A stretch of DNA of 64,000 nucleotides from Myxococcales bacterium (GTDB lineage: Bacteria > Myxococcota > Kuafuiibacteriia > Kuafuiibacteriales > Kuafuiibacteriaceae): the NCBI GenBank assembly GCA_019634385.1, contig JAHQVK010000093.1, positions 1-64,000 on the forward strand. Direction: 5' to 3'. Positions 1 to 64,000 of this stretch are shown piece after piece (positions within the stretch are counted from its first letter, which is position 1; every line of letters starts with the position of its first letter). The notes under the pieces were generated by a model. That model had not been told where the DNA came from. It made no database searches and saw only the letters and a program-made list of their open reading frames with translations. Both the position numbers and the translations under genes were made by a program.

Positions 1-196
1 AGTTAGGCGCTTCGCGGGTCCTTTTTCCGGGGAACGTCTGGACCGGCTTCGCCTTTCATCGGTTGCATACGCCCGGTATGCGCCCTCTTCATCCGGAGCG
101 TTCCACGGAAAAGATACTTCGCGGATCACCCATCCCACTTCTCCGATGGCCTGCTAGGACATGCTCAACTGTAAGTAAGCTCCTTGCCAACGTAGT

Positions 197-964
197 TCAG
201 CCGGCCTCTCCCACCAAATGACAAGCGTCTGAAGTCCAAGGACGCCCCTCAAAACCATCCCATAGATTTACATAGGAAAAACCGCTATCATTGAGCAGCG
301 TTATCAACTGGTCAGCCAGAAGATAACGATGTTCAATCGTGGCTAACACCGGAGGCAGGTGTTGATAGGGTGCGATCGGCTGATGGTCATAGTACACTTC
401 AAAAGCCTGCCGACTGGGATGCCACACACTGGTTTCGGCAACATGGTATGCAGACTTCTCGGAATAGATTTCTGCCACCGAATAACACTCCTCTTGAGCT
501 TCTGCTTCGTTATTCTCCAGATCGGAGGGCTGATGGAACTTATCCGCGGCGTAAGCATCAAAAAGAAACTTCCCCCCTTCGTTAAGATGGGCTAGTACCC
601 GCTCAAAGCATCGTCGAATCTGATCATCATTTGCGAGACACCAAAGCGTGCTATAGGCCGCAATCACTACATCAAAATGAGCACTAAGCTGAAATTTCGT
701 CATATCACAAAGATGAAGGTTCACCCTGGACGGCACCGCTTTCCGGGCCATGGTCAGTAGCCCATCGTGAATATCAATACCCTCCAGATGCAGATGGGGG
801 TAGGTATTTGCCAAGACCTCAAGCACCCGTCCATATCCACACCCGATCTCTAAGACACTACCTGCGCCATCCAGGGCATCAACATAGTATGCTAGATCTC
901 CTGCCGTACCACGATGCATCATTGCATAGAGCTCTGGGTCATACAGTACATCTACCTCAGGCAT
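197..964 (-). CDS. class I SAM-dependent methyltransferase
   Basis: ORF 255 aa with motif I VLEIGCGYGRVLEVLA and downstream FDVVIAAYSTLWCL; overlaps the upstream gene by 13 bp. Confidence 0.85.
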   Translation of the reverse strand: MPEVDVLYDPELYAMMHRGTAGDLAYYVDALDGAGSVLEIGCGYGRVLEVLANTYPHLHLEGIDIHDGLLTMARKAVPSRVNLHLCDMTKFQLSAHFDVVIAAYSTLWCLANDDQIRRCFERVLAHLNEGGKFLFDAYAADKFHQPSDLENNEAEAQEECYSVAEIYSEKSAYHVAETSVWHPSRQAFEVYYDHQPIAPYQHLPPVLATIEHRYLLADQLITLLNDSGFSYVNLWDGFEGRPWTSDACHLVGEAG

Positions 965-2136
965 AGTTTTTGATATTCTTGTTGGGCTATTTTATATATA
1001 TCTACGGCCGGACGGGTCATTCCCAACACTCTCTGAAATCCATCACAGGCTAGAGAAAACCGTCCCCGTTGCTGATCGAGTCGAGCAGTCCGCACTTTTG
1101 CTCTCGCGACCCGCTCAAGTTTTTCGAGTCCATAGCGTATCTGAATGTTGCTTGCGCTGAGCTCAAGGCCCGCCATCCATCGTTCAAATGCCGCCTGATA
1201 GCGCTGAGAAACAAAAAAACGTCCTCCCTCTCGTGCAAAAGCCACAGCAAGATCCGCTCGAAGCTCTTCCGCCAAATATGACCGAACCCCCTTCCCTAGG
1301 ATGCGCTGCTCAAGTTGCTCAAATGCGGTCAGACGAGCTCGGGCCTCAGTAGGACTATTCGCTATCTCACTTCGAATCCGTATATAACGGCGCTCAGCGA
1401 CCTCAATAAGCCTACTTAGACGCTCCCAACGCTTTTTCGCCACATGCGACACAGCACGACTTTGGTAGCTATCCGCCAGACGACTCGCAACCTCTATACG
1501 ACCCCGAGTGTACTCTTCAAGGACCCTGCTCTTTCGTTGTCCCAAAGACAGATTCTTCGTTAAGCGTTGAGCCGCCTTGGCCGGTGTCTTATACCGGTCT
1601 GATTCCTCCCGGGGGTTAGTATACTGTTTTCGACGTAGTGAGCGCTGCGCTATCTGTTGTTTTGCTGCGCGCAAACGAATCGCTTGAGCTTCATCATGGA
1701 TAGGATCCAAAGCTAAGGCCGCTTGGGCATGCATGAGGGCACGCGAGACTTCCCCAGCTTTCAGCGCCCGCTTAGCCGCAACCAGTTGTTCATCAACCAT
1801 TGGGAAGATATCCACAGAGGCATCGACCTCAGGCATAGACACTGGCCAACCATCATCACCGAGTGGTGACCACGGAGAGGTCGCAGTAGACACTGCAGTA
1901 TCGTATGGGAATGACGTCTGCTGAGGGCTGTCGTCATAGTATGAACGAATCAGTAGTGGATAACGTTGCTCGGCTCCGAGAGGTATTATCCATCGTCGAA
2001 TAACCAACCACCAACGATCGGGCGATACACCAAGTTGCAGCAATCGACCAGTCAACATTGCGCACACAAGCACAGAGACGCCACATCCGACCAAAGCCAC
2101 TCGTCTAAGTCGAGAATGCCGTCCAGATCTCATCAT
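952..2136 (-). CDS. membrane-anchored TPR-like repeat protein, hypothetical
   Basis: ORF 394 aa; N-terminal hydrophobic segment (VALVGCGVSVLVCAMLTG) then helical repeat-like sequence; ATGA overlap with the upstream FHA gene. Confidence 0.6.
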   Translation of the reverse strand: MMRSGRHSRLRRVALVGCGVSVLVCAMLTGRLLQLGVSPDRWWLVIRRWIIPLGAEQRYPLLIRSYYDDSPQQTSFPYDTAVSTATSPWSPLGDDGWPVSMPEVDASVDIFPMVDEQLVAAKRALKAGEVSRALMHAQAALALDPIHDEAQAIRLRAAKQQIAQRSLRRKQYTNPREESDRYKTPAKAAQRLTKNLSLGQRKSRVLEEYTRGRIEVASRLADSYQSRAVSHVAKKRWERLSRLIEVAERRYIRIRSEIANSPTEARARLTAFEQLEQRILGKGVRSYLAEELRADLAVAFAREGGRFFVSQRYQAAFERWMAGLELSASNIQIRYGLEKLERVARAKVRTARLDQQRGRFSLACDGFQRVLGMTRPAVDIYKIAQQEYQKLCLR

Positions 2137-4178
2137 GGCTTAGCTTTAAATACGCTAAGATCCATTTCAATCTCTCCCTGATCAACTAATGCTCGTAGGA
2201 ACGAAGGGGCCCGGCCGCTCGACACGAAAGTACCGATAACCATATTATTTTCGTCAAGCCCGGTGGGTTTAAAGCTGCACAGTGGTTGCAACTCCACTTT
2301 CCCCTCATTCACCACCAACTCAGAGGCTTGCGTGATGCGCCGCGAACCATCAGAGAGCCGCCTCTCCTGAAGTACTAGCCCAATGGCTTGTTCAACTATG
2401 CGCTTCGCTTGCTCAGCATCAGTACCCTCTCGCTTTTGGCAAACCCACTCAGTGAGCCGTTCGATAGCCAGTTCAGGAGAAGGAGCGGCGATCGACATCG
2501 CCCCGCCCTCGAGATGACTTCGAAAAGCTTCCAGAACGGGTACCGCGTCACAATCTCTCAGTTCCGCAACAATAACCCGCTCGGTCTGGCTAACCATCGC
2601 GTGATGCAGCACTTCACTCACATCAACAGAGTTTCGGAGATCAAACGCCACCGCATGAACATGACCTCGCAGATGAAACTCCACCCCCGCCTCCGCGGTG
2701 ATAATTCGCTCATCAGCAGGCATTTGTGACAAAAGCGCATTGAGCGTAGCCGTAGGTGAAACTCCGGGTCCGGTGGACAACAATATATTTTGTCGTAAAC
2801 GGACCGCTTCCTCCAACAGGGGCACTAATATACCGTTGATGGTGTCGTACTCGCGCAGCTTTTCCAAAGTGAAGAAGTCACGAGTTGTCTTACGCACCGC
2901 AAGGGTCGGGCCTCTAAACGCATGAGGAGGCAGGGAGGCCATCAAGCGATCCCCGGACCTTAGCCTTGTATCAACGGCCGCGCCTAGTTCCCCCGGTTCG
3001 ACGCCTCCCATAAGTGCAAGTGAGTGAATCGCTCCCACTACTTCAGAGTCGGAACCCATCGACCGCCCTGAGTCCTCCAATCGCCCCTCGCGATCCACAA
3101 GAATACGTCGATCCGCAGTAACTACTACTTCAAACACCGCGTCATCGATGAGGAATTCAACCAAGGGCTCGACTCCCACCAGCCGTGAGACTACGGTTTC
3201 GATAATCTTGTCCGAGGTGTACCCCGGAGGTAGCGCTGCAGCTATTTGATCAAGGACCTGCTCTGTCGTCTCTTTAACCCGCGTCTTGAGATCAGCAAGG
3301 ATGGATATTGGCTGTTCTTGTAATTTCAGGCTGCCAGCCACTATCCGTTGCAACTGGATTAGCAATTCGTCCAAAGCCAAGGGTTCGGCTTCCACACCCC
3401 CGTTGGACATAGCGTGTACAACCATAGGCATGACCGAGGACGCGGCCTTCGATACAGAATTGGCAGACGGTTGCCCTTGATTCCCGGAAACAACAGCCCA
3501 GCTCTCCCCTGGTGGCTCAGCAACCGGGGCAGCCGAACGCGGCTCATTAGATGAAACCCCACCCGGTTTGGCTAGTGACATCGATGGCATCTTCAGTTTG
3601 GGGGCCGGCTGCACCCCGTCGGGATTTGACGCCTGCACTGTAGACGCAGCGGGTGGTGGTCCTCCCTGTAACTCCGCCCCTGTCAGCGATGCTAGTCCCT
3701 TCTTTGAGGCACGGGGGAGCCTTGCCTTAGCGTCTGCAGAGGACGAACCAAACTCATTCTCAAAGTTGTCCTCCAACAGTCCTGGAGACGCGGGTCCAGG
3801 CTCAGGCTCAAAAGGCGGCGCATTTCCGCCAAAAAGATCAACTTCATCACCGGCTCGTCCACCAAGTCCCCCCTCAGCACTCCCGTTCTCTCCAAAATCA
3901 ATTTGGAGAGTAAAATCCCCAATGTACACCTTATCCGTCGCTTTTATTACCTGAGGACCAGCAATCTTTTTGCCGTTAACGTAGGTCCCATTTGTTGATT
4001 TCAGGTCAAAAACAACAAATTTGCCGTCTTTAATAGCAATTCTGGAGTGTCGTTTGGAGATGTTTCCCTTGGGCAGGATGATGTCGTTGCCGTGGACTCG
4101 CCCAATCGTGATCTCTTCCTTGTCGAAGGACTCGGTCCGAGAAGGACCCCCTTTTTCGTTGATCGTAAGCTGCAGCAT
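2133..4178 (-). CDS. FHA domain protein fused to a degenerate CpaF/TadA-like secretion ATPase domain
   Basis: N-terminal FHA (ITIGRVHGNDIILPKGNISKRHSRI...STNGTYVNGKKI); C-terminal CpaF-like fold, but Walker A region reads STGPGVSPTATLNALL. Start moved to ATG at 4178 (MLQLTINEKGG) from the 4214 ORF start. Confidence 0.75.
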   Translation of the reverse strand: MLQLTINEKGGPSRTESFDKEEITIGRVHGNDIILPKGNISKRHSRIAIKDGKFVVFDLKSTNGTYVNGKKIAGPQVIKATDKVYIGDFTLQIDFGENGSAEGGLGGRAGDEVDLFGGNAPPFEPEPGPASPGLLEDNFENEFGSSSADAKARLPRASKKGLASLTGAELQGGPPPAASTVQASNPDGVQPAPKLKMPSMSLAKPGGVSSNEPRSAAPVAEPPGESWAVVSGNQGQPSANSVSKAASSVMPMVVHAMSNGGVEAEPLALDELLIQLQRIVAGSLKLQEQPISILADLKTRVKETTEQVLDQIAAALPPGYTSDKIIETVVSRLVGVEPLVEFLIDDAVFEVVVTADRRILVDREGRLEDSGRSMGSDSEVVGAIHSLALMGGVEPGELGAAVDTRLRSGDRLMASLPPHAFRGPTLAVRKTTRDFFTLEKLREYDTINGILVPLLEEAVRLRQNILLSTGPGVSPTATLNALLSQMPADERIITAEAGVEFHLRGHVHAVAFDLRNSVDVSEVLHHAMVSQTERVIVAELRDCDAVPVLEAFRSHLEGGAMSIAAPSPELAIERLTEWVCQKREGTDAEQAKRIVEQAIGLVLQERRLSDGSRRITQASELVVNEGKVELQPLCSFKPTGLDENNMVIGTFVSSGRAPSFLRALVDQGEIEMDLSVFKAKP

Positions 4179-4220
4179 GGCGATCTGTTCACGAGCATAG
4201 CGAACCGCGGTCAATCTACA

Positions 4221-4246
4221 AGTTACGGATCACGCTGTCCGTAACT
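4221..4246. repeat. inverted repeat AGTTACGGA-N8-TCCGTAACT between lipoprotein gene stop and FHA gene start
   Basis: perfect 9-bp arms read directly from sequence; possible terminator or operator, no T-run. Confidence 0.5.
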
Positions 4247-4248
4247 GT

Positions 4249-6846
4249 TCAGCGTATCCGCGAAAGCGCCGCTGTACTCGTTGGAACCTCTATCAGCGAC
4301 TGAGCTCCCGGGAAACTCACAAAAAAGCTTTCGAGCTGCTCATGAAATACAACGTCATCAGGAATGATCCCCGAGCCTTCAGCTGCCACATTGGAGCGAG
4401 TGTTGACTAGCCGGAGATTTAGACTCGCGCGGGTATTGGCCAAAGCCATGTCCAAGCGCGGACAGTTGTAGGTAAAAAACGAACCTATTTCACAAGAATC
4501 GTCATCGGGACTGCATTGACACGCGAATGAGCAGAACGAGGATCGATCCCCAACCGCCGGGCATAACCAGCGGGCATCAGCGCTAAGTTCGCCGCCACAA
4601 TCATTTACTCCACCTTGCTCAGTACTAAGGCAGTAGCTAGGTAGGGTTCCAATCTCCTGCGCTGGGACCCGAGACTCACACCGAAGACTTTCTAGTCCCT
4701 CTGGACCCCGCACCGTCATTCGCACCGGTGATATCTGAAGCCCCGGATCGTTCTCATCTTCCTGACCTTCGCCAAAGCGCATCTCCGCTGCCCCATCTGC
4801 GTCCTCTTGAATATCAACCCGCTCATAGACGCCAACAAGTTGTTGCCCGGAAGCTCCAACCAAAACCGCCTCATCAGCGTCCTGAGGCATGTGCACCAGA
4901 ACACGACGAGCATTGATTTGTTTTGGTGCATCGGGCGTACCTCCGCTAAGCGCTGTGGCACACACATTAATTACATCAGCCACGCTCATTGGCCCCTGGT
5001 AAGCTGCAACCACTGTGTCCAAGTTCGCTTGGATGCGAAGCCCTTCAACCGCCTCAATATCGGTGAGATCATCCGGCTCAACGAGATTGTCCCCCCGTCG
5101 ATCTTGTCCCTCTAGGTCCACCTGCTGAACTTCGCCCGTGAACACAATCACTGTGGGTGGAAGCGTGGTGTCTTGAGCCTCGTCACAGCGCAAACGTAGT
5201 TCGACTCGGAGTACATCTGGCACCGGTCCACCGGGGGCTGCGTCAGCCTCCGTACGAATCAATGGCACACCGAAGAAATTTGGGGTGGATCGGTCCACCA
5301 CCTCCACAGAAATCTCGTTTTCTTCAGACGGTGGCTGATCAACTAAAGCGCCTTCAAACTGAAATGCCGCATTCAGACCCGAGACCAATTCGCCATTGGC
5401 AGCCACCCGCACAATAGCACCAGCTGCTACTCGCTCTCGCCGAAGCAACCGATTCGTACAAATCGGTTCGGTACTGTTTGCCGTGGCGTCCACACAGGCT
5501 TCTTGGTATTGATCCTCACATCCGTCGATCACCAGCAGAGGCTCGGTGGATGTTGTCCCTGGCAGCGGGGGAGAGGCCAAAAAGGTCACCTCCCGCCCAT
5601 CATCAATCACCCCCACCCTCGGCACTGTCCCATCACTCCCCTGGGCATCGGATCCTACTACATATGAAGCAAACCCATGAGCGTGAGCCAGGAGGACCAC
5701 ATCTCGTTCTTCATCACCATCAAAAATAAAACCGAGGTTCACCAGTCCCGCACCAGCGAAGGCTCTCACCCCCAAACTATCCAATTTGGCATACGCAGCC
5801 GCCACAGCCAGAGGTTCTTCTACAGCCAAGACCCCCGGCTCGCGTGGAGTGTCTCCATCGAAAGGGCTATAGAGAATCTGAGTAGAGCGAGCAAAACCAT
5901 TGTCTGTTGGTTCCAACCACACCACAGCCGAGCGATCGATACGAAGCGCCAACGCACCAGTAGTGCCGAAAGAGACTAGTCGATACGTTGGTCCTCCAGC
6001 ATCTATCACTGGCCGGGGTGAGGAGAGCGTACCGTCATCAGCCAAAGGCACCTCTGAGATGCCATACACTCGGCGTGTTGTGTCGCCTTCGGTCACCTCT
6101 TGGAACCCAGCCCCGCTGAGGAGCACTGTGTTTTCCTCGGTGCGGTAGAGCATGTCGGTCACACCACTATCAACCGCCACCCGCGCCACCTCTTCTGCTT
6201 GCCCAAACTCGGTGATAGATACATCCAGTTGCAGTAATGTACCTGAGGCATTTCCCAGACCATCAAACGCGATCAGGACTCGCTCCGAGGCTCCGTCGTT
6301 GGTCCTCCCCTGAAGCGCGATATCTATCGGAATGCCGTTGACCTCTTCTGCGATACTCAACAGGTCAACCGACCCCTTTCGCACATTGGTCTCATTCACC
6401 GCTGATGTTTGAAATGGAAGATCAGCAACTTCCAGAATGTGTAACTGACCCCGGGTCACGCCGAGTACAAAAGCATAAGCAGGGACCTCACCTACTGCCG
6501 GTGCTACTTCGACCCGCTCCGGGTACCCAGGCGCATCCGCAGCTAATTTAAGAAAAACCGCCGGTCCTTGGATAAAAGAGCGCACCCAACCGGATACTTC
6601 ATTATTCTCCCCAAGAACTTCCGAGAACTGGAGCACTCGCACGCCCTGAGCTTCGGAATCAGCAATAAGTAGGTCGGCGCGACGAAGTTCCAGTCCATCG
6701 TCTATGGAGACCGCGGACCGCGGCACGTACGCCATACCTGATGGTCTTCCCAACCCACCCAATGGAATGAGTTGATTGTCTTCACAAGACGCAACTAACC
6801 CGAGGGCCAACAAGCTGCCCCCGAAACTAACCATCCACTTGTTCAT
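4249..6846 (-). CDS. lipoprotein, hypothetical (possibly beta-propeller)
   Basis: ORF 865 aa; signal peptide and lipobox (LGLVASC). Confidence 0.7.
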   Translation of the reverse strand: MNKWMVSFGGSLLALGLVASCEDNQLIPLGGLGRPSGMAYVPRSAVSIDDGLELRRADLLIADSEAQGVRVLQFSEVLGENNEVSGWVRSFIQGPAVFLKLAADAPGYPERVEVAPAVGEVPAYAFVLGVTRGQLHILEVADLPFQTSAVNETNVRKGSVDLLSIAEEVNGIPIDIALQGRTNDGASERVLIAFDGLGNASGTLLQLDVSITEFGQAEEVARVAVDSGVTDMLYRTEENTVLLSGAGFQEVTEGDTTRRVYGISEVPLADDGTLSSPRPVIDAGGPTYRLVSFGTTGALALRIDRSAVVWLEPTDNGFARSTQILYSPFDGDTPREPGVLAVEEPLAVAAAYAKLDSLGVRAFAGAGLVNLGFIFDGDEERDVVLLAHAHGFASYVVGSDAQGSDGTVPRVGVIDDGREVTFLASPPLPGTTSTEPLLVIDGCEDQYQEACVDATANSTEPICTNRLLRRERVAAGAIVRVAANGELVSGLNAAFQFEGALVDQPPSEENEISVEVVDRSTPNFFGVPLIRTEADAAPGGPVPDVLRVELRLRCDEAQDTTLPPTVIVFTGEVQQVDLEGQDRRGDNLVEPDDLTDIEAVEGLRIQANLDTVVAAYQGPMSVADVINVCATALSGGTPDAPKQINARRVLVHMPQDADEAVLVGASGQQLVGVYERVDIQEDADGAAEMRFGEGQEDENDPGLQISPVRMTVRGPEGLESLRCESRVPAQEIGTLPSYCLSTEQGGVNDCGGELSADARWLCPAVGDRSSFCSFACQCSPDDDSCEIGSFFTYNCPRLDMALANTRASLNLRLVNTRSNVAAEGSGIIPDDVVFHEQLESFFVSFPGAQSLIEVPTSTAALSRIR

Positions 6847-6848
6847 TG

Positions 6849-8402
6849 TTAGTCCTCCTCAGATTCGCCGTTGATATCAATATCTCGCCCAACGCGAGCT
6901 AGCAAACAATGGCGTTGAGGTACAGGATCAGTGACATCGAGTAGAGCCATCGTGGAGTTCGAGTAGTTTCCTACAAAACCGTAGACCCGATCTCCACTAC
7001 GGATAAACACCACTTCTCGGGGTGTAGCGAGAGTCCTAACACTTAGATCTCGACCCTTCACTCGTCGATAAGCACGGCCGGTAATTTCAGCTACTAGTCG
7101 CGGAAAATCTCGCGTGACATCCACCACCCATATTTTGTTAGCTCGGAAGTCTCCAACATATGCCAAGATAGGTTCTCCCTCAGCATGGGGGCGTATGGTT
7201 GGTCGTCCTAGCTCCTCTCCAAGCTCAAACACTGGCGAAACACTGAGCGTCTCAGCATCAACCGGAACCACGACCAACCCAGAACTATAACTATCTGCGA
7301 AAGCTAGTTCCTGGGACCGGAAGCGTAACGATACCAGCATCCGAGTGGCCTCCTTATAGAGGGTCATTCCGTACGATTCCCGAGCATGGGTATAGTTCCC
7401 CAGGTCTAAAAAGTCATCATCAGGTACAAACAGCGGCAGTTGAGCTTCATCCTCGGTCAAGTCTGGCCCTAGAGGCGGTGTCACCTCCACCTGGACCACC
7501 CGAAGCGGGTCGGTACTTAAAACGGTTCGACCAATCACCAATAACCGGCCGGTCTCCGCCCGTCCTGGAACATGAACCAAGCCCCCTATCCCAAAATGTT
7601 GAGGTAGTGCGTAGTTTCCAAACAAAGGTCCCTGGTACCACGTAAAAGTTTCATCGGATGCTATCTGCTCTCCATTCGTTTGAGCCACAAATTGGGTCTG
7701 ATCCAGCGTGGTAACGATGCCTACGCTCCCCGAAAGACTCCGAACCGACTGCAAATGTCCTACAGCAATATAGTTTCGATCCTCCACCTGACCCGAGGCA
7801 AGAGTGGCCCTATAGGTCCCCCTAGCCAAAGCAAACGGGTCATCCGCGCCAGTGTTGGCTCGAAAGCTTGGGGAGCAATCCGAAGCTTCGATTAAGTCCT
7901 CCCCTTCGAGGGCACAGGACAGGGTGTCCTCCGTTTGGTGTATGGCATATACGGCCGCATCGAATCGGTCGGTCGCGTACAACCAGTGGCCACCATTGTC
8001 ATCATCCGTAGCCAGTAACTCAGCGCCAACTCCGGGGATCCGAGCACGCGCCAAGACCACCGATGCCCCTCCTACGTTAAGCGTCTTCGCAAACAAAGGC
8101 CGCCCTGCGGCTTGGCAAGCATCCTCAGGATTTTCGGACACTCCCAGACCTTCTAGGACCGCGTTGACCAGCCGTTCCGCATGCACGAGCGTAACTTGCT
8201 GAGTCCGGAACCGTTGGTCAGCATTGGTGGACAACACCGCCAGGCGCTGATCATCCAGGGCCACCATACCAAACGGGTAATAGAGCTGGTCAGGGGGAAT
8301 AACATCGCCAATATTGCGATCCGCGCAGCCAGATAATCCCACAACTAGCGCAGCCATTCTCCCGACGCTTCGTACGAAGCGTTTAGGTCGCATAAACATC
8401 AT
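6849..8402 (-). CDS. lipoprotein, hypothetical (possibly beta-propeller)
   Basis: ORF 517 aa; lipobox VVGLSGC; adjacent to and co-oriented with the next lipoprotein. Confidence 0.7.
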   Translation of the reverse strand: MMFMRPKRFVRSVGRMAALVVGLSGCADRNIGDVIPPDQLYYPFGMVALDDQRLAVLSTNADQRFRTQQVTLVHAERLVNAVLEGLGVSENPEDACQAAGRPLFAKTLNVGGASVVLARARIPGVGAELLATDDDNGGHWLYATDRFDAAVYAIHQTEDTLSCALEGEDLIEASDCSPSFRANTGADDPFALARGTYRATLASGQVEDRNYIAVGHLQSVRSLSGSVGIVTTLDQTQFVAQTNGEQIASDETFTWYQGPLFGNYALPQHFGIGGLVHVPGRAETGRLLVIGRTVLSTDPLRVVQVEVTPPLGPDLTEDEAQLPLFVPDDDFLDLGNYTHARESYGMTLYKEATRMLVSLRFRSQELAFADSYSSGLVVVPVDAETLSVSPVFELGEELGRPTIRPHAEGEPILAYVGDFRANKIWVVDVTRDFPRLVAEITGRAYRRVKGRDLSVRTLATPREVVFIRSGDRVYGFVGNYSNSTMALLDVTDPVPQRHCLLARVGRDIDINGESEED

Positions 8403-8441
8403 AATGTCGATTTTTCAGTGAGAACGCGATATAAGCGCGCT

Positions 8442-11102
8442 TCAATCCTGTTCTTGGAGAGCAGCATGTGCCGCCGCCAAGCGAGCTACAGGTACTCTGA
8501 AGGGCGAACAAGACACATAATCAAGTCCAGCTCGATGGGAGAACGCAACCGAAAAAGGGTCACCTCCGTGCTCACCGCACATCCCTAGCTTGATATCTAG
8601 CCTTCCGGAACGTCCATGCTTAATAGCCAACCGGATAAGACGCCCTACGCCAGCCTCGTCGATCATTTGAAATGGCTCACGGCTCAGCAGGCCATCTTCC
8701 ACGTACGTAGGCAAGAAGCTGGCCGCGGCATCGCTCGAAATACCGAGGGTTAGCTGGGTCAGTTCGTGCACGCCAAAAGAGAAGAAATCAGCGTGGCGAG
8801 CAAGCGTATCCGCTACTAATGCCGCTCGGGGCACTTCGATAGCTGCGCCCACAAGATACCCCACCGCTACCTGAGAACGCTGAAAAACCTTGGTTGCCAC
8901 CCGATCGATGATCGCCCTGGCCCATGCCAACTCTGCAGTGGTCATCACGAGCGGCACCATAATTTCTGGGTGGACCTGAAGACCACTGCGCTTGACGATC
9001 ACCGCCGCCTCAAAAATGGCTTGAACTTGCGTCTCGTATATTTCGGGATATTTTACTCCCAGTCTACAGCCACTTAACCCCAGCATAGGATGATGCTCCC
9101 AAAGCCTATCCACTTTTCCCTGGACAATTTCTAATTTTTGCCCAAGCGCTTCCGCTACCTGAAGGACTTCTTCATGGCTATTCGGTAAAAACTCTTTAAG
9201 AGGGGGATCTAAAAGCCGAATGGTCACTGGCAGGCCAGCCATAGAGGCAAATAGCTCTCGGAAGTCTTCCCGTTGCATCTCCGCGAGCAGACCGAGAGCC
9301 CCTCTTCTCCCAATGTCGGTATCAGCGAGAATCATTTGCCGCATCAGAGCAATACGCTCCGGACCAAAGAACATATGTTCGGTTCGGCATAGACCAATAC
9401 CTTCCGCGCCAAACTTGAGGGCAGTAGTTGCATCAGCCGGTGTCTCAGCATTCGCACGAACCCGGAGTCGACGGTACTCATCCGCCCACTGCATCAGTTC
9501 ATCTAACTTACGGGTGACCGGAGCCTGAACCGTAGCTACTTCACCGAGTATGATATCCCCCGTACTGCCGTCGATGGTGATCGTATCTCCCAAATGAAGT
9601 ATCTGATCACCGATCCTCACCGTATCCGCCTTGCGATCCACCACCATATCCGCACATCCAACCACGCAGGGGCGCCCTATGCCGCGAGCCACCAACGCCG
9701 CATGAGAAGTCATTCCACCCCGAGAAGTAAGAACGCCCTCGGTAACATACATGCTGGCTACGTCCTCCGGGGACGTCTCCGACCGGACAAGTATGACCTT
9801 ATTTCCTTGTTTTCCTAAGGATTCGGCCTCCGCTGGATCCAGTACGATCACTCCGGTAGCTACACCTGGTGACGCTGGTAAACCACGAGCAAGAACTGAA
9901 TAATGAGCTTGCAGGTCAAGCATGGGATACAGCAACTGGTCGATATGTTCGGGTGTAACCCGTACAACAGCCAGTCTTTTATCTATTAGACCCTCATGAA
10001 CCATATCCACGGCTATGCATACCGCCGCTTCCGCGGTCCGCTTTCCGGTACGGGTTTGGAGCAAGAAGAGTTCACCTCGCTGAACGGTAAACTCTATATC
10101 CTGCATATCTTGGTAATGCCGCTCCAGCGTTTGGCAAATCGTATGTAGTTGGGCGTACACAGCCGGTATGCGCCCCTTGAGAGTATCCTCTCCGGGACCA
10201 TTGATCGGCATTGGGGTCCGAATGCCAGACACGACGTCTTGCCCTTGGACATTAATGAGGTACTCACCGAAGAAACTTGATTCACCGGTATTAGGATCTC
10301 GACTGAATGCCACTCCGGTACCAGAAGTATCCCCCAGATTACCAAAAACCATGACCTGCACTATCGCCGCGGTCCCCACACTAGCAGTGATATTATTCAA
10401 TCGGCGATACGCAACCGCACGAGGGCTATTCCAACTTCGGAACACGGCAGACACCGCTTGTAGCAATTGTTCCCGCGGATCCTGCGGAAAAGGTCGACCA
10501 GTCTCAGTGATAATAATTTCTTTATAAATCTGCACCAACTCAGCTAGGTGTTCGTCATTGAGATCACTATCTCGCTCGACATTTACTTCGCGTTTCCTGG
10601 CCGCGAGCGCATCATCAAAAAGCGACCAACTATCTCCTCCATTATTACCCCTTATCAGCGACTCACCGTACATCGCGATCAATCGAAGATAAGTATCATA
10701 GGCAAACCGGCGGTCGCCAAACTGTTCAGCTAGACCCTCAACAGAAATATCGTTCAGGCCAATATTGAGGATGGTATCCATCACCCCCGGCATCGATATG
10801 GGAGGACCGGAGCGAACCGAAAGTAAAAGAGGACGTTCGGTACTGCCAAACTCCAGGCTTAGAAATTTCTCAAGCCGAGATAGATACAACTCTATTTCGT
10901 GACTGAGCTTGTCCGGCAAGCGTTCTCCTCCTGCCTCGAACTCACGACATACCGAGGTTGCAATCGTAAACCCAGGAGGCACTGGAAGACCTAATTTGGT
11001 CATTTCCGCAAGATTGGCCCCCTTACCACCGAGCAATGCGCTTTCCTGGGCGTTGCCCTCTACTTGACCACTTCCAAAGAAATACACCCTCTTGCTCGTC
11101 AC
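8442..11102 (-). CDS. ppdK: pyruvate, phosphate dikinase
   Basis: LLGGKGANLAEMTKLGLPVPPGFTI; catalytic GGMTSHAALVARGIGRPCVVGC; C-terminal GMCGEHGGDP. GTG start at 11102 (VTSKRVYFFGSG) preferred over the longer 11156 ORF start. Confidence 0.95.
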   Translation of the reverse strand: MTSKRVYFFGSGQVEGNAQESALLGGKGANLAEMTKLGLPVPPGFTIATSVCREFEAGGERLPDKLSHEIELYLSRLEKFLSLEFGSTERPLLLSVRSGPPISMPGVMDTILNIGLNDISVEGLAEQFGDRRFAYDTYLRLIAMYGESLIRGNNGGDSWSLFDDALAARKREVNVERDSDLNDEHLAELVQIYKEIIITETGRPFPQDPREQLLQAVSAVFRSWNSPRAVAYRRLNNITASVGTAAIVQVMVFGNLGDTSGTGVAFSRDPNTGESSFFGEYLINVQGQDVVSGIRTPMPINGPGEDTLKGRIPAVYAQLHTICQTLERHYQDMQDIEFTVQRGELFLLQTRTGKRTAEAAVCIAVDMVHEGLIDKRLAVVRVTPEHIDQLLYPMLDLQAHYSVLARGLPASPGVATGVIVLDPAEAESLGKQGNKVILVRSETSPEDVASMYVTEGVLTSRGGMTSHAALVARGIGRPCVVGCADMVVDRKADTVRIGDQILHLGDTITIDGSTGDIILGEVATVQAPVTRKLDELMQWADEYRRLRVRANAETPADATTALKFGAEGIGLCRTEHMFFGPERIALMRQMILADTDIGRRGALGLLAEMQREDFRELFASMAGLPVTIRLLDPPLKEFLPNSHEEVLQVAEALGQKLEIVQGKVDRLWEHHPMLGLSGCRLGVKYPEIYETQVQAIFEAAVIVKRSGLQVHPEIMVPLVMTTAELAWARAIIDRVATKVFQRSQVAVGYLVGAAIEVPRAALVADTLARHADFFSFGVHELTQLTLGISSDAAASFLPTYVEDGLLSREPFQMIDEAGVGRLIRLAIKHGRSGRLDIKLGMCGEHGGDPFSVAFSHRAGLDYVSCSPFRVPVARLAAAHAALQEQD

Positions 11103-11260
11103 CCTTGGCGCGGTACCATGGGTCCATAAGAGCGTCAATGCGATGGCTAGGGGCATATATGGACTCAGAAGTAGTCAACTCCACCATCACACGGCCTACT
11201 GTAGGTCACAAGAGTACGGTAGCGCTTGAGTTGGTGCGCTAGAACCTTCACCATGATCGA

Positions 11261-11659
11261 ATGGTCGGTATCCTAAAGCGTTCCCTCCCCAAACGAATAT
11301 GGCGTCGACTCGGGCGACACCCGGTACTCGTGGTAGCTACCGCCTCCACCAGCATTAAGATCGGTAGAGACGGTCTGCGATGGCAGCGAGGCGAAATTGA
11401 CGGAGCCGAGTTCCGCTTCCGAACAGGTGAACATATGGGCTCAATGTCTGGTGGGCTAGCGGGTGCCGCTGCGGGTGCGGCGTGGGGCTCGTTCCTCCCT
11501 GGTTTGGGCACAGCTATTGGCGCCTTTGCTGGCGGCATCGTTGGTGAGGAGCTAGGTAAACGAGTGGGCCGTCTCGCAACCGAGCACGCAGAAATCTCCG
11601 TACGAGAATACCTAGACTCCGAAGACTCGCACCACTCAGATGAAGATAATCACCCATAA
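11261..11659 (+). CDS. small glycine-zipper protein, hypothetical
   Basis: GGLAGAAAGAAWGSFLPGLGTAIGAFAGGIVGEELGKRVG; exact start uncertain. Confidence 0.6.
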   Translation: MVGILKRSLPKRIWRRLGRHPVLVVATASTSIKIGRDGLRWQRGEIDGAEFRFRTGEHMGSMSGGLAGAAAGAAWGSFLPGLGTAIGAFAGGIVGEELGKRVGRLATEHAEISVREYLDSEDSHHSDEDNHP

Positions 11660-11670
11660 TTGTTTATTCA

Positions 11671-12774
11671 TCAAACATTGTGCCGGAAATGCACAACATC
11701 ACCATCTTGCATGACATAGGTCTTGCCCTCGATCCTCAAAAGGCCCGCATCTTTTATTTTGGCCTCTGAACCATGTTTGACCAAATTATTGTAGTGATAC
11801 ACCTCAGCCTTAATGAAGCCGCGCTCAATGTCCGAATGAATCACCCGAGCACAACGAGGCGCAGGCCAGCCGGACTGAAATGTCCAAGCGCGCACCTCTT
11901 TTTCTCCGGCAGTAAAGAAGGTTTGAAGGTCTAGTAGGGCATACCCAGCTCGAATCACACGATTTAATCCTGGCTCTGATAATCCCATATCCCGGAGAAA
12001 TTCGCTCCGCTCCTCACCATCCAAAGCCACAAGCTCCTCTTCGATCTTACCGCAAATGGGTACCACCACCGAACCTTCCGAGGCTGCTCGCTCTTTAACC
12101 CGCTGAAGATGCGACTGCGTATCTAGCTGTTCAAGATCCTCTTCCGAAACATTGGCCACATACATCACCTTTTTCATGGTGATGAGGTGCAGGTCGTGAA
12201 CTTTCCGTAGCCCCTCTTCATCCAAGACCAAGGCCCGAGCAGGCTGGCCTGACTCCAGGAGTCGCTTGAGGGGCTCAAGTACCTCAAATAAGGCTTTTGA
12301 CTCCTTGTCTCCCGTCTTGGCTCTCTTCTCAACCGCGGTAAAGCGCTTCTCCACTGTCTCTAGGTCTGCCAGGATAAGCTCGGTTTCGATAATTTCGATA
12401 TCGCGAATAGGATCCACGGATCCGTCCACATGCATCACGTTATCGTCTTCAAAACAGCGCACAACATGAGCTATGGCATGAGTACTGCGGATATGGCCGA
12501 GGAACTGGTTGCCGAGTCCTTCCCCCTTGCTCGCCCCCTTAACCAACCCCGCAATGTCTACGAAGGTCATGCTGGTCGGCACCACGCGCTCAGGCACAAT
12601 GCGTTCGGCAATCTGCATCAACCGGGGATCAGGAACATTTACAACCCCGCTATTGGGCTCAATGGTACAGAAAGGAAAGTTAGCCGCCTCCGCTTGTGCT
12701 GATGAAGTAAGCGCGTTGAATATAGTCGATTTCCCAACATTGGGAAGTCCAACAATACCGCATTGAAAACCCAT
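11671..12774 (-). CDS. ychF: redox-regulated ATPase/GTPase YchF (Obg family)
   Basis: MGFQCGIVGLPNVGKSTIFNALT, FVDIAGLVKGASKGEGLGNQFL, C-terminal TGS-like domain. Confidence 0.95.
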   Translation of the reverse strand: MGFQCGIVGLPNVGKSTIFNALTSSAQAEAANFPFCTIEPNSGVVNVPDPRLMQIAERIVPERVVPTSMTFVDIAGLVKGASKGEGLGNQFLGHIRSTHAIAHVVRCFEDDNVMHVDGSVDPIRDIEIIETELILADLETVEKRFTAVEKRAKTGDKESKALFEVLEPLKRLLESGQPARALVLDEEGLRKVHDLHLITMKKVMYVANVSEEDLEQLDTQSHLQRVKERAASEGSVVVPICGKIEEELVALDGEERSEFLRDMGLSEPGLNRVIRAGYALLDLQTFFTAGEKEVRAWTFQSGWPAPRCARVIHSDIERGFIKAEVYHYNNLVKHGSEAKIKDAGLLRIEGKTYVMQDGDVVHFRHNV

Positions 12775-12875
12775 AGAGTGGGCTGATTAGGACCTCACGC
12801 CGACGAGCGCAAGCAGTAACACCACAACTGAACATGAGAGTAGAAATACGTACAAATGTTCAGTATGATTCGATC

Positions 12876-13505
12876 GTGAGCAGTGCAGCCCTTCATGATC
12901 TCCTCGCTTCGCGCTACCCAATTTACCGAGGCATTTCCCGACCCAGCTACGGCAAGGCTCGTACATCAGGTGTACCCGAGATCGACCAACTGCTGGCCCA
13001 CCACGGACAACCCGGTGTACCTCAAGGTGCACTCACCATTTTACGAGGACAACCTGGTTCTGGTCGTACATCAACTGCGGCCCGCATCCTAGCTCACGCC
13101 ACCCAACGCGCTCAACCGGTGGCATGGATCGACGTAGAAGGGTTCATATACCCACCCGCGCTCCACCAGCATCATCTTCAACTAGAACGTCTTCTCATCA
13201 TTCAACCTTCACTGTCCCAGTCAGTATATGCGGCTGAACAGGTCCTGCGCTCCGGACTCTTTTCTTGGGTCGCTTTAACTGGGTTCACCGACATTCTTCA
13301 CACTAAACGGGCTCGACGAGTGCTTCACGCGGTACAAACAGGAGAAACAAGTGGTCTCGTCATCCTCGATTCCCACCATACGATGAGCATCCGCGCTGCA
13401 CTTGAACTAGAGCTCCAGCGCAAGCAAGAGCACATCCAAGTGAGACTAGCTGGGCTCAGCGGGTCCGAAGTACCTGACCAATTTGCAATTTCTGTCCGGG
13501 CTTAA
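12876..13505 (+). CDS. RecA-like/ImuA-like P-loop protein
   Basis: SGVPEIDQLLAHHGQPGVPQGALTILRGQPGSGRTSTAARIL resembles RecA/ImuA N-terminal region; GTG at 12876 proposed in place of ATG at 12834, which lies inside an inverted repeat. Confidence 0.6.
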   Translation: MSSAALHDLLASRYPIYRGISRPSYGKARTSGVPEIDQLLAHHGQPGVPQGALTILRGQPGSGRTSTAARILAHATQRAQPVAWIDVEGFIYPPALHQHHLQLERLLIIQPSLSQSVYAAEQVLRSGLFSWVALTGFTDILHTKRARRVLHAVQTGETSGLVILDSHHTMSIRAALELELQRKQEHIQVRLAGLSGSEVPDQFAISVRA

Positions 13506-15102
13506 GCCCATTTAGTCTACAGAGTCTTCCAATGCTCACGTCATATCGTCGGGCGATTACCCATAGTGACTCACCCTTTTTCACGCGGTGCATACGCAGC
13601 GGGGAGGACGGTACCAGCTTGGACTCGTGTCCAAGATACATCGCCAACGTCCGGCCCGATCTTATGGTTGAAGAGCGACCGAGTTGATTCCACTTTTGAA
13701 TCTGTTGGATAGAAACCCCAAACTCCTTAGCTATCTTCCTCAATGAATCACCTCGCCGAGTTACATAGCGAACCACACGAACTGAGCTAGCCTGGTACTT
13801 AGCGCTCCTCTCTCTGGAGCCAGGGGTTTCCACGGCAAACTTTTTCGCCAGCTGCAATCGAACCGGCACCGCCATTTCTGGATAATACCCCAGCGAGTTT
13901 ACATCCGAAGCTTCGTGAAACTGGAGGATAGTCTGTAGATCGGTTTCAAACTTATGAGCAATCGCCTCTGGCGATTCTCCCATCGAGGTTCGATAATATC
14001 TAAAAGTATAGCGATTCTCGGGAGCTATCTCTTGTAGTCCTTCCCGGCAACTCTCTCCCAACCCTGGAGGAACACGTACCGACCAGGACTCATCAGGTGG
14101 AGTAACCGATACTCGTAGAGATGGGTTTAATTCTTCTAAAGCTATCTTAGGCAACCCTCCGCAGGCTTCACCAATGGTTACCAAAGATGTAGACACATCC
14201 ACCACTACAGTATCATAGGCCATAGGCGGTTCGTATTTAATATCAACAAAGCCATATTTCTCCGGCTCTTTCGAGACCTTTGCCGCCGCCAAAATTTTGG
14301 GCACGTAGTGCTTGGTTTCTCTGCGAATCCACCTAGTCTTGTATAAATCCCAAAACCTTCTGGTACGACTACGCTTTAGCGCAGATGCAATCCTGCCTGC
14401 GCCGGCATTGTAACCAGCCATAGCCAAGTGCCAATCACCAAAACGACTATATAACCAACGAAGATGACGAGCCGCTGCTACTGCTGCTTTTTCAAAATCC
14501 CGCCGTTCATCAACCCAAAAACCTACACGCAGACCATAACGTCGACCCGTTTCGGGCATGAACTGCCACGGCCCTGCCGCTGCTGCTGAAGAAAATGCTC
14601 GAGGTGAAAATCCACTCTCCACCATGGCGAGAAAAACCAGATCTCGAGGTAATTTATACTCATCAAGTACCGAATAAAAAATAGGTACATAACGAGTCGA
14701 ACGAGCCAACCACAGCTCGTACCATTTTCTCCCTCTTCCCTGTAAGAACCGAATCCACATCTCTACCGACGAATGAGCTGCTTGGGGCAGATCATAACGA
14801 ATCGGCTTGGAGGAAAGGATGGGCTCTACATCGTACGGCTCTTGTGTCCACCATAGATACTGCTCAAAACCGTTCTCCATAGCAGCCGTGCTCGTCTCCA
14901 ACAACATAGGAGAAAAGGCACTACCCTCATCTGGAGAAAACCCTCGTCCACTCTCTTCAATGTATAGTAGGGCAAACCGCTCGCTATCACTGATAGTAGT
15001 GACATCTACCTGCTCTTGCAGTCGACTGGGTACGCACCCAACCGCGATCATCAACCACCACCATCTTATCAGCAATTTGCCCCACTGTTTTCTGCATATC
15101 AT
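13456..15102 (-). CDS. mltD: MltD-like membrane-bound lytic transglycosylase with LysM domains
   Basis: SLT motifs (AMVESGFSPRAFSSAAAAGPWQFMPETGRRYGL, AMAGYNAGAGRI) and C-terminal LysM repeats. Confidence 0.85.
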   Translation of the reverse strand: MICRKQWGKLLIRWWWLMIAVGCVPSRLQEQVDVTTISDSERFALLYIEESGRGFSPDEGSAFSPMLLETSTAAMENGFEQYLWWTQEPYDVEPILSSKPIRYDLPQAAHSSVEMWIRFLQGRGRKWYELWLARSTRYVPIFYSVLDEYKLPRDLVFLAMVESGFSPRAFSSAAAAGPWQFMPETGRRYGLRVGFWVDERRDFEKAAVAAARHLRWLYSRFGDWHLAMAGYNAGAGRIASALKRSRTRRFWDLYKTRWIRRETKHYVPKILAAAKVSKEPEKYGFVDIKYEPPMAYDTVVVDVSTSLVTIGEACGGLPKIALEELNPSLRVSVTPPDESWSVRVPPGLGESCREGLQEIAPENRYTFRYYRTSMGESPEAIAHKFETDLQTILQFHEASDVNSLGYYPEMAVPVRLQLAKKFAVETPGSRERSAKYQASSVRVVRYVTRRGDSLRKIAKEFGVSIQQIQKWNQLGRSSTIRSGRTLAMYLGHESKLVPSSPLRMHRVKKGESLWVIARRYDVSIGRLCRLNGLKPGQKLQIGQVLRTR

Positions 15103-16760
15103 TCCGAGCCGCCGCGCATATGACCCTCACCAGTTATTTTCTTAATATAACTTTCATAAATAAACATATCCGAATGCTCGGGAACATGACAAGACTCAGC
15201 ACATACCCCCACCGTATCCGCCCGACTAATACTTCCTGGCACTGGAGCCGCGGCGTGCTTACTCCCCGGCCCATGGCAATTTTCGCAACCGACATTCTGA
15301 TAGGGTTTTGACTGATCTAAGATGCAGTAACCCCCTGGTTTTCTAAAACCAACCGAGTGACAGCCTACACAGGTAAAATCGTAGTGCCGAGCTTCTCTTT
15401 CTAACGTCGCCCACGCCCGAGCATGAGAAGTATTTTGCCAAAAGGCATACTCTTCTTGATGGCATAGTGCGCACTTGTCCGTGCCAACGAAAATTGGAGC
15501 ATCTTCGGAGTCCAACCGGCATGCTTCCGGATCACCCCGGCTGAGGTTCATTGTTCGTAACTCTTGGTAGTACGCGGAAAGAAGACGCTTCATTGAGTCA
15601 TCCTCATTCACGGAAGTTTCGATAGGAATCAGCGATAGCTCTAGTCGCGCAGCATCACCTGCAGGTCCGGCTGACGGTAGCGATAGGCTCGCCAACCTCT
15701 GCTCCAGTTGGCGCTTAACTTGAAGACGAGCCTCACGAGCCGCTTGCGCGGACGTATCAACGCCAAATAGATCTATCTCCTTCTGGAGCGCAGCTATTCG
15801 GCGCTCCAACCGCGCTTTATCCGCCTCCATCTTCGCTCCGCCATCATCTAGAACAAACGGACGTTCTGACCGATTCTTGGGTACAACTACTCGCACACGC
15901 CCGATATACTGTCCGCGCTGCCCTGCTTCTACTATCACAACCGGTCCAATCTGAACTGGGGGTTGAGGCACCCCCTCAATCGGTGTACCGGGAGAGCGAA
16001 TAAGTATATCCATCTCCGGAATGGCTTTTGCTAGCATTTGAGCATCAGCTACCGGGAGATGAGCCAAAACAACCACCACCTCCGCCCCATCTTTACGTAA
16101 AGTCTGAACCTCAGCTCGAACCGCTGGCGCGATCTCCAAAGCAACAATATCGTCAGAAGTCGCTGCCGCAGCTTCTGGAATTGCCACTCCAGTTACACCG
16201 AACCGAATCCCGCCGACCATATCAAGGCGAGAGCGAGCCACACTCAACCCTCCCTCCTTGCGCGGGCGAATATTTGCGGAAACGAACGGAACCGAACCCT
16301 CTTTCTGAAGCCCCATAAGAAAACTAGTGCCCTGTTTCAAATCGGGTGGGCCAAGATTTATTGCTACCACGCCAAGTTTACGAAACGCCCTCGCCAAATA
16401 CTGTGCTTTAGCTAGGTGCTGAGGTCGGGTCATATCATCCAAAGATTCCGTAGGAAGGAGCAGTTGGCCCGCATCCATGAGCATACTGGGTTCTTTCTCT
16501 TCGGAAAGAATAGACGCTAGGCGGGCCACCCCCCCCAACGGTCTCGATGTACACCCACACGGCTCAATGTATCCATCCATGCCCGTGGTAAAAAATAGAA
16601 CCGCTCGCCTTTGCGGCCAAAGGTCTCCCCTTTCGGGCGGATATCCTCGACTGTTATTTAGCTGTTCCGCCCGACAACCAAAAATCCCGAGAAATAGGCA
16701 AGCGACTAAGCCAACTTTCCAACGTGTTGGTACAGAATGTAGCTGGTCCGGCATAAGCAT
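15099..16760 (-). CDS. 5'-nucleotidase/metallophosphoesterase-like lipoprotein fused to multiheme cytochrome c domain
   Basis: lipobox (LGIFGC); UshA/CpdB-like N-terminal region; heme motifs CALCH, CVGCH, CENCH and a CAESCH (CX3CH). Confidence 0.7.
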   Translation of the reverse strand: MLMPDQLHSVPTRWKVGLVACLFLGIFGCRAEQLNNSRGYPPERGDLWPQRRAVLFFTTGMDGYIEPCGCTSRPLGGVARLASILSEEKEPSMLMDAGQLLLPTESLDDMTRPQHLAKAQYLARAFRKLGVVAINLGPPDLKQGTSFLMGLQKEGSVPFVSANIRPRKEGGLSVARSRLDMVGGIRFGVTGVAIPEAAAATSDDIVALEIAPAVRAEVQTLRKDGAEVVVVLAHLPVADAQMLAKAIPEMDILIRSPGTPIEGVPQPPVQIGPVVIVEAGQRGQYIGRVRVVVPKNRSERPFVLDDGGAKMEADKARLERRIAALQKEIDLFGVDTSAQAAREARLQVKRQLEQRLASLSLPSAGPAGDAARLELSLIPIETSVNEDDSMKRLLSAYYQELRTMNLSRGDPEACRLDSEDAPIFVGTDKCALCHQEEYAFWQNTSHARAWATLEREARHYDFTCVGCHSVGFRKPGGYCILDQSKPYQNVGCENCHGPGSKHAAAPVPGSISRADTVGVCAESCHVPEHSDMFIYESYIKKITGEGHMRGGSE

Positions 16761-17173
16761 TTATGAGCAGACTAGGGTGTATGTTTAAAAGTCGGCCGTA
16801 GTCTTTGACGCGTTCCTGATTCGCCTCAAGGTCCCGTCCCCTACGACGGTTGTCCACTTCGTAGGGGCTCTCAGAGTCAGCTAGCTACAGCTAGCCCTTC
16901 CTCCGAGTCCAAATACTTGATCGAACCTGGCCCTTCCCGATAAGTCCACGCCGACTTCAAAAATACACTCTAGCGGCCCACCTGAGCATGCATCAGACTC
17001 AGGTGTTCTAGACCGATTGGCTCAACCCCTGAAGTAGCGTGCACCGCCGACCTCCAAAGATCCAGCACAGGCGGCCTACCCCACCACCAAGTTCTCTCCA
17101 TCAGGGGATCAAGGCACGTGTTCTCTGGCTTACCAAAGGAGCTGGGACAACACCGCCCAACTTCGAGGCATTT

Positions 17174-18160
17174 TCATCCCAGTGCTGAACGAGGAGCCCC
17201 GGCAATACCTTCACCAACACCGTGCTCCACACGATTTCGGCCCCCTCTCTTCGCTCGATAAAGGGCCGCATCCGCAGACTCGATGACATCTTTTACGTTG
17301 CCCCGAAACCCAGCATGAGCCGTCGCTAGTCCCACACTCACCGACGCATGAATGGTCCCCCCATCCCGAGTTTCTACCGGCAATTCAGCGATCGATCGGC
17401 GAATTCGCTCCGCGATACTCGTAGCCTCCTCCCCTGGGGTATCCGGCAGCAAAACCAAAAATTCTTCGCCGCCATAACGCCCGATCGTATCGTATTCCCT
17501 AATCATAGAAGTCACCCGTCGCGCAGCTTCTCGGAGAACATCATCTCCAGCCTGATGACCATAATTGTCATTTATCTGCTTAAAATGGTCCAAATCGAGC
17601 ATAGCAATGCTGAGAGGTGTACCGCGACGTAAGAAATAGGTGAAAGCTTCTGCCAAACGCTCTTCCAATGCTCGACGATTCAAAACCTCAGTCAAACCAT
17701 CTCGGCTAGCCAGATCTTGCAGCTGTCGCTTGGCTTCGCGCATGCTGGCCTGCAGATCCAGAATTCGACGTCCAGTCCGGAGCCGGGCTAGCAACTCCCC
17801 AGAGTCGAAAGGTTTGGTCACGTAGTCGTCAGCGCCCGCTTCAAGCCCCAAGGCGATATTGGATTTCTCAGTCTTCCCGGTTATGAGAATGACATAGGTA
17901 TAGACTTCTCCCTCATATCTCCGAATTCGCTCACATAACTCAGGGCCACTTAGCCCAGGCATAAGCCAATCGGTGAGCACTATTGGGTAGTGAAGTTCCT
18001 GAAAACGTATCCAACCGCTGTCTCCATCGTCCGCTACGTCGACTTGGTAGCCGTTTTTGCGAAGGAGGAAGGCCAAGCGGGCTCGCGTTACGGCATCGTC
18101 CTCCACAACGAGGATCTTTTGCGCTTCGTCCACGAGGTCCTCGCTCTCTAAATCCGGCAC
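17174..18160 (-). CDS. response regulator with GGDEF diguanylate cyclase domain
   Basis: receiver domain (ILVVEDDAVTRARL...VLTDWLMPGLSG...YVTKPFDSGELLAR) and GGEEF signature RYGGEEFLVLLPDT. Confidence 0.9.
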   Translation of the reverse strand: MPDLESEDLVDEAQKILVVEDDAVTRARLAFLLRKNGYQVDVADDGDSGWIRFQELHYPIVLTDWLMPGLSGPELCERIRRYEGEVYTYVILITGKTEKSNIALGLEAGADDYVTKPFDSGELLARLRTGRRILDLQASMREAKRQLQDLASRDGLTEVLNRRALEERLAEAFTYFLRRGTPLSIAMLDLDHFKQINDNYGHQAGDDVLREAARRVTSMIREYDTIGRYGGEEFLVLLPDTPGEEATSIAERIRRSIAELPVETRDGGTIHASVSVGLATAHAGFRGNVKDVIESADAALYRAKRGGRNRVEHGVGEGIAGAPRSALG

Positions 18161-18280
18161 TGATACGGATCAGCACTGGACACAAACATCATTCGACCAT
18201 CACCCACGGAACTTGAGAGCTCATCAACTTCACTGAGCTCATAAGGAAGTCTCGCGGAACATCGCGTTCAATGACATGGT

Positions 18281-18850
18281 GTGACTATGGCGTCCACTTT
18301 AGCGCCCGGCTTTCTCGTTGCCACCCCCGGTCTGCGGGACCCTAGCTTCAAAGAAGCGGTGGTCCTCTTGGTTGATCACCGCCCCGAGGGAGCTCTGGGC
18401 TTTGTGGTCAACAAACCCGCTGATGTATCGTTCCGGAGTGTACTCAGAGAACTCAATTTAGCCGAGGATACCCAACCCAGCCCGGACGTCCCAGTGCTCG
18501 TCGGCGGACCGGTTGCTCCCCATACCGGCTGGATCGTCTACGACCCCAACCAACGAGCTGTACCCGAAGAAGCTCGCATCGAAGTCGATCACCGTGTTCA
18601 GGTATCTGCATCTCGTGCAGTCCTAGAGGCACTCGCTCGCTCACATGATGGCAGTCGACACCTTCTCGTATTGGGGTATGCGGGATGGGGTGCTGGTCAG
18701 CTAGACTCCGAGCTACGAGCCGGTTCGTGGATTCCTGTTGAACTGGACGCCACAGTAGTTTTTGAAACGCCATACGACAAGCGATGGGCAGCGGCATTCA
18801 ATGTGCTAGGTATAGATCCTCATCGCATAGTAGGACCGGGGCTCGCCTAG
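18281..18850 (+). CDS. yqgE: YqgE/AlgH family protein
   Basis: FLVATPGLRDPSFKEAVVLLVDHRPEGALGFVVNKP; GYAGWGAGQLDSEL. Confidence 0.95.
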   Translation: MTMASTLAPGFLVATPGLRDPSFKEAVVLLVDHRPEGALGFVVNKPADVSFRSVLRELNLAEDTQPSPDVPVLVGGPVAPHTGWIVYDPNQRAVPEEARIEVDHRVQVSASRAVLEALARSHDGSRHLLVLGYAGWGAGQLDSELRAGSWIPVELDATVVFETPYDKRWAAAFNVLGIDPHRIVGPGLA

Positions 18851-18883
18851 ACGAAGCCCCTGTACCCGATCTTCCGATCAAAC

Positions 18884-19563
18884 CTAGCGAAGACGACGCC
18901 ATAAGCTAGTGTAGGATATCCCCAGAGCTGAAGACGCATCTTTTAGGCTACCCCACTCACGGACTGCCGCTTGAATATGAGAGCGCTCAAACTGGGCACG
19001 CGCCTCACGAAGCGGCTGGATCTCTTCCACCGTAGTTGGAAGTGGCGGACCACAAGGTGGACCTTCCGGTGGGGCATAACTTTGCAAATGACCATGAAAT
19101 AGCTGAAGCCGAGCCTCCCGAAGCGCTTGAGCCACCCCATCATGCTCTCCCCGAAAGCCTCTAATCTCATGAACTTCAATCGCCACCAACATCCAATCGG
19201 CGAGAGACGGACGTGAGGGTTGAGCATCTAACCAACGAACGTGACCACGGCCTAAGATCATCCTCGCGGCGGCGTCGTCATCCTCTCGCCCCGCACCAAT
19301 CACCAGCGTCGGCACTCTAAGTACGGCAGAAGACTCCGTCCAACGCAGCAAATCGGTAAGGAAAGGACCTGAAGCAGCCACACTCACCGCCAGACCGCCA
19401 AGTTGTCCAGGACCTGCGTCCCCGACAATCTCTAGCACCGAGCTACACGCCACTACTTCGACCGACCATCCGTGATCCCTGGCTATGCTTTCAAAAGTCG
19501 CCGCCAACCCAGCTCTATCAACAACAGCAAGACGGAAACTCCGTCGAGACGCTTCACGCACCA
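18884..19563 (-). CDS. Fis-type HTH (HTH_8) regulator without AAA+ domain
   Basis: C-terminal SHIQAAVREWGSLKDASSALGISYTSLWRRLR; start at ATG 19563 (MVREASRRSF) overlaps the upstream gene stop. Confidence 0.65.
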
Positions 19564-20354
19564 TGAGCTGCTTCCTTTCGTAGACGTCTGGATAAGGTGG
19601 CTGATGATACACCCAAGTATTCTGCTGCCTCACGGGCACTCGCACACAACTGCTGTACTCGATCAATGTAAGCCGTCTCAAACGACTCACTCGCCTCCTC
19701 TAAGTTATATGTAGACATCGGTCCCACGGGAAGCGGCGGGGGCTGATGAGGGGTGAGATCGTCACTCATGCTCTCTGGTGGTTGCCCGAGCAACTCCAGT
19801 TCTCGCTCCGCCAATCGTTTAGACTCACAACGATGTTGAAGCTCCAGCACCAACAAAGCCCGGTAATCGATAATCCTGCGTAAGATCTCAATCCAGTCCG
19901 GCCGATCAAGATTCGCAACAATCTCCATCACCCCCTGCGAACGTAGAGCAGCTGCTGCCGACTCATCCGCCTCCGGTTGATGGACTACCACCCCAACTGT
20001 CTGGTGCTCATTCGCCAGCGTTGACAAAAGTACTCCCGCCGATCGCCGACCCACAAGAACACCGGTAATACGCTTTGCACGCACTGCACGTGCCACTGAA
20101 AGGGCTGAAGTATGCACCTGCAGACGTTCCCGCCCAACAAGTGGTTCTATAACAGAAAAAAGATCGTCCCCATCGAGAACTTGGAAAGAAGGATTGGCAT
20201 CGATGCCATGTCTTTCAAGCACCGAGGCAACCTCCGAAGAAATAAGGGCTTCGGTCATTGGACGAAGCATAGTTGACGCTCCCAAGCCATCACACAAAAG
20301 TAACTGGACATCATTGTCGGAACAATGGTTGAGCAGTTTCGGCGTAACAAGCAC
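19554..20354 (-). CDS. Fis-type HTH (HTH_8) regulator without AAA+ domain
   Basis: C-terminal AYIDRVQQLCASAREAAEYLGVSSATLSRRLRK. Confidence 0.65.
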   Translation of the reverse strand: MLVTPKLLNHCSDNDVQLLLCDGLGASTMLRPMTEALISSEVASVLERHGIDANPSFQVLDGDDLFSVIEPLVGRERLQVHTSALSVARAVRAKRITGVLVGRRSAGVLLSTLANEHQTVGVVVHQPEADESAAAALRSQGVMEIVANLDRPDWIEILRRIIDYRALLVLELQHRCESKRLAERELELLGQPPESMSDDLTPHQPPPLPVGPMSTYNLEEASESFETAYIDRVQQLCASAREAAEYLGVSSATLSRRLRKEAAHGA

Positions 20355-20639
20355 CTCTGGTGCCCCGCCGATGAATCCGAGTTGGGTTCCGATACCCTAA
20401 CCGCGCCGCCCTCGCTAGTGGGCATACCGAAAAAAAACACACACAACTTCCAAACCGAACCTACTGGCAACCGCCACTGTTGGCATCTCCGCATCATGCG
20501 TGCTACGGTTAATGGCTTACCCTCAAAAGACACTAGGTCTCCCCACCTGCCTCGGCCGCAACCAACGTTGCGGACTATCATTTCCTTCACCTTGACCATA
20601 ATTCCCAATCTCGTTTTCCGCGGGCCATTAGCCAACTAG

Positions 20640-22046
20640 ACTTATCCGGCCTTGATCCTTCCCACTGGCTGACTAGCTTCTCCCGAAGAGCAATCTAGTC
20701 AACCTTCGTCCTAAAACATCATACACTCGGCAGCGAGGCTTCGTAGCCTTTCCCCATATCAGTCACTGATGCGCCATAGCATCGGGTGAATGGGCACATA
20801 CAATGTCCTTATCCCGTTTATCCAACCTGACACAATACCACCAACAAACACACTGAGGCACTGCCAACAAGGGCGACCGCCACCTTATTCGTACCCCATC
20901 TCCCGTTTCTCAAGGGCCGCTGATCTTTCCAGTTCACGAGTTTCATTCGTGCATTTTCTACCATCATCGTTCGTGGGCAGCAGCGACATGTTTATGAGCA
21001 TACGACCAATGCCTTGCCACAAGTCCTCTGGCGGAAGGCTTTCGATGAAGATGCGTACTTGCCGGGTAGTAGTAATGCGCTTTGATACCAACGAACTCCC
21101 CTCTAGGCGTAACTGATAAGACCTTTGGTCAAACCTCAACGTTTGCAATAACTCTGTCGGTGTAGAGCGAAACGTTCCCACCGCACTGTTCCTTGCACAC
21201 CGTTATACGCAGACAAAGCATTGGCTAAGCCATCATAAACACACATCGCTCTCCTTTGCGAACCTCCCCCGTTACCCGTCGCTATGACCTTGCCCATATG
21301 GACAATTACCTCCCCCACAGGATGTCTGGTCATAGCTCCGTCTTCGGTTAGGTTATCGCCCACTTGCTCCAAAACCACTTGATGGCCTCCTAAGAGCTAG
21401 TCTCCCTAAAACGACCGGATACTATACCTAAGGACCGACCTAAACGCTATAAGGGGTGGTCACCAAAATAGCTTCTCCCGATGGCTAAGCGTTGCCACTG
21501 GTGCCTTCTTCCTAGGGCCTGTATTAACGTAGGACGTGGGCTACAGCAGGAATCAATTCCAAGTGGTCTTTGCTGTATTGATCCTCCCCGATTCGCGTCA
21601 ACAGGCTTACGGTCCCGCTTCGTCTGTGACCGTTCAGTCAGCCAGCTATGGTAGCCTCCGTAAGAGTCCGAACATTCACTTAAACCAAGTGCTTCACAAT
21701 AGTTCCGCACCGACCTTAAAGACACACCCCAGTGTCCTACGCCCGTAAAAACACGGAAATTCTCGGGTCGCTTTTGGGTCCTGATCTTCACGGGAACAAG
21801 ACGCATATCCGTAGATATGTAGCCGGCCAAAACCATAGACGGACAGATAACAAGACCAAAAAAACCGTTGTCGAGTACTGTAGTTTCTACGCACTCAGGA
21901 CACTAGCAAGCGATTCGCTAGAGTTCATCTCTCTCCTTGGCCCCTTCGTTGTCGCCAACCCGAACGCCCCTTCCTCGACTTTCGTCCAATGATCGAGCCC
22001 CACTCAACGCCTTCATCATCGCACGTCTACAGCTAGAGCTCTGCAC
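20640..22046. other. apparently non-coding or decayed region between regulator genes and mutS
   Basis: only short overlapping ORFs; contains the 36-bp repeat derivative and borders full repeat copy 1. Confidence 0.5.
21542..21577 (+). mobile_element. 36-bp internal-deletion derivative of the dispersed TA-bounded repeat
   Basis: TACAGCAGGAATCAATTCCAAGTGGTCTTTGCTGTA = 8 nt of the left end joined to ~28 nt of the right end of the family. Confidence 0.65.
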
Positions 22047-22158
22047 TACAGCAGAAATCACTTGGGTTGAACCCAAATTCCTGCTCCTACGCCGGGCTAT
22101 GCCCCCTGCGCACCCCCTTGGTGAGTCTTACAGAATCATGCAAGTGGTCTTAGCTGTA
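22047..22158 (+). mobile_element. MITE-like dispersed repeat, copy 1 (112 bp)
   Basis: TACAGCAGAAATCACTTGGGTTGAACCC...CAAGTGGTCTTAGCTGTA; terminal inverted repeats, three internal hairpins; directly abuts mutS stop codon. Confidence 0.75.
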
Positions 22159-24915
22159 CTACCCATCCTGAAGTGTGGCCTGCAGTTCCCCTAAAACAGC
22201 AAAGGCCTTTCTGGGGCTCAAATCATCCAGATCCAATGAACGTAGCCTCGCCACAACCTCAGCAATGTGGGTATCACCAAAAACGTCAGCGCCACCTTGA
22301 TCGTCATCTTCGGTTGCATAAGAGTCATGAGAGACTTCCAAATCATCTTGTTGCCCACCCTCAGCAAAATCCATAGTGAGCTGACGGACGAACCCACCTC
22401 TCGTGTGGAGGGATTGTGACTCCAGATCCTGAAGCAGCCCCCGGGCTCGCGAAACCACAGTTGCTGGTAAACCAGCCAATCTGGCTACTTGTACACCGTA
22501 GCTTCGGTTGGTTGCCCCTGGTAGTAGTTTACGCAAGAAGACAATATCATTTTTATGCTCACGAACAGCCACATGGTAGTTAACCACCCCATCCTTCTGG
22601 GTAGCTAGTTCAGTCAACTCATGGTAATGAGTTGCAAACATCGTTCGTGCCTGCACCTTGTCATGGATATACTCTGCAATCGCCCAGGCAATAGCAAGAC
22701 CATCGAAAGTGCTTGTACCCCGACCTATTTCATCTAGGATAATGAGATCATACTCTGTAGCCGAACGTAATATCCTGGAAGCTTCAGTCATTTCGACCAT
22801 AAAGGTAGAGCGTCCTCGTGAAAGATCATCACTGGCGCCCACCCGAGTGAAAACTCTATCCACTCGGCCCAACCTGGCTTTCTTCGCAGGCACCAAGCTT
22901 CCAAGATAGGCCAAAATAGTTATGAGCGCGGTTTGACGCATAATCGTCGACTTGCCCGCCATATTAGGACCAGTCACAATAAGTAATCGTTCCCCCTCGC
23001 TCAACAAAACATCATTTGGCACAAAACGCTCACCCAAAACACCAACCAACGCATCCAACACCGGGTGTCGACCATCCTGAATATCGATATCAAGACCGGC
23101 ATGCATCTCGGGCCGAACCCAATCGCCTGATCGCGCCAAGAACGCAAGCCCCTGGAACACATCAACTTCAGCGAAAGTTGCCGAAAGAGCCTTTAGGCGA
23201 GCCACCTCCGCGCCCACTTGTACTATGAGCCCAGTTAGCTTCTCTTCAGTTCTTTGAGCTCGACGCTCCTCCGCATGAAGCAATTCATCCTCAAGCTCCT
23301 TCAATTCTTCCGTAAAGTATCGCTCAGCATTGACGGTGGTCTGCTTACGGATAAAACGATCCGGAACAAGAGCTAAATTGGACTTGGTTACTTCGATAAA
23401 GTAACCAAATACCTTATTATACTTCACTTTTAGCGAGGGGATTTTGGTGTCGTGGCGTTCACGCTGTTCTAGTTCCTCCATCAGGGCTTTGCCCTTTGCT
23501 GCTAATTCCGAATACCGGTCGAGTTCTGCATCAAATCCCTCACGAAAAATGGGCCCTGTCAGGGGAGAATTAGCTGGTTCATCCAGAAGAGCCTCCACTA
23601 ACCACTGTGCTATATCTTTGCAGTCATCTGTACCCGACAAAACTCTAAGGCGCTCGCTGCCAAACCGTTCTGCAATAACCTGAACCTTGCTAAGGACATC
23701 GGGAGCAGCCTGAAGAGAGCGAGCGAGCTGCACCAAGTCTTTGGCTAGTGCTCGCCCCAGCATAATGCGTCCCACCAGACGGTCGGTGTCCGCAACTGCG
23801 CCTAAACACCCGCGAAGAGACTCTAAATCGCCAAGAGAGGCTCGGATACTTTCAACTGCATGGTGTCTTTCAGCTACTTTCTTTAGATCACGCGAAGGAT
23901 AAGCCAACCAATCCGATAACAGCCGGGCCCCCATTGGAGTTATCGTTTTGTCGATCGCCCCCAATAAGCTCCCTTTTCGAGTCCCTCCAGAGGAGACAAA
24001 CAGCTCAAGATGTACCCTTGCCTCCCGATCAATTATGAGGGCCTCGCCAGGCACATAAGGACGAAGCTCCAGAATATGCCCCAAACTCGCTGGACTGCTG
24101 ACATCCGGTGCCTCCTTCCGAACCTGAGTGAGACGAGCGTAGGCAATCGCCCGTCCAGCCGCCACCAGCGCCGCCTCCGCCAAGAGCTCTCTTAAGGCAT
24201 CGACATCTGCCGGTCCTAAATGCTTATTTAGATTGGCAAGACTAGAGACCTTTCCATGATCTTTTTCGTCGAGAGGGGTAATAAGCAGTCCCGCCTGCGC
24301 TTCGTGGAGCGCACGAATGCTTGGATGCTGACAGTTGTTTTGCACAACCAACACCTCCCGCGCCTGAAGCCGAAGAACCTCGTCGACCAAAGCCTCAGCT
24401 CCAACGCCATTTGTCGCCCGAAAATCACCGGTGGCGACATCGAGTGCAGCCAGCCCCCAGTGAATAACCGCCCGTTTCTTTTCTCCGAGTTCCAGCGCAA
24501 CCAAATAGTTCCGCGCCCCTGGCACCCCACTAGGATCAATAAACGTTCCTGGGGTGATAATTCGAGTGATCTCTCGACGAACCAAACCTTTGGACTGCTT
24601 GGGATCCTCGACCTGGTCCACCAAGACTACGGTGCGCTGTTGCTCCACCAGTCGCCCCAGGTACGCATCGAGCGCATGATGAGGTACGCCCGCCATGGGA
24701 ATGTCACGCTCTTTCGAACGAGCTGTTAACGCGATATCAAGTCGCTGAGCACATTCCTCAGCATCCTCAAAAAATGTCTCAAAAAAATCTCCCATCCGGA
24801 AAAACACCAACGCCGTCGGATGCTCCATCTTGACAGAGAGATATTGTCTCATCATGGGCGTCAGCGACGGGGAAGCTAGGCGCTGTTCTAGGCGTAAACG
24901 TAGTTCTTCGGACAT
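22159..24915 (-). CDS. mutS: DNA mismatch repair protein MutS
   Basis: MVFFRMGDFFETFFEDA-type mutS I domain, Walker A TGPNMAGKSTIMRQTALI, Walker B LIILDEIGRGTSTFDG; start at MSEELRLRLEQ (24915). Confidence 0.97.
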   Translation of the reverse strand: MSEELRLRLEQRLASPSLTPMMRQYLSVKMEHPTALVFFRMGDFFETFFEDAEECAQRLDIALTARSKERDIPMAGVPHHALDAYLGRLVEQQRTVVLVDQVEDPKQSKGLVRREITRIITPGTFIDPSGVPGARNYLVALELGEKKRAVIHWGLAALDVATGDFRATNGVGAEALVDEVLRLQAREVLVVQNNCQHPSIRALHEAQAGLLITPLDEKDHGKVSSLANLNKHLGPADVDALRELLAEAALVAAGRAIAYARLTQVRKEAPDVSSPASLGHILELRPYVPGEALIIDREARVHLELFVSSGGTRKGSLLGAIDKTITPMGARLLSDWLAYPSRDLKKVAERHHAVESIRASLGDLESLRGCLGAVADTDRLVGRIMLGRALAKDLVQLARSLQAAPDVLSKVQVIAERFGSERLRVLSGTDDCKDIAQWLVEALLDEPANSPLTGPIFREGFDAELDRYSELAAKGKALMEELEQRERHDTKIPSLKVKYNKVFGYFIEVTKSNLALVPDRFIRKQTTVNAERYFTEELKELEDELLHAEERRAQRTEEKLTGLIVQVGAEVARLKALSATFAEVDVFQGLAFLARSGDWVRPEMHAGLDIDIQDGRHPVLDALVGVLGERFVPNDVLLSEGERLLIVTGPNMAGKSTIMRQTALITILAYLGSLVPAKKARLGRVDRVFTRVGASDDLSRGRSTFMVEMTEASRILRSATEYDLIILDEIGRGTSTFDGLAIAWAIAEYIHDKVQARTMFATHYHELTELATQKDGVVNYHVAVREHKNDIVFLRKLLPGATNRSYGVQVARLAGLPATVVSRARGLLQDLESQSLHTRGGFVRQLTMDFAEGGQQDDLEVSHDSYATEDDDQGGADVFGDTHIAEVVARLRSLDLDDLSPRKAFAVLGELQATLQDG

Positions 24916-24966
24916 AGAAGGCGCCCCGACTATCAAGGCTGACAGAAGAGATCGAGGCACGCTTTC

Positions 24967-25285
24967 TTCCGCTGGCGTCTGGAGACCATTCCCTATCTGC
25001 GCTGGCGAACCGAAACAGATCAAGAGACTCCTTTTCCCACGCGCGTCTAAGAACCATTCCTTGCTGCGTTGGCGAACAGAAAGGGACCAAGATGCCCAAG
25101 TTCCGCCGGAGTCTCGTGACCACTCCCTATCCACGTTCGTGAGCGAAAAGGGACCAAGATGCCCCGTGTTCCGCCGGAGTCTCGTGACCATTCCCTATCC
25201 GCGTTGGTGGACGGAAAGAGTTCGACAAGCCACCTTTTTTTCCACTGGAGTCTTGGGCCCGTTCCCTATCCGCGTTATCTGAGCT
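24967..25285. repeat. degenerate ~67-bp tandem repeat array (about 4.7 units)
   Basis: units begin near 24967, 25034, 25101, 25169 and 25240 with shared TTCCGCCGGAGTCTCGTGACCATTCCCTATCCGCGTTGG core. Confidence 0.8.
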
Positions 25286-25286
25286 T

Positions 25287-26240
25287 ATGACGTCGCCCGC
25301 GGATACCCCCCTGACGACTCTGGAGCGCACAAAAAAACTCAAAGAACGAGCTCTAGAACTTGGATTTGACGCGTTTGGTGTAGCTCTAGCCCAGACCGCA
25401 GATCCGGAACACCGGCTTCGAGCCTGGCTCGACCGAGGGTACCACGGGAACCTCAGTTGGATGGAGACCACCTATGAACGCCGGGTAGATATCACCAAGA
25501 GCCTGCCAGGAGCACGCTCTGTGGTAGCCGTCTCTGCAAGCTATTATCGCGGAGAGATAGCACCGAATGCCAAATTAAAGATCGCTCGCTATGCCCAGGG
25601 CAAAGACTATCATCGATGGTTCCGGCGTAAGGTGCGCAAGCTCCGTAAGTACCTTATTCAACTAGCCCCCGGGTGCCAGGTGTATCCAACCGTAGACACA
25701 TCCCCAGTCCTCGAGCGGGAATGGGCAGCACGCGCCGGAATCGCCTGGATCGGCAAATCCACCATGGCTATCCATCCCCAGCTTGGAACTTATACTTACC
25801 TCGGAACCCTCATCACCGACTGTGAACTTGAGCCCAACGATCCGCTACCTAACCGATGCGGTACCTGCACGGCCTGTCTTAGCGCATGTCCGACTCAGGC
25901 TTTTGTCGAACCCGGTGTGCTCGACGCCCGAAAGTGCATCGCCTATTGGACACTTGAACAGCACGGGGAGCTTCCTGACGATCTTCCCCCCTTTCACGGT
26001 TGGACCGCAGGATGCGATATCTGCCAAGAGGTCTGTCCCTGGAACAAGTTTGCCAAAACATCCACAGACCCCCATACCGACCCCCACCCTCACCTACTAT
26101 CCCCCGACATCGATACCTTCACTTTGCCAGATGCCAACGAGTCCCTGTGCGACGCCTTACGGGCCACGACGCTTCAGCGCACGGGCGCAGAAACCATCCG
26201 TCGGAATGCCCGCCGAAACCTCCATATGAAAAAGATCTAG
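25287..26240 (+). CDS. queG: epoxyqueuosine reductase QueG
   Basis: two 4Fe-4S motifs CGTCTACLSACPTQAF and CDICQEVCPWN; start ATG at 25287. Confidence 0.93.
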   Translation: MTSPADTPLTTLERTKKLKERALELGFDAFGVALAQTADPEHRLRAWLDRGYHGNLSWMETTYERRVDITKSLPGARSVVAVSASYYRGEIAPNAKLKIARYAQGKDYHRWFRRKVRKLRKYLIQLAPGCQVYPTVDTSPVLEREWAARAGIAWIGKSTMAIHPQLGTYTYLGTLITDCELEPNDPLPNRCGTCTACLSACPTQAFVEPGVLDARKCIAYWTLEQHGELPDDLPPFHGWTAGCDICQEVCPWNKFAKTSTDPHTDPHPHLLSPDIDTFTLPDANESLCDALRATTLQRTGAETIRRNARRNLHMKKI

Positions 26241-26250
26241 GACTGACTCC

Positions 26251-26673
26251 TTAAACGTATCCACTAGGCGCCGACTCTGCCTCAACGTGCCTCTTCTCCT
26301 TTGAGACCTGCTCTACCATGCCGGCCCAGCCTGCCCTAACCGTCGAGATATGTCCGTGCATTTCCTCCACCCGTGATCCATCCTTTTTCACATTAGCCTC
26401 CAGCAACCCCTGAATCACGTAAGAATATAATGCATCGAGTCGCTCACTTATCTCCGCCCCTCTTTCTTTATCCAATGAAGCCTGCAGCTCACCAATAATA
26501 GCGATAGCGCGACTCAATTGTTCTCCAAGGATTTTTTGGTCATCGTCCTTGATAGCAACCGTGGCACGTTCCATGGACACCAAAGCCCCATCAAATAGAG
26601 CAAGAACAATCCGCTCAGGAGACATTCCGTCAAACTTGTTAGATGCATATGCACGATCTGGATTGGCCTTCAT
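26251..26673 (-). CDS. fliS: flagellar export chaperone FliS
   Basis: AYASNKFDGMSPERIVLALFDGALVSMERA...; position next to fliD. Confidence 0.9.
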   Translation of the reverse strand: MKANPDRAYASNKFDGMSPERIVLALFDGALVSMERATVAIKDDDQKILGEQLSRAIAIIGELQASLDKERGAEISERLDALYSYVIQGLLEANVKKDGSRVEEMHGHISTVRAGWAGMVEQVSKEKRHVEAESAPSGYV

Positions 26674-26688
26674 GAATTTTCCGTAACT

Positions 26689-28923
26689 TCAGCTCCCTTC
26701 CCCGCCAACATTAGACAGTGCTGCGAGCTGGTTACTAAGGAAATCGGACTGAGACTGAAGACCTGCAAGTTGAACTTCCAAAGCAGCAAACTGCTCCTCC
26801 AAACGTGTCTGAGTCCGAGCCACCTGCTCTTCACGGTCAATAATGCGCTGTTCTAAGGCATCTATTTCATCTTGAATCGATGAACTTCGTGCACCAATCA
26901 CCGAACCTGAGCCCGAACTTAAATCGGCAACTAGGTCCGAAAACACCGTACCAATACCAGTCGATATAGTTATAGAACCAGCCAGCCCGGTGGAAATACC
27001 TGTGAAGGTGATCGCGAGATCATCCAAGGTCTCCGTTTCATTGACTTCTAAACGGTTTCCTGCTCCGGTTGCTGACTGCCCACCGATGGTTCCTGCAATG
27101 TCCACCCCAGTATCTGACGAAACCGTGGTATCAATTCGGCTCGTATTAGCGCCGCTCGCAACATCGGAGACCACTGAAAAGAACTGATCAGCTCCGTATT
27201 CAGTAGTTTGGATATTGAGTGTATCAGTCGATGAAAATGCTGTGAGTGCCACACCTTGAGTAGCAAACGCACTGTTGAGACGATCAATCACTTGGGCCAA
27301 ATTATCACCCGACTGAAGGGTCACACTGAAGGAGCTAAACGTTGGAGAATCTTCCGTATGGTTGGAGCTATATGTAAAACTGAGAGTCTCATTTGCACTC
27401 AACGTATCCGTTTGAGCACTACCCGCCACAAAAGCGGCAACCTCAGGCACAGTACTGATATTAACCGCATATTCACCGTCAGCTCGTTGCTCAGGTCGTC
27501 CAGACACTGATAACAAAGAAGATGATGCCGATTCCGTGGAGCCCAGGACCGCCAACACAGATGGCAAGTCACTGTTAATTGCGTTCTGGAGCTGTGTAGA
27601 GTTTAGTGACAATCCCCCGGTTCGACTTGAAACAATTCCCAGACTAGCCAGAGAATCATAAGATGTCACATTCTCTGTCAGCTGAGTACTTACCGCATTT
27701 CGAAGTTGCGACAATATAGTATTAGCCGTCCGGTCACCTAATAAAAGACCTGCTTCCAGGGTATCTGAATCAAAAGTCTGCTCATTTCGAACTGCCGCAA
27801 AAACTGTATTATAGGCCTCTACAAACGACTCCACTGCAGCAACGATCTGGCTAGTATCCTGTGATATCGAAAAACTCGTACTAGAAACCGTAGATGCGAG
27901 CTCTATTGTCACTCCCTCAATAGCATCATTAATCGTATTCGATGCTCGAGTCTGCGTAATACCATTCAGAGTAAAAACCGAATCCTGCGCGGCGGTCAAC
28001 ACCGGATTGGTCACATCTACATAAAATCGATCGCCCACCGTCAGCGTTCCACCGGCTGAAAAAGCAATATCCACCCCTTCAGAGTTCCCATCAATATCTG
28101 TGGCAACCAATGGAGTTGTACTCGTGGAACTCCAAGACTGACCCCCATCAGAGGAAACTCTGTAGGTAGCAGTACCCGCTGCTCCTCCAGAGACAATATC
28201 CACTATGTATGTTTTACTCGTGTCCCCTGCATATGTGCCGGATGCTGTAAGTATGCCTGAATAGGTTCCAGCGTTATCAGAGTCCTCAACAGTAGCTTCA
28301 ATCGATGTGTTTGTAAAATCTAGATCTGTTCCATTTGATACAATTTGTATCTCATTATCTTCGCCCGTTTGTTTAGAAGTAAGAACAAGGCGGGAGCTTA
28401 GAGAATTTGTTCCGTCATTGACTACACTCGCCGCTATATCACCATCAGCAGCATTGATCGAAGCTGCTAGATCATTTAGTGACGTAGATGTCGTAACCGA
28501 GATGCTTACCAGCCCCCCTGAATTACCGACCCGAATAGCAAACGTCCCTGCTGAACTGCTGACTGGAGTTGAACTCGCCGTTGCAAAACCTTGCGACCCC
28601 AATCGGTGAGCAGTTGCCAATCGACTCACGGTGAGATCGTGACTCCCTGTCGCCGCTGACGCAGCTGCACTAACAGAGAACGCCGCCCCCGCCGCGTCCG
28701 AAATAGATACACTAGGCGTGCTCAAGGTATCGAAAGATAAGCTACTTGCGGCCGCACTCAGCGAGCTAAAATCCGTAGATAAACCACTGAACTTCGCCTG
28801 CACCTGCTGTAACTCAGCAATATCCGCTTGCAAGCCAGCAATCGGGCGCCGTTCCAGCTCAATGAGCTGATTAATGATCGAGGTCGTATCAAGACCCGAA
28901 GCTAAGCCACCAACACTAACCAT
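26689..28923 (-). CDS. fliD: flagellar filament capping protein FliD
   Basis: VGGLASGLDTTSIINQLIELERRPI N-terminus; C-terminal coiled coil. Confidence 0.95.
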   Translation of the reverse strand: MVSVGGLASGLDTTSIINQLIELERRPIAGLQADIAELQQVQAKFSGLSTDFSSLSAAASSLSFDTLSTPSVSISDAAGAAFSVSAAASAATGSHDLTVSRLATAHRLGSQGFATASSTPVSSSAGTFAIRVGNSGGLVSISVTTSTSLNDLAASINAADGDIAASVVNDGTNSLSSRLVLTSKQTGEDNEIQIVSNGTDLDFTNTSIEATVEDSDNAGTYSGILTASGTYAGDTSKTYIVDIVSGGAAGTATYRVSSDGGQSWSSTSTTPLVATDIDGNSEGVDIAFSAGGTLTVGDRFYVDVTNPVLTAAQDSVFTLNGITQTRASNTINDAIEGVTIELASTVSSTSFSISQDTSQIVAAVESFVEAYNTVFAAVRNEQTFDSDTLEAGLLLGDRTANTILSQLRNAVSTQLTENVTSYDSLASLGIVSSRTGGLSLNSTQLQNAINSDLPSVLAVLGSTESASSSLLSVSGRPEQRADGEYAVNISTVPEVAAFVAGSAQTDTLSANETLSFTYSSNHTEDSPTFSSFSVTLQSGDNLAQVIDRLNSAFATQGVALTAFSSTDTLNIQTTEYGADQFFSVVSDVASGANTSRIDTTVSSDTGVDIAGTIGGQSATGAGNRLEVNETETLDDLAITFTGISTGLAGSITISTGIGTVFSDLVADLSSGSGSVIGARSSSIQDEIDALEQRIIDREEQVARTQTRLEEQFAALEVQLAGLQSQSDFLSNQLAALSNVGGEGS

Positions 28924-29007
28924 AGTATCATCTCCTAGGGAATGAGCTCGCTATAGGCAGTCCTTCGATGCCCACCAATTTAGAGCTTGTAGGATTATGA
29001 GGCAAGA

Positions 29008-29025
29008 CGCGACCTGCAAGTCGCG
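29008..29025 (-). terminator. candidate hairpin downstream of fliC
   Basis: CGCGAC-CTGCAA-GTCGCG stem between fliC and fliD; weak T tract. Confidence 0.4.
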
Positions 29026-29049
29026 CCTTCACCAAAACCACTTCATCGG

Positions 29050-30465
29050 CTAACCGCCAATGAGCTGTAGTGCAACCTGCGTGGAAACGTTAGCCTGAGC
29101 AAGCATCGCGGTTGAGGCCTGCTGAAGAATTTGGTTCTTGGAGAAATCCGCCGTCTCGGCAGCAAAATCCGCATCCCGGATGCGACTTCGAGCAGCCGAA
29201 ATATTCTCTGAGGCCGCTGACAAATTAGAAACCGCAGCATCCATGCGGGAGAGAATTGCCCCAAGATTGGCCTGCTGGGTAGACACCTGGCGAATAGCAG
29301 TATCCAACAAACCAATGGAGGTATTGGCTCCGCTTTGAGTACCGAGATCAATAGTACTGATATTCACCGCGGTATTCACCAACACCGTGCCAACAGCCCC
29401 TCCAAGCCCCGCATTTGCCGGGGTTCCTCCCCCGATGGTAAAAGCATCATCCGACTCAAGAGTTATTGTACCATAGGTAACTCCCGCTGGACTCGCCGCA
29501 AATGCTGCCCCCTGAGGCGCGGTCCCCGATATCTCGATATTCCGACCATCCCCAGCAGTCAGCACCAAATTATTGCTGCTATCCAAGGTTGCCAAAACCC
29601 CGGTTTGATCCCCGATTGCATTAATAGCATTACGAAGCGCGTAGGTTGAGTCATCAGCGGCCACTGAAACGCTACCTACATCTATCCCATTGATCAGAAG
29701 ATCTGCGGAGGTGAATGCATGAGCCGCAATACCACCAGCGATAGTCACTGTCGTTGCATCTGCCGTTGCTACCACTCCGTGCTCTGCACTGCCTGAATTG
29801 ATCGCAGCGGCCTTAGCAACTGCCGACGCAGCATTGCCGGTACTCGAGAGCATATCGTCTGTCGCAGCCGAACTACGAATGCCAACTCCGTTCAACGTCA
29901 ACTCCCCAGCCGTTAACGCTGTGTTTGTCACGGAGGAAGAGGTCTGCTGCGCAATGGCCCCGAGTGCAAAATAGCGAGCTGAGTCGATCGACAGGCTAAC
30001 ATTCTGGTCCGAATATGCCCCTACCTGGAACTTTAAATCATTGAATGAGCCATCGAGTAACTTTCTCCCATTGAACTCGGTCTGCGTGGCTATGCGATCA
30101 ACCTCCGCCAGCAATTGATTGACCTCGGTTTGAATCGCTGCTCGATCAGTTGCAGTATAGGTATCATTCGCAGACTGCACAGATAGCTCACGCAACCTTT
30201 GAAGTATAGACTCTGTCTCCCCCAAAGCGCTTTCTGCGGTCTGCGCCAGAGAAATACTATCGTTGGCATTACGAACCGCCTGATTTAGCCCTCGAATCTG
30301 CGCTGTCATTCGACTGCTAATAGCTAAACCAGCAGCATCGTCTTTCGCCGAATTAATACGCAAGCCACTTGAAAGCCTCTGAAAATTGCGGCTTAACGCG
30401 TTATTATTTTCCATCAACCGCCGCTGAGTATTCAGCGACGAAATATTCGTCGAGATAGTAAGCAC
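29050..30465 (-). CDS. fliC: flagellin
   Basis: LTISTNISSLNTQRRLMENNNALSRNFQRLSSGLRINSAKDDAAGLAIS; C-terminal ARSRIRDADFAAETADFSKNQILQQASTAMLAQAN; GTG at 30465 preceded by AAGGAGG. Confidence 0.96.
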   Translation of the reverse strand: MLTISTNISSLNTQRRLMENNNALSRNFQRLSSGLRINSAKDDAAGLAISSRMTAQIRGLNQAVRNANDSISLAQTAESALGETESILQRLRELSVQSANDTYTATDRAAIQTEVNQLLAEVDRIATQTEFNGRKLLDGSFNDLKFQVGAYSDQNVSLSIDSARYFALGAIAQQTSSSVTNTALTAGELTLNGVGIRSSAATDDMLSSTGNAASAVAKAAAINSGSAEHGVVATADATTVTIAGGIAAHAFTSADLLINGIDVGSVSVAADDSTYALRNAINAIGDQTGVLATLDSSNNLVLTAGDGRNIEISGTAPQGAAFAASPAGVTYGTITLESDDAFTIGGGTPANAGLGGAVGTVLVNTAVNISTIDLGTQSGANTSIGLLDTAIRQVSTQQANLGAILSRMDAAVSNLSAASENISAARSRIRDADFAAETADFSKNQILQQASTAMLAQANVSTQVALQLIGG

Positions 30466-30492
30466 TTGAGCTCCTCCTTGGAACCACATTCA

Positions 30493-30510
30493 CATACTAA
30501 ATCTAGTATG
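30493..30510. promoter_or_regulatory. inverted repeat CATACTA-aatc-TAGTATG in fliC leader
   Basis: perfect 7-bp arms, 4-nt loop, just upstream of the fliC Shine-Dalgarno. Confidence 0.5.
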
Positions 30511-30564
30511 CGAACTCCTCTTCCGTGAGTCGACCGAGACTTCCCGCCCTGGTCTTTCTTTCGA

Positions 30565-30678
30565 TACAGCAGAAATCACTTGGGTTGAACCCAAGTTCCT
30601 GCTACTATGCGGGACTATTCCCCGCTGCGCGACCACTTATTAATTCTTACAGAATCAATGCAAGTGGTCTTTGCTGTA
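30565..30678 (+). mobile_element. MITE-like dispersed repeat, copy 2 (114 bp)
   Basis: TACAGCAGAAATCACTTGGGTTGAACCCAAGTTCCTGCT...CAATGCAAGTGGTCTTTGCTGTA; upstream of fliC. Confidence 0.8.
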
Positions 30679-30726
30679 TCGGCCATGATACATCTATTTA
30701 ATAGTGGTCCTGACCTGCAATACTAA

Positions 30727-31089
30727 CTACATATGTGTACTAAAGACCCTAGGCTTTCTCTCTGCAGAGGCAAAGCGGGTTCGAACAGCCTTCCCTGCTC
30801 GGAGAGAGACTATCGCGCGGCCTAGCCCATCAAGCACCTGATTAGCTAGTTGAGCCAAGCGATCCTCTCTCTCCAAGGCTCTTTGCAACCACAGCCGTTG
30901 CTCATCAATCGGCACTACCGGATCACCTTTGCGGTTAAATGGCTGAGCTGTCGTAAGACGTCGTCGTTCTCGGAGCAGATCCGACACTATTGTGACATCG
31001 ACTTTAGGTCGACCCAACTCTTGCTCTAACGCTGACGACAGCTCATCCCATCGACTACACCAGGCCCGGTTAGATGCGGGCCTCTGCAT
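30727..31089 (-). CDS. small flagellar protein, FliT/FlgN-like chaperone candidate
   Basis: C-terminal helical LANQVLDGLGRAIVSLRAGKAVRTRF resembles FliT/FlgN tails; start after fliW at ATG 31089. Confidence 0.4.
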   Translation of the reverse strand: MQRPASNRAWCSRWDELSSALEQELGRPKVDVTIVSDLLRERRRLTTAQPFNRKGDPVVPIDEQRLWLQRALEREDRLAQLANQVLDGLGRAIVSLRAGKAVRTRFASAERKPRVFSTHM

Positions 31090-31627
31090 GTCCTTCTCCA
31101 CTGGACATGAGAGCATCCGCTGTCTGTTCCTTAGCTTCCTCCAAGCCTTCATTCAGAGTCTTAATCTCTTCGAACATAGAATAATCAGCCTTCTGAAGGA
31201 TAACCTGAACCGCAAGTCGATTATCAAGATTGAAGATAATCGGTGCTCGGAGATTAGCAAAGAAGCGGCGCTTTTGCTCGTCCCACTTTAGTACTACCCT
31301 CATAACAAGAGATGGAACCACACCTTCATCATCAGCCAGCTTTAGCTCGCCCACTTGCTCTTCCCGAACATCAGCAACGTATCCCTGAAACAACTGGTCC
31401 GGATCAGCTAACAACAATGCTATACCCGGTTCATCAAGAGATTGAAGCCAGTTATAATCCGGAGCGTCCTCTAGATGAAGAAGACACCAAGTTTTGAGCA
31501 TATCAAATCCAGCAATTCCCGATGGGAAGTTTATGACTTGCTCTTCGCTGATCTCAACTTCACCAAAACGAGCTGAGGTTACTCTGATTTTATTCGTTGT
31601 ATTCATTTTATTCACCAGTTTATCCAA
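31070..31627 (-). CDS. fliW: flagellar assembly factor FliW
   Basis: FGEVEISEEQVINFPSGIAGFDMLKTWCLLHLEDAPDYNWLQSLDEPGIALLLADP. Confidence 0.93.
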   Translation of the reverse strand: MDKLVNKMNTTNKIRVTSARFGEVEISEEQVINFPSGIAGFDMLKTWCLLHLEDAPDYNWLQSLDEPGIALLLADPDQLFQGYVADVREEQVGELKLADDEGVVPSLVMRVVLKWDEQKRRFFANLRAPIIFNLDNRLAVQVILQKADYSMFEEIKTLNEGLEEAKEQTADALMSSGEGHAEARI

Positions 31628-32504
31628 GGAAGTTTGTCAAGTTAAGCTCGTTTAGGCGAGCAGTTATAGTTAGCGCCGAGCGCATGCCTAGCTCGGACTC
31701 CTGGAGATCAAGTACAGTTTTAGAAAAATCTGTATCTCTCTCCTGTTGAAGGGTCGCATTGGCCGTAATTTCCGCCCGAGACAGAGCATTTAGTATATTT
31801 TCCAGCCTCTCAAATGTATGCCCAATCTCTTGCCTTGAGCCTGCCACTTGATCAATCTGCTTCCGTACTTCGTCAACAGTTTCGCGAATACCTGCACCAT
31901 CATCACCCCTCAGGGCAGACTCCAAATCCCTCAAAACTGTAAATACTGATTCACCGGTAGCGGAATCAATAAATGGCTCACCTCCAACTATTGTTCCCGC
32001 CACCAGAGCATCGGGCCCAATGGGAACCATTAGTTGTTTGGAATCTCCACTGAAAACTCCATCGGCATCAAATGGAAAAGAAGTATTCCCTAAGCCGGAA
32101 AAAAGGAAACGGCCATTTCGCTCTGTGTTCGCGAGCTCTGCTATCCGCTCTCGGATCTGAGTGACTTCACTAGCCGCAATCCCACGATCTTGAGCATTAA
32201 ATGTATCGTTTCCTAAGCGAATCGAAACTTCAAGAACCCGCTGTAAAGCATCCGAAACATCAGCCAAAACAGCATCTGTCTGTTGTAGATTCAGTTCCGA
32301 TTCCAATGCGATTCTGCGCCTGGACTCAATCTCCCGGAGGCTTGTTTCTTCTCGTAAGATCTTACGACCCGCCACAGGATCTTGCCCTAACGAGTTTATT
32401 TTCGCTCCCGTCGCAATCTGCTCCTGGGCCTTGACAAGTTCCTGGGTTCTCTTTTGAATGGTTCCCTGCGCGAGCGAAAACCGCATAGACGTGGATACTC
32501 TCAT
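31620..32504 (-). CDS. flgL: flagellar hook-filament junction protein FlgL
   Basis: MRVSTSMRFSLAQGTIQKRTQELVKAQEQIATGAKINSLGQDPVA. Confidence 0.92.
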   Translation of the reverse strand: MRVSTSMRFSLAQGTIQKRTQELVKAQEQIATGAKINSLGQDPVAGRKILREETSLREIESRRRIALESELNLQQTDAVLADVSDALQRVLEVSIRLGNDTFNAQDRGIAASEVTQIRERIAELANTERNGRFLFSGLGNTSFPFDADGVFSGDSKQLMVPIGPDALVAGTIVGGEPFIDSATGESVFTVLRDLESALRGDDGAGIRETVDEVRKQIDQVAGSRQEIGHTFERLENILNALSRAEITANATLQQERDTDFSKTVLDLQESELGMRSALTITARLNELNLTNFLG

Positions 32505-32509
32505 AGTAA

Positions 32510-33901
32510 CTACCTCTTAATAGTCAACAGCTCTTGCATAAGCTGATCAGCAGTCACCATAACTTGTGCTGCAGCAGCATAAGCCTGTTGATACCGTATG
32601 AGATTTGTTAGCTCTTCATCGAGCGAAACCCCAGAAAAAGACTGTTGGAGTTCAACAAGCTGGACAGCAGCATCTGCTCGAGAGACTGCATTTACCTCTG
32701 ACTGATATACTCTATCTCCAAAGTCCTGAAGAATTCCCTGGAGAGCATCCGCGGGAGCAGTATCATTGACTCCTCGTTTATGCCTGAAAGCAGCTAGAAG
32801 CAGAGCATTACCATTTCCACCCTCAGCAAGCACTTGTTCTTGTGCCGCAGCCACACCCTCGGGATTATCAACCATTGCTTCATCTATAGCAACAAGTCTC
32901 GCACTCCCACTCTTTTGCACAAGCTCCTTGAACAAGTTTCGTCCCGTACTTCCATCTTTTCCATATCCAGATGAATGTATTCGATTTAGCTCACTTACTA
33001 CTTCAAATGTAAAATCATCGAAATTGTTTTCAAGCACACCTAAATCTTCGTCTCGAGCAATGAGCAGCCCACCTATTTTGCCACCATGAATAACATTTGT
33101 CAGATCTCTACGAGCTCCACCAAATCCATACCCAACAACGCGCATGCCTTCGGGAAACTTTTCGAGCTCGAGTCCTGCGCTGAATGTCCCAGCCACCAAT
33201 GTATATCCAGACTCTTCAATATGGACATCAACGGACCCGTCATCACGCGGCACCACGCGGGTAGCAACTTTCTCTGCTAATTCGTCCAGCAATCTATCTC
33301 GCCTATCCAGCAAGTCTACAGCTGGCTTGATCTCCTCCATGATCAATCGATTAGCTTCCGCAATTTCTTCAACGATGCTATTGAGGTGATCAATTTCCAC
33401 GGAAAGTTGCGCATCGACACTCGTTCGTACCTCGCTCAACTCTGTTCCATATCTCCTCGTTTCACTTGCAAATAACTCTGTTGCAGCTAAAACCTCACGA
33501 CGAGCTACATGATCTTGAGGTGACGCAGCCAGTTCATCAAAGCTCGCTAGCAGGTCATCGAAGATCGGCGACAAGCCTTCACCAACTACATCACCGAAAA
33601 TAACATTAGCTCTCGATAATATCTCTGCTCTAGTTTGTGAAGCTAATGATTCTGATTGCGCATCTCGAGCGCGTCTATCCAAAGCAAGGTCAATAACTCG
33701 TTTCGCACCAACAACGCGAACCCCATCCCCAAGTTTTTGGGCCGATGTTGGCGAAATATTTGCCTGCTCTTGCACAACGACCCGGCGATGATAGCCTGGG
33801 GTATTAACATTTGCGATGTTCTGTCCAGTGTTCCGCACACCAAACTGAGCCGCTTCCGTACCGGTCTGTCCAATGTGCAAAACGTTCAATAGATTTCCCA
33901 T
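32510..33901 (-). CDS. flgK: flagellar hook-associated protein FlgK
   Basis: LLNVLHIGQTGTEAAQFGVRNTGQNIANVNTPGYHRR; C-terminal EELTNLIRYQQAYAAAAQVM. Confidence 0.95.
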   Translation of the reverse strand: MGNLLNVLHIGQTGTEAAQFGVRNTGQNIANVNTPGYHRRVVVQEQANISPTSAQKLGDGVRVVGAKRVIDLALDRRARDAQSESLASQTRAEILSRANVIFGDVVGEGLSPIFDDLLASFDELAASPQDHVARREVLAATELFASETRRYGTELSEVRTSVDAQLSVEIDHLNSIVEEIAEANRLIMEEIKPAVDLLDRRDRLLDELAEKVATRVVPRDDGSVDVHIEESGYTLVAGTFSAGLELEKFPEGMRVVGYGFGGARRDLTNVIHGGKIGGLLIARDEDLGVLENNFDDFTFEVVSELNRIHSSGYGKDGSTGRNLFKELVQKSGSARLVAIDEAMVDNPEGVAAAQEQVLAEGGNGNALLLAAFRHKRGVNDTAPADALQGILQDFGDRVYQSEVNAVSRADAAVQLVELQQSFSGVSLDEELTNLIRYQQAYAAAAQVMVTADQLMQELLTIKR

Positions 33902-33913
33902 CTTGCAACTCCT

Positions 33914-34429
33914 TCATGTAACGGTCGAGACACAGAGAGCAACACTTTCACTTGAATTGCTTCCCTTGGAATTATATGTGTCACCTGAACTCACCGTGCA
34001 TACTACTTCTTGAATAGTATCTTCCAAAGATGACAGTGCAACACTAAAAAATTCCTGATTAATATCAATTTCTCTCTGCGTCAACTCTGCTGCATCAATA
34101 TACCTGCGGAATACATCAACAACTCCTGGATGATCTTCTTTAGGTAGAACGCCAAGTACCACCACCAACAAATCTCTTCCTGAGTGTCCATTGCTATTTA
34201 GCAATGTCTCTCGCTTCGCCCTCATTCCCTCTAGGCTAAAACATAGTTCAGCCTGTCGTTCGAGCACTCGATGTAACCCATTGGGAGTTGTTCCATCCGG
34301 TGGAACAACTCGAGCTTCCGCCGCTGCTTGTGCAAGGTCATTGAGAACCACAATTTCGTCCTCAAGAGAGGCCAAAAAGTGCATAACCGCCGTTTCTTTA
34401 GGCGCTTCCTGAACTGAGATCATAACCAC
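33914..34429 (-). CDS. flgN: FlgN-like flagellar export chaperone
   Basis: 171 aa helical ORF directly upstream of flgK in the operon; LHRVLERQAELCFSLEGMRAKRETLL. Confidence 0.65.
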   Translation of the reverse strand: MVMISVQEAPKETAVMHFLASLEDEIVVLNDLAQAAAEARVVPPDGTTPNGLHRVLERQAELCFSLEGMRAKRETLLNSNGHSGRDLLVVVLGVLPKEDHPGVVDVFRRYIDAAELTQREIDINQEFFSVALSSLEDTIQEVVCTVSSGDTYNSKGSNSSESVALCVSTVT

Positions 34430-34438
34430 CCGTCCTTC

Positions 34439-34813
34439 TTACAGCCGCCCAAACTCTCCTGAAGAAAGTATTCTTTCTGCCACCAACTCTACGTTCGTCT
34501 GATACGTTTGATTCTTTATCAGAGAACGTAGAGCACCAATATTTTCTCTCCTACCTTCTTCAACAATAGTTCGGGTAGACTCGTATAAAAGATGAAGAGA
34601 TGTTTCCTCGGGACGAAAGTCGACTGCATCTATCTTTCTCTGTAGAGCCCTTTTCTCTGATACGGGGTGATGTTCAGCTGAACTCGAGCGGTCGTTAAGT
34701 TCCTTAGATTCCTCAGTGCTTCGGAACTCACGATCGCCACCAACAACAATTGAAACTTTGTTAGAACCCACCGGCGCTACAGAGGCCGGCCCATTTGTCA
34801 CGTTGTACAACAT
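34439..34813 (-). CDS. flgM: FlgM-like anti-sigma28 factor
   Basis: C-terminal IGALRSLIKNQTYQTNVELVAERIL matches the FlgM sigma-binding pattern; syntenic with flgN. Confidence 0.65.
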   Translation of the reverse strand: MLYNVTNGPASVAPVGSNKVSIVVGGDREFRSTEESKELNDRSSSAEHHPVSEKRALQRKIDAVDFRPEETSLHLLYESTRTIVEEGRRENIGALRSLIKNQTYQTNVELVAERILSSGEFGRL

Positions 34814-34878
34814 TTTACATCCTCTTTGGTCTCACACCAAGTACAGAAGTCATCGTTCCATTCGGTTCAAATACAGTA

Positions 34879-35592
34879 TTATATATCTATATATTTTTGC
34901 GGATCCTGAGCGATACCATTCTGAAAGATTGCAAAGTGTAGATGGGCTCCCGTTACCTCTCCGGAATCACCACTAGCAGCAACAATCGCTCCCGAGAATA
35001 GCTTTTCTCCCACCTTTACATGCACTTTCGATAGATGAGCATAAAGAGTCTTAAAACCACCACCATGGACAATATTTATATATTTTCCCAACTTTGGAGA
35101 AGAGCCAACCTCTACTACCTCTCCGTTATAAGGGCTTATAATGGGCGTTCCCACCGGAACCACAATATCTACACCCCTATGAAACGACTTTTCACCACTT
35201 AAAGGGTGAACTCGATGGCCAAACCTAGAACTAACTTTACCATCTACCGGGGGCCTACGAAGTCGGTTCGATGTTCGTCGACGAAGCTCATCTCCTGGGC
35301 CTATACTTTTTTCATCATGTAAATCAAGCTGCTCAGCCAACTTATCACCAAGACCTAAGCCTCCATTGGCTGCAAATTCATCAGCCACCGCTGATCGAAA
35401 CCACTCATTGTACAACTGACCGGCCGGGGAGTTATCTTCCCCCATTCTAACGCCTTTCGCAAGCTCTTCGAAAACCATACCCACGAAGACGCCCTCCAAC
35501 TCCCTTGCCGTCGACAGCGTAGATGCCTTTCCCGAGTTATTCCCAAAGCGCCAACTAGATGTATTCTGCAAATTTACAACTGGATCCATCAC
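34879..35592 (-). CDS. flgJ: rod-binding (FlgJ N-terminal) domain fused to M23 metallopeptidase
   Basis: ELEGVFVGMVFEELAKGVR...YNEWFRSAVADEFAANGGLGLGDKLAEQL then M23 SSRFGHRVHPLSGEKSFHRGVDI...GAHLHFAIFQNG. Confidence 0.8.
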   Translation of the reverse strand: MMDPVVNLQNTSSWRFGNNSGKASTLSTARELEGVFVGMVFEELAKGVRMGEDNSPAGQLYNEWFRSAVADEFAANGGLGLGDKLAEQLDLHDEKSIGPGDELRRRTSNRLRRPPVDGKVSSRFGHRVHPLSGEKSFHRGVDIVVPVGTPIISPYNGEVVEVGSSPKLGKYINIVHGGGFKTLYAHLSKVHVKVGEKLFSGAIVAASGDSGEVTGAHLHFAIFQNGIAQDPQKYIDI

Positions 35593-36704
35593 AGTATCTC
35601 TAATTCACCATTTAGCGCACCAGCTCTTTTGAGTGCTTGAAAAATTGCCATGAGGTCCCGCGCAGACGCACCGAGTGAATTAAGCGCTTGTACAAGCTCA
35701 TCAACTGTCGCTGTTGTCGGGAGAGCAACAACATCCCCTTGGTCTTCCTCGATAGTGACACCTGCATTCGGAACTACCACTGTACTCCCCCCCTTCGCAA
35801 AAGCCGGAGGCTGAGACACTCCAAGCTGAGTGACGACCGCAATATTCAAGTTACCGTGTGCTACAGCAGCAGCGCCTAACGTAACTTTTCCTCCGATAAC
35901 AACTGTCCCGGTACCCTCATTAATGACCACCCGAGCCTTGGAGTCAGCAATCACATCAATTGCCTCTAGCTGAGAAATAAAGGCGACCGGAGCTTTCTGT
36001 GCGGCTGCTGGCACCTGCACCTGCACCTGCCCTGAGTTGAGAGCCGTTGCAACCTCACCTTGCATTGCCCCATTAATGGCATCAACAAGGCGTTCCGCAG
36101 TTGTAAAGTCTTGCTCTTTTAGAATCAAAACAACAACATTGTCTTTTACGAACTCACTAGAGATAGACTTTTCTACTATGGCTCCACCGGGAATTCGCGC
36201 CGTCGTAGGATTGTTTCTTCTCACATTGAGCAGAGCATTAGATATTCCAAACCCACCAACAGTTACTGGCCCTTGAGCTAACCCATAGGTCTCCCCATCC
36301 GGGCCTCTTAGGGAGGTCCTTATCAAGGTTCCACTCGCCAGGCTCCTTGCATCACCCAGTGCACTCACTTGAACATCAATTTTGTCACCACCAGAAGCAA
36401 ATGCTGGGAGTTCAGCAGTAATCATTACCGCAGCAACGTTTGTGATGTCGATAATTGATGGATCTACAGTAACACCATGTCGCAGCAGCATGGTGGACAC
36501 TGCCTGTGCTGTAAAAATTGTGCGACGACTATCTCCAGTTCCTGGCAGTCCTACGACCAGACCATATCCAGTTAGTAGGTTTCCGCGGACACCTTTTACC
36601 TCTACCAGATCTTTTAAGCGGACTGCCTCCGCTTCACCTCCAACTACAAGTGACAGTAATAGTCCCACACCTAAAAAAGCGGTCCAACATCTATCGATCA
36701 ACAT
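35589..36704 (-). CDS. flgI: flagellar P-ring protein FlgI
   Basis: VRLKDLVEVKGVRGNLLTGYGLVVGLPGTGDSRR. Confidence 0.96.
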   Translation of the reverse strand: MLIDRCWTAFLGVGLLLSLVVGGEAEAVRLKDLVEVKGVRGNLLTGYGLVVGLPGTGDSRRTIFTAQAVSTMLLRHGVTVDPSIIDITNVAAVMITAELPAFASGGDKIDVQVSALGDARSLASGTLIRTSLRGPDGETYGLAQGPVTVGGFGISNALLNVRRNNPTTARIPGGAIVEKSISSEFVKDNVVVLILKEQDFTTAERLVDAINGAMQGEVATALNSGQVQVQVPAAAQKAPVAFISQLEAIDVIADSKARVVINEGTGTVVIGGKVTLGAAAVAHGNLNIAVVTQLGVSQPPAFAKGGSTVVVPNAGVTIEEDQGDVVALPTTATVDELVQALNSLGASARDLMAIFQALKRAGALNGELEIL

Positions 36705-36712
36705 ACAAACTC

Positions 36713-37495
36713 CTATAAAGGACTAAGGATCCAGTTCCATATTCTGGCGAGCCAGCCCGGCTCTTGGCCCTCAGCGATAATACCACGCCCCGTAAACTCA
36801 ATATGTGCATCAGCCAAGCGGCTGGAGAGTATCGAGTTATTGGCCCGCACGTCTTCTGGTCGTGCGAGCCCACTTACATAGAAGTGGTTTTCTTCAGAAT
36901 TAACAAGAACTGCAGTCTCTCCTTCAAGAAATAGATTACCGTTGTTGAATACTTTTTTTACGGTGGCTGAAATAGAAAATTCCACGTCTCCGGTACGCCG
37001 AGTAGCTCCATAGCGATCAGAAGATATTTTATTAGTAAAATCTAGAAGCCTTTCGGTATCGATGCCTTTGATCCCACTGACCTTTAGTTGACCCAAGACA
37101 TCTGCCCCAAAGTTTAAGGAACCATCATTTTGAACTTCAGTCTGAGCATTGTTCATTGCCGTTGATCGTTCAACCACATGTATTCGAACGATGTCACACA
37201 CCTGATAAGCTCGTAGATCGCGATAAAAATCTCGAGTTCTACTTGTATATAATTGACCGGGGTCTGTCGGAAGATCTTCTGTCACACAGTCACTTGGAGG
37301 ATTGTATGCTCTTTGTTTCGGCACATATTCTTTTATATGCCCAACACCACAAGCACAACAGAATACTAGATGTATCAATGGCAATAGAAAGCGAATTGAT
37401 TTCTTAGAATCTTTATACCCCCAAACAATGCTTCTCTCGAACCTTTGCGAGGCTAATTCTGAAGGTGAGCTCGGCGAGCTTGTAACCAATAACAT
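36713..37495 (-). CDS. flgH: flagellar L-ring protein FlgH
   Basis: YQVCDIVRIHVVERSTAMNNAQTEV... FYVSGLARPEDVRANNSILSSRLADAHIEFTGRG; likely internal start before lipobox FCCAC. Confidence 0.92.
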   Translation of the reverse strand: MLLVTSSPSSPSELASQRFERSIVWGYKDSKKSIRFLLPLIHLVFCCACGVGHIKEYVPKQRAYNPPSDCVTEDLPTDPGQLYTSRTRDFYRDLRAYQVCDIVRIHVVERSTAMNNAQTEVQNDGSLNFGADVLGQLKVSGIKGIDTERLLDFTNKISSDRYGATRRTGDVEFSISATVKKVFNNGNLFLEGETAVLVNSEENHFYVSGLARPEDVRANNSILSSRLADAHIEFTGRGIIAEGQEPGWLARIWNWILSPL

Positions 37496-38221
37496 TTAGT
37501 ATACCTCTACTACTCCCTTGTTCTGAACAACACCCTGCAGTATTTGCTTAGACCTGGTATTTAATACTTTTACTAAGTCACCAACTGCACCATCCTCCAG
37601 AGCCTGACCCGTCATTGTAACCATCATCTTCCCAGCTCTGACTTTTGCAACCACCGGTCGACCTCGAAAGACCAAAGGAGGATCTGCCACGAGCCGACTG
37701 GGAACTATTCGCTCTGGGAGAAGAGTTCCCACCGCAATTTTTCCTACCAATTCATCTAATGTTGTTGAGTATCTTTCTATATCGTCTCCAATTTCAACTT
37801 TCTTTAAGCGCAAATCATCTTTTCTTAGGGTCTTTCCCCGGTAGATTGTTTTGGCTGGAACCACAACTGCTTGTCTCAGCACCCAAGAGATCCAAAACTC
37901 TTGACGCCAAACAGGATGGCTCCTATTGGGCGTGGCTAGCACAACCTTCATTCTACGCTGACTACCATCAATGGCTACTTGTTGAGCGCAATACTTTAGC
38001 TTTTGTGAATGATTTGGTGCCATCGGCAGCTGATTCTCGACAATTCTAAACTCTAGTTCATCACCAAGAATTTTTTGTACCAGCTTCCGCAGAGAAGTTC
38101 TTGGCCCAGAAGAGGCACAAAGAGCTCGATCTTCGCGGTGTAAATTCCCATTCGACCCTAATGCAATTTTCGGCATCAAAGACACCGATAGGACACATAT
38201 AGCCACGAGTGTTTTTGACAT
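37496..38221 (-). CDS. flgA: flagellar P-ring formation chaperone FlgA
   Basis: VVVPAKTIYRGKTLRKDDLRLKKVEI; GDLVKVLNTRSKQILQGVV. Confidence 0.92.
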   Translation of the reverse strand: MSKTLVAICVLSVSLMPKIALGSNGNLHREDRALCASSGPRTSLRKLVQKILGDELEFRIVENQLPMAPNHSQKLKYCAQQVAIDGSQRRMKVVLATPNRSHPVWRQEFWISWVLRQAVVVPAKTIYRGKTLRKDDLRLKKVEIGDDIERYSTTLDELVGKIAVGTLLPERIVPSRLVADPPLVFRGRPVVAKVRAGKMMVTMTGQALEDGAVGDLVKVLNTRSKQILQGVVQNKGVVEVY

Positions 38222-38227
38222 TATTAG

Positions 38228-39019
38228 CTACCTGAGTCGGTTGGCTTCTTCTAACATTCTATCAGATGCTTGAATAACCTTTGAGTTAGCCTCATACGCA
38301 CGTTGGCCAGCGATCATCGCAACCATTTCCTCTACAACCTTGACGTTGGACACCTCCACATATCCCTGCTGGATGCTCCCAAAGCCTTCTTCGGAAGGAT
38401 ATCCCTCGATAAGCGAACGACGGTCACCACCCGCTCGATAAAAACTACTGCCGAGTGCTTCTAGTGAATCGCGGTTTAGTAACCGTACAAGTCTTATTCG
38501 GCCTACCTCAATATCACGCTGATCACTTGTTGAACGAACAGTCACCGTTCCGTCAGGAGAGATGGTCATTAGGTCCGGATTCGTATCAGTCGGAAGAGTA
38601 ATATTTGGTTCTAGCAAGTATCCTTCGGTTGTCGCCAGGCGTCCGCGTTCATCTACCTTAAGTGAGCCGTTACGAGTATAGACAATTTCGCCCGTGGGCC
38701 TACGAACCTGGAGGAAACCTTCATTATCTATGGCGACAGTTAATGGATTACTGGTTTCTCGGAGATTTCCCTGTTCGAAGTTTCGAACAGTAGCTGATGG
38801 ACGAACACCCAAACCAACTTGTAGCCCGCTACCTGAACCCGACGATTGGGATAGGCCACCTCCCGCAATTCTGAGATTTTGATATAGCAAATCTTTAAAC
38901 TCTGGGCGACTCTGCTTATACCCATCGGTGTTAATATTGGCGAGATTGTTTGCAATGACATCAATCTTTAGTTGTTGCGCATGCATCCCAGTGGCGGCAG
39001 TATATAAAGCTCTAGACAT
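38228..39019 (-). CDS. flgG: flagellar distal rod protein FlgG
   Basis: ALYTAATGMHAQQLKIDVIANNLANINTDGYKQSRPEFKDLLYQN. Confidence 0.95.
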   Translation of the reverse strand: MSRALYTAATGMHAQQLKIDVIANNLANINTDGYKQSRPEFKDLLYQNLRIAGGGLSQSSGSGSGLQVGLGVRPSATVRNFEQGNLRETSNPLTVAIDNEGFLQVRRPTGEIVYTRNGSLKVDERGRLATTEGYLLEPNITLPTDTNPDLMTISPDGTVTVRSTSDQRDIEVGRIRLVRLLNRDSLEALGSSFYRAGGDRRSLIEGYPSEEGFGSIQQGYVEVSNVKVVEEMVAMIAGQRAYEANSKVIQASDRMLEEANRLR

Positions 39020-39033
39020 TTGATGTTTCCTTT

Positions 39034-39747
39034 CTATCGTAGAGATGAAGAGTTAATAATTCCGTCATCTGCTTCTCGGTACGCGTGAATGACTCGAGTT
39101 AGTGCCTGAAAATCTCGCTCGAGATTAATTAGGTTAACCATTGAAGTCACGGCATTGACATTACTTTTTTCTAATGTACCTGCCTCAACTCTGCCATGAA
39201 TGGGATATGCATTTCCCGATAGCTGCGTCTGTTGATATGCTCCATTCCCAAGAGGCTGCAACGCCCTGGGATCGCTGACCGATACGATCGATAGTCGATC
39301 TATCTCTTTCCCTTCCTGCTTAACTTCTCCGTGCTCACCTATGTAGACTGGCTTTCTCGGGTCCAGCCTTAACTCTCCTCGTAGGGAACCAAGAGAGCGC
39401 CCAGCAGAATCTCGAAGCGTACCATCCGCATCAACTTGCGCGGAGACACTCTTAAGGAGAGTTTGGCCAGATATGTCGCTTGCTATAAAGAACCCCTCAT
39501 CAACAATCGAGAGATCAAGGGTTCGGCCCGTCCGCTCAATTGGCCCTCTTTCTTGGGAGACAATTGATTGTCCCACCGACACCAAATGGCGATTTGGCGC
39601 TGCTTCATCGCTTAGTACCTCCTGAAAGGTTACTCTTTGTGCTCTAAATCCAGTTGTTGTAGTGTTGGCGAGATTGTTTGCAGTGATGTTCAGCTGATTT
39701 CGGCGGGCAATCGCACCAGCAGCTGCCACGTAAATTCCATTAGCCAT
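39034..39747 (-). CDS. flgF: flagellar proximal rod protein FlgF
   Basis: NGIYVAAAGAIARRNQLNITANNLANTTTTGFRAQRVTFQEVL. Confidence 0.85.
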   Translation of the reverse strand: MANGIYVAAAGAIARRNQLNITANNLANTTTTGFRAQRVTFQEVLSDEAAPNRHLVSVGQSIVSQERGPIERTGRTLDLSIVDEGFFIASDISGQTLLKSVSAQVDADGTLRDSAGRSLGSLRGELRLDPRKPVYIGEHGEVKQEGKEIDRLSIVSVSDPRALQPLGNGAYQQTQLSGNAYPIHGRVEAGTLEKSNVNAVTSMVNLINLERDFQALTRVIHAYREADDGIINSSSLR

Positions 39748-39771
39748 TAGGGTGTTCTCTTCTGAAACACC

Positions 39772-39798
39772 TTATCGGTCCCTGGTGTTCAAGTTTGA
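39772..39798 (-). promoter_or_regulatory. sigma28 (FliA) promoter candidate for flgF operon
   Basis: minus strand TCAAACTT-N11-ACCGATAA versus consensus TAAAGTTT-N11-GCCGATAA. Confidence 0.7.
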
Positions 39799-39816
39799 GT
39801 CAGTTACGGAGTTGAA

Positions 39817-40305
39817 ATGTATAGGGTCCAGCCGAAGGTACTGGCAATGGCTCCAAATAGACGACTTGTGCGAGCACTCAACGCTTTATCTCAAGAGCGG
39901 AAACAGCGGCAAAGAGAGCTCGCAGAGGTCCAAGGACGTCGTGGTCAACTTAGCTCTGCGATTGCCCGTCTTAACGACTGTAGTGAGGCTGCTATTAAGA
40001 CCGCTGTTCTTGACGATGATGGCAATTTTGACGCTAACCTGTATCTAGTGGCTAGGACTGCAGAGAGTCGTTTAGCTCTTGAGATAGATCTATTGGAAAA
40101 GCGCTTGGAGAATTTTGATAAAAATGTAACCGCTCAGGTTGAAGATCGGCTCCGGACTTCTGCCATACGAGAGCGCGCCGTAGAAACGTTGATTTCTAGA
40201 CAAAAGACCGCAGCCAAAAAAGAGCAAAGCCACCGTGATCTTCGCGAAATGGACGAGTACGGCCGAAATAGGTGGCTGTCTTGTAAACTCCGAAAACCGA
40301 AGTGA
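39817..40305 (+). CDS. FliJ-like coiled-coil protein
   Basis: 162 aa, highly charged helical protein, divergent from flgF; true start may be internal ATG 39847 (MAPNRR). Confidence 0.5.
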   Translation: MYRVQPKVLAMAPNRRLVRALNALSQERKQRQRELAEVQGRRGQLSSAIARLNDCSEAAIKTAVLDDDGNFDANLYLVARTAESRLALEIDLLEKRLENFDKNVTAQVEDRLRTSAIRERAVETLISRQKTAAKKEQSHRDLREMDEYGRNRWLSCKLRKPK

Positions 40306-40317
40306 GTATTCGTAGCT

Positions 40318-40890
40318 TTACTTACCCTGACTTAGAAGCTGGTCGATCAGGTCCTGTTTTGAGCCTGTTCCTTGGGCTTCTTTCAATCGACTCAACCCAG
40401 ACATTGAGCCCAAATGCTTTTTATCTAGCGCCTCAATTGCATGCTTTTCACCACTCAGGATCAAATCGATCTCTTCTTCGAGACTAGTTAGACGGTTGGA
40501 CGCCTTTTGCAGTGTTTGGCAAGTCAAGTCTTGAAATGACATTTGTACAAGCATTTCGTTCAGCCGAACCTGACGTTTTTCCGAGCATTCTACAAGGTTC
40601 GCTACAGCTTGTCCGCCCTCTCCCTCAAGCTGTAATGTCTTCAACAATGCCAGGCTACTATCTTTCTCGTCTTCTTCAAACATCTCCTCAATCAATTCAA
40701 GCAAAGTATGTGCTGCCTTCTCAGTAGAGTCTCCTATAGAATTCAGTACTTTCCGGATTTCAATCAGCTCTTCGGGCACACGGCCTAACACATTGCGTAT
40801 CTGCCTAATTGACCCAAGAACATCAACAAGCTCCTGCTGAATTTCCTCATACCGATCGGCAAGCCTTTCGACTTCGTCTACCGACGTCAT
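40318..40890 (-). CDS. cheZ: CheY-P phosphatase CheZ
   Basis: catalytic-region MSFQDLTCQTLQK and C-terminal CheY-binding-like SKQDLIDQLLSQGK; next to cheY. Confidence 0.85.
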   Translation of the reverse strand: MTSVDEVERLADRYEEIQQELVDVLGSIRQIRNVLGRVPEELIEIRKVLNSIGDSTEKAAHTLLELIEEMFEEDEKDSSLALLKTLQLEGEGGQAVANLVECSEKRQVRLNEMLVQMSFQDLTCQTLQKASNRLTSLEEEIDLILSGEKHAIEALDKKHLGSMSGLSRLKEAQGTGSKQDLIDQLLSQGK

Positions 40891-40910
40891 TGCGCTACTC
40901 TTCCATGGTC

Positions 40911-41288
40911 CTATTCAAAGATAGAGCGCATCTTATCTTCTAGAATTTTGGCGGTAAATGGCTTCAATATATAGTTATTGACACCCGCTTCCATCGCTTC
41001 AAGAACATTTTCTTTCTCAGCCTCAGCCGTCACCATGAGAAATGGAATATCCTTAAGAGCTGGATTGGACCGAACGTCTCGAAGAAGTTCAATTCCTGTT
41101 TTTACAGGCATGTTCCAGTCGCTGATGATCAGGTCGTATCTATTTTCTTTGATCAATTCGAGGGCAACTTCGCCATTTTCAGCTTCTTCAACATTGTGGT
41201 ATCCGATTTGTTTAAGAAGATTTTTCACGATCCTTCGCATCGTGGAGAAATCATCAACTGAAAGAATCTTGATATCTTTATCTGGCAT
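40911..41288 (-). CDS. cheY: chemotaxis response regulator CheY
   Basis: single receiver domain: KILSVDDFSTMRRIVKNLL...DLIISDWNMPVKTGIELL...NNYILKPFTA. Confidence 0.95.
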   Translation of the reverse strand: MPDKDIKILSVDDFSTMRRIVKNLLKQIGYHNVEEAENGEVALELIKENRYDLIISDWNMPVKTGIELLRDVRSNPALKDIPFLMVTAEAEKENVLEAMEAGVNNYILKPFTAKILEDKMRSIFE

Positions 41289-41355
41289 GTCTGTCTCCAG
41301 GATTCAGTCGCTACCAGCGGACATTCTGCTGTGACGTACTTCCACCCTGGATATG

Positions 41356-41382
41356 CTATCGGTTCACTGAGTAAAAGCTCAA
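41356..41382 (-). promoter_or_regulatory. possible sigma28 promoter upstream of cheY
   Basis: minus strand TTGAGCTT-N11-ACCGATAG; weaker -35; overlaps fliA 3' end. Confidence 0.4.
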
Positions 41383-42110
41383 CCAACTTCCGATACTAAG
41401 CGCTCTCGTAGCATCTCAACTGTCTTACGAAGAATCTGACTGATTCGCGACTGTGTCACCCCAAGAACTTCACCAATTTCTTGCAGAGTTAACTCTGCCT
41501 CATAGTAGAGCCCTATGACCAGTCGATTTCGTTCGGGTAGCTCAGCAAGCGCCTTTGAAAGAAGTTTTACGTGCTCGTCCCACTCAATGGTCTCCGGCGC
41601 ACTCGCCGGCTGCTGCCACAACGCAGACAATGCTAGCGTGTCCAGCGTAGATGGATCTACTACTTCCGGCGGAGCTTTGCGATTTCGACTTACATGCACC
41701 TCCTCAATGGAGACACCTAGACTTGCGGCGACGGCATCATCGCTAACTGGTTCGCCCTCAACTTTTTCTAGTTCTGTACGAGAATCTGCCACCGACTTAG
41801 ACTTGCGCCGCATCGAGCGAGTCAAATGGTCGAGACTGCGGAGTTCGTCTAAAACCGCCCCTTTTATCCGAATTCGTGCATATGCTTCAAAGGCGATGCC
41901 TTTATCCGGGTCGTACTTGCTGAGGGCATCAAGAAGCCCAACCATCCCCGCACTAAAAAGATATTCTCGGTCAACCGAAGCGGGCATCCGCTCCGCAACT
42001 TGGCGAACCACTCGATAGACCGTTGGCGCATACTTACGAACAGCCTCATCATTGGCCGTTTGCGTTTGACGTGGGGACATTCGGGTATACGCTTTTAGAA
42101 GGTTGTGCAT
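41379..42110 (-). CDS. fliA: RNA polymerase sigma28 factor FliA
   Basis: YAPTVYRVVRQVAERMPASVDREYLFSAGMVGLLDALSKYDPDKGIAFEAYARIRIKGAVLDELRSLD; C-terminal HTH. Confidence 0.95.
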   Translation of the reverse strand: MHNLLKAYTRMSPRQTQTANDEAVRKYAPTVYRVVRQVAERMPASVDREYLFSAGMVGLLDALSKYDPDKGIAFEAYARIRIKGAVLDELRSLDHLTRSMRRKSKSVADSRTELEKVEGEPVSDDAVAASLGVSIEEVHVSRNRKAPPEVVDPSTLDTLALSALWQQPASAPETIEWDEHVKLLSKALAELPERNRLVIGLYYEAELTLQEIGEVLGVTQSRISQILRKTVEMLRERLVSEVG

Positions 42111-42123
42111 CTTGCCCTACTCC

Positions 42124-42957
42124 TCAGTGCTCGGTCGTTTTTCGACTGACCGATACTCCGTCTTCACCAAGTATCCGCAAAGCAAGTGCCTCCACGCACT
42201 TTGATGCCGGGGATCCTGGAGAGGATTCAACAAAGGGTACTTGTTCACGTGTTGAGCGTTCCACCGCCTGATCTCGATATACGTAGCCCGCATATCCTAT
42301 TTCAACGCCAAGGAACGATCTAGAAGCAGCCTCAAGGCACGCAAACATTTCGCGAGCCTGGTCAGCAACACGAACAGGATTAACAATTACATTAAAGGGT
42401 CCTTTACAGCCGCTTCGAGCAGCCACCTTAATCAAAGCATAAGCATCTGTAAGGGATGTAGTCTCTGGGCTCATGACAACTAGGGTTTCGTCAGCCATAG
42501 ACAGAGTTAGCCTGACGTTCCCACCAATCCCCGCGCACGCGTCCATTATTACGAAGTCATAGGGTCGTTTGTACAATTCAAGGCTTTCCATGAGTCGCAC
42601 TTGACTGGCGATATCTAGTTCAGCCATGTAAGCCAATGCGTTGCCCGCAGGGAGTAAGTCAAACTTGCCTCTAAACGATGTAACCACTCGATTAAAGGGC
42701 TGACTTCCGTCGAGCAAATGTGCTGCATTGTAATCATGCGATAGCCCAAGTAGAACGTTCACATTTGCTAGGCCTAGATCTCCATCTATTAAGAGTACCC
42801 TTTGCCCGACCCGAGCCAATGCGGTCGCCAAGTTGACGGATAATTGCGTTTTCCCCACTCCACCTTTTCCGCTCGCCACCGTTATAACTCGCGCTCTACC
42901 TACCACTCGAGGAGATACGAACGAAGGGGAACTCTGATGTTCTGTTACGAGGCTCAT
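42124..42957 (-). CDS. flhG: MinD-like ATPase FlhG/FleN
   Basis: VITVASGKGGVGKTQLSVNLATALARVGQRVLLIDGDLGLANVNVLLG. Confidence 0.93.
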   Translation of the reverse strand: MSLVTEHQSSPSFVSPRVVGRARVITVASGKGGVGKTQLSVNLATALARVGQRVLLIDGDLGLANVNVLLGLSHDYNAAHLLDGSQPFNRVVTSFRGKFDLLPAGNALAYMAELDIASQVRLMESLELYKRPYDFVIMDACAGIGGNVRLTLSMADETLVVMSPETTSLTDAYALIKVAARSGCKGPFNVIVNPVRVADQAREMFACLEAASRSFLGVEIGYAGYVYRDQAVERSTREQVPFVESSPGSPASKCVEALALRILGEDGVSVSRKTTEH

Positions 42958-44117
42958 TGAGTTCTTACCCCTTCTAAACGAAGCACGGAATCCACAAGCG
43001 AATCTAAAACTGGTCGCGACAAATCATCCGGGATACGCGGGCCCAGGGAAAAATATCCTATTGGAACTCCGGAGCGTGCGGCAGCAGACATCACACGTCC
43101 AACATATGGGGCCTCGTCTAAGTGGGTGGCAGATATTCGCCTCTTTGGTGCCCAAGAGTATGCATCAATAGCCTTCGAAAACTCCCCATCATCGTAGCAT
43201 GTCGATACAACGCTATGCAGCTCAGCCTCTGGGGCCGCCGATAGTAGATGCCGAAACTCGCATATTGAATTCTTATCCAGAGGATTAACTGCTGGCGAAT
43301 CGAGAATGACCGGATTTTCACTCGCACGGTCAGCAAGCTCACTCACTAACTCAATACTATCAACCTCCACAAACTCTATACCAAGTGCGGCGGAACAACG
43401 ACGAATTGTCTCAAGGCTCAAGCCTTGCCGCGGTTTGAGAACCCCAAGAACCGGGCTACTGGCACCACCGAGTGCCAAATCAGCCGCCAGCTTTGCTGCC
43501 AGCGTTGTCTTCCCAACCCCTGCCCCTCCCATAAATACCACCAGCCCCGGTTCCAGTCGCTCTCGCGCTGGAGCTACCGTTACCCCATCTGACAACAGGG
43601 AGCGCACTCGACCATCCAATATCTGATGATCAACTGCAGCATCTGAATCAAAATTCGTCTCAAGACTCGATACCAAACGTACCGCCTCCACTCGAGGATA
43701 ACCGGCCTGTTCAAGTCGACGAACCAAAGGAACCCATCTCTCGGAGATAGCACTTCCCTTCAATGCTGAGGCCACCAAGGCCCCTTCTAGCTCACTCAGA
43801 CGATGGGCGAGCGACAACAACTGTGGACTAGAGCTCTCTCCTTGTCCTAGATAGCGACGAAACTCCGCCAACTCACTGCGCAAGCCCTCCACATCAAACC
43901 CACCATCAGCAGACTGTGAGCCTTCATTTTTTCGTCCCTCATTGTCTGTTATAAGCCTCTCTGGTGACTCTCTTGCTACAATGGCCTCCCATTCACCTTG
44001 GCCCTGCTCTCCTCGTCTGCGACGCACCGACAAGATCAGTGGGTCTGGTCCTAGAAGCCGTTTCGCTTCAGCCATCGCCCTATGGCGTGTCGACGCTCTG
44101 ACTATTTGCACTTGCAT
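42954..44117 (-). CDS. flhF: SRP-like GTPase FlhF
   Basis: P-loop MGGAGVGKTTLAAKLAADLAL; THLDEAPYVG; between flhA and flhG. Confidence 0.9.
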   Translation of the reverse strand: MQVQIVRASTRHRAMAEAKRLLGPDPLILSVRRRRGEQGQGEWEAIVARESPERLITDNEGRKNEGSQSADGGFDVEGLRSELAEFRRYLGQGESSSPQLLSLAHRLSELEGALVASALKGSAISERWVPLVRRLEQAGYPRVEAVRLVSSLETNFDSDAAVDHQILDGRVRSLLSDGVTVAPARERLEPGLVVFMGGAGVGKTTLAAKLAADLALGGASSPVLGVLKPRQGLSLETIRRCSAALGIEFVEVDSIELVSELADRASENPVILDSPAVNPLDKNSICEFRHLLSAAPEAELHSVVSTCYDDGEFSKAIDAYSWAPKRRISATHLDEAPYVGRVMSAAARSGVPIGYFSLGPRIPDDLSRPVLDSLVDSVLRLEGVRTQ

Positions 44118-44129
44118 GTCACCCTACTC

Positions 44130-46190
44130 TTACTCTTTTGCAGAGATTGTGCCGACCACCCGAAGCTCAGCTTGTCGGTCCAACTCACGAATGGCAATGA
44201 CTGGTATATCGGGAAGTTGACTCCCTATAAGTTCTCGAAGGGGTCGCCTAAGATCGTCAGCAACAAGTACACACGGACTGTGTCGAGACTCAGATGCTGT
44301 TCTAACCGAGGACGCTATCTTTTCAACAACCATCTGATAGATCTCTGGATCAGGTGCCAATTGTCCCCCTGGCGTCAACGAACCGCGAAGTAGCAATTCC
44401 AAATCCCGACCAAACAGCACCGCATATATACATCCTTGATCATCCATTAACTCCTTCGTAATCTCTCTCTTAAGACCTGCTCTGGCTGCTTCAGACAGCC
44501 TTCCGATATCTTTACTGCTCGGAACTTCCGATGCTACGGCTTCCAATATACCTCGAAGATTACGCACCGAAACGCGTTCAATCAGCAAATTTTGAAGAAT
44601 TCTAACCAATTCACCCAGTGATAACTGGTCCGGAATAAGTTCATTTATCAACTTAGGATACTCAGCTTTCACATAACTCAGGAGTTCATCTACTTGATCT
44701 CTACCCACCAATTGATCAGCACTACGCCGCAATACTTCAGCTAGATGCGTTGTAAGAACGGTCGAAGGATCTACAACTGTCATCCCTCTGCTTTCAGCCA
44801 GTTGCCGGTCATCCTCTCGAATCCAAAATGCCTTTAATCCAAAAACCGGCTCTTTGGTCTCTACGCCACTCGGGAATGACTGTACTCCTGCCGAGTCAAT
44901 CGCCATATGCCGATCTGACATCACTTCACCACGAGCAATCTCCACTCCGTACAGTCGTATCCCATATTCTCCTGGGCGTAGCTGAAGATTATCTACTACT
45001 CTCACAGGGGGAACTATGATACCCAGTTCCTGCGCCAACTGGCGTCTCAGCTTCTTAACTCTCTCCGGAATATCACCTCCCCGAGAGATATCCACTAAGG
45101 CTAAAAGCCCATAACCCACTTCTAGCGTCAGAGTATCTACGCGAAGAGCTTCGCCAAGAGATGGCTCTTCAACTTTATCCTCAACCACCTCCGATTCTCC
45201 CCCAGCATCAACCGGTTCCCCTCGGCGATAGACAAGAAATAGTAGTAAACCAGCCAAAACAGCAAACGGAAGGAGAGGCAAGCCCGGAAGGAGTCCGATG
45301 AAAATCAAGAACGCCGCCGCGATCATGAGTACGTTCCGCATACCCAGCATTTGATCAATCACCTGGGTCCCGAATTCAGACCGACCAGAAGCTCTCGATA
45401 TAGCCAAGCCCGCAGATGTAGATACCACAAGTGCCGGCATTTGGGATACTAGTCCGTCACCAATGGTAAGTACAGGATAGACATCTACTGCCCCACCAAA
45501 GCTCAAGTTCTGCTGAGTCATCCCCACGATGATACCACCCACCAAGTTCACACCAGTGATAATTAGCCCAGCTATCGCGTCTCCTCGGACAAACTTACTC
45601 GCTCCGTCCATGGCTCCGTAGAAATTAGCCTGGCTTTCTATTTCTCCTCTTCTTTCTCTAGCCTGAGTTTCATTTATAACACCAGCGTTTAGCTCGGCAT
45701 CTATTGCCATCTGACGCCCTGGCATGGCATCGAGTGTAAACCTAGCTGCCACTTCCGCGATGCGACCGGCACCCTTGGTGATCACAACAAAATTGATCAA
45801 AACCAACGCTAGGAAAATGATGATACCAACCCCTAAGTTTCCTCCAACAACAAACTCAGCAAATGCCTCTATAACTTCTCCTGCTGCATCCGGACCTTCG
45901 TGACCATTTAATAAAATAAGCCGTGTGGAGGCAACATTCAAAGACAAACGGAGAAGTGTCGAAATGAGCAGCAGTGTTGGAAACACGCTAAAATCAGTTG
46001 GCCTCTCCGAAAATAGTGCCGTCAAAAAAACAATTGCCGCAATACCTATGCTCACAGCAAGCAGTAAATCCAAAGCCTGCCCTGGGACTGGAACTATCAG
46101 TAGCGATACAACTCCGAGAAACGCGACGCCAACGACCGTTTCGGATGTTATAATTCGACCTGAGAAGTCTCTCAATGCCTCAACATTCAT
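44130..46190 (-). CDS. flhA: flagellar export protein FlhA
   Basis: LDLLLAVSIGIAAIVFLTALF; FTLDAMPGRQMAIDAELNAGVI. Confidence 0.97.
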   Translation of the reverse strand: MNVEALRDFSGRIITSETVVGVAFLGVVSLLIVPVPGQALDLLLAVSIGIAAIVFLTALFSERPTDFSVFPTLLLISTLLRLSLNVASTRLILLNGHEGPDAAGEVIEAFAEFVVGGNLGVGIIIFLALVLINFVVITKGAGRIAEVAARFTLDAMPGRQMAIDAELNAGVINETQARERRGEIESQANFYGAMDGASKFVRGDAIAGLIITGVNLVGGIIVGMTQQNLSFGGAVDVYPVLTIGDGLVSQMPALVVSTSAGLAISRASGRSEFGTQVIDQMLGMRNVLMIAAAFLIFIGLLPGLPLLPFAVLAGLLLFLVYRRGEPVDAGGESEVVEDKVEEPSLGEALRVDTLTLEVGYGLLALVDISRGGDIPERVKKLRRQLAQELGIIVPPVRVVDNLQLRPGEYGIRLYGVEIARGEVMSDRHMAIDSAGVQSFPSGVETKEPVFGLKAFWIREDDRQLAESRGMTVVDPSTVLTTHLAEVLRRSADQLVGRDQVDELLSYVKAEYPKLINELIPDQLSLGELVRILQNLLIERVSVRNLRGILEAVASEVPSSKDIGRLSEAARAGLKREITKELMDDQGCIYAVLFGRDLELLLRGSLTPGGQLAPDPEIYQMVVEKIASSVRTASESRHSPCVLVADDLRRPLRELIGSQLPDIPVIAIRELDRQAELRVVGTISAKE

Positions 46191-47272
46191 TCCTTGTTCT
46201 CCCAGGAAAGCGACCGGCGGCGTCGATAGACAATCGCCAGTATTTTTGCCACACTACGATACAGCTCAACAGGGACATGGTTCCCCTCCTCCACAAGTGA
46301 ATATAGCGCCCTCGCCAGTGGTTTATCCTCGACAATCGGCACGTCCAAATCTTCTGCAAACATTCGGATTCTCTTCGCTTTATAATCTAATCCCTTAGCT
46401 ACCACCACCGGACTATCATCTCTCCCTTGCCAGTATCGTAATGCAACAGCATAGTGGGTTGGATTTGTCGTCACAACAGTGGCCTCGGACATAGCGTCTC
46501 TGAGATTTCGATTAGAAAATTCATTCATTCGTTTGCGAATTGCACTTCGGACATGTGGGTTTCCTTCCATGTCTTTCAGTTCATCTTTTACCTCTTGCCT
46601 ACTCATCATCAGCCGCTGCTCAAACCGCCAACGAGTCCAAATAACGTCTAATAAAGCGAGAATCAGCAACGCGCAAAACACCCGAGCCGAAAGGCTAAAG
46701 GCAATATCTCTAATTTCCAAGGCCAAGAGCGCTGGATGTGTACCTGCCAAACGCCACAAGTCCCCAGGTAAATCCAGCAAACCCAAAACAGCAACAATAA
46801 CAACCCCAATACCTTTTAATATAGATTTTGTTAGATTAAAAATAAGCTCAACCGACGCAACCTTCTTAATCCAATTCATCGGACTTAGCCTTGTCCACTT
46901 CGGCCCAATATTGCCCCAATTTATATATATGCCTATCTGCAGCAAACTTCCCAATGTCCCAAAAACAAGTGCTAAGAATGCCACCGGGCCAAATATAAGA
47001 AACAGACTCCAAGACGCTTGTTGAACCACAGATATTGCTCGACTCGAACTGAGGTATCGGTCGAAATCAATTGTAAGACTCTCCCCAAGAGTCTCCACGT
47101 ACTCCGCGACTGCAAAGGGTATTAAATAATATATAGATATTGAAAGAACCAAAACAGCAACGGCAACACCTATCTCTTGCGAAAGAGGCACCTGTCCTTC
47201 CTCCCTCGCCTTCTCCCGTCTTCTTGGGGTTGGTTTTTCTGTTTTTTCTCCGCCTTCGTCATTAGCCATCAT
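46187..47272 (-). CDS. flhB: flagellar export protein FlhB
   Basis: GGEKTEKPTPRRREKAREEGQVPLSQE; autocleavage motif TNPTHYAVALRY. Confidence 0.97.
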   Translation of the reverse strand: MMANDEGGEKTEKPTPRRREKAREEGQVPLSQEIGVAVAVLVLSISIYYLIPFAVAEYVETLGESLTIDFDRYLSSSRAISVVQQASWSLFLIFGPVAFLALVFGTLGSLLQIGIYINWGNIGPKWTRLSPMNWIKKVASVELIFNLTKSILKGIGVVIVAVLGLLDLPGDLWRLAGTHPALLALEIRDIAFSLSARVFCALLILALLDVIWTRWRFEQRLMMSRQEVKDELKDMEGNPHVRSAIRKRMNEFSNRNLRDAMSEATVVTTNPTHYAVALRYWQGRDDSPVVVAKGLDYKAKRIRMFAEDLDVPIVEDKPLARALYSLVEEGNHVPVELYRSVAKILAIVYRRRRSLSWENKE

Positions 47273-48010
47273 TCACCCTGATAGCCAAAAAGCTATTTGC
47301 TCGAACCGTTTAGAAACCAACTTCAACGTTAAGGGTCCATACGCGCCAGCGGTCGCAATCAAACCTACTATGCCAGAAGAGGTCGTAAGCGCTGGGCCCT
47401 CAATAAACAAGTTAAGCGTAGGAACAGACCTCGCCAAGATCGCTAAAACTAACTGAGCAGCAAATACGGCAGAAATGAGAGGAGCTCCAATTTGGAGTGC
47501 TCCAGAAAATAACTCAACTCCAACCTCAACGACTGTCCCCAATCTATTAGGCATTTCCCAAGCACCTATAGGTATTACTTCAAACATTCTATAGAGAAAG
47601 AGCATGAGCATGTGTGGACCTGTACCCACTGCAAAGAAACCCAGCATCAGTAATGACATCGCGCTTCCTAAAAGCGACAAGTCCCCAGCAACAGGGCTGA
47701 CGAATCCAGGCATTCTCAATCCCATTTGTTGGGATACTAATTCACCTGCATAGGCAAATGAATACATAATCATCGACAAGAAAAATCCCATAGCTAGTCC
47801 CAGCAGAGTCTCAGAAATGATCACAAGCCATATATTTTGCACATTTGATATACTCAATCCATCAGAGAACCCCCATGCAATCCCAGCGGAAGCTATAAGT
47901 CTAATACTTGGTGGAGCCAAAATACCGGGAAACGGAGAACTAATAAAAAATGCCCCTACTCTGAGGAAAGCAAATAGAGCTACTAGCTCAACTCCCACTG
48001 GTTCTCTCAT
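47273..48010 (-). CDS. fliR: flagellar export protein FliR
   Basis: family-typical hydrophobic ORF between fliQ and flhB; LVSQQMGLRMPGFVSPV. Confidence 0.92.
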   Translation of the reverse strand: MREPVGVELVALFAFLRVGAFFISSPFPGILAPPSIRLIASAGIAWGFSDGLSISNVQNIWLVIISETLLGLAMGFFLSMIMYSFAYAGELVSQQMGLRMPGFVSPVAGDLSLLGSAMSLLMLGFFAVGTGPHMLMLFLYRMFEVIPIGAWEMPNRLGTVVEVGVELFSGALQIGAPLISAVFAAQLVLAILARSVPTLNLFIEGPALTTSSGIVGLIATAGAYGPLTLKLVSKRFEQIAFWLSG

Positions 48011-48011
48011 C

Positions 48012-48284
48012 CTACCCTGCCCCCAAATTTGCTATATTATTTATCACCACCTCAAACATTCCAATGAATTTTTGAACTCCCCATGGAAGAGTAATCCCGG
48101 CCACAACCCCTACAGCAATAACCTTAGGCAAGAACGTAAGAGTTGGTTCGTTGACTTGTGTTGCAGCCTGAAGAGCCCCCACTGAAATTCCAACGGTGAG
48201 CCCCGTAAGCAAAATTGGAGCCATAACCATTGCGCCTGTCGTCAACGCAAACCTCAAGATGTCAGCAGCTAACTCAGGGCTCAT
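48012..48284 (-). CDS. fliQ: flagellar export protein FliQ
   Basis: 90 aa; GLTVGISVGALQAATQVNEPTLTFLPKVIAVGVV. Confidence 0.95.
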   Translation of the reverse strand: MSPELAADILRFALTTGAMVMAPILLTGLTVGISVGALQAATQVNEPTLTFLPKVIAVGVVAGITLPWGVQKFIGMFEVVINNIANLGAG

Positions 48285-48934
48285 GATGGTCCTCCAAAAG
48301 ATCTTACTACTGAGCCAACAACCAAAGACCAGCCATTGCCTAAAACAAAGATCATGATCTTGAAGGGGAGTGCAACCACAGTAGGCGGCAACATTATCAT
48401 CCCCAATGCATTCAAGAGCGCAGCAATTGCTATATCAATCACGAGAAAGGGAATGAACAGCAGAAAACCTATGGAGAACGCAACCCTGAGCTCACTTGTA
48501 ATAAATGCTGGTACAACAACACGCATCGGGATGTCATCAGCCCCAACTACCGGAACTTTTGACAGATTTACCATTAAAGCCAGTTCTGAATCACCAGTTT
48601 GCTCTAGCATGAACTTTTTTATTGGGCCGCTAGCTCTCTCGATCATCACTCGTTCATCAATATCTCCCTGTAGGTATGGATCAACGGCCTCGCTATAGAT
48701 TTGATCGATTGTGCCCGCCATGACAAAGTATGTGAGAAACAGCGCCAAACCAATCAAAACCTGATTTGGAGGCATCTGTTGAAGACTCAGTGCATTCCTA
48801 GTGAAACCCAAAACCAAGACAATTCTCAGGAAGGCCGTCGTGGACATAATGATTGCTGGAGCAAACGTTAGGGCAGTTAAGAACACCAACGCTCTAAGCG
48901 GTGTAGCACCCAGTTCTTGAATTGCGGTATCCAT
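48281..48934 (-). CDS. fliP: flagellar export protein FliP
   Basis: MSTTAFLRIVLVLGFTRNALSLQQMPPNQVLIGLALFLTYFVM; VMLPP-type IMLPPTVVALPFKIMIFVLGNGWSL. Confidence 0.96.
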   Translation of the reverse strand: MDTAIQELGATPLRALVFLTALTFAPAIIMSTTAFLRIVLVLGFTRNALSLQQMPPNQVLIGLALFLTYFVMAGTIDQIYSEAVDPYLQGDIDERVMIERASGPIKKFMLEQTGDSELALMVNLSKVPVVGADDIPMRVVVPAFITSELRVAFSIGFLLFIPFLVIDIAIAALLNALGMIMLPPTVVALPFKIMIFVLGNGWSLVVGSVVRSFGGPS

Positions 48935-48958
48935 ATTGTAGGTCCAAATTTTGGATTC

Positions 48959-49588
48959 TTATAGACTATTGAGCTCGGCCACCATCTGCTGCCTACGCTC
49001 TCTCGTACTGGCAGTACCCACCTTCGTTAGTTGTTCACTTATTTCTCCGGTAATAAGATCTGAGAACTCACCTTTTCTTCCTATTTTTGTATCTAGTAGT
49101 GCTGCCTCTCTTTCGATTGGGCTCAAAATCACAGGACTTCCTTCATCATTGGAAAACACTCCCAAACTATGTATTGATCCCCCGCTGACCCCGACCAAAA
49201 CTCGGTGTTCACCAACCGACAACAGCACAACGCGTTGACCGCGTCCTATCCACACAGAGTCTTTAACCATAAGATTGGAGCAATGCTCGGTTCCTAGGCT
49301 ATTTTCCTTCGCTCGCTTTATCAAATAGGCCAAACCGAATACAATACCAGCACAAAACAAGGCACCCAAGGCCAGACGTCCCGCGGTATCTAGTGCACCT
49401 AAGCTATTGCCTTTTATCTGTACCGGCTTATTTGAGCCGTTGAGAGCAAGTTGTAGGCTTTCGTTGGTGTCACCCTGGGCTTGGCTTGCTGTCACCACAA
49501 CGGCAAAGGCCAGAAAGCAAGTACATACGACCAATCTTGCTTTGTTGCCAATAATCCAGGAAATATATTTTGCTGTTTGGATTCTCAT
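48959..49588 (-). CDS. fliO: FliO-like flagellar biosynthesis protein
   Basis: single TM then KDSVWIGRGQRVVLLSVGEHRVLVGVSGGSIHSLG; syntenic between fliN and fliP. Confidence 0.8.
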   Translation of the reverse strand: MRIQTAKYISWIIGNKARLVVCTCFLAFAVVVTASQAQGDTNESLQLALNGSNKPVQIKGNSLGALDTAGRLALGALFCAGIVFGLAYLIKRAKENSLGTEHCSNLMVKDSVWIGRGQRVVLLSVGEHRVLVGVSGGSIHSLGVFSNDEGSPVILSPIEREAALLDTKIGRKGEFSDLITGEISEQLTKVGTASTRERRQQMVAELNSL

Positions 49589-49590
49589 AT

Positions 49591-49947
49591 CTACTTACCT
49601 CGTAGAGACTCAAGTCTCTCAGTTTGACTTACAATATCGGTCAATCGCACACCAAACTGATCATTGATGACAACCGCTTCACCTCGAGCTACCAGCTTAC
49701 CATGCACAAGTACATCCAGAGGCTCACCGGCAAGCTTTGTCAATTCCACGATTGAACCTTGGGCTAATTGTAGGAGATCTCCAATTTGAATAGATGTTCG
49801 CCCTAGCTCTACAGAAACAACTAACGGGATATCAAATATTCTTTCCAAGTTCGACAAGTCAGGCTCGGCGGAAGCACTCGGTGGAGACTGACTTTCATCC
49901 ACTCGCTCTAACTCATTCATGATCGGATTTTCGGATTCAGTTTCCAT
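49591..49947 (-). CDS. fliN: flagellar motor switch protein FliN
   Basis: IPLVVSVELGRTSIQIGDLLQLAQGSIVELTKLAGEPLDVLVHGKLVARGEAVVINDQFGVRLTDI. Confidence 0.96.
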   Translation of the reverse strand: METESENPIMNELERVDESQSPPSASAEPDLSNLERIFDIPLVVSVELGRTSIQIGDLLQLAQGSIVELTKLAGEPLDVLVHGKLVARGEAVVINDQFGVRLTDIVSQTERLESLRGK

Positions 49948-50954
49948 TATTTTTCACCTTCCTTTTCTTTTACCTTCTCCAAAGTAGTTGCGCCTACCGA
50001 GTCGGAAAGCTCAACCGCGATGCATCCTCTGCTGACAACCGGACTCCCAGTAGTCTTCCACACTCCCTCAATTTCGCAGGGCAGGGGATCCTTAATGTCC
50101 ATGTTCAATCGTATTGTATCACCAGCTTCTAACTCAATAAGTTCACCAACTGTAACAATAGCATCACCAATTTTTACGTGCATTTCTACTGACAGTGTTG
50201 GAATGATATTTTTGATTGCTGTGCGCCAGTGATTGTCTTCCTGATTTCTCTCGGTTTGAATTGCTGAGGACAAAAGAGGACGAATTGGTTCAATAACACC
50301 ATATGGAATCAACAGCGAAATGAGCCCCTTGGTCGTGGCCTCTAGTTCCACTTCAAACCGGATGTTGATTGCCACATCGGTTGGAGCCGCAATTGCAGCA
50401 AACTGTGGATTTACTTCCGTTCTAATATATTCTGGAACAACCTCGATAACAGGCTCCCAAGCATTACCTAGGTCAGCTAAGACCATCGAAACAACTTGGG
50501 TTATTAATCGTAATTCAATGCTCGAATAGTCGCGTCCCTCAACACGATACCATGTACCAGATCCTCCAAATACATAGTCAACAAGCCCAAACATCAGTGC
50601 TGAATCAACTGCCACTAAACATGTATTTCGCAGTGGTGGCATGCGAAACACATTCAAGCAGGCAGGAACCGAAACAGACGATATAAACTCACTATATTTC
50701 ATCAACTGAGTTGAGTCATGATGAACATCAACCGTTCTGCGGAACATGTTAAAGAATGATATACGCATGAGCCGCGCTAAGCGCTGGTTAAGGATGTCCA
50801 GTGTGGGCATCCTTCCTCTAACGATTCTATCATTGCTCGTGAGATCATATCCTCGAGCATCATCTAAAGATGCACCATCTCCCTCATCTACACCGCCTTG
50901 GGCTACGGCACTGATGAGTGCATTTACTTCATTTTGAGAAAGTACTGCTTCCAC
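49947..50954 (-). CDS. fliM: flagellar motor switch protein FliM
   Basis: N-terminal CheY-binding LSQNEVNALISAV; FliM core. Confidence 0.95.
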   Translation of the reverse strand: MEAVLSQNEVNALISAVAQGGVDEGDGASLDDARGYDLTSNDRIVRGRMPTLDILNQRLARLMRISFFNMFRRTVDVHHDSTQLMKYSEFISSVSVPACLNVFRMPPLRNTCLVAVDSALMFGLVDYVFGGSGTWYRVEGRDYSSIELRLITQVVSMVLADLGNAWEPVIEVVPEYIRTEVNPQFAAIAAPTDVAINIRFEVELEATTKGLISLLIPYGVIEPIRPLLSSAIQTERNQEDNHWRTAIKNIIPTLSVEMHVKIGDAIVTVGELIELEAGDTIRLNMDIKDPLPCEIEGVWKTTGSPVVSRGCIAVELSDSVGATTLEKVKEKEGEK

Positions 50955-50960
50955 GATAAC

Positions 50961-51452
50961 CTACTGTGTAACAAACTCGGTTAAGAAAATACCATTTACT
51001 TCGCCGGTTCTGAGTATGTTATTTATGCGTTTTTTCAAATTTTCTCGAATACTAGACTTGGCTCGGGCACCTTGAGTTTCCTTGACAGAAAGACTCGATA
51101 GATAGTCAATAATTCGGTCTCGTATCTCGGGATCTCGCTGCTCTATTTCTTCCAACACATCTCCGTCGCTGACTCTCGCTTTAAGTATTGCCTTCAAATA
51201 CCTATTTTGACTTGGGTCGGCTAAGGTAATATTGTATGTGCCTAGAGCAACCGTAGGCCCGACTACAGGAGCTTCAAGCTCTTCTTCGACTAGTGGTGCA
51301 ACCTCGGTATCTGCAGTTGCGGCCGCTCCTCCATTAGTTACGATGAGATAACCCAATCCTCCAAGCGAAAGAATGTTTGTCAGTACTAATGCCAAGAGAA
51401 GCATTTTGGATCCACCTTGTTTTTCCTTTTGATCGTTATTCTGGTCAGCCAT
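50961..51452 (-). CDS. fliL: flagellar basal body-associated protein FliL
   Basis: single TM; RYLKAILKARVSDGDVLEEIEQRDPEIRDRIIDYLSSLS; EVNGIFLTEFVTQ. Confidence 0.9.
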   Translation of the reverse strand: MADQNNDQKEKQGGSKMLLLALVLTNILSLGGLGYLIVTNGGAAATADTEVAPLVEEELEAPVVGPTVALGTYNITLADPSQNRYLKAILKARVSDGDVLEEIEQRDPEIRDRIIDYLSSLSVKETQGARAKSSIRENLKKRINNILRTGEVNGIFLTEFVTQ

Positions 51453-51501
51453 TTTTAGACCTTGAGGCAGCTTTTCAAAGCAGCGCTACCCAATGCCAAA
51501 C

Positions 51502-51518
51502 AGCATAGGACATGCCAA
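51502..51518 (-). promoter_or_regulatory. sigma54 promoter candidate for the fliL-fliM-...-flhA operon
   Basis: minus strand TTGGCATGTCCTATGCT; GG-N10-GC spacing matches the -24/-12 consensus. Confidence 0.7.
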
Positions 51519-51771
51519 CATCTCCAAACCGAAATCTCATGATGAACCATGACTGTGTCAGCCGGTTGACTGTCACGCAAACGGCATTGCCAAGGGGCCG
51601 ACAGGGGTTTTGCGATTGGTTGCGCTCGGTAAACGAAGTCACAACGCGCCATGCAAAGGCCGCGTAGGCTGAGACTTTCTTTGTCCTACAATCCATGCGT
51701 TGTGGCAGAACCCGGCAGCCCCATGGTGTTGTGTCTGGGCGGCATTACACGGAAGCCGCAGGAGGAACTTC

Positions 51772-53229
51772 GTGACTCGACCGCCCCTGAAAAACCTACG
51801 GGTACTCGTAGTGGATGACGACGACGTCGCGCGCAGCTTCGTAGCCCGTTCGCTGACCCGTAAAGGTTTTGATGTCCAATCAGCATCAGCCGGTCAGCAG
51901 GCCATGAAGTTGCTGACCGAAACTCCATTCGATGCGATTGTTTGTGACCTTCTGATGCCTGAAATTGATGGCCTTGATGTCCTCAAGCACTCTGTAGCGC
52001 TTGATTCACGCCCCTCATTCATTATGCTTACCGCCCACGGTAATGTTGCGGTCGCCGTTGATGCCATGAAACTTGGGGCCGTTGATTTTCTTGAAAAGCC
52101 CATTGCCATCAATGAAATCGAAGCGGCTCTTCTCTCTGTGAGTGCACGAAGGCCGGTCGACTCAAAGCCCTCAGCCTCGGGCGTCAACTACAAAAACACC
52201 TCGCTAGTTGGTTCCGATTCTTGGCTACGACCATTCTCAGAGCTCCTAACTAAAATCGCAACTACGGACGCAATTGTTCTTATTGAGGGCGAAACGGGTA
52301 CCGGAAAGAGTGCCGTTGCCAGGGAAATATGGAAGTTGTCAAATCGCTCGAAAGGCCCTTTCTTAGCCATCAACTGCGCTACTATCAATAGAGATCTCGT
52401 CGAAAATGAACTCTTTGGAAATATCAAAGGTGCCTTTACTGGTGCCATAGGTAAAGTCGGAATCGTAGAAAAGGCCAATCATGGGAGTCTGTTCCTCGAT
52501 GAAATTGGAGAACTATCACTGGAAGTACAAGCCAAGCTCTTGCAGCTCCTCCAAGAACGGACATTTACCCCGGTTGGATCTACCACGCCTCGTCAAGCAG
52601 ATGTTCGTTTTATTGCGGCAACTAACCGAGAGCTAGAACATGAGGCTCAAGTCGGAACATTTCGCCCCGACCTCTACTACCGGCTGGAAGTCGTCAAGCT
52701 TACCATCCCCCCCCTACGAGAGCGACTTGATGACATCCCAATTCTTCTAGAACATTTTCGCCAGGAAGCTTTACAAAGGCATGGACGCTCTCCTACTTTT
52801 CCACCCTCAACTATAGGAGCACTACTCCGTTACAACTGGCCCGGAAACGTCCGCGAGCTTGAGAACTTGGTATATAGGCTCTCGGTCATGCTAGAGAACG
52901 GTGAAGCGGTTGAGGTCGAACACTTCCCAGACCGAATTCGCTTAGATTCCGGCGCAGAGTATCGCAAACCAAGCAATATGTCGCTCAGTTCGCCCACTGC
53001 GAAAGTCGAAAACTATACTCAGCAACACAGTCCCCTCTCCGCACCGAGCATGGACGACGTAGTTATGCAAGGACTAGCCAAGGCCATGAAGTCATACGAG
53101 GCAAAAATTATCCAGCAGGCCCTAGACCGAACTGGGGAGAACGTTACTCAAGCAGCCAAACTCTTGGGAATGAAGCGTACGACATTGATTGAAAAGCGTC
53201 GCCGATACGAGGAACTGGGTTTTCTGTAG
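51772..53229 (+). CDS. sigma54-dependent NtrC-family response regulator (FlgR/FleR-like)
   Basis: receiver, AAA+ with GETGTGKSAVAREIW, KGAFTGA loop, FLDEIGEL, C-terminal Fis HTH; GTG start preceded by AGGAGG. Confidence 0.93.
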   Translation: MTRPPLKNLRVLVVDDDDVARSFVARSLTRKGFDVQSASAGQQAMKLLTETPFDAIVCDLLMPEIDGLDVLKHSVALDSRPSFIMLTAHGNVAVAVDAMKLGAVDFLEKPIAINEIEAALLSVSARRPVDSKPSASGVNYKNTSLVGSDSWLRPFSELLTKIATTDAIVLIEGETGTGKSAVAREIWKLSNRSKGPFLAINCATINRDLVENELFGNIKGAFTGAIGKVGIVEKANHGSLFLDEIGELSLEVQAKLLQLLQERTFTPVGSTTPRQADVRFIAATNRELEHEAQVGTFRPDLYYRLEVVKLTIPPLRERLDDIPILLEHFRQEALQRHGRSPTFPPSTIGALLRYNWPGNVRELENLVYRLSVMLENGEAVEVEHFPDRIRLDSGAEYRKPSNMSLSSPTAKVENYTQQHSPLSAPSMDDVVMQGLAKAMKSYEAKIIQQALDRTGENVTQAAKLLGMKRTTLIEKRRRYEELGFL

Positions 53230-53341
53230 TGACGGCTATTGGACAATACGACAATTTACCGACGCGCAGCTGGCAAAGAACCGACATAACCATCGAAATA
53301 TCAAGTAATACTCAAACATTAAGCTTGGCACCCACCATGAT

Positions 53342-55681
53342 ATGTATCAAGTTGTGCCAAGACTTTGGTTCAGCCTAGTAGCAGCGTGTGCCTCCAGCCT
53401 CATTATTGAACTGGCTGGAGAAAACATGTTGTTAGCAGAAGAACAGCCTCTACCAGACCAGCTTCTCATAATTAAAGCGCCACTCAGCACGAAACTACGA
53501 ATCGATCATCGCCAAGGTGACGCCGTTGCACGTTTCTATTTCACTAACCCACCTTCTGAGATTCTCAGTTCGCTAGATCAACAAAGGGGGCCTTTTGCTC
53601 ATACATTTGTACAGGAAAGTCTTGAGCGAAATCGACTGACAGTACGTGTCCTACTTTCAACTGATGCACTTCAGATTGCGTCCAAAAGAGTCAAGCATCC
53701 ATCAGCCTGGGTAATTAGCTTGACACCCAGAACAACTCCGTACTTTCCCCCTCGCTCTGCTCTTATTGGGCGTCTTATCGGAATTGTCCATGTTCCTTCC
53801 CGGCCTACCCTTTTCGCAGATGCCCCCAGGGACACTCCTTGTTCGGGTAATCCGAAAGGCGAACACCTTCTTAGCAAGGACACGCTCAACATATCTACGG
53901 AGCAAGCCCTCGAAAAATTTACTGATGCAGTGGTTGAGCCCAGATGTCGAACTTGGCTAACTTCTCAGCTAGCCAGGCAACGCCTGGAAGCTGGAGGTAA
54001 TATAGATATTTTTCAACGCTGGGCGTTTATCTTCTCTTCAGATCAAGACACATGGGCTACTCATACTCGAGCATACTCGCAAGCATCTATAATTGCAGCA
54101 GAAGTACTTTCCCGCCTTGAGTATATTCCGGAGGCCGATTTGATTCTTCGCGACCGTCGTCGCTTCCACACTCGTGAATACGTCTCACGCACAATGGCCT
54201 TAGCCAACCATCTTTCTCGAATTGGCCAATACAATCATGCTGAGACCCTATATGGCCAATTGCTGCGGAAGGGATTTCAGCCCCAAATTATCTACAGCGC
54301 ATCACTTGGTAGATTACGCAACTTTATAGCTGGCAACGACCCAATCGGAGCTCTTAAGAGCGTCGAAGAGGCGTTTCGAAGCCTACCTGAGGTAGATCAA
54401 CTACCTAACACTCTTTGGAGTCTCGGTGGAGAAGGTGCCCTTGCTCAAGACCAACCCGGGCTCGCTAGAAAATATTTCACCAGGGCAGCTCGTTCAAAGG
54501 GCCGAAAGGGGCAAGCACTTGCCCTCATCCGTCTCGGCGATCTTGAGCACAACATCAACAGACTCGAAAGTGCTACAACGGGATGGGATATGGCGCTCAA
54601 AAAGGGAGGAAATTGCAACCAGGCACATATCCACCTCCGGAAAATTGTCGCCTTTGAACCCAATATATCAGAGATTTTAATTGTCCTAAAAAAATTGCGG
54701 CGCTTTTCTGCTTGCTTTGATGTCCAGCTAGAGGCTGAGTACGCTCTTGGCGTTATACATCTATATAGGAACAATATTTCGGAAGCCCTCGACGTAGCTA
54801 GAAAAATAGCTAATCGCGGGACTAAAAAATGGGGACTCAAAGCACCACAGCAAAGTCTAATTGGTAGGGTTGCAGAAAAATCCATTGCTTCTTATGAACG
54901 ACATATGGAGTTTGCAGAAATTGTTGATCTCTACGAAAAAGAGTTGTATCCATATAGAAACAGATTAGACTTATTGACTAAATATCGAATTGCTAAGGCT
55001 TTTGATCGCATTGGCACTAGCGAACGAAGTGCCTACGAACTTCTCGAGTTGCTGGTCAAAAATCCCAATTTAGAGTTTCAACAAGACCTTATTTTTACAC
55101 TTGGAGAAGTACTGATACGAGCCAATGATCTATATCGTTCAGACCTTATTCTTCGTCACCTCTCTACATCCAAACAAAAGAAGTCTAACGAATGGAGATA
55201 TCATCGCCTCGCAGGCTTACATGACATCGCATCCGCTCGACCAAAATCAGGCATTATCCAACTTCGTAAGGCCAAAAAGCTATTGCCGTCCGGGGATCGC
55301 CGTCGTAAGTTAGAGTTTCACCTCGCCAGCGCGTATATATCTACCGCTGATATCGAGAACGCAGCATATTCCCTAATATCGGCCACAAAGAGCCTTTCAA
55401 TCTCGGCTGAAAAATTACTTCCAGTTTCTATCACATTACTATCCGAATGCTTGCGTGTATGCTCACAAAATGTTCTGAAAGACTTATACTTTGCAGTTCT
55501 CTCTCGAATTAAATATGCAGATCTACCTTCTCGCATTAAAGCTCAACTGCGTTTACGAGAAATATATCCGGCAACTGAGATTGAGCAAAGTGACGATGAA
55601 ACACGGCATCAAGAACTATGGAACCGCTTAACTACACTAGGTCTTGCTGAAATTGCAGATTCTACTGTGGAGAAAAGATGA
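53342..55681 (+). CDS. periplasmic TPR/helical-repeat protein in flagellar locus
   Basis: 779 aa; N-terminal signal-like segment, beta-rich N-terminal part, long helical repeat C-terminal part; start uncertain. Confidence 0.6.
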   Translation: MYQVVPRLWFSLVAACASSLIIELAGENMLLAEEQPLPDQLLIIKAPLSTKLRIDHRQGDAVARFYFTNPPSEILSSLDQQRGPFAHTFVQESLERNRLTVRVLLSTDALQIASKRVKHPSAWVISLTPRTTPYFPPRSALIGRLIGIVHVPSRPTLFADAPRDTPCSGNPKGEHLLSKDTLNISTEQALEKFTDAVVEPRCRTWLTSQLARQRLEAGGNIDIFQRWAFIFSSDQDTWATHTRAYSQASIIAAEVLSRLEYIPEADLILRDRRRFHTREYVSRTMALANHLSRIGQYNHAETLYGQLLRKGFQPQIIYSASLGRLRNFIAGNDPIGALKSVEEAFRSLPEVDQLPNTLWSLGGEGALAQDQPGLARKYFTRAARSKGRKGQALALIRLGDLEHNINRLESATTGWDMALKKGGNCNQAHIHLRKIVAFEPNISEILIVLKKLRRFSACFDVQLEAEYALGVIHLYRNNISEALDVARKIANRGTKKWGLKAPQQSLIGRVAEKSIASYERHMEFAEIVDLYEKELYPYRNRLDLLTKYRIAKAFDRIGTSERSAYELLELLVKNPNLEFQQDLIFTLGEVLIRANDLYRSDLILRHLSTSKQKKSNEWRYHRLAGLHDIASARPKSGIIQLRKAKKLLPSGDRRRKLEFHLASAYISTADIENAAYSLISATKSLSISAEKLLPVSITLLSECLRVCSQNVLKDLYFAVLSRIKYADLPSRIKAQLRLREIYPATEIEQSDDETRHQELWNRLTTLGLAEIADSTVEKR

Positions 55682-56211
55682 ACGAGTCACCGACCTTCTC
55701 TACGCAAAGCTTTTCACTCATCATAAATGGGTCAGAGCTAGCAACCGGACAACTTCCACAGCTACTTGAGCTCGAGCCGGCTCTTAGAAGTATCGCCTTG
55801 TCTGATTCTCCGGTAATTATTAGATCACCCGATTCTGTACAAGAGCATATTCTTGATCGGCTCCATTGTTTAAGCCGAAGAGCCACATTGCCTGTGCGTA
55901 AGTGCAACTCCATAAATGATGCTGACCAACTATTAGATGCACTATCTCCCAGAGGGGACACTCATCCCTCAACACTGGGGACATGGGCCATCTTCAATAT
56001 TGATCAATGGCCAAAAGACGCTCAGAACAGACTCAGTGAGCTACTTGAGGCTCTCGATCTTGGACGCCTTCACGGAAGACTCCGACACGAACGAATTCCA
56101 CGTGTCATGGCCTTTTGTGCCATTCCCTCCACGACGAACTTAACCTCAGCGCTTGAAAGACGACTTTCTTACTTCACACTCACTGCTAAACCAACTGAAA
56201 AGGGTATATAG
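55678..56211 (+). CDS. degenerate NtrC-type AAA+ domain protein (pseudo-ATPase candidate)
   Basis: aligns by eye with bEBP AAA+: SPVIIRSPDSVQEHILDRLHCLSRRATLPVRKCNSI, GTWAIFNIDQWPKDAQNRLSELLEAL, RVMAFCAIPSTTNLTSALERRLSYFTL; lacks Walker A GKE and GAFTGA. Confidence 0.55.
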   Translation: MNESPTFSTQSFSLIINGSELATGQLPQLLELEPALRSIALSDSPVIIRSPDSVQEHILDRLHCLSRRATLPVRKCNSINDADQLLDALSPRGDTHPSTLGTWAIFNIDQWPKDAQNRLSELLEALDLGRLHGRLRHERIPRVMAFCAIPSTTNLTSALERRLSYFTLTAKPTEKGI

Positions 56212-56216
56212 ACAAA

Positions 56217-56582
56217 ATGTTCTTCCCTAGTGAAAAGATGATTCCATGGCTAGAAAAGGCCATGGATCTCTCTTACCGACGCCATACAGTCTTGTCCGGA
56301 AATATATCAAATGCGGACACCCCCGGATATATACCTCAAGATGTATACTTTACGGACTTTCTAAAGTCGGAACTTGATAACAATTCGTCGGGCCCTAATC
56401 CTGGTCTGCCACATACAGAATTTAGAGAAATCTCAGAACCGACTCTTAATGGTAACAAAGTTGATATGGAGCAGGAGATTATGCGGATGAATTCCAATCG
56501 CTTATTCTATTTCTTAGCAAATGAAACAGTTACTCGAAGCCTCAGCGCCATTCGATACGCAATCGACGAAGGAGGTCGATAG
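56217..56582 (+). CDS. flgB: flagellar proximal rod protein FlgB
   Basis: AMDLSYRRHTVLSGNISNADTPGYIPQDVYFTDFL. Confidence 0.94.
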   Translation: MFFPSEKMIPWLEKAMDLSYRRHTVLSGNISNADTPGYIPQDVYFTDFLKSELDNNSSGPNPGLPHTEFREISEPTLNGNKVDMEQEIMRMNSNRLFYFLANETVTRSLSAIRYAIDEGGR

Positions 56583-57032
56583 ATGTCTCTATCCGTCTTT
56601 AAGGCCATCGAATTGAGTGGTAGAGCTCTCTCTATCCAGAGAACTCGTTTAGATATGGTTTCTGCAAACCTGGCCAATACCCAAACCACTCGCACCCCAG
56701 AGGGTGGTCCCTATCGCAGACAAAACGCTATTCTTGCAAGCGATGTCGCCAGAGAGCCCTTTGGAGAAATGCTGCGAAATGAACTTGGGGAGCCCATTCA
56801 AACCGTTGCACTTCAAGAGGTGGTGGCAGATCCAGCTCCCCCACGTATGGTCTACGACCCGGGTCACCCGGATGCAAATCCGGCCGGATATGTGGCCATG
56901 CCAAACATAAATGCTGTTGAGGAAATGGTTGATTTGGTTACTATTATGCGATCTTATCAGGCTAATTTATCGGCATTTTCCTCCCTTCAAGAAATGGCGA
57001 ACCGCTCGTTAACCATAGGGAGGGGAAGCTGA
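56583..57032 (+). CDS. flgC: flagellar rod protein FlgC
   Basis: ALSIQRTRLDMVSANLANTQTTRTPEGGPYRRQNAIL; HPDANPAGYVAMPNINAVEEMVDLVTIMRSYQANL. Confidence 0.96.
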   Translation: MSLSVFKAIELSGRALSIQRTRLDMVSANLANTQTTRTPEGGPYRRQNAILASDVAREPFGEMLRNELGEPIQTVALQEVVADPAPPRMVYDPGHPDANPAGYVAMPNINAVEEMVDLVTIMRSYQANLSAFSSLQEMANRSLTIGRGS

Positions 57033-57376
57033 TGGTTACAAATACAGTAATTCCTATGAACTTTGAACTACCCCACCATGCTACCCAACCTAAGGTTGGA
57101 CTAGGCTTACAAAAAGGACTAGAGGCTAGCTCAAGCTCACAGACAAACTCTTCTGCCAATACAAATTTTTATGAGGTATTTACTGAGGCGATGGATGCGG
57201 TTCGTGGCAACTATGCAGAAGCGAAAGAAGCCACCTCAAGCGCACTGATCGGCCAAGGAACGCCTCACAATGCAATGCTTGCCATGGCTAAAGCAGATTT
57301 AACTTTTAGGTTTATGACCCAAACTCGCAATAAGGTTGTGGATGCTTACCGAGAATTCATGAATATGCGTATGTAA
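57032..57376 (+). CDS. fliE: flagellar hook-basal body protein FliE
   Basis: NAMLAMAKADLTFRFMTQTRNKVVDAYREFMNMRM. Confidence 0.93.
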   Translation: MVTNTVIPMNFELPHHATQPKVGLGLQKGLEASSSSQTNSSANTNFYEVFTEAMDAVRGNYAEAKEATSSALIGQGTPHNAMLAMAKADLTFRFMTQTRNKVVDAYREFMNMRM

Positions 57377-57450
57377 CAAATACTTAGTCAACACGATATT
57401 CTACTCTGCACCGGTGACTACAACGTTGAAGTACCGAAGTACCATCAGCA

Positions 57451-57563
57451 TACCGCAAAGACCACTTAATTGATTCTGTAAGAATCACCAAGAGGTCGCG
57501 TAGCGGGGCATAGCCCGGCGTAGAAGCAGGAACTTGGTTTCAACCCAAGTGGTTTCTGCTGTA
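57451..57563 (-). mobile_element. MITE-like dispersed repeat, copy 3 (113 bp), inverted relative to copies 1 and 2
   Basis: reverse complement TACAGCAGAAACCACTTGGGTTGAAACCAAGTTCCTGCT...AAGTGGTCTTTGCGGTA; between fliE and fliF. Confidence 0.8.
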
Positions 57564-57593
57564 TGAACGAGAATAGGCAAGAGGTCAGCTGAA

Positions 57594-59228
57594 GTGAACC
57601 CAATCGAATCAGTTACGCGCTGGTGGCAAGAGGCAGCACCAGTAGCCCGAGCAGGCATAGTAGTGGGCCTGCTCGCCATGGTCGGCGCGATCATGTATTT
57701 CACTACCACTACAGCAAACGGCGCTGCGGTGCCCATGTTCGTGGGGATGAGTAGCGACGACGCTCGTAGTCTCAGTGATGAACTTAGAGCGCGGAAGATT
57801 CCCTATGAACTCCAGGACAATGGCACAACGGTCGCGGTTCGCCTACCGACCGACGAAATGCGTCGTCTTCGACTAGAACTCAGCGCCCAGGGTCTACCAG
57901 CCGGCAGCGTGACCGGTTGGGACGTCTTCGACAATAGCTCGGTCACGCTCACTGAGTTTGAGCGCAAGGTCATGTACCAAAGGGCCTTACAAGGAGAGCT
58001 ATCCCGGACCATCACTGAACTCCCCCAAGTAGAATCAGCTCGTGTGCACCTAGCCTTACCTACGCGGAGTCTACTCGAACGCGATGCTGGCGAGGCTTCA
58101 GCCTCAGTGTACATCAGCCTCAAGAGAGGACGGAAACTCAGCGGAAAGGTCGCGGCGGGGATTGCACATCTTGTCGGAAGCTCGGTCCCAGACCTATCGG
58201 CTGACCGTATTGCAATCATGGATGGGAACGGCACGATGATTCGTCAGCCGGAGGATGAGGAAGGCGGAGGAGGAAGAAAGCTTCTGGAAATGAAAGAAGA
58301 ACGGGAGCGTTCTTTTGAAAAGGATATTGTTGAGCTACTTGAGCGAACAGTTGGCTCGGGGCATGTCATTGCCAAGGTTGCGGTCGATATGGACCTCAGA
58401 CAAGTGTCTGAGACATTGGAACAATATGATCCCGACAATGCCACCTTACGTAAGGAACGAAAGACCACGGAGGAGACAAGCTCAGAACGAGGCCATCCCA
58501 CTCCATCCTCAGGAATTCAAGGAAATCTACCTCAGGGACCTCAAAATATCGAAACCCAACTGCGGGGGTCTCGTTCAAACTCGAATAGAAGTATCGATAC
58601 TCGGGAGTTTGCGGTTCCGCGGACTGTCCGCCAAATAAATACACCCCTGGGTGAACTACGACGGTTGTCGATCGCAGTCTTGGTCGACTCAAACCCCTTT
58701 AGTCCTAAAGCCCTGACCGGAGACCAAAGTACCGCGGCTGATGCGGCTGATGCAGCTGATGCGGGTGAGGTTACAGCCAACACGGCGCTGGTCCGCCCGA
58801 GTCCTGAATTATTGGCGGCTCTTATTAAGAACACGGTAGGTTTTGATGAAAATCGCGGAGATAGATTAGAAATCTCATTTGTGCCTTTCATGCTCCCGGA
58901 CACAGAAGGCGGCGATGAGGTTCAATATATTAAGTCTTCGGTTGAGACTTGGTTATGGGTTCTTATAGTCCTAATGATTGGCGCAGTTCTAGTTTCGGCG
59001 TCACTGTGGGTAACTGAGCGAAGAAGAAAAGAAAATGCTGTCGCTAGATACGCAAAAGAGCTAGAAGACAAAGAAGCACAAATCCAACAACAGAAGGCGG
59101 CTGATGAAAGCGCTGTGCCAGATAGCGCAAAACTTCGTCAGCAAGTTCGTGAATTGGCGAGTAAGAATGTCGCCGCTACTGTAGAGGTAATGAAAGGTTG
59201 GCTCCGACCTACACTCGGAAGAAACTGA
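57594..59228 (+). CDS. fliF: flagellar MS-ring protein FliF
   Basis: YELQDNGTTVAVRLPTDEMRRLRLELSAQGLP; EFERKVMYQRALQGELSRTITELPQVESARVHLALP; GTG start. Confidence 0.96.
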   Translation: MNPIESVTRWWQEAAPVARAGIVVGLLAMVGAIMYFTTTTANGAAVPMFVGMSSDDARSLSDELRARKIPYELQDNGTTVAVRLPTDEMRRLRLELSAQGLPAGSVTGWDVFDNSSVTLTEFERKVMYQRALQGELSRTITELPQVESARVHLALPTRSLLERDAGEASASVYISLKRGRKLSGKVAAGIAHLVGSSVPDLSADRIAIMDGNGTMIRQPEDEEGGGGRKLLEMKEERERSFEKDIVELLERTVGSGHVIAKVAVDMDLRQVSETLEQYDPDNATLRKERKTTEETSSERGHPTPSSGIQGNLPQGPQNIETQLRGSRSNSNRSIDTREFAVPRTVRQINTPLGELRRLSIAVLVDSNPFSPKALTGDQSTAADAADAADAGEVTANTALVRPSPELLAALIKNTVGFDENRGDRLEISFVPFMLPDTEGGDEVQYIKSSVETWLWVLIVLMIGAVLVSASLWVTERRRKENAVARYAKELEDKEAQIQQQKAADESAVPDSAKLRQQVRELASKNVAATVEVMKGWLRPTLGRN

Positions 59229-59254
59229 TCATTTAGGCGTCGAAAGGTATATTA

Positions 59255-60244
59255 ATGGCCAAGAAGTCGATTAGCGGCCCTGAAAAAGCCGCCGTTGTCT
59301 TTCTACATATGAATGAAGACGCTGCGGCAGAGGCTTTTAAGTCTCTTTCCCGCCGTGAGATTAAGCTTCTCTCTAACGCGGCAAAAGATGTTGCCAACCT
59401 CGAAAAACAGAAGGTCGATGAGGTATTGGCGGAGTTTATCGCCGCTCTCAAGAACGGAAACTCAGAGCTCAAAGGCGGCTCTGAGTTTGTCACCATGATG
59501 GCCGCCAAGAATCTCGGGATGCAAAAAGCCAAAGAATTTTTGGATGACGAGAGTGGACTTAGTGATACTTTATCAGATGTAGATTCTCAAACCATTGCAA
59601 ATCTAATCAAGAAAGAGCATCCACAAACAACCGCACTTATTCTAGCTCACCTGCCCCCAGAGCGTGGTGCACAAGTTCTTCAGTTGCTATCAGAGGGAGT
59701 TCAAAGTGATGTCTTGCGGCGGCTTGCTACTTTGGACACAGTAAGTCCGGATGTAGTCGAATTGGTAGAAGAAGCACTCATTTCTGAGATTCAAATGATG
59801 GGCAAGGGGCTTTCAAGAAAAGTTGGAGGTGTCAATCTTGTAGCCGAAATCATGAATCAGCTGGAAAAGAGCCGAGAGCAGGCTCTTATGAAAGATCTTG
59901 AGGAAGTTGATGAAAACTTAGCGGAGGAAGTTAGAAACTTAATGTTTGTTTTCGACGACCTCATCTTTGTCAATGGAAGAGGTATCCAACGGCTTTTACA
60001 AGATGTAGAGCGCGAGACACTGGTTCTTTCACTCAAAGCTGTGGACGAAGATCTCAAGCAACACTTCTTCTCCAATTTGTCTGCTCGAGCCGTGGAAATG
60101 ATCGTAGAGGACATTGATAACCGTGGTCCGGTCCGTCTTAGTGAAGTAGAAAAAGCCCAAACAGAAATTGTTAAATCTGCTCTCATGCTCATCGACAGCG
60201 GCGAAATTGAAGTAAGTAAGGGGTCAGAAGATGCCTTCGTTTGA
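59255..60244 (+). CDS. fliG: flagellar motor switch protein FliG
   Basis: KEHPQTTALILAHLPPERGAQVLQLL; FVFDDLIFVNGRGIQRLLQDVERETLVLSLKAVDEDLKQHFFSNLSARA. Confidence 0.97.
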   Translation: MAKKSISGPEKAAVVFLHMNEDAAAEAFKSLSRREIKLLSNAAKDVANLEKQKVDEVLAEFIAALKNGNSELKGGSEFVTMMAAKNLGMQKAKEFLDDESGLSDTLSDVDSQTIANLIKKEHPQTTALILAHLPPERGAQVLQLLSEGVQSDVLRRLATLDTVSPDVVELVEEALISEIQMMGKGLSRKVGGVNLVAEIMNQLEKSREQALMKDLEEVDENLAEEVRNLMFVFDDLIFVNGRGIQRLLQDVERETLVLSLKAVDEDLKQHFFSNLSARAVEMIVEDIDNRGPVRLSEVEKAQTEIVKSALMLIDSGEIEVSKGSEDAFV

Positions 60245-60965
60245 TAAGTTCCCAATTTTTGTAACAGACGACAGAACTGAAAACCGCCCGAAATGTGTCT
60301 TTGATAAGAAGTCGCTTGCTTCACAATCTTTCCAGACCTTCGACTATGTGGACATATCACATAATGAGCCGCAAGAAGAGTTGCCCAATGTCAACATGCT
60401 GGCCGCCAAGGCGCAGTCAGAGTTTGAGGCAAAGCTACAAGTAAAGGTCGCAGAGGCTGAGCGTCGCGGTCAAGAGCGTGGCTTTCAAGAGGCTGCACGT
60501 GTGGACGCTGAAGAGCGAAAAAAGCTTCTGGATAAAATGAAAGGAGCATTTAGCGCGCTCAACACTGCTCTGGACAAGACCGAGGCCTCTTGTACACGTG
60601 ACTCCATGCGTCTGGGTTTGAGGGTCGCTCAACGAATCGCGAGGGTTGCTCTGAGTACGAATATTGATGCTATCATTGCCAATATTCAGGAGGGATTGGG
60701 CAAGATGCCGAACGGAGGCGAAGTCAAGGTAGTGGCAAGCCCCGAACTTGCTAAAAAACTGACTGCAGATACTGATAGTATCCTTAGGGAGCTGGGGATT
60801 CAAGACTGGTTAGTTGAAGCAGATGAAGGTCTCCAACCCGGTGATCTGGTTCTTTACCGGGGCTCTTCTGCTATGGATGGTCGAATATCAAGCCGTCTTG
60901 AGATCCTCGAAGAGGCCCTGATGAAAGAGCTTGGAATCAGTATCGTTTTGGAGGATACGGAATAA
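60231..60965 (+). CDS. fliH: flagellar assembly protein FliH
   Basis: helical stator-like protein with ARIARVALSTNIDAI...WLVEADEGLQPGDLVLYRGSSAMDGRISSRLEIL; overlaps fliG. Confidence 0.85.
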   Translation: MPSFDKFPIFVTDDRTENRPKCVFDKKSLASQSFQTFDYVDISHNEPQEELPNVNMLAAKAQSEFEAKLQVKVAEAERRGQERGFQEAARVDAEERKKLLDKMKGAFSALNTALDKTEASCTRDSMRLGLRVAQRIARVALSTNIDAIIANIQEGLGKMPNGGEVKVVASPELAKKLTADTDSILRELGIQDWLVEADEGLQPGDLVLYRGSSAMDGRISSRLEILEEALMKELGISIVLEDTE

Positions 60966-62302
60966 TGTTGGACCTTGAAGCCTGTCAAAGAGTCCTCAAC
61001 GTTGAAGACATGCGTGTAGGCGGCCGTCTTACTCACGTTACTGGTTCAACTCTTGAAGCTATTCTTCCGCGGGCAAAGACGGGATCAATCTACCGAGTCG
61101 TTAGCCAGGGGACTTCTATTGATCTACTTGCAGAGGTTATTGGCTTTCGCGAACAAGAAACCATTCTGGCACCGTTTGGCGAGCTCCGAGGCATAAGTCC
61201 AGGTGATCCTGTCATCCCAGTTGGGCATACGGACCAGCAAGACCTATGTGAGAGCTATCTAGGTCGAGTTATTGATGCTCTCGGTGAGCCAATAGATGAT
61301 GGTCCAGCCATCATCTCTACCCACAAGGCTCCCTTGTATCGTCCACCACCAAACCCACTGGATAGACGGCCTATCCAACACCCGCTGTATACCGGCATCT
61401 CGGCCCTCGATGCCATGACCACATTTGGACAGGGACAGCGGGTTGGAATCTTCTCCGGGGCGGGGGTCGGTAAGTCAACGCTACTTGGTATGCTTTCTCG
61501 CTTTTGTACCGCTGACGTAAACGTAATAGCTCTAGTTGGTGAGCGTGGGCGGGAAGTAAGGAACTTCATTGAGAATGAACTGGGACCAGAGGGGCTAAAA
61601 AAGTCTGTAGTCATCGTAGCTACTGGGGATACGGCCCCAATCTTACGATTGCGAGCAGCCTTTCTTGCCACAACCCTAGCTGAATATTTTAGGGATAACG
61701 GCCGCCACACGCTCCTCGTCATGGACTCACTCACAAGGTTGGCCCATGCTGTACGTGAAATCGGTCTTGCAGCTGGCGAACCTCCTACTACACGTGGCTA
61801 TCCTCCTTCCGTCTTTTCGATGATGCCTAAACTCCTTGAAAGGGCCGGAAACTCAGGATCCAGCGGCTCCATCACTGCATTCTATACCGTGCTCGTTGAT
61901 GGTGACGACATGACCGAACCAATCGCTGATGCAGCTCGCTCTATTTTGGATGGACACGTTATTCTCTCTCGGCAACTTGCTGAATCTGGTCATTATCCAG
62001 CAATTAATGTATCAGCTAGTCTATCGCGCATAGCGGCTGACGTCATCGATGATGAGCATAAGCAACTAGCCGCTCGCGTACGCCAGATCTTTGCAGGGTA
62101 CGAAGAGGTTCGTGATCTCATTCAGGTCGGTGCCTATCGGGTAGGCACCGACCCTAGTATTGATAAGATAGTGCAATTGTATCCACGAATCACCGACTAC
62201 TTAAGGCAAGATGGGATGGAAAAGCGGGATGTTCAAACTACACTCGGCGGCTTAGAGGCTCTATTAGGACCAGATACTCATGCGAAAACTCATATCCAGT
62301 AA
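60965..62302 (+). CDS. fliI: flagellum-specific ATP synthase FliI
   Basis: GQRVGIFSGAGVGKSTLLGMLSRF, ALVGERGREVRNFIENELG, LLVMDSLTRLAHAVREIGLAAGEPPTTRGYPPSVF. Confidence 0.97.
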   Translation: MLDLEACQRVLNVEDMRVGGRLTHVTGSTLEAILPRAKTGSIYRVVSQGTSIDLLAEVIGFREQETILAPFGELRGISPGDPVIPVGHTDQQDLCESYLGRVIDALGEPIDDGPAIISTHKAPLYRPPPNPLDRRPIQHPLYTGISALDAMTTFGQGQRVGIFSGAGVGKSTLLGMLSRFCTADVNVIALVGERGREVRNFIENELGPEGLKKSVVIVATGDTAPILRLRAAFLATTLAEYFRDNGRHTLLVMDSLTRLAHAVREIGLAAGEPPTTRGYPPSVFSMMPKLLERAGNSGSSGSITAFYTVLVDGDDMTEPIADAARSILDGHVILSRQLAESGHYPAINVSASLSRIAADVIDDEHKQLAARVRQIFAGYEEVRDLIQVGAYRVGTDPSIDKIVQLYPRITDYLRQDGMEKRDVQTTLGGLEALLGPDTHAKTHIQ

Positions 62303-62882
62303 TACCATTTGTCTTTTCCTCACACTGTTCGTCTTTAGTGTTCCTTGCTTCGGCCAATCTGAGCGGGGGGAAGATCCATCCTCCATCACCAAGCAACAGC
62401 AAAGCAACTTGGCTGGCGAAGAGTCACTACCACCACCCTCCACGGGTAAATTGCTCGCCAAGAAAGAGCTTGAACTTGAGGCCAAAGGAGCAGAGCTAGA
62501 GCAAGCAACGAGAGACTTGGAGATCATCGAGAAGCGCATTGATGAAAAGCTCGCTCGGCTCGAGGCTGCCATCACTAAAAAAGAACAAATAGAAAAGGGT
62601 ATATTGACCGCTGCCGAACAAGAAAAGGCAGCCCGACTTGCGAAGTTGGTCGAAGTGACGGGAAAAATGCCTCCAGAAAGTGCAGCATTATATCTCGTAG
62701 AGTTATCTATCAAGACAGCCACGAAAGTTATTGCTGCACTTAAGTCAAGGAAGGGTGCCGCCATTCTAGCCGCCATGCCCGCCTCAAAAGCGGCTGAAAT
62801 TGGCCGAGAATATCTAGAGAGTGGAAAATCCAACCCTACAACCAATTCGTCTAAAAGAAGCAACAGCAGGGCTAAGCAGTAG
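62280..62882 (+). CDS. MotE/MgtE-N-like periplasmic helical protein
   Basis: signal peptide, coiled coil, then KLVEVTGKMPPESAALYLVELSIKTATKVIAALKSRKGAAILAAMPASKAAEIGREYL; overlaps fliI. Confidence 0.7.
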   Translation: MRKLISSNTICLFLTLFVFSVPCFGQSERGEDPSSITKQQQSNLAGEESLPPPSTGKLLAKKELELEAKGAELEQATRDLEIIEKRIDEKLARLEAAITKKEQIEKGILTAAEQEKAARLAKLVEVTGKMPPESAALYLVELSIKTATKVIAALKSRKGAAILAAMPASKAAEIGREYLESGKSNPTTNSSKRSNSRAKQ

Positions 62883-62934
62883 GTTTAAAAACCCTTCCTA
62901 CTCCGACTCAACCTCAGCGGAGGATTTTGGGGTA

Positions 62935-64000
62935 GTGCTCAGTAGAGTCGTCCCTTCGCTCATCCATAGAGATGATCTGCCGCTCCTCTCCGTTGCTGAG
63001 GGAGGTCAATCTACCCAGTCATCGCTGACAGGGAAAACCACGCCCTCTCCTTCTGACGAGAAAGCTAGCCAGCCATCGGAGAAACAAGTCGCTGAACGCC
63101 CTAACCCCGATCACCACCGTGAACCGCACAATTTTGCAGAGAAAGAGCATTCCCCCACTTGGAAGGCACCAGCTCCCTCTAAAGCAGTTGAAACAGCACC
63201 GGAGCATATTGCAAAGAGCTCGGTCGTGCCCAATCCTGCTCCTTTCTCAGTGGATGGCCTCCTCTCCTCTGAAGCCATAGCCCATCCATCTCAGCCGGTT
63301 GTTTCCCAAGAACAATCGCCTCAGCAACCCGTTTTTGCCCCAATGGAAGACCCGGAGATCACGAGGGTTGCCAAGTATATCCAGCATCTTAGCGAACATA
63401 ACGACGGAGAGCTCACTGCACTCTCCTCTGTTGATAGATCGCCGGTCACTAGTGATCCTATGCCTGAGCAGACTCAAGCTTTTTCTGAACCGCTTGCAAG
63501 TACTATCGTCATAGATGAACATCTAGAAAAACATATAGCCGAGGCTCTTGCTTTAGAAGAACAACTCGCTGATGCTGAACTCCAAAACCAAGAATATATT
63601 CGCCGCCAAGTATCTATAGAGGATACGCGTATCCGCGCTTTGGCCTCAGCTCCTCAGGCCCAGATAGACTCCTTGAACACTGGTCTTGGCAACAATGGTG
63701 GGCAGGCGGGGTCTGGGTTTGGTCAATCATCTCAACAAAGTGCGTTTGGTTCAGGAACAAAAATAGTGACTAAGGGAGAAGCATCACCGGTCTTTTCTCC
63801 TCAAAATTTGCTTTCAGAAGCACCGAGATTAGAGACACACAAAGAGCCTTCTTCTCAACGAACTCGGAACGCTATCTACGCATCAATCGACAAACTCAAA
63901 GAGGCAGCAAAAAGTCGCCAGCTTCAAACCGGACGGCTTACACTGAATATACAAGTTGATGATGTTTCGCATGTAAAAATGAGTATTGTGCCACACGAAG
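62935..64000 (+). CDS. FliK-like flagellar hook-length control protein, partial (runs off window)
   Basis: open frame from GTG 62935 to the window end, absent from the ORF track because no stop is reached; Pro/Gln/Ser-rich; ends LQTGRLTLNIQVDDVSHVKMSIVPHE resembling the start of a Flg_hook domain. Confidence 0.5.
   Translation, partial: MLSRVVPSLIHRDDLPLLSVAEGGQSTQSSLTGKTTPSPSDEKASQPSEKQVAERPNPDHHREPHNFAEKEHSPTWKAPAPSKAVETAPEHIAKSSVVPNPAPFSVDGLLSSEAIAHPSQPVVSQEQSPQQPVFAPMEDPEITRVAKYIQHLSEHNDGELTALSSVDRSPVTSDPMPEQTQAFSEPLASTIVIDEHLEKHIAEALALEEQLADAELQNQEYIRRQVSIEDTRIRALASAPQAQIDSLNTGLGNNGGQAGSGFGQSSQQSAFGSGTKIVTKGEASPVFSPQNLLSEAPRLETHKEPSSQRTRNAIYASIDKLKEAAKSRQLQTGRLTLNIQVDDVSHVKMSIVPHE

Follow-up and report, generated by a model that had tools for sequence, protein, structure and literature searches.

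A dispersed 114-bp repeat with a cloverleaf fold duplicates TA and resembles a MITE in a Myxococcales genome

Introduction

What is the 114-bp element that separates a flagellin gene from the next open reading frame in this Myxococcales bacterium, and why does it fold as a cloverleaf? The window, a stretch of 64,000 nucleotides of DNA (contig JAHQVK010000093.1) that was analyzed as a whole, carries the element in three full copies. A first-pass annotation made from the letters alone described a terminal inverted repeat that encloses three hairpins, and proposed that its structure is under selection, either as a substrate for transposition or as RNA.

Results

Architecture of the element

The element, its parts and its neighbors in the window are as follows.

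21542-21577, plus strand: 36-bp remnant with both ends and without the arms, the result of an internal deletion
22047-22158, plus strand: second full copy, adjoining the end of mutS (22159-25191, minus strand)
29050-30489, minus strand: flagellin gene, neighbor of the 114-bp element
30565-30678, plus strand: full 114-bp element, TA to TA, flanked by the flagellin gene and the next ORF
30565-30573, plus strand: left half of P1, the closing stem made by the terminal inverted repeat; it begins with one of the two TA copies of the target duplication
30578-30596, plus strand: hairpin H1, with 8 bp and a 3-nt loop in the consensus
30609-30625, plus strand: hairpin H2, mismatched at its loop end in this copy when read in the consensus register (A.C at 30614/30620, C.T at 30615/30619)
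30631-30669, plus strand: hairpin H3, with 17 bp and a 2-nt bulge in the consensus; the sole arm with clear pairwise correlation among copies
30670-30678, plus strand: right half of P1, ending TGCTGTA
30727-31152, minus strand: next ORF, on the other side of the element
57451-57563, minus strand: third full copy, in the gap between fliE and fliF

Folding bears out the proposed extent of the element, its terminal inverted repeat and its three hairpins. The region 30555-30690 yields a minimum free energy (MFE) of -51.3 kcal/mol (z -6.7), compared to -27.9 +/- 3.5 for its dinucleotide-shuffled versions. The 221 full genomic copies have a consensus that folds alike, with P1 (consensus positions 1-9/106-114) enclosing H1 (14-21/25-32), H2 (45-51/55-61) and H3 (67-83/87-105). 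The element starts with TACAGCAGAAATCACTTG and ends with CAAGTGGTCTTTGCTGTA; its inverted ends are TACAGCA/TGCTGTA, or at greater length TACAGCAGAAA...TTTGCTGTA. All consensus frames except one, as read from the sequence, are interrupted by stop codons. The third hairpin had been recognized as ATTCT/AGAAT, which exists as part of a longer arm of about 17 bp in the consensus (GACCACTTGTTGATTCT / AGAATCAATTCAAGTGGTC).

Two further details of the original description fare less well. Two mismatches in the terminal stem had been read as potential G-U wobbles, and these are indeed compatible with G.U pairing, whereas a third mismatch, seen when the consensus stem is read as 18 bp, is A.C; because all three are common to the consensus, they are no evidence of selection. 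An A-T pair in H2 of the window copy had been taken as a covarying replacement for C-G. The consensus register has the pairs 50/56 and 51/55, and the window copy carries G to A at 50 and G to T at 55, so that both pairs are lost. The apparent A-T pair is thus out of register, and is made by sliding the stem by one base.

Full copies share a mean identity of 90% with the consensus. The cloverleaf is a legacy of the founder, in which a terminal inverted repeat enclosed three further inverted repeats; individual copies have decayed from it since. The window also contains imperfect tandem repeats of ~70 bp (24946-25294) that span the start of mutS and the divergent ORF at 25287. Relatives of this MutS are only 36-45% identical and are a mixture from deltaproteobacteria, Myxococcota, Acidobacteria, Planctomycetota and Clostridia.

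Copy number and target site

The genome from which the window derives (5.39 Mb in 257 contigs, 93% complete) contains 597 matches to a 27-base core of the repeat when up to 3 mismatches are permitted, and the reversed control yields 0. In a genome sample of 1.88 Mb there are 221 full-length copies among a total of 330 copies or fragments, which scales to about 950 copies (900-1000), ~640 of full length, or ~2% of the 5.39-Mb genome. A search of 56 further genomes from the phylum, including three from the same family, did not find the repeat, and the exact core 22-mer has no match in GTDB or viral collections, where near-identical genomes are possibly missing.

The boundaries of the copies are sharp (TACAGC/GCTGTA), and their flanks are unrelated save for TA. 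Paralogous empty sites carry one TA and filled sites carry TA on either side, as evident from L061:305 compared to L061:4772 (...CAGAAG-TA-AGCCC...) and from L040:19235 compared to L040:631; therefore, the element duplicates TA. A different repeat family nested inside 114-bp copies presents the same TA pattern. At L008:1501-1727 (contig C199), a pair of 114-bp copies forms a head-to-tail tandem in which the TA ends are directly fused. TA duplication is typical of IS630/Tc1-mariner transposition, and an IS630-family transposase targets TA (PMC2170065). With its non-coding sequence, inverted ends, many mostly intergenic copies and target-site duplication, the element has the hallmarks of a MITE (miniature inverted-repeat transposable element).

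Other repeats are also plentiful in this genome. A dispersed repeat, TAGGGCGTGTCTTnAAACTCCGGCTGCGGAGATGACGCC... (L040:631-723, L125:13163-13255, L107:9188-9280 and others), has itself received 114-bp copies. A second abundant palindromic repeat of ~175-180 bp, TAGCAGCCGGTTGATCTAGCCC...GGGCTAAATCAACCGGCTGCTA, is flanked by TA and is sometimes nested in the 114-bp element (L091:18120-18412, L145:7487-7777, L145:17313-17603 and elsewhere), and a third abundant repeat of ~183 bp in the genome sample, CCCTAGCAGGCCATCGGAAAAGTG...CACTTTTCCGATGGCCTGCTAGGG, has CTAG at both ends.

Candidate transposases

The genome contains three IS630-type genes, of which one is intact and two are broken. The intact element (359 aa; L151:1352-2529, contig C191) is inserted at CTAG and has the ends GTGTAGTGCGAACGACTT, which are quite different from those of the 114-bp repeat, and it was rejected as the parent. 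Neither of the two broken genes has ends like those of the 114-bp element, and IS5-type genes were likewise rejected as parents because they lack these ends. A search of the 1.88 Mb for end pairs that might delimit an autonomous element returned nested, mini or chance pairs only, and none of the multi-copy ORFs in the genome sample is a transposase, as judged by sequence. Transposase genes in the sample are very few, as against thousands of miniature repeats.

A transposase of the IS630/Tc1-mariner type is the likeliest mover, a class that is inferred rather than demonstrated because the intact IS630-type element has quite different ends and IS5-type genes lack those of the repeat. The 114-bp element works like an IS630-type MITE. 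We do not claim membership among IS630-type MITEs, because shared ends were sought and not found.

Genomic placement

Predicted genes contain none of the 248 near-full copies but 72% of random positions. Because these genes were predicted with a simple in-house script, and because any inserted copy would disrupt the ORF that received it, the flanks were also joined by script. An ORF extending at least 80 codons on each side spans the joined flanks at 1% of element sites, compared to 81% of genic TAs and 10% of other TAs. This placement fits the purging of insertions into genes. Coding density in the genome sample is low, at ~75% with this simple type of predictor.

Between tandem genes, 49 copies are oriented with the genes and 47 against them, and the shares in convergent, divergent and tandem gaps are roughly proportional to gap length. 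A role as a terminator, or any role that depends on orientation, was rejected given this lack of strand bias and of an excess between convergent genes.

Compensatory changes are concentrated in H3

We counted compensatory changes in the 221 full copies, with permutation within divergence strata. The two helices on which the case for covariation had been built yield no excess: H2 has 9 doubly changed, still-paired cells compared to 6.6 expected (p 0.21), and P1 has 1 compared to 3.2 (p 0.98). H1 displays a small excess (10 compared to 3.7 expected, p 0.003), and H3 a clear one (38 compared to 18.3) that is matched by no shuffle; slid registers yield none in the same copies. Compensatory changes throughout all helices, as expected for a structured RNA family, were thus not found.

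Variants that break pairs have multiplied. C47.C59 occurs in 89 copies (40%), C71.T101 in 66 and C14.T32 in 44, and the H2 pair 47/59 is formed in just 48% of copies. Of 1185 changes confined to one side of a pair, 882 abolish the pairing. Even 71/101, the pair most variable on both sides, has 41 double changes where 40.7 are expected, and its two positions are therefore independent overall. Arm energies of H3 are better matched than in permuted copies (z -5.9), also within sequence clusters (-4.9) and among bulged copies (-2.9); those of H1 (z -1.6) and H2 (z -1.0) are not clearly better. The energy of the whole element, when compared to column permutation, gives z -9.4 in a test in which shared ancestry remains.

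The H3 excess resides mostly in 36 copies that lack the two-base bulge of the right arm (19 compensatory cells compared to 9.6 expected), and a weak signal persists in bulged copies (18 compared to 11.6, p 0.03). Likewise, a Watson-Crick pair is present at 71/101 in 26 of 33 bulge-less copies compared to 58 of 177 bulged copies (p 1e-6). This link between bulge loss and mirroring was found post hoc, and a hold-out set of 51 further copies (7 bulge-less), which is underpowered and enriched for near-consensus copies, left it unconfirmed (3/7 compared to 15/43).

Mirrored arms and inverted loops

Several bulge-less copies carry private changes that are mirrored in both H3 arms (CTGG/CCAG, CTTATT/AATAAG and GATCCCT/AGGGATC). 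Moreover, whole loops are inverted, from TAT to ATA in H2 (4 copies compared to 0.08 expected) and from TAC to GTA in H3 (2 copies compared to 0.002); H1 has no loop inversions beyond chance. Loop inversion together with arm mirroring is a proposed footprint of template switching during replication (PMC8794818). We therefore infer that switching between arms, rather than selection on RNA, is the main mechanism behind the H3 correlation. The order of the signals, with H3 above H1 and H1 above H2 and P1, follows the length of the stems and how near their arms lie to each other, which is the trend predicted for template switching. Some residual selection may act on H3.

A different source of the same pattern would be ancestry alone, in which a bulge-less, perfectly paired subfamily was amplified and no recurrent template switching took place. 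Bulge-less copies are mutually closer outside H3 than random sets are (0.133 compared to 0.163, p 0.018), and it is permutation within sequence clusters that lowers the H3 score from -5.9 to -4.9. However, the mirrored private changes are several and distinct, the loop inversions occur in unlike copies, and most nearest neighbors of bulge-less copies have the bulge (26% lack it compared to 16% in random sets, not significant). We regard ancestry alone as a serious contender, albeit an unlikely one. More generally, apparent covariation in repeat families needs to be read with caution, since common ancestry, a shifted register or template switching may produce it without selection on RNA.

Short single-hairpin derivatives

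Template switching may also bear on shorter forms with the ends TACAGCA/TGCTGTA. About nine forms of 54-59 bp consist of H3 between two right-type ends, and a few of 44-46 bp consist of H1, mostly between two left-type ends. Sites of 57-59-bp forms include L098:1934, L095:5434 and L099:5330, and those of 44-46-bp forms include L064:448, L131:6571 and L128:10300. The 57-bp copy at L098:1934 has one rare change in both of its ends (TACCGC/GCGGTA), as expected if one end had been copied from the other. These single-hairpin forms probably arose in situ from 114-bp copies.

Discussion

The observations are, in our judgment, probably explained by a TA-duplicating MITE that is mobilized in trans, that owes its cloverleaf to its founder, and whose H3 and H1 correlations arise mainly by template switching. 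A transposase that recognizes the inverted ends would mobilize this short, non-coding element in trans, and insertion at TA would duplicate the dinucleotide. Copies would survive almost solely between genes because selection would remove those inserted into genes. Template switching during replication would then copy one hairpin arm onto the other, giving rise to the correlation in H3 and, to a lesser degree, in H1. The earlier proposal of selection on structure accordingly divides in two: the part that saw a transposition substrate agrees with a dispersed, TA-duplicating repeat of very high copy number, and the part that saw selection on the structure itself is not supported.

Might the cloverleaf instead be a functional RNA, or an mRNA-processing element in untranslated regions, whose fold is under selection? 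Such a role would accord with the stable fold (z -6.7), the compensatory excess in H3 and H1, the greater stability of whole copies relative to column-permuted ones (z -9.4), and the location of copies upstream of a flagellin gene and between fliE and fliF; there is precedent in the processing by RNase III of RNA hairpins from a Neisseria MITE (PMC2229807). However, if the cloverleaf were selected, P1 and H2 should be affected as well, and their lack of compensatory excess disfavors such a role. In MFE folds of single copies, half or more of the base pairs are retained in 164 of 221 copies for P1, 163 for H1, 128 for H2 and 164 for H3, and in just 62 for all four helices together. About half of the copies have a mispair at 47/59, and about half at 71/101; H1 and H2 resemble permuted copies in energy, orientation is unbiased, and the element has no Rfam 15 match at gathering score. 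A functional RNA is therefore improbable.

A REP-like palindrome that a Y1 (RAYT/IS200-type) transposase mobilizes in the form of a single-stranded hairpin would likewise have palindromic arms, intergenic dispersal and perhaps 44-59-bp single-hairpin derivatives with the same ends, but this is very improbable, as the genome (93% complete) has no match to Y1_Tnp (PF01797), and TA duplication and sharp inverted ends fit a DDE transposase instead.

If a template-switching MITE is the correct reading, the ~950 copies may, as we suggest tentatively and with rather less than even confidence, form a readable record of template switches that comprises arm mirroring, bulge loss, loop inversion and the creation in situ of 45-bp and 57-bp forms with intact ends. 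Such a record would capture the birth of new palindromic mobile repeats from an old one. Since the same hairpins are decaying in hundreds of copies, the family could also serve to gauge template-switch rates as a function of stem length and loop size. Template-switch mutations reported for RNA hairpins similarly combine compensatory and other changes in one arm, removal of bulges and inversion of loops; that report concerns RNA genes under selection, whereas the changes described here occur in decaying copies of a mobile element (PMC8794818).

Among known repeats, RUP (repeat unit of pneumococcus) is a 107-bp MITE linked to IS630-Spn1, and it resembles the present element in its length of ~110 bp, intergenic location, insertion at TA and strong base pairing (PMC2229807). 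This comparison is by description. RUP differs in having ~108 copies and ends common with an IS630 element, whereas here ~950 copies are estimated and no such element was found in the 1.88 Mb searched for end pairs. CIR of Caulobacter and Brucella is also ~110 bp and intergenic, and has an RNA model of separate hairpin arms (PMC2229807), but its two arms are joined by a linker and have no end-to-end stem, whereas the paired ends of the 114-bp element enclose three arms. ERIC and Correia/NEMIS are, like this element, MITEs scattered between genes, and their inverted ends terminate in TA; they differ in sequence and hosts, there is no Rfam or sequence match between them and the present repeat, and the copy number here is somewhat higher than that of ERIC, which reaches 711 copies in Photorhabdus (PMC10969869). 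The 114-bp repeat thus apparently represents a new and very abundant MITE family, seemingly undescribed, whose copy number is above that of the bacterial examples compared.
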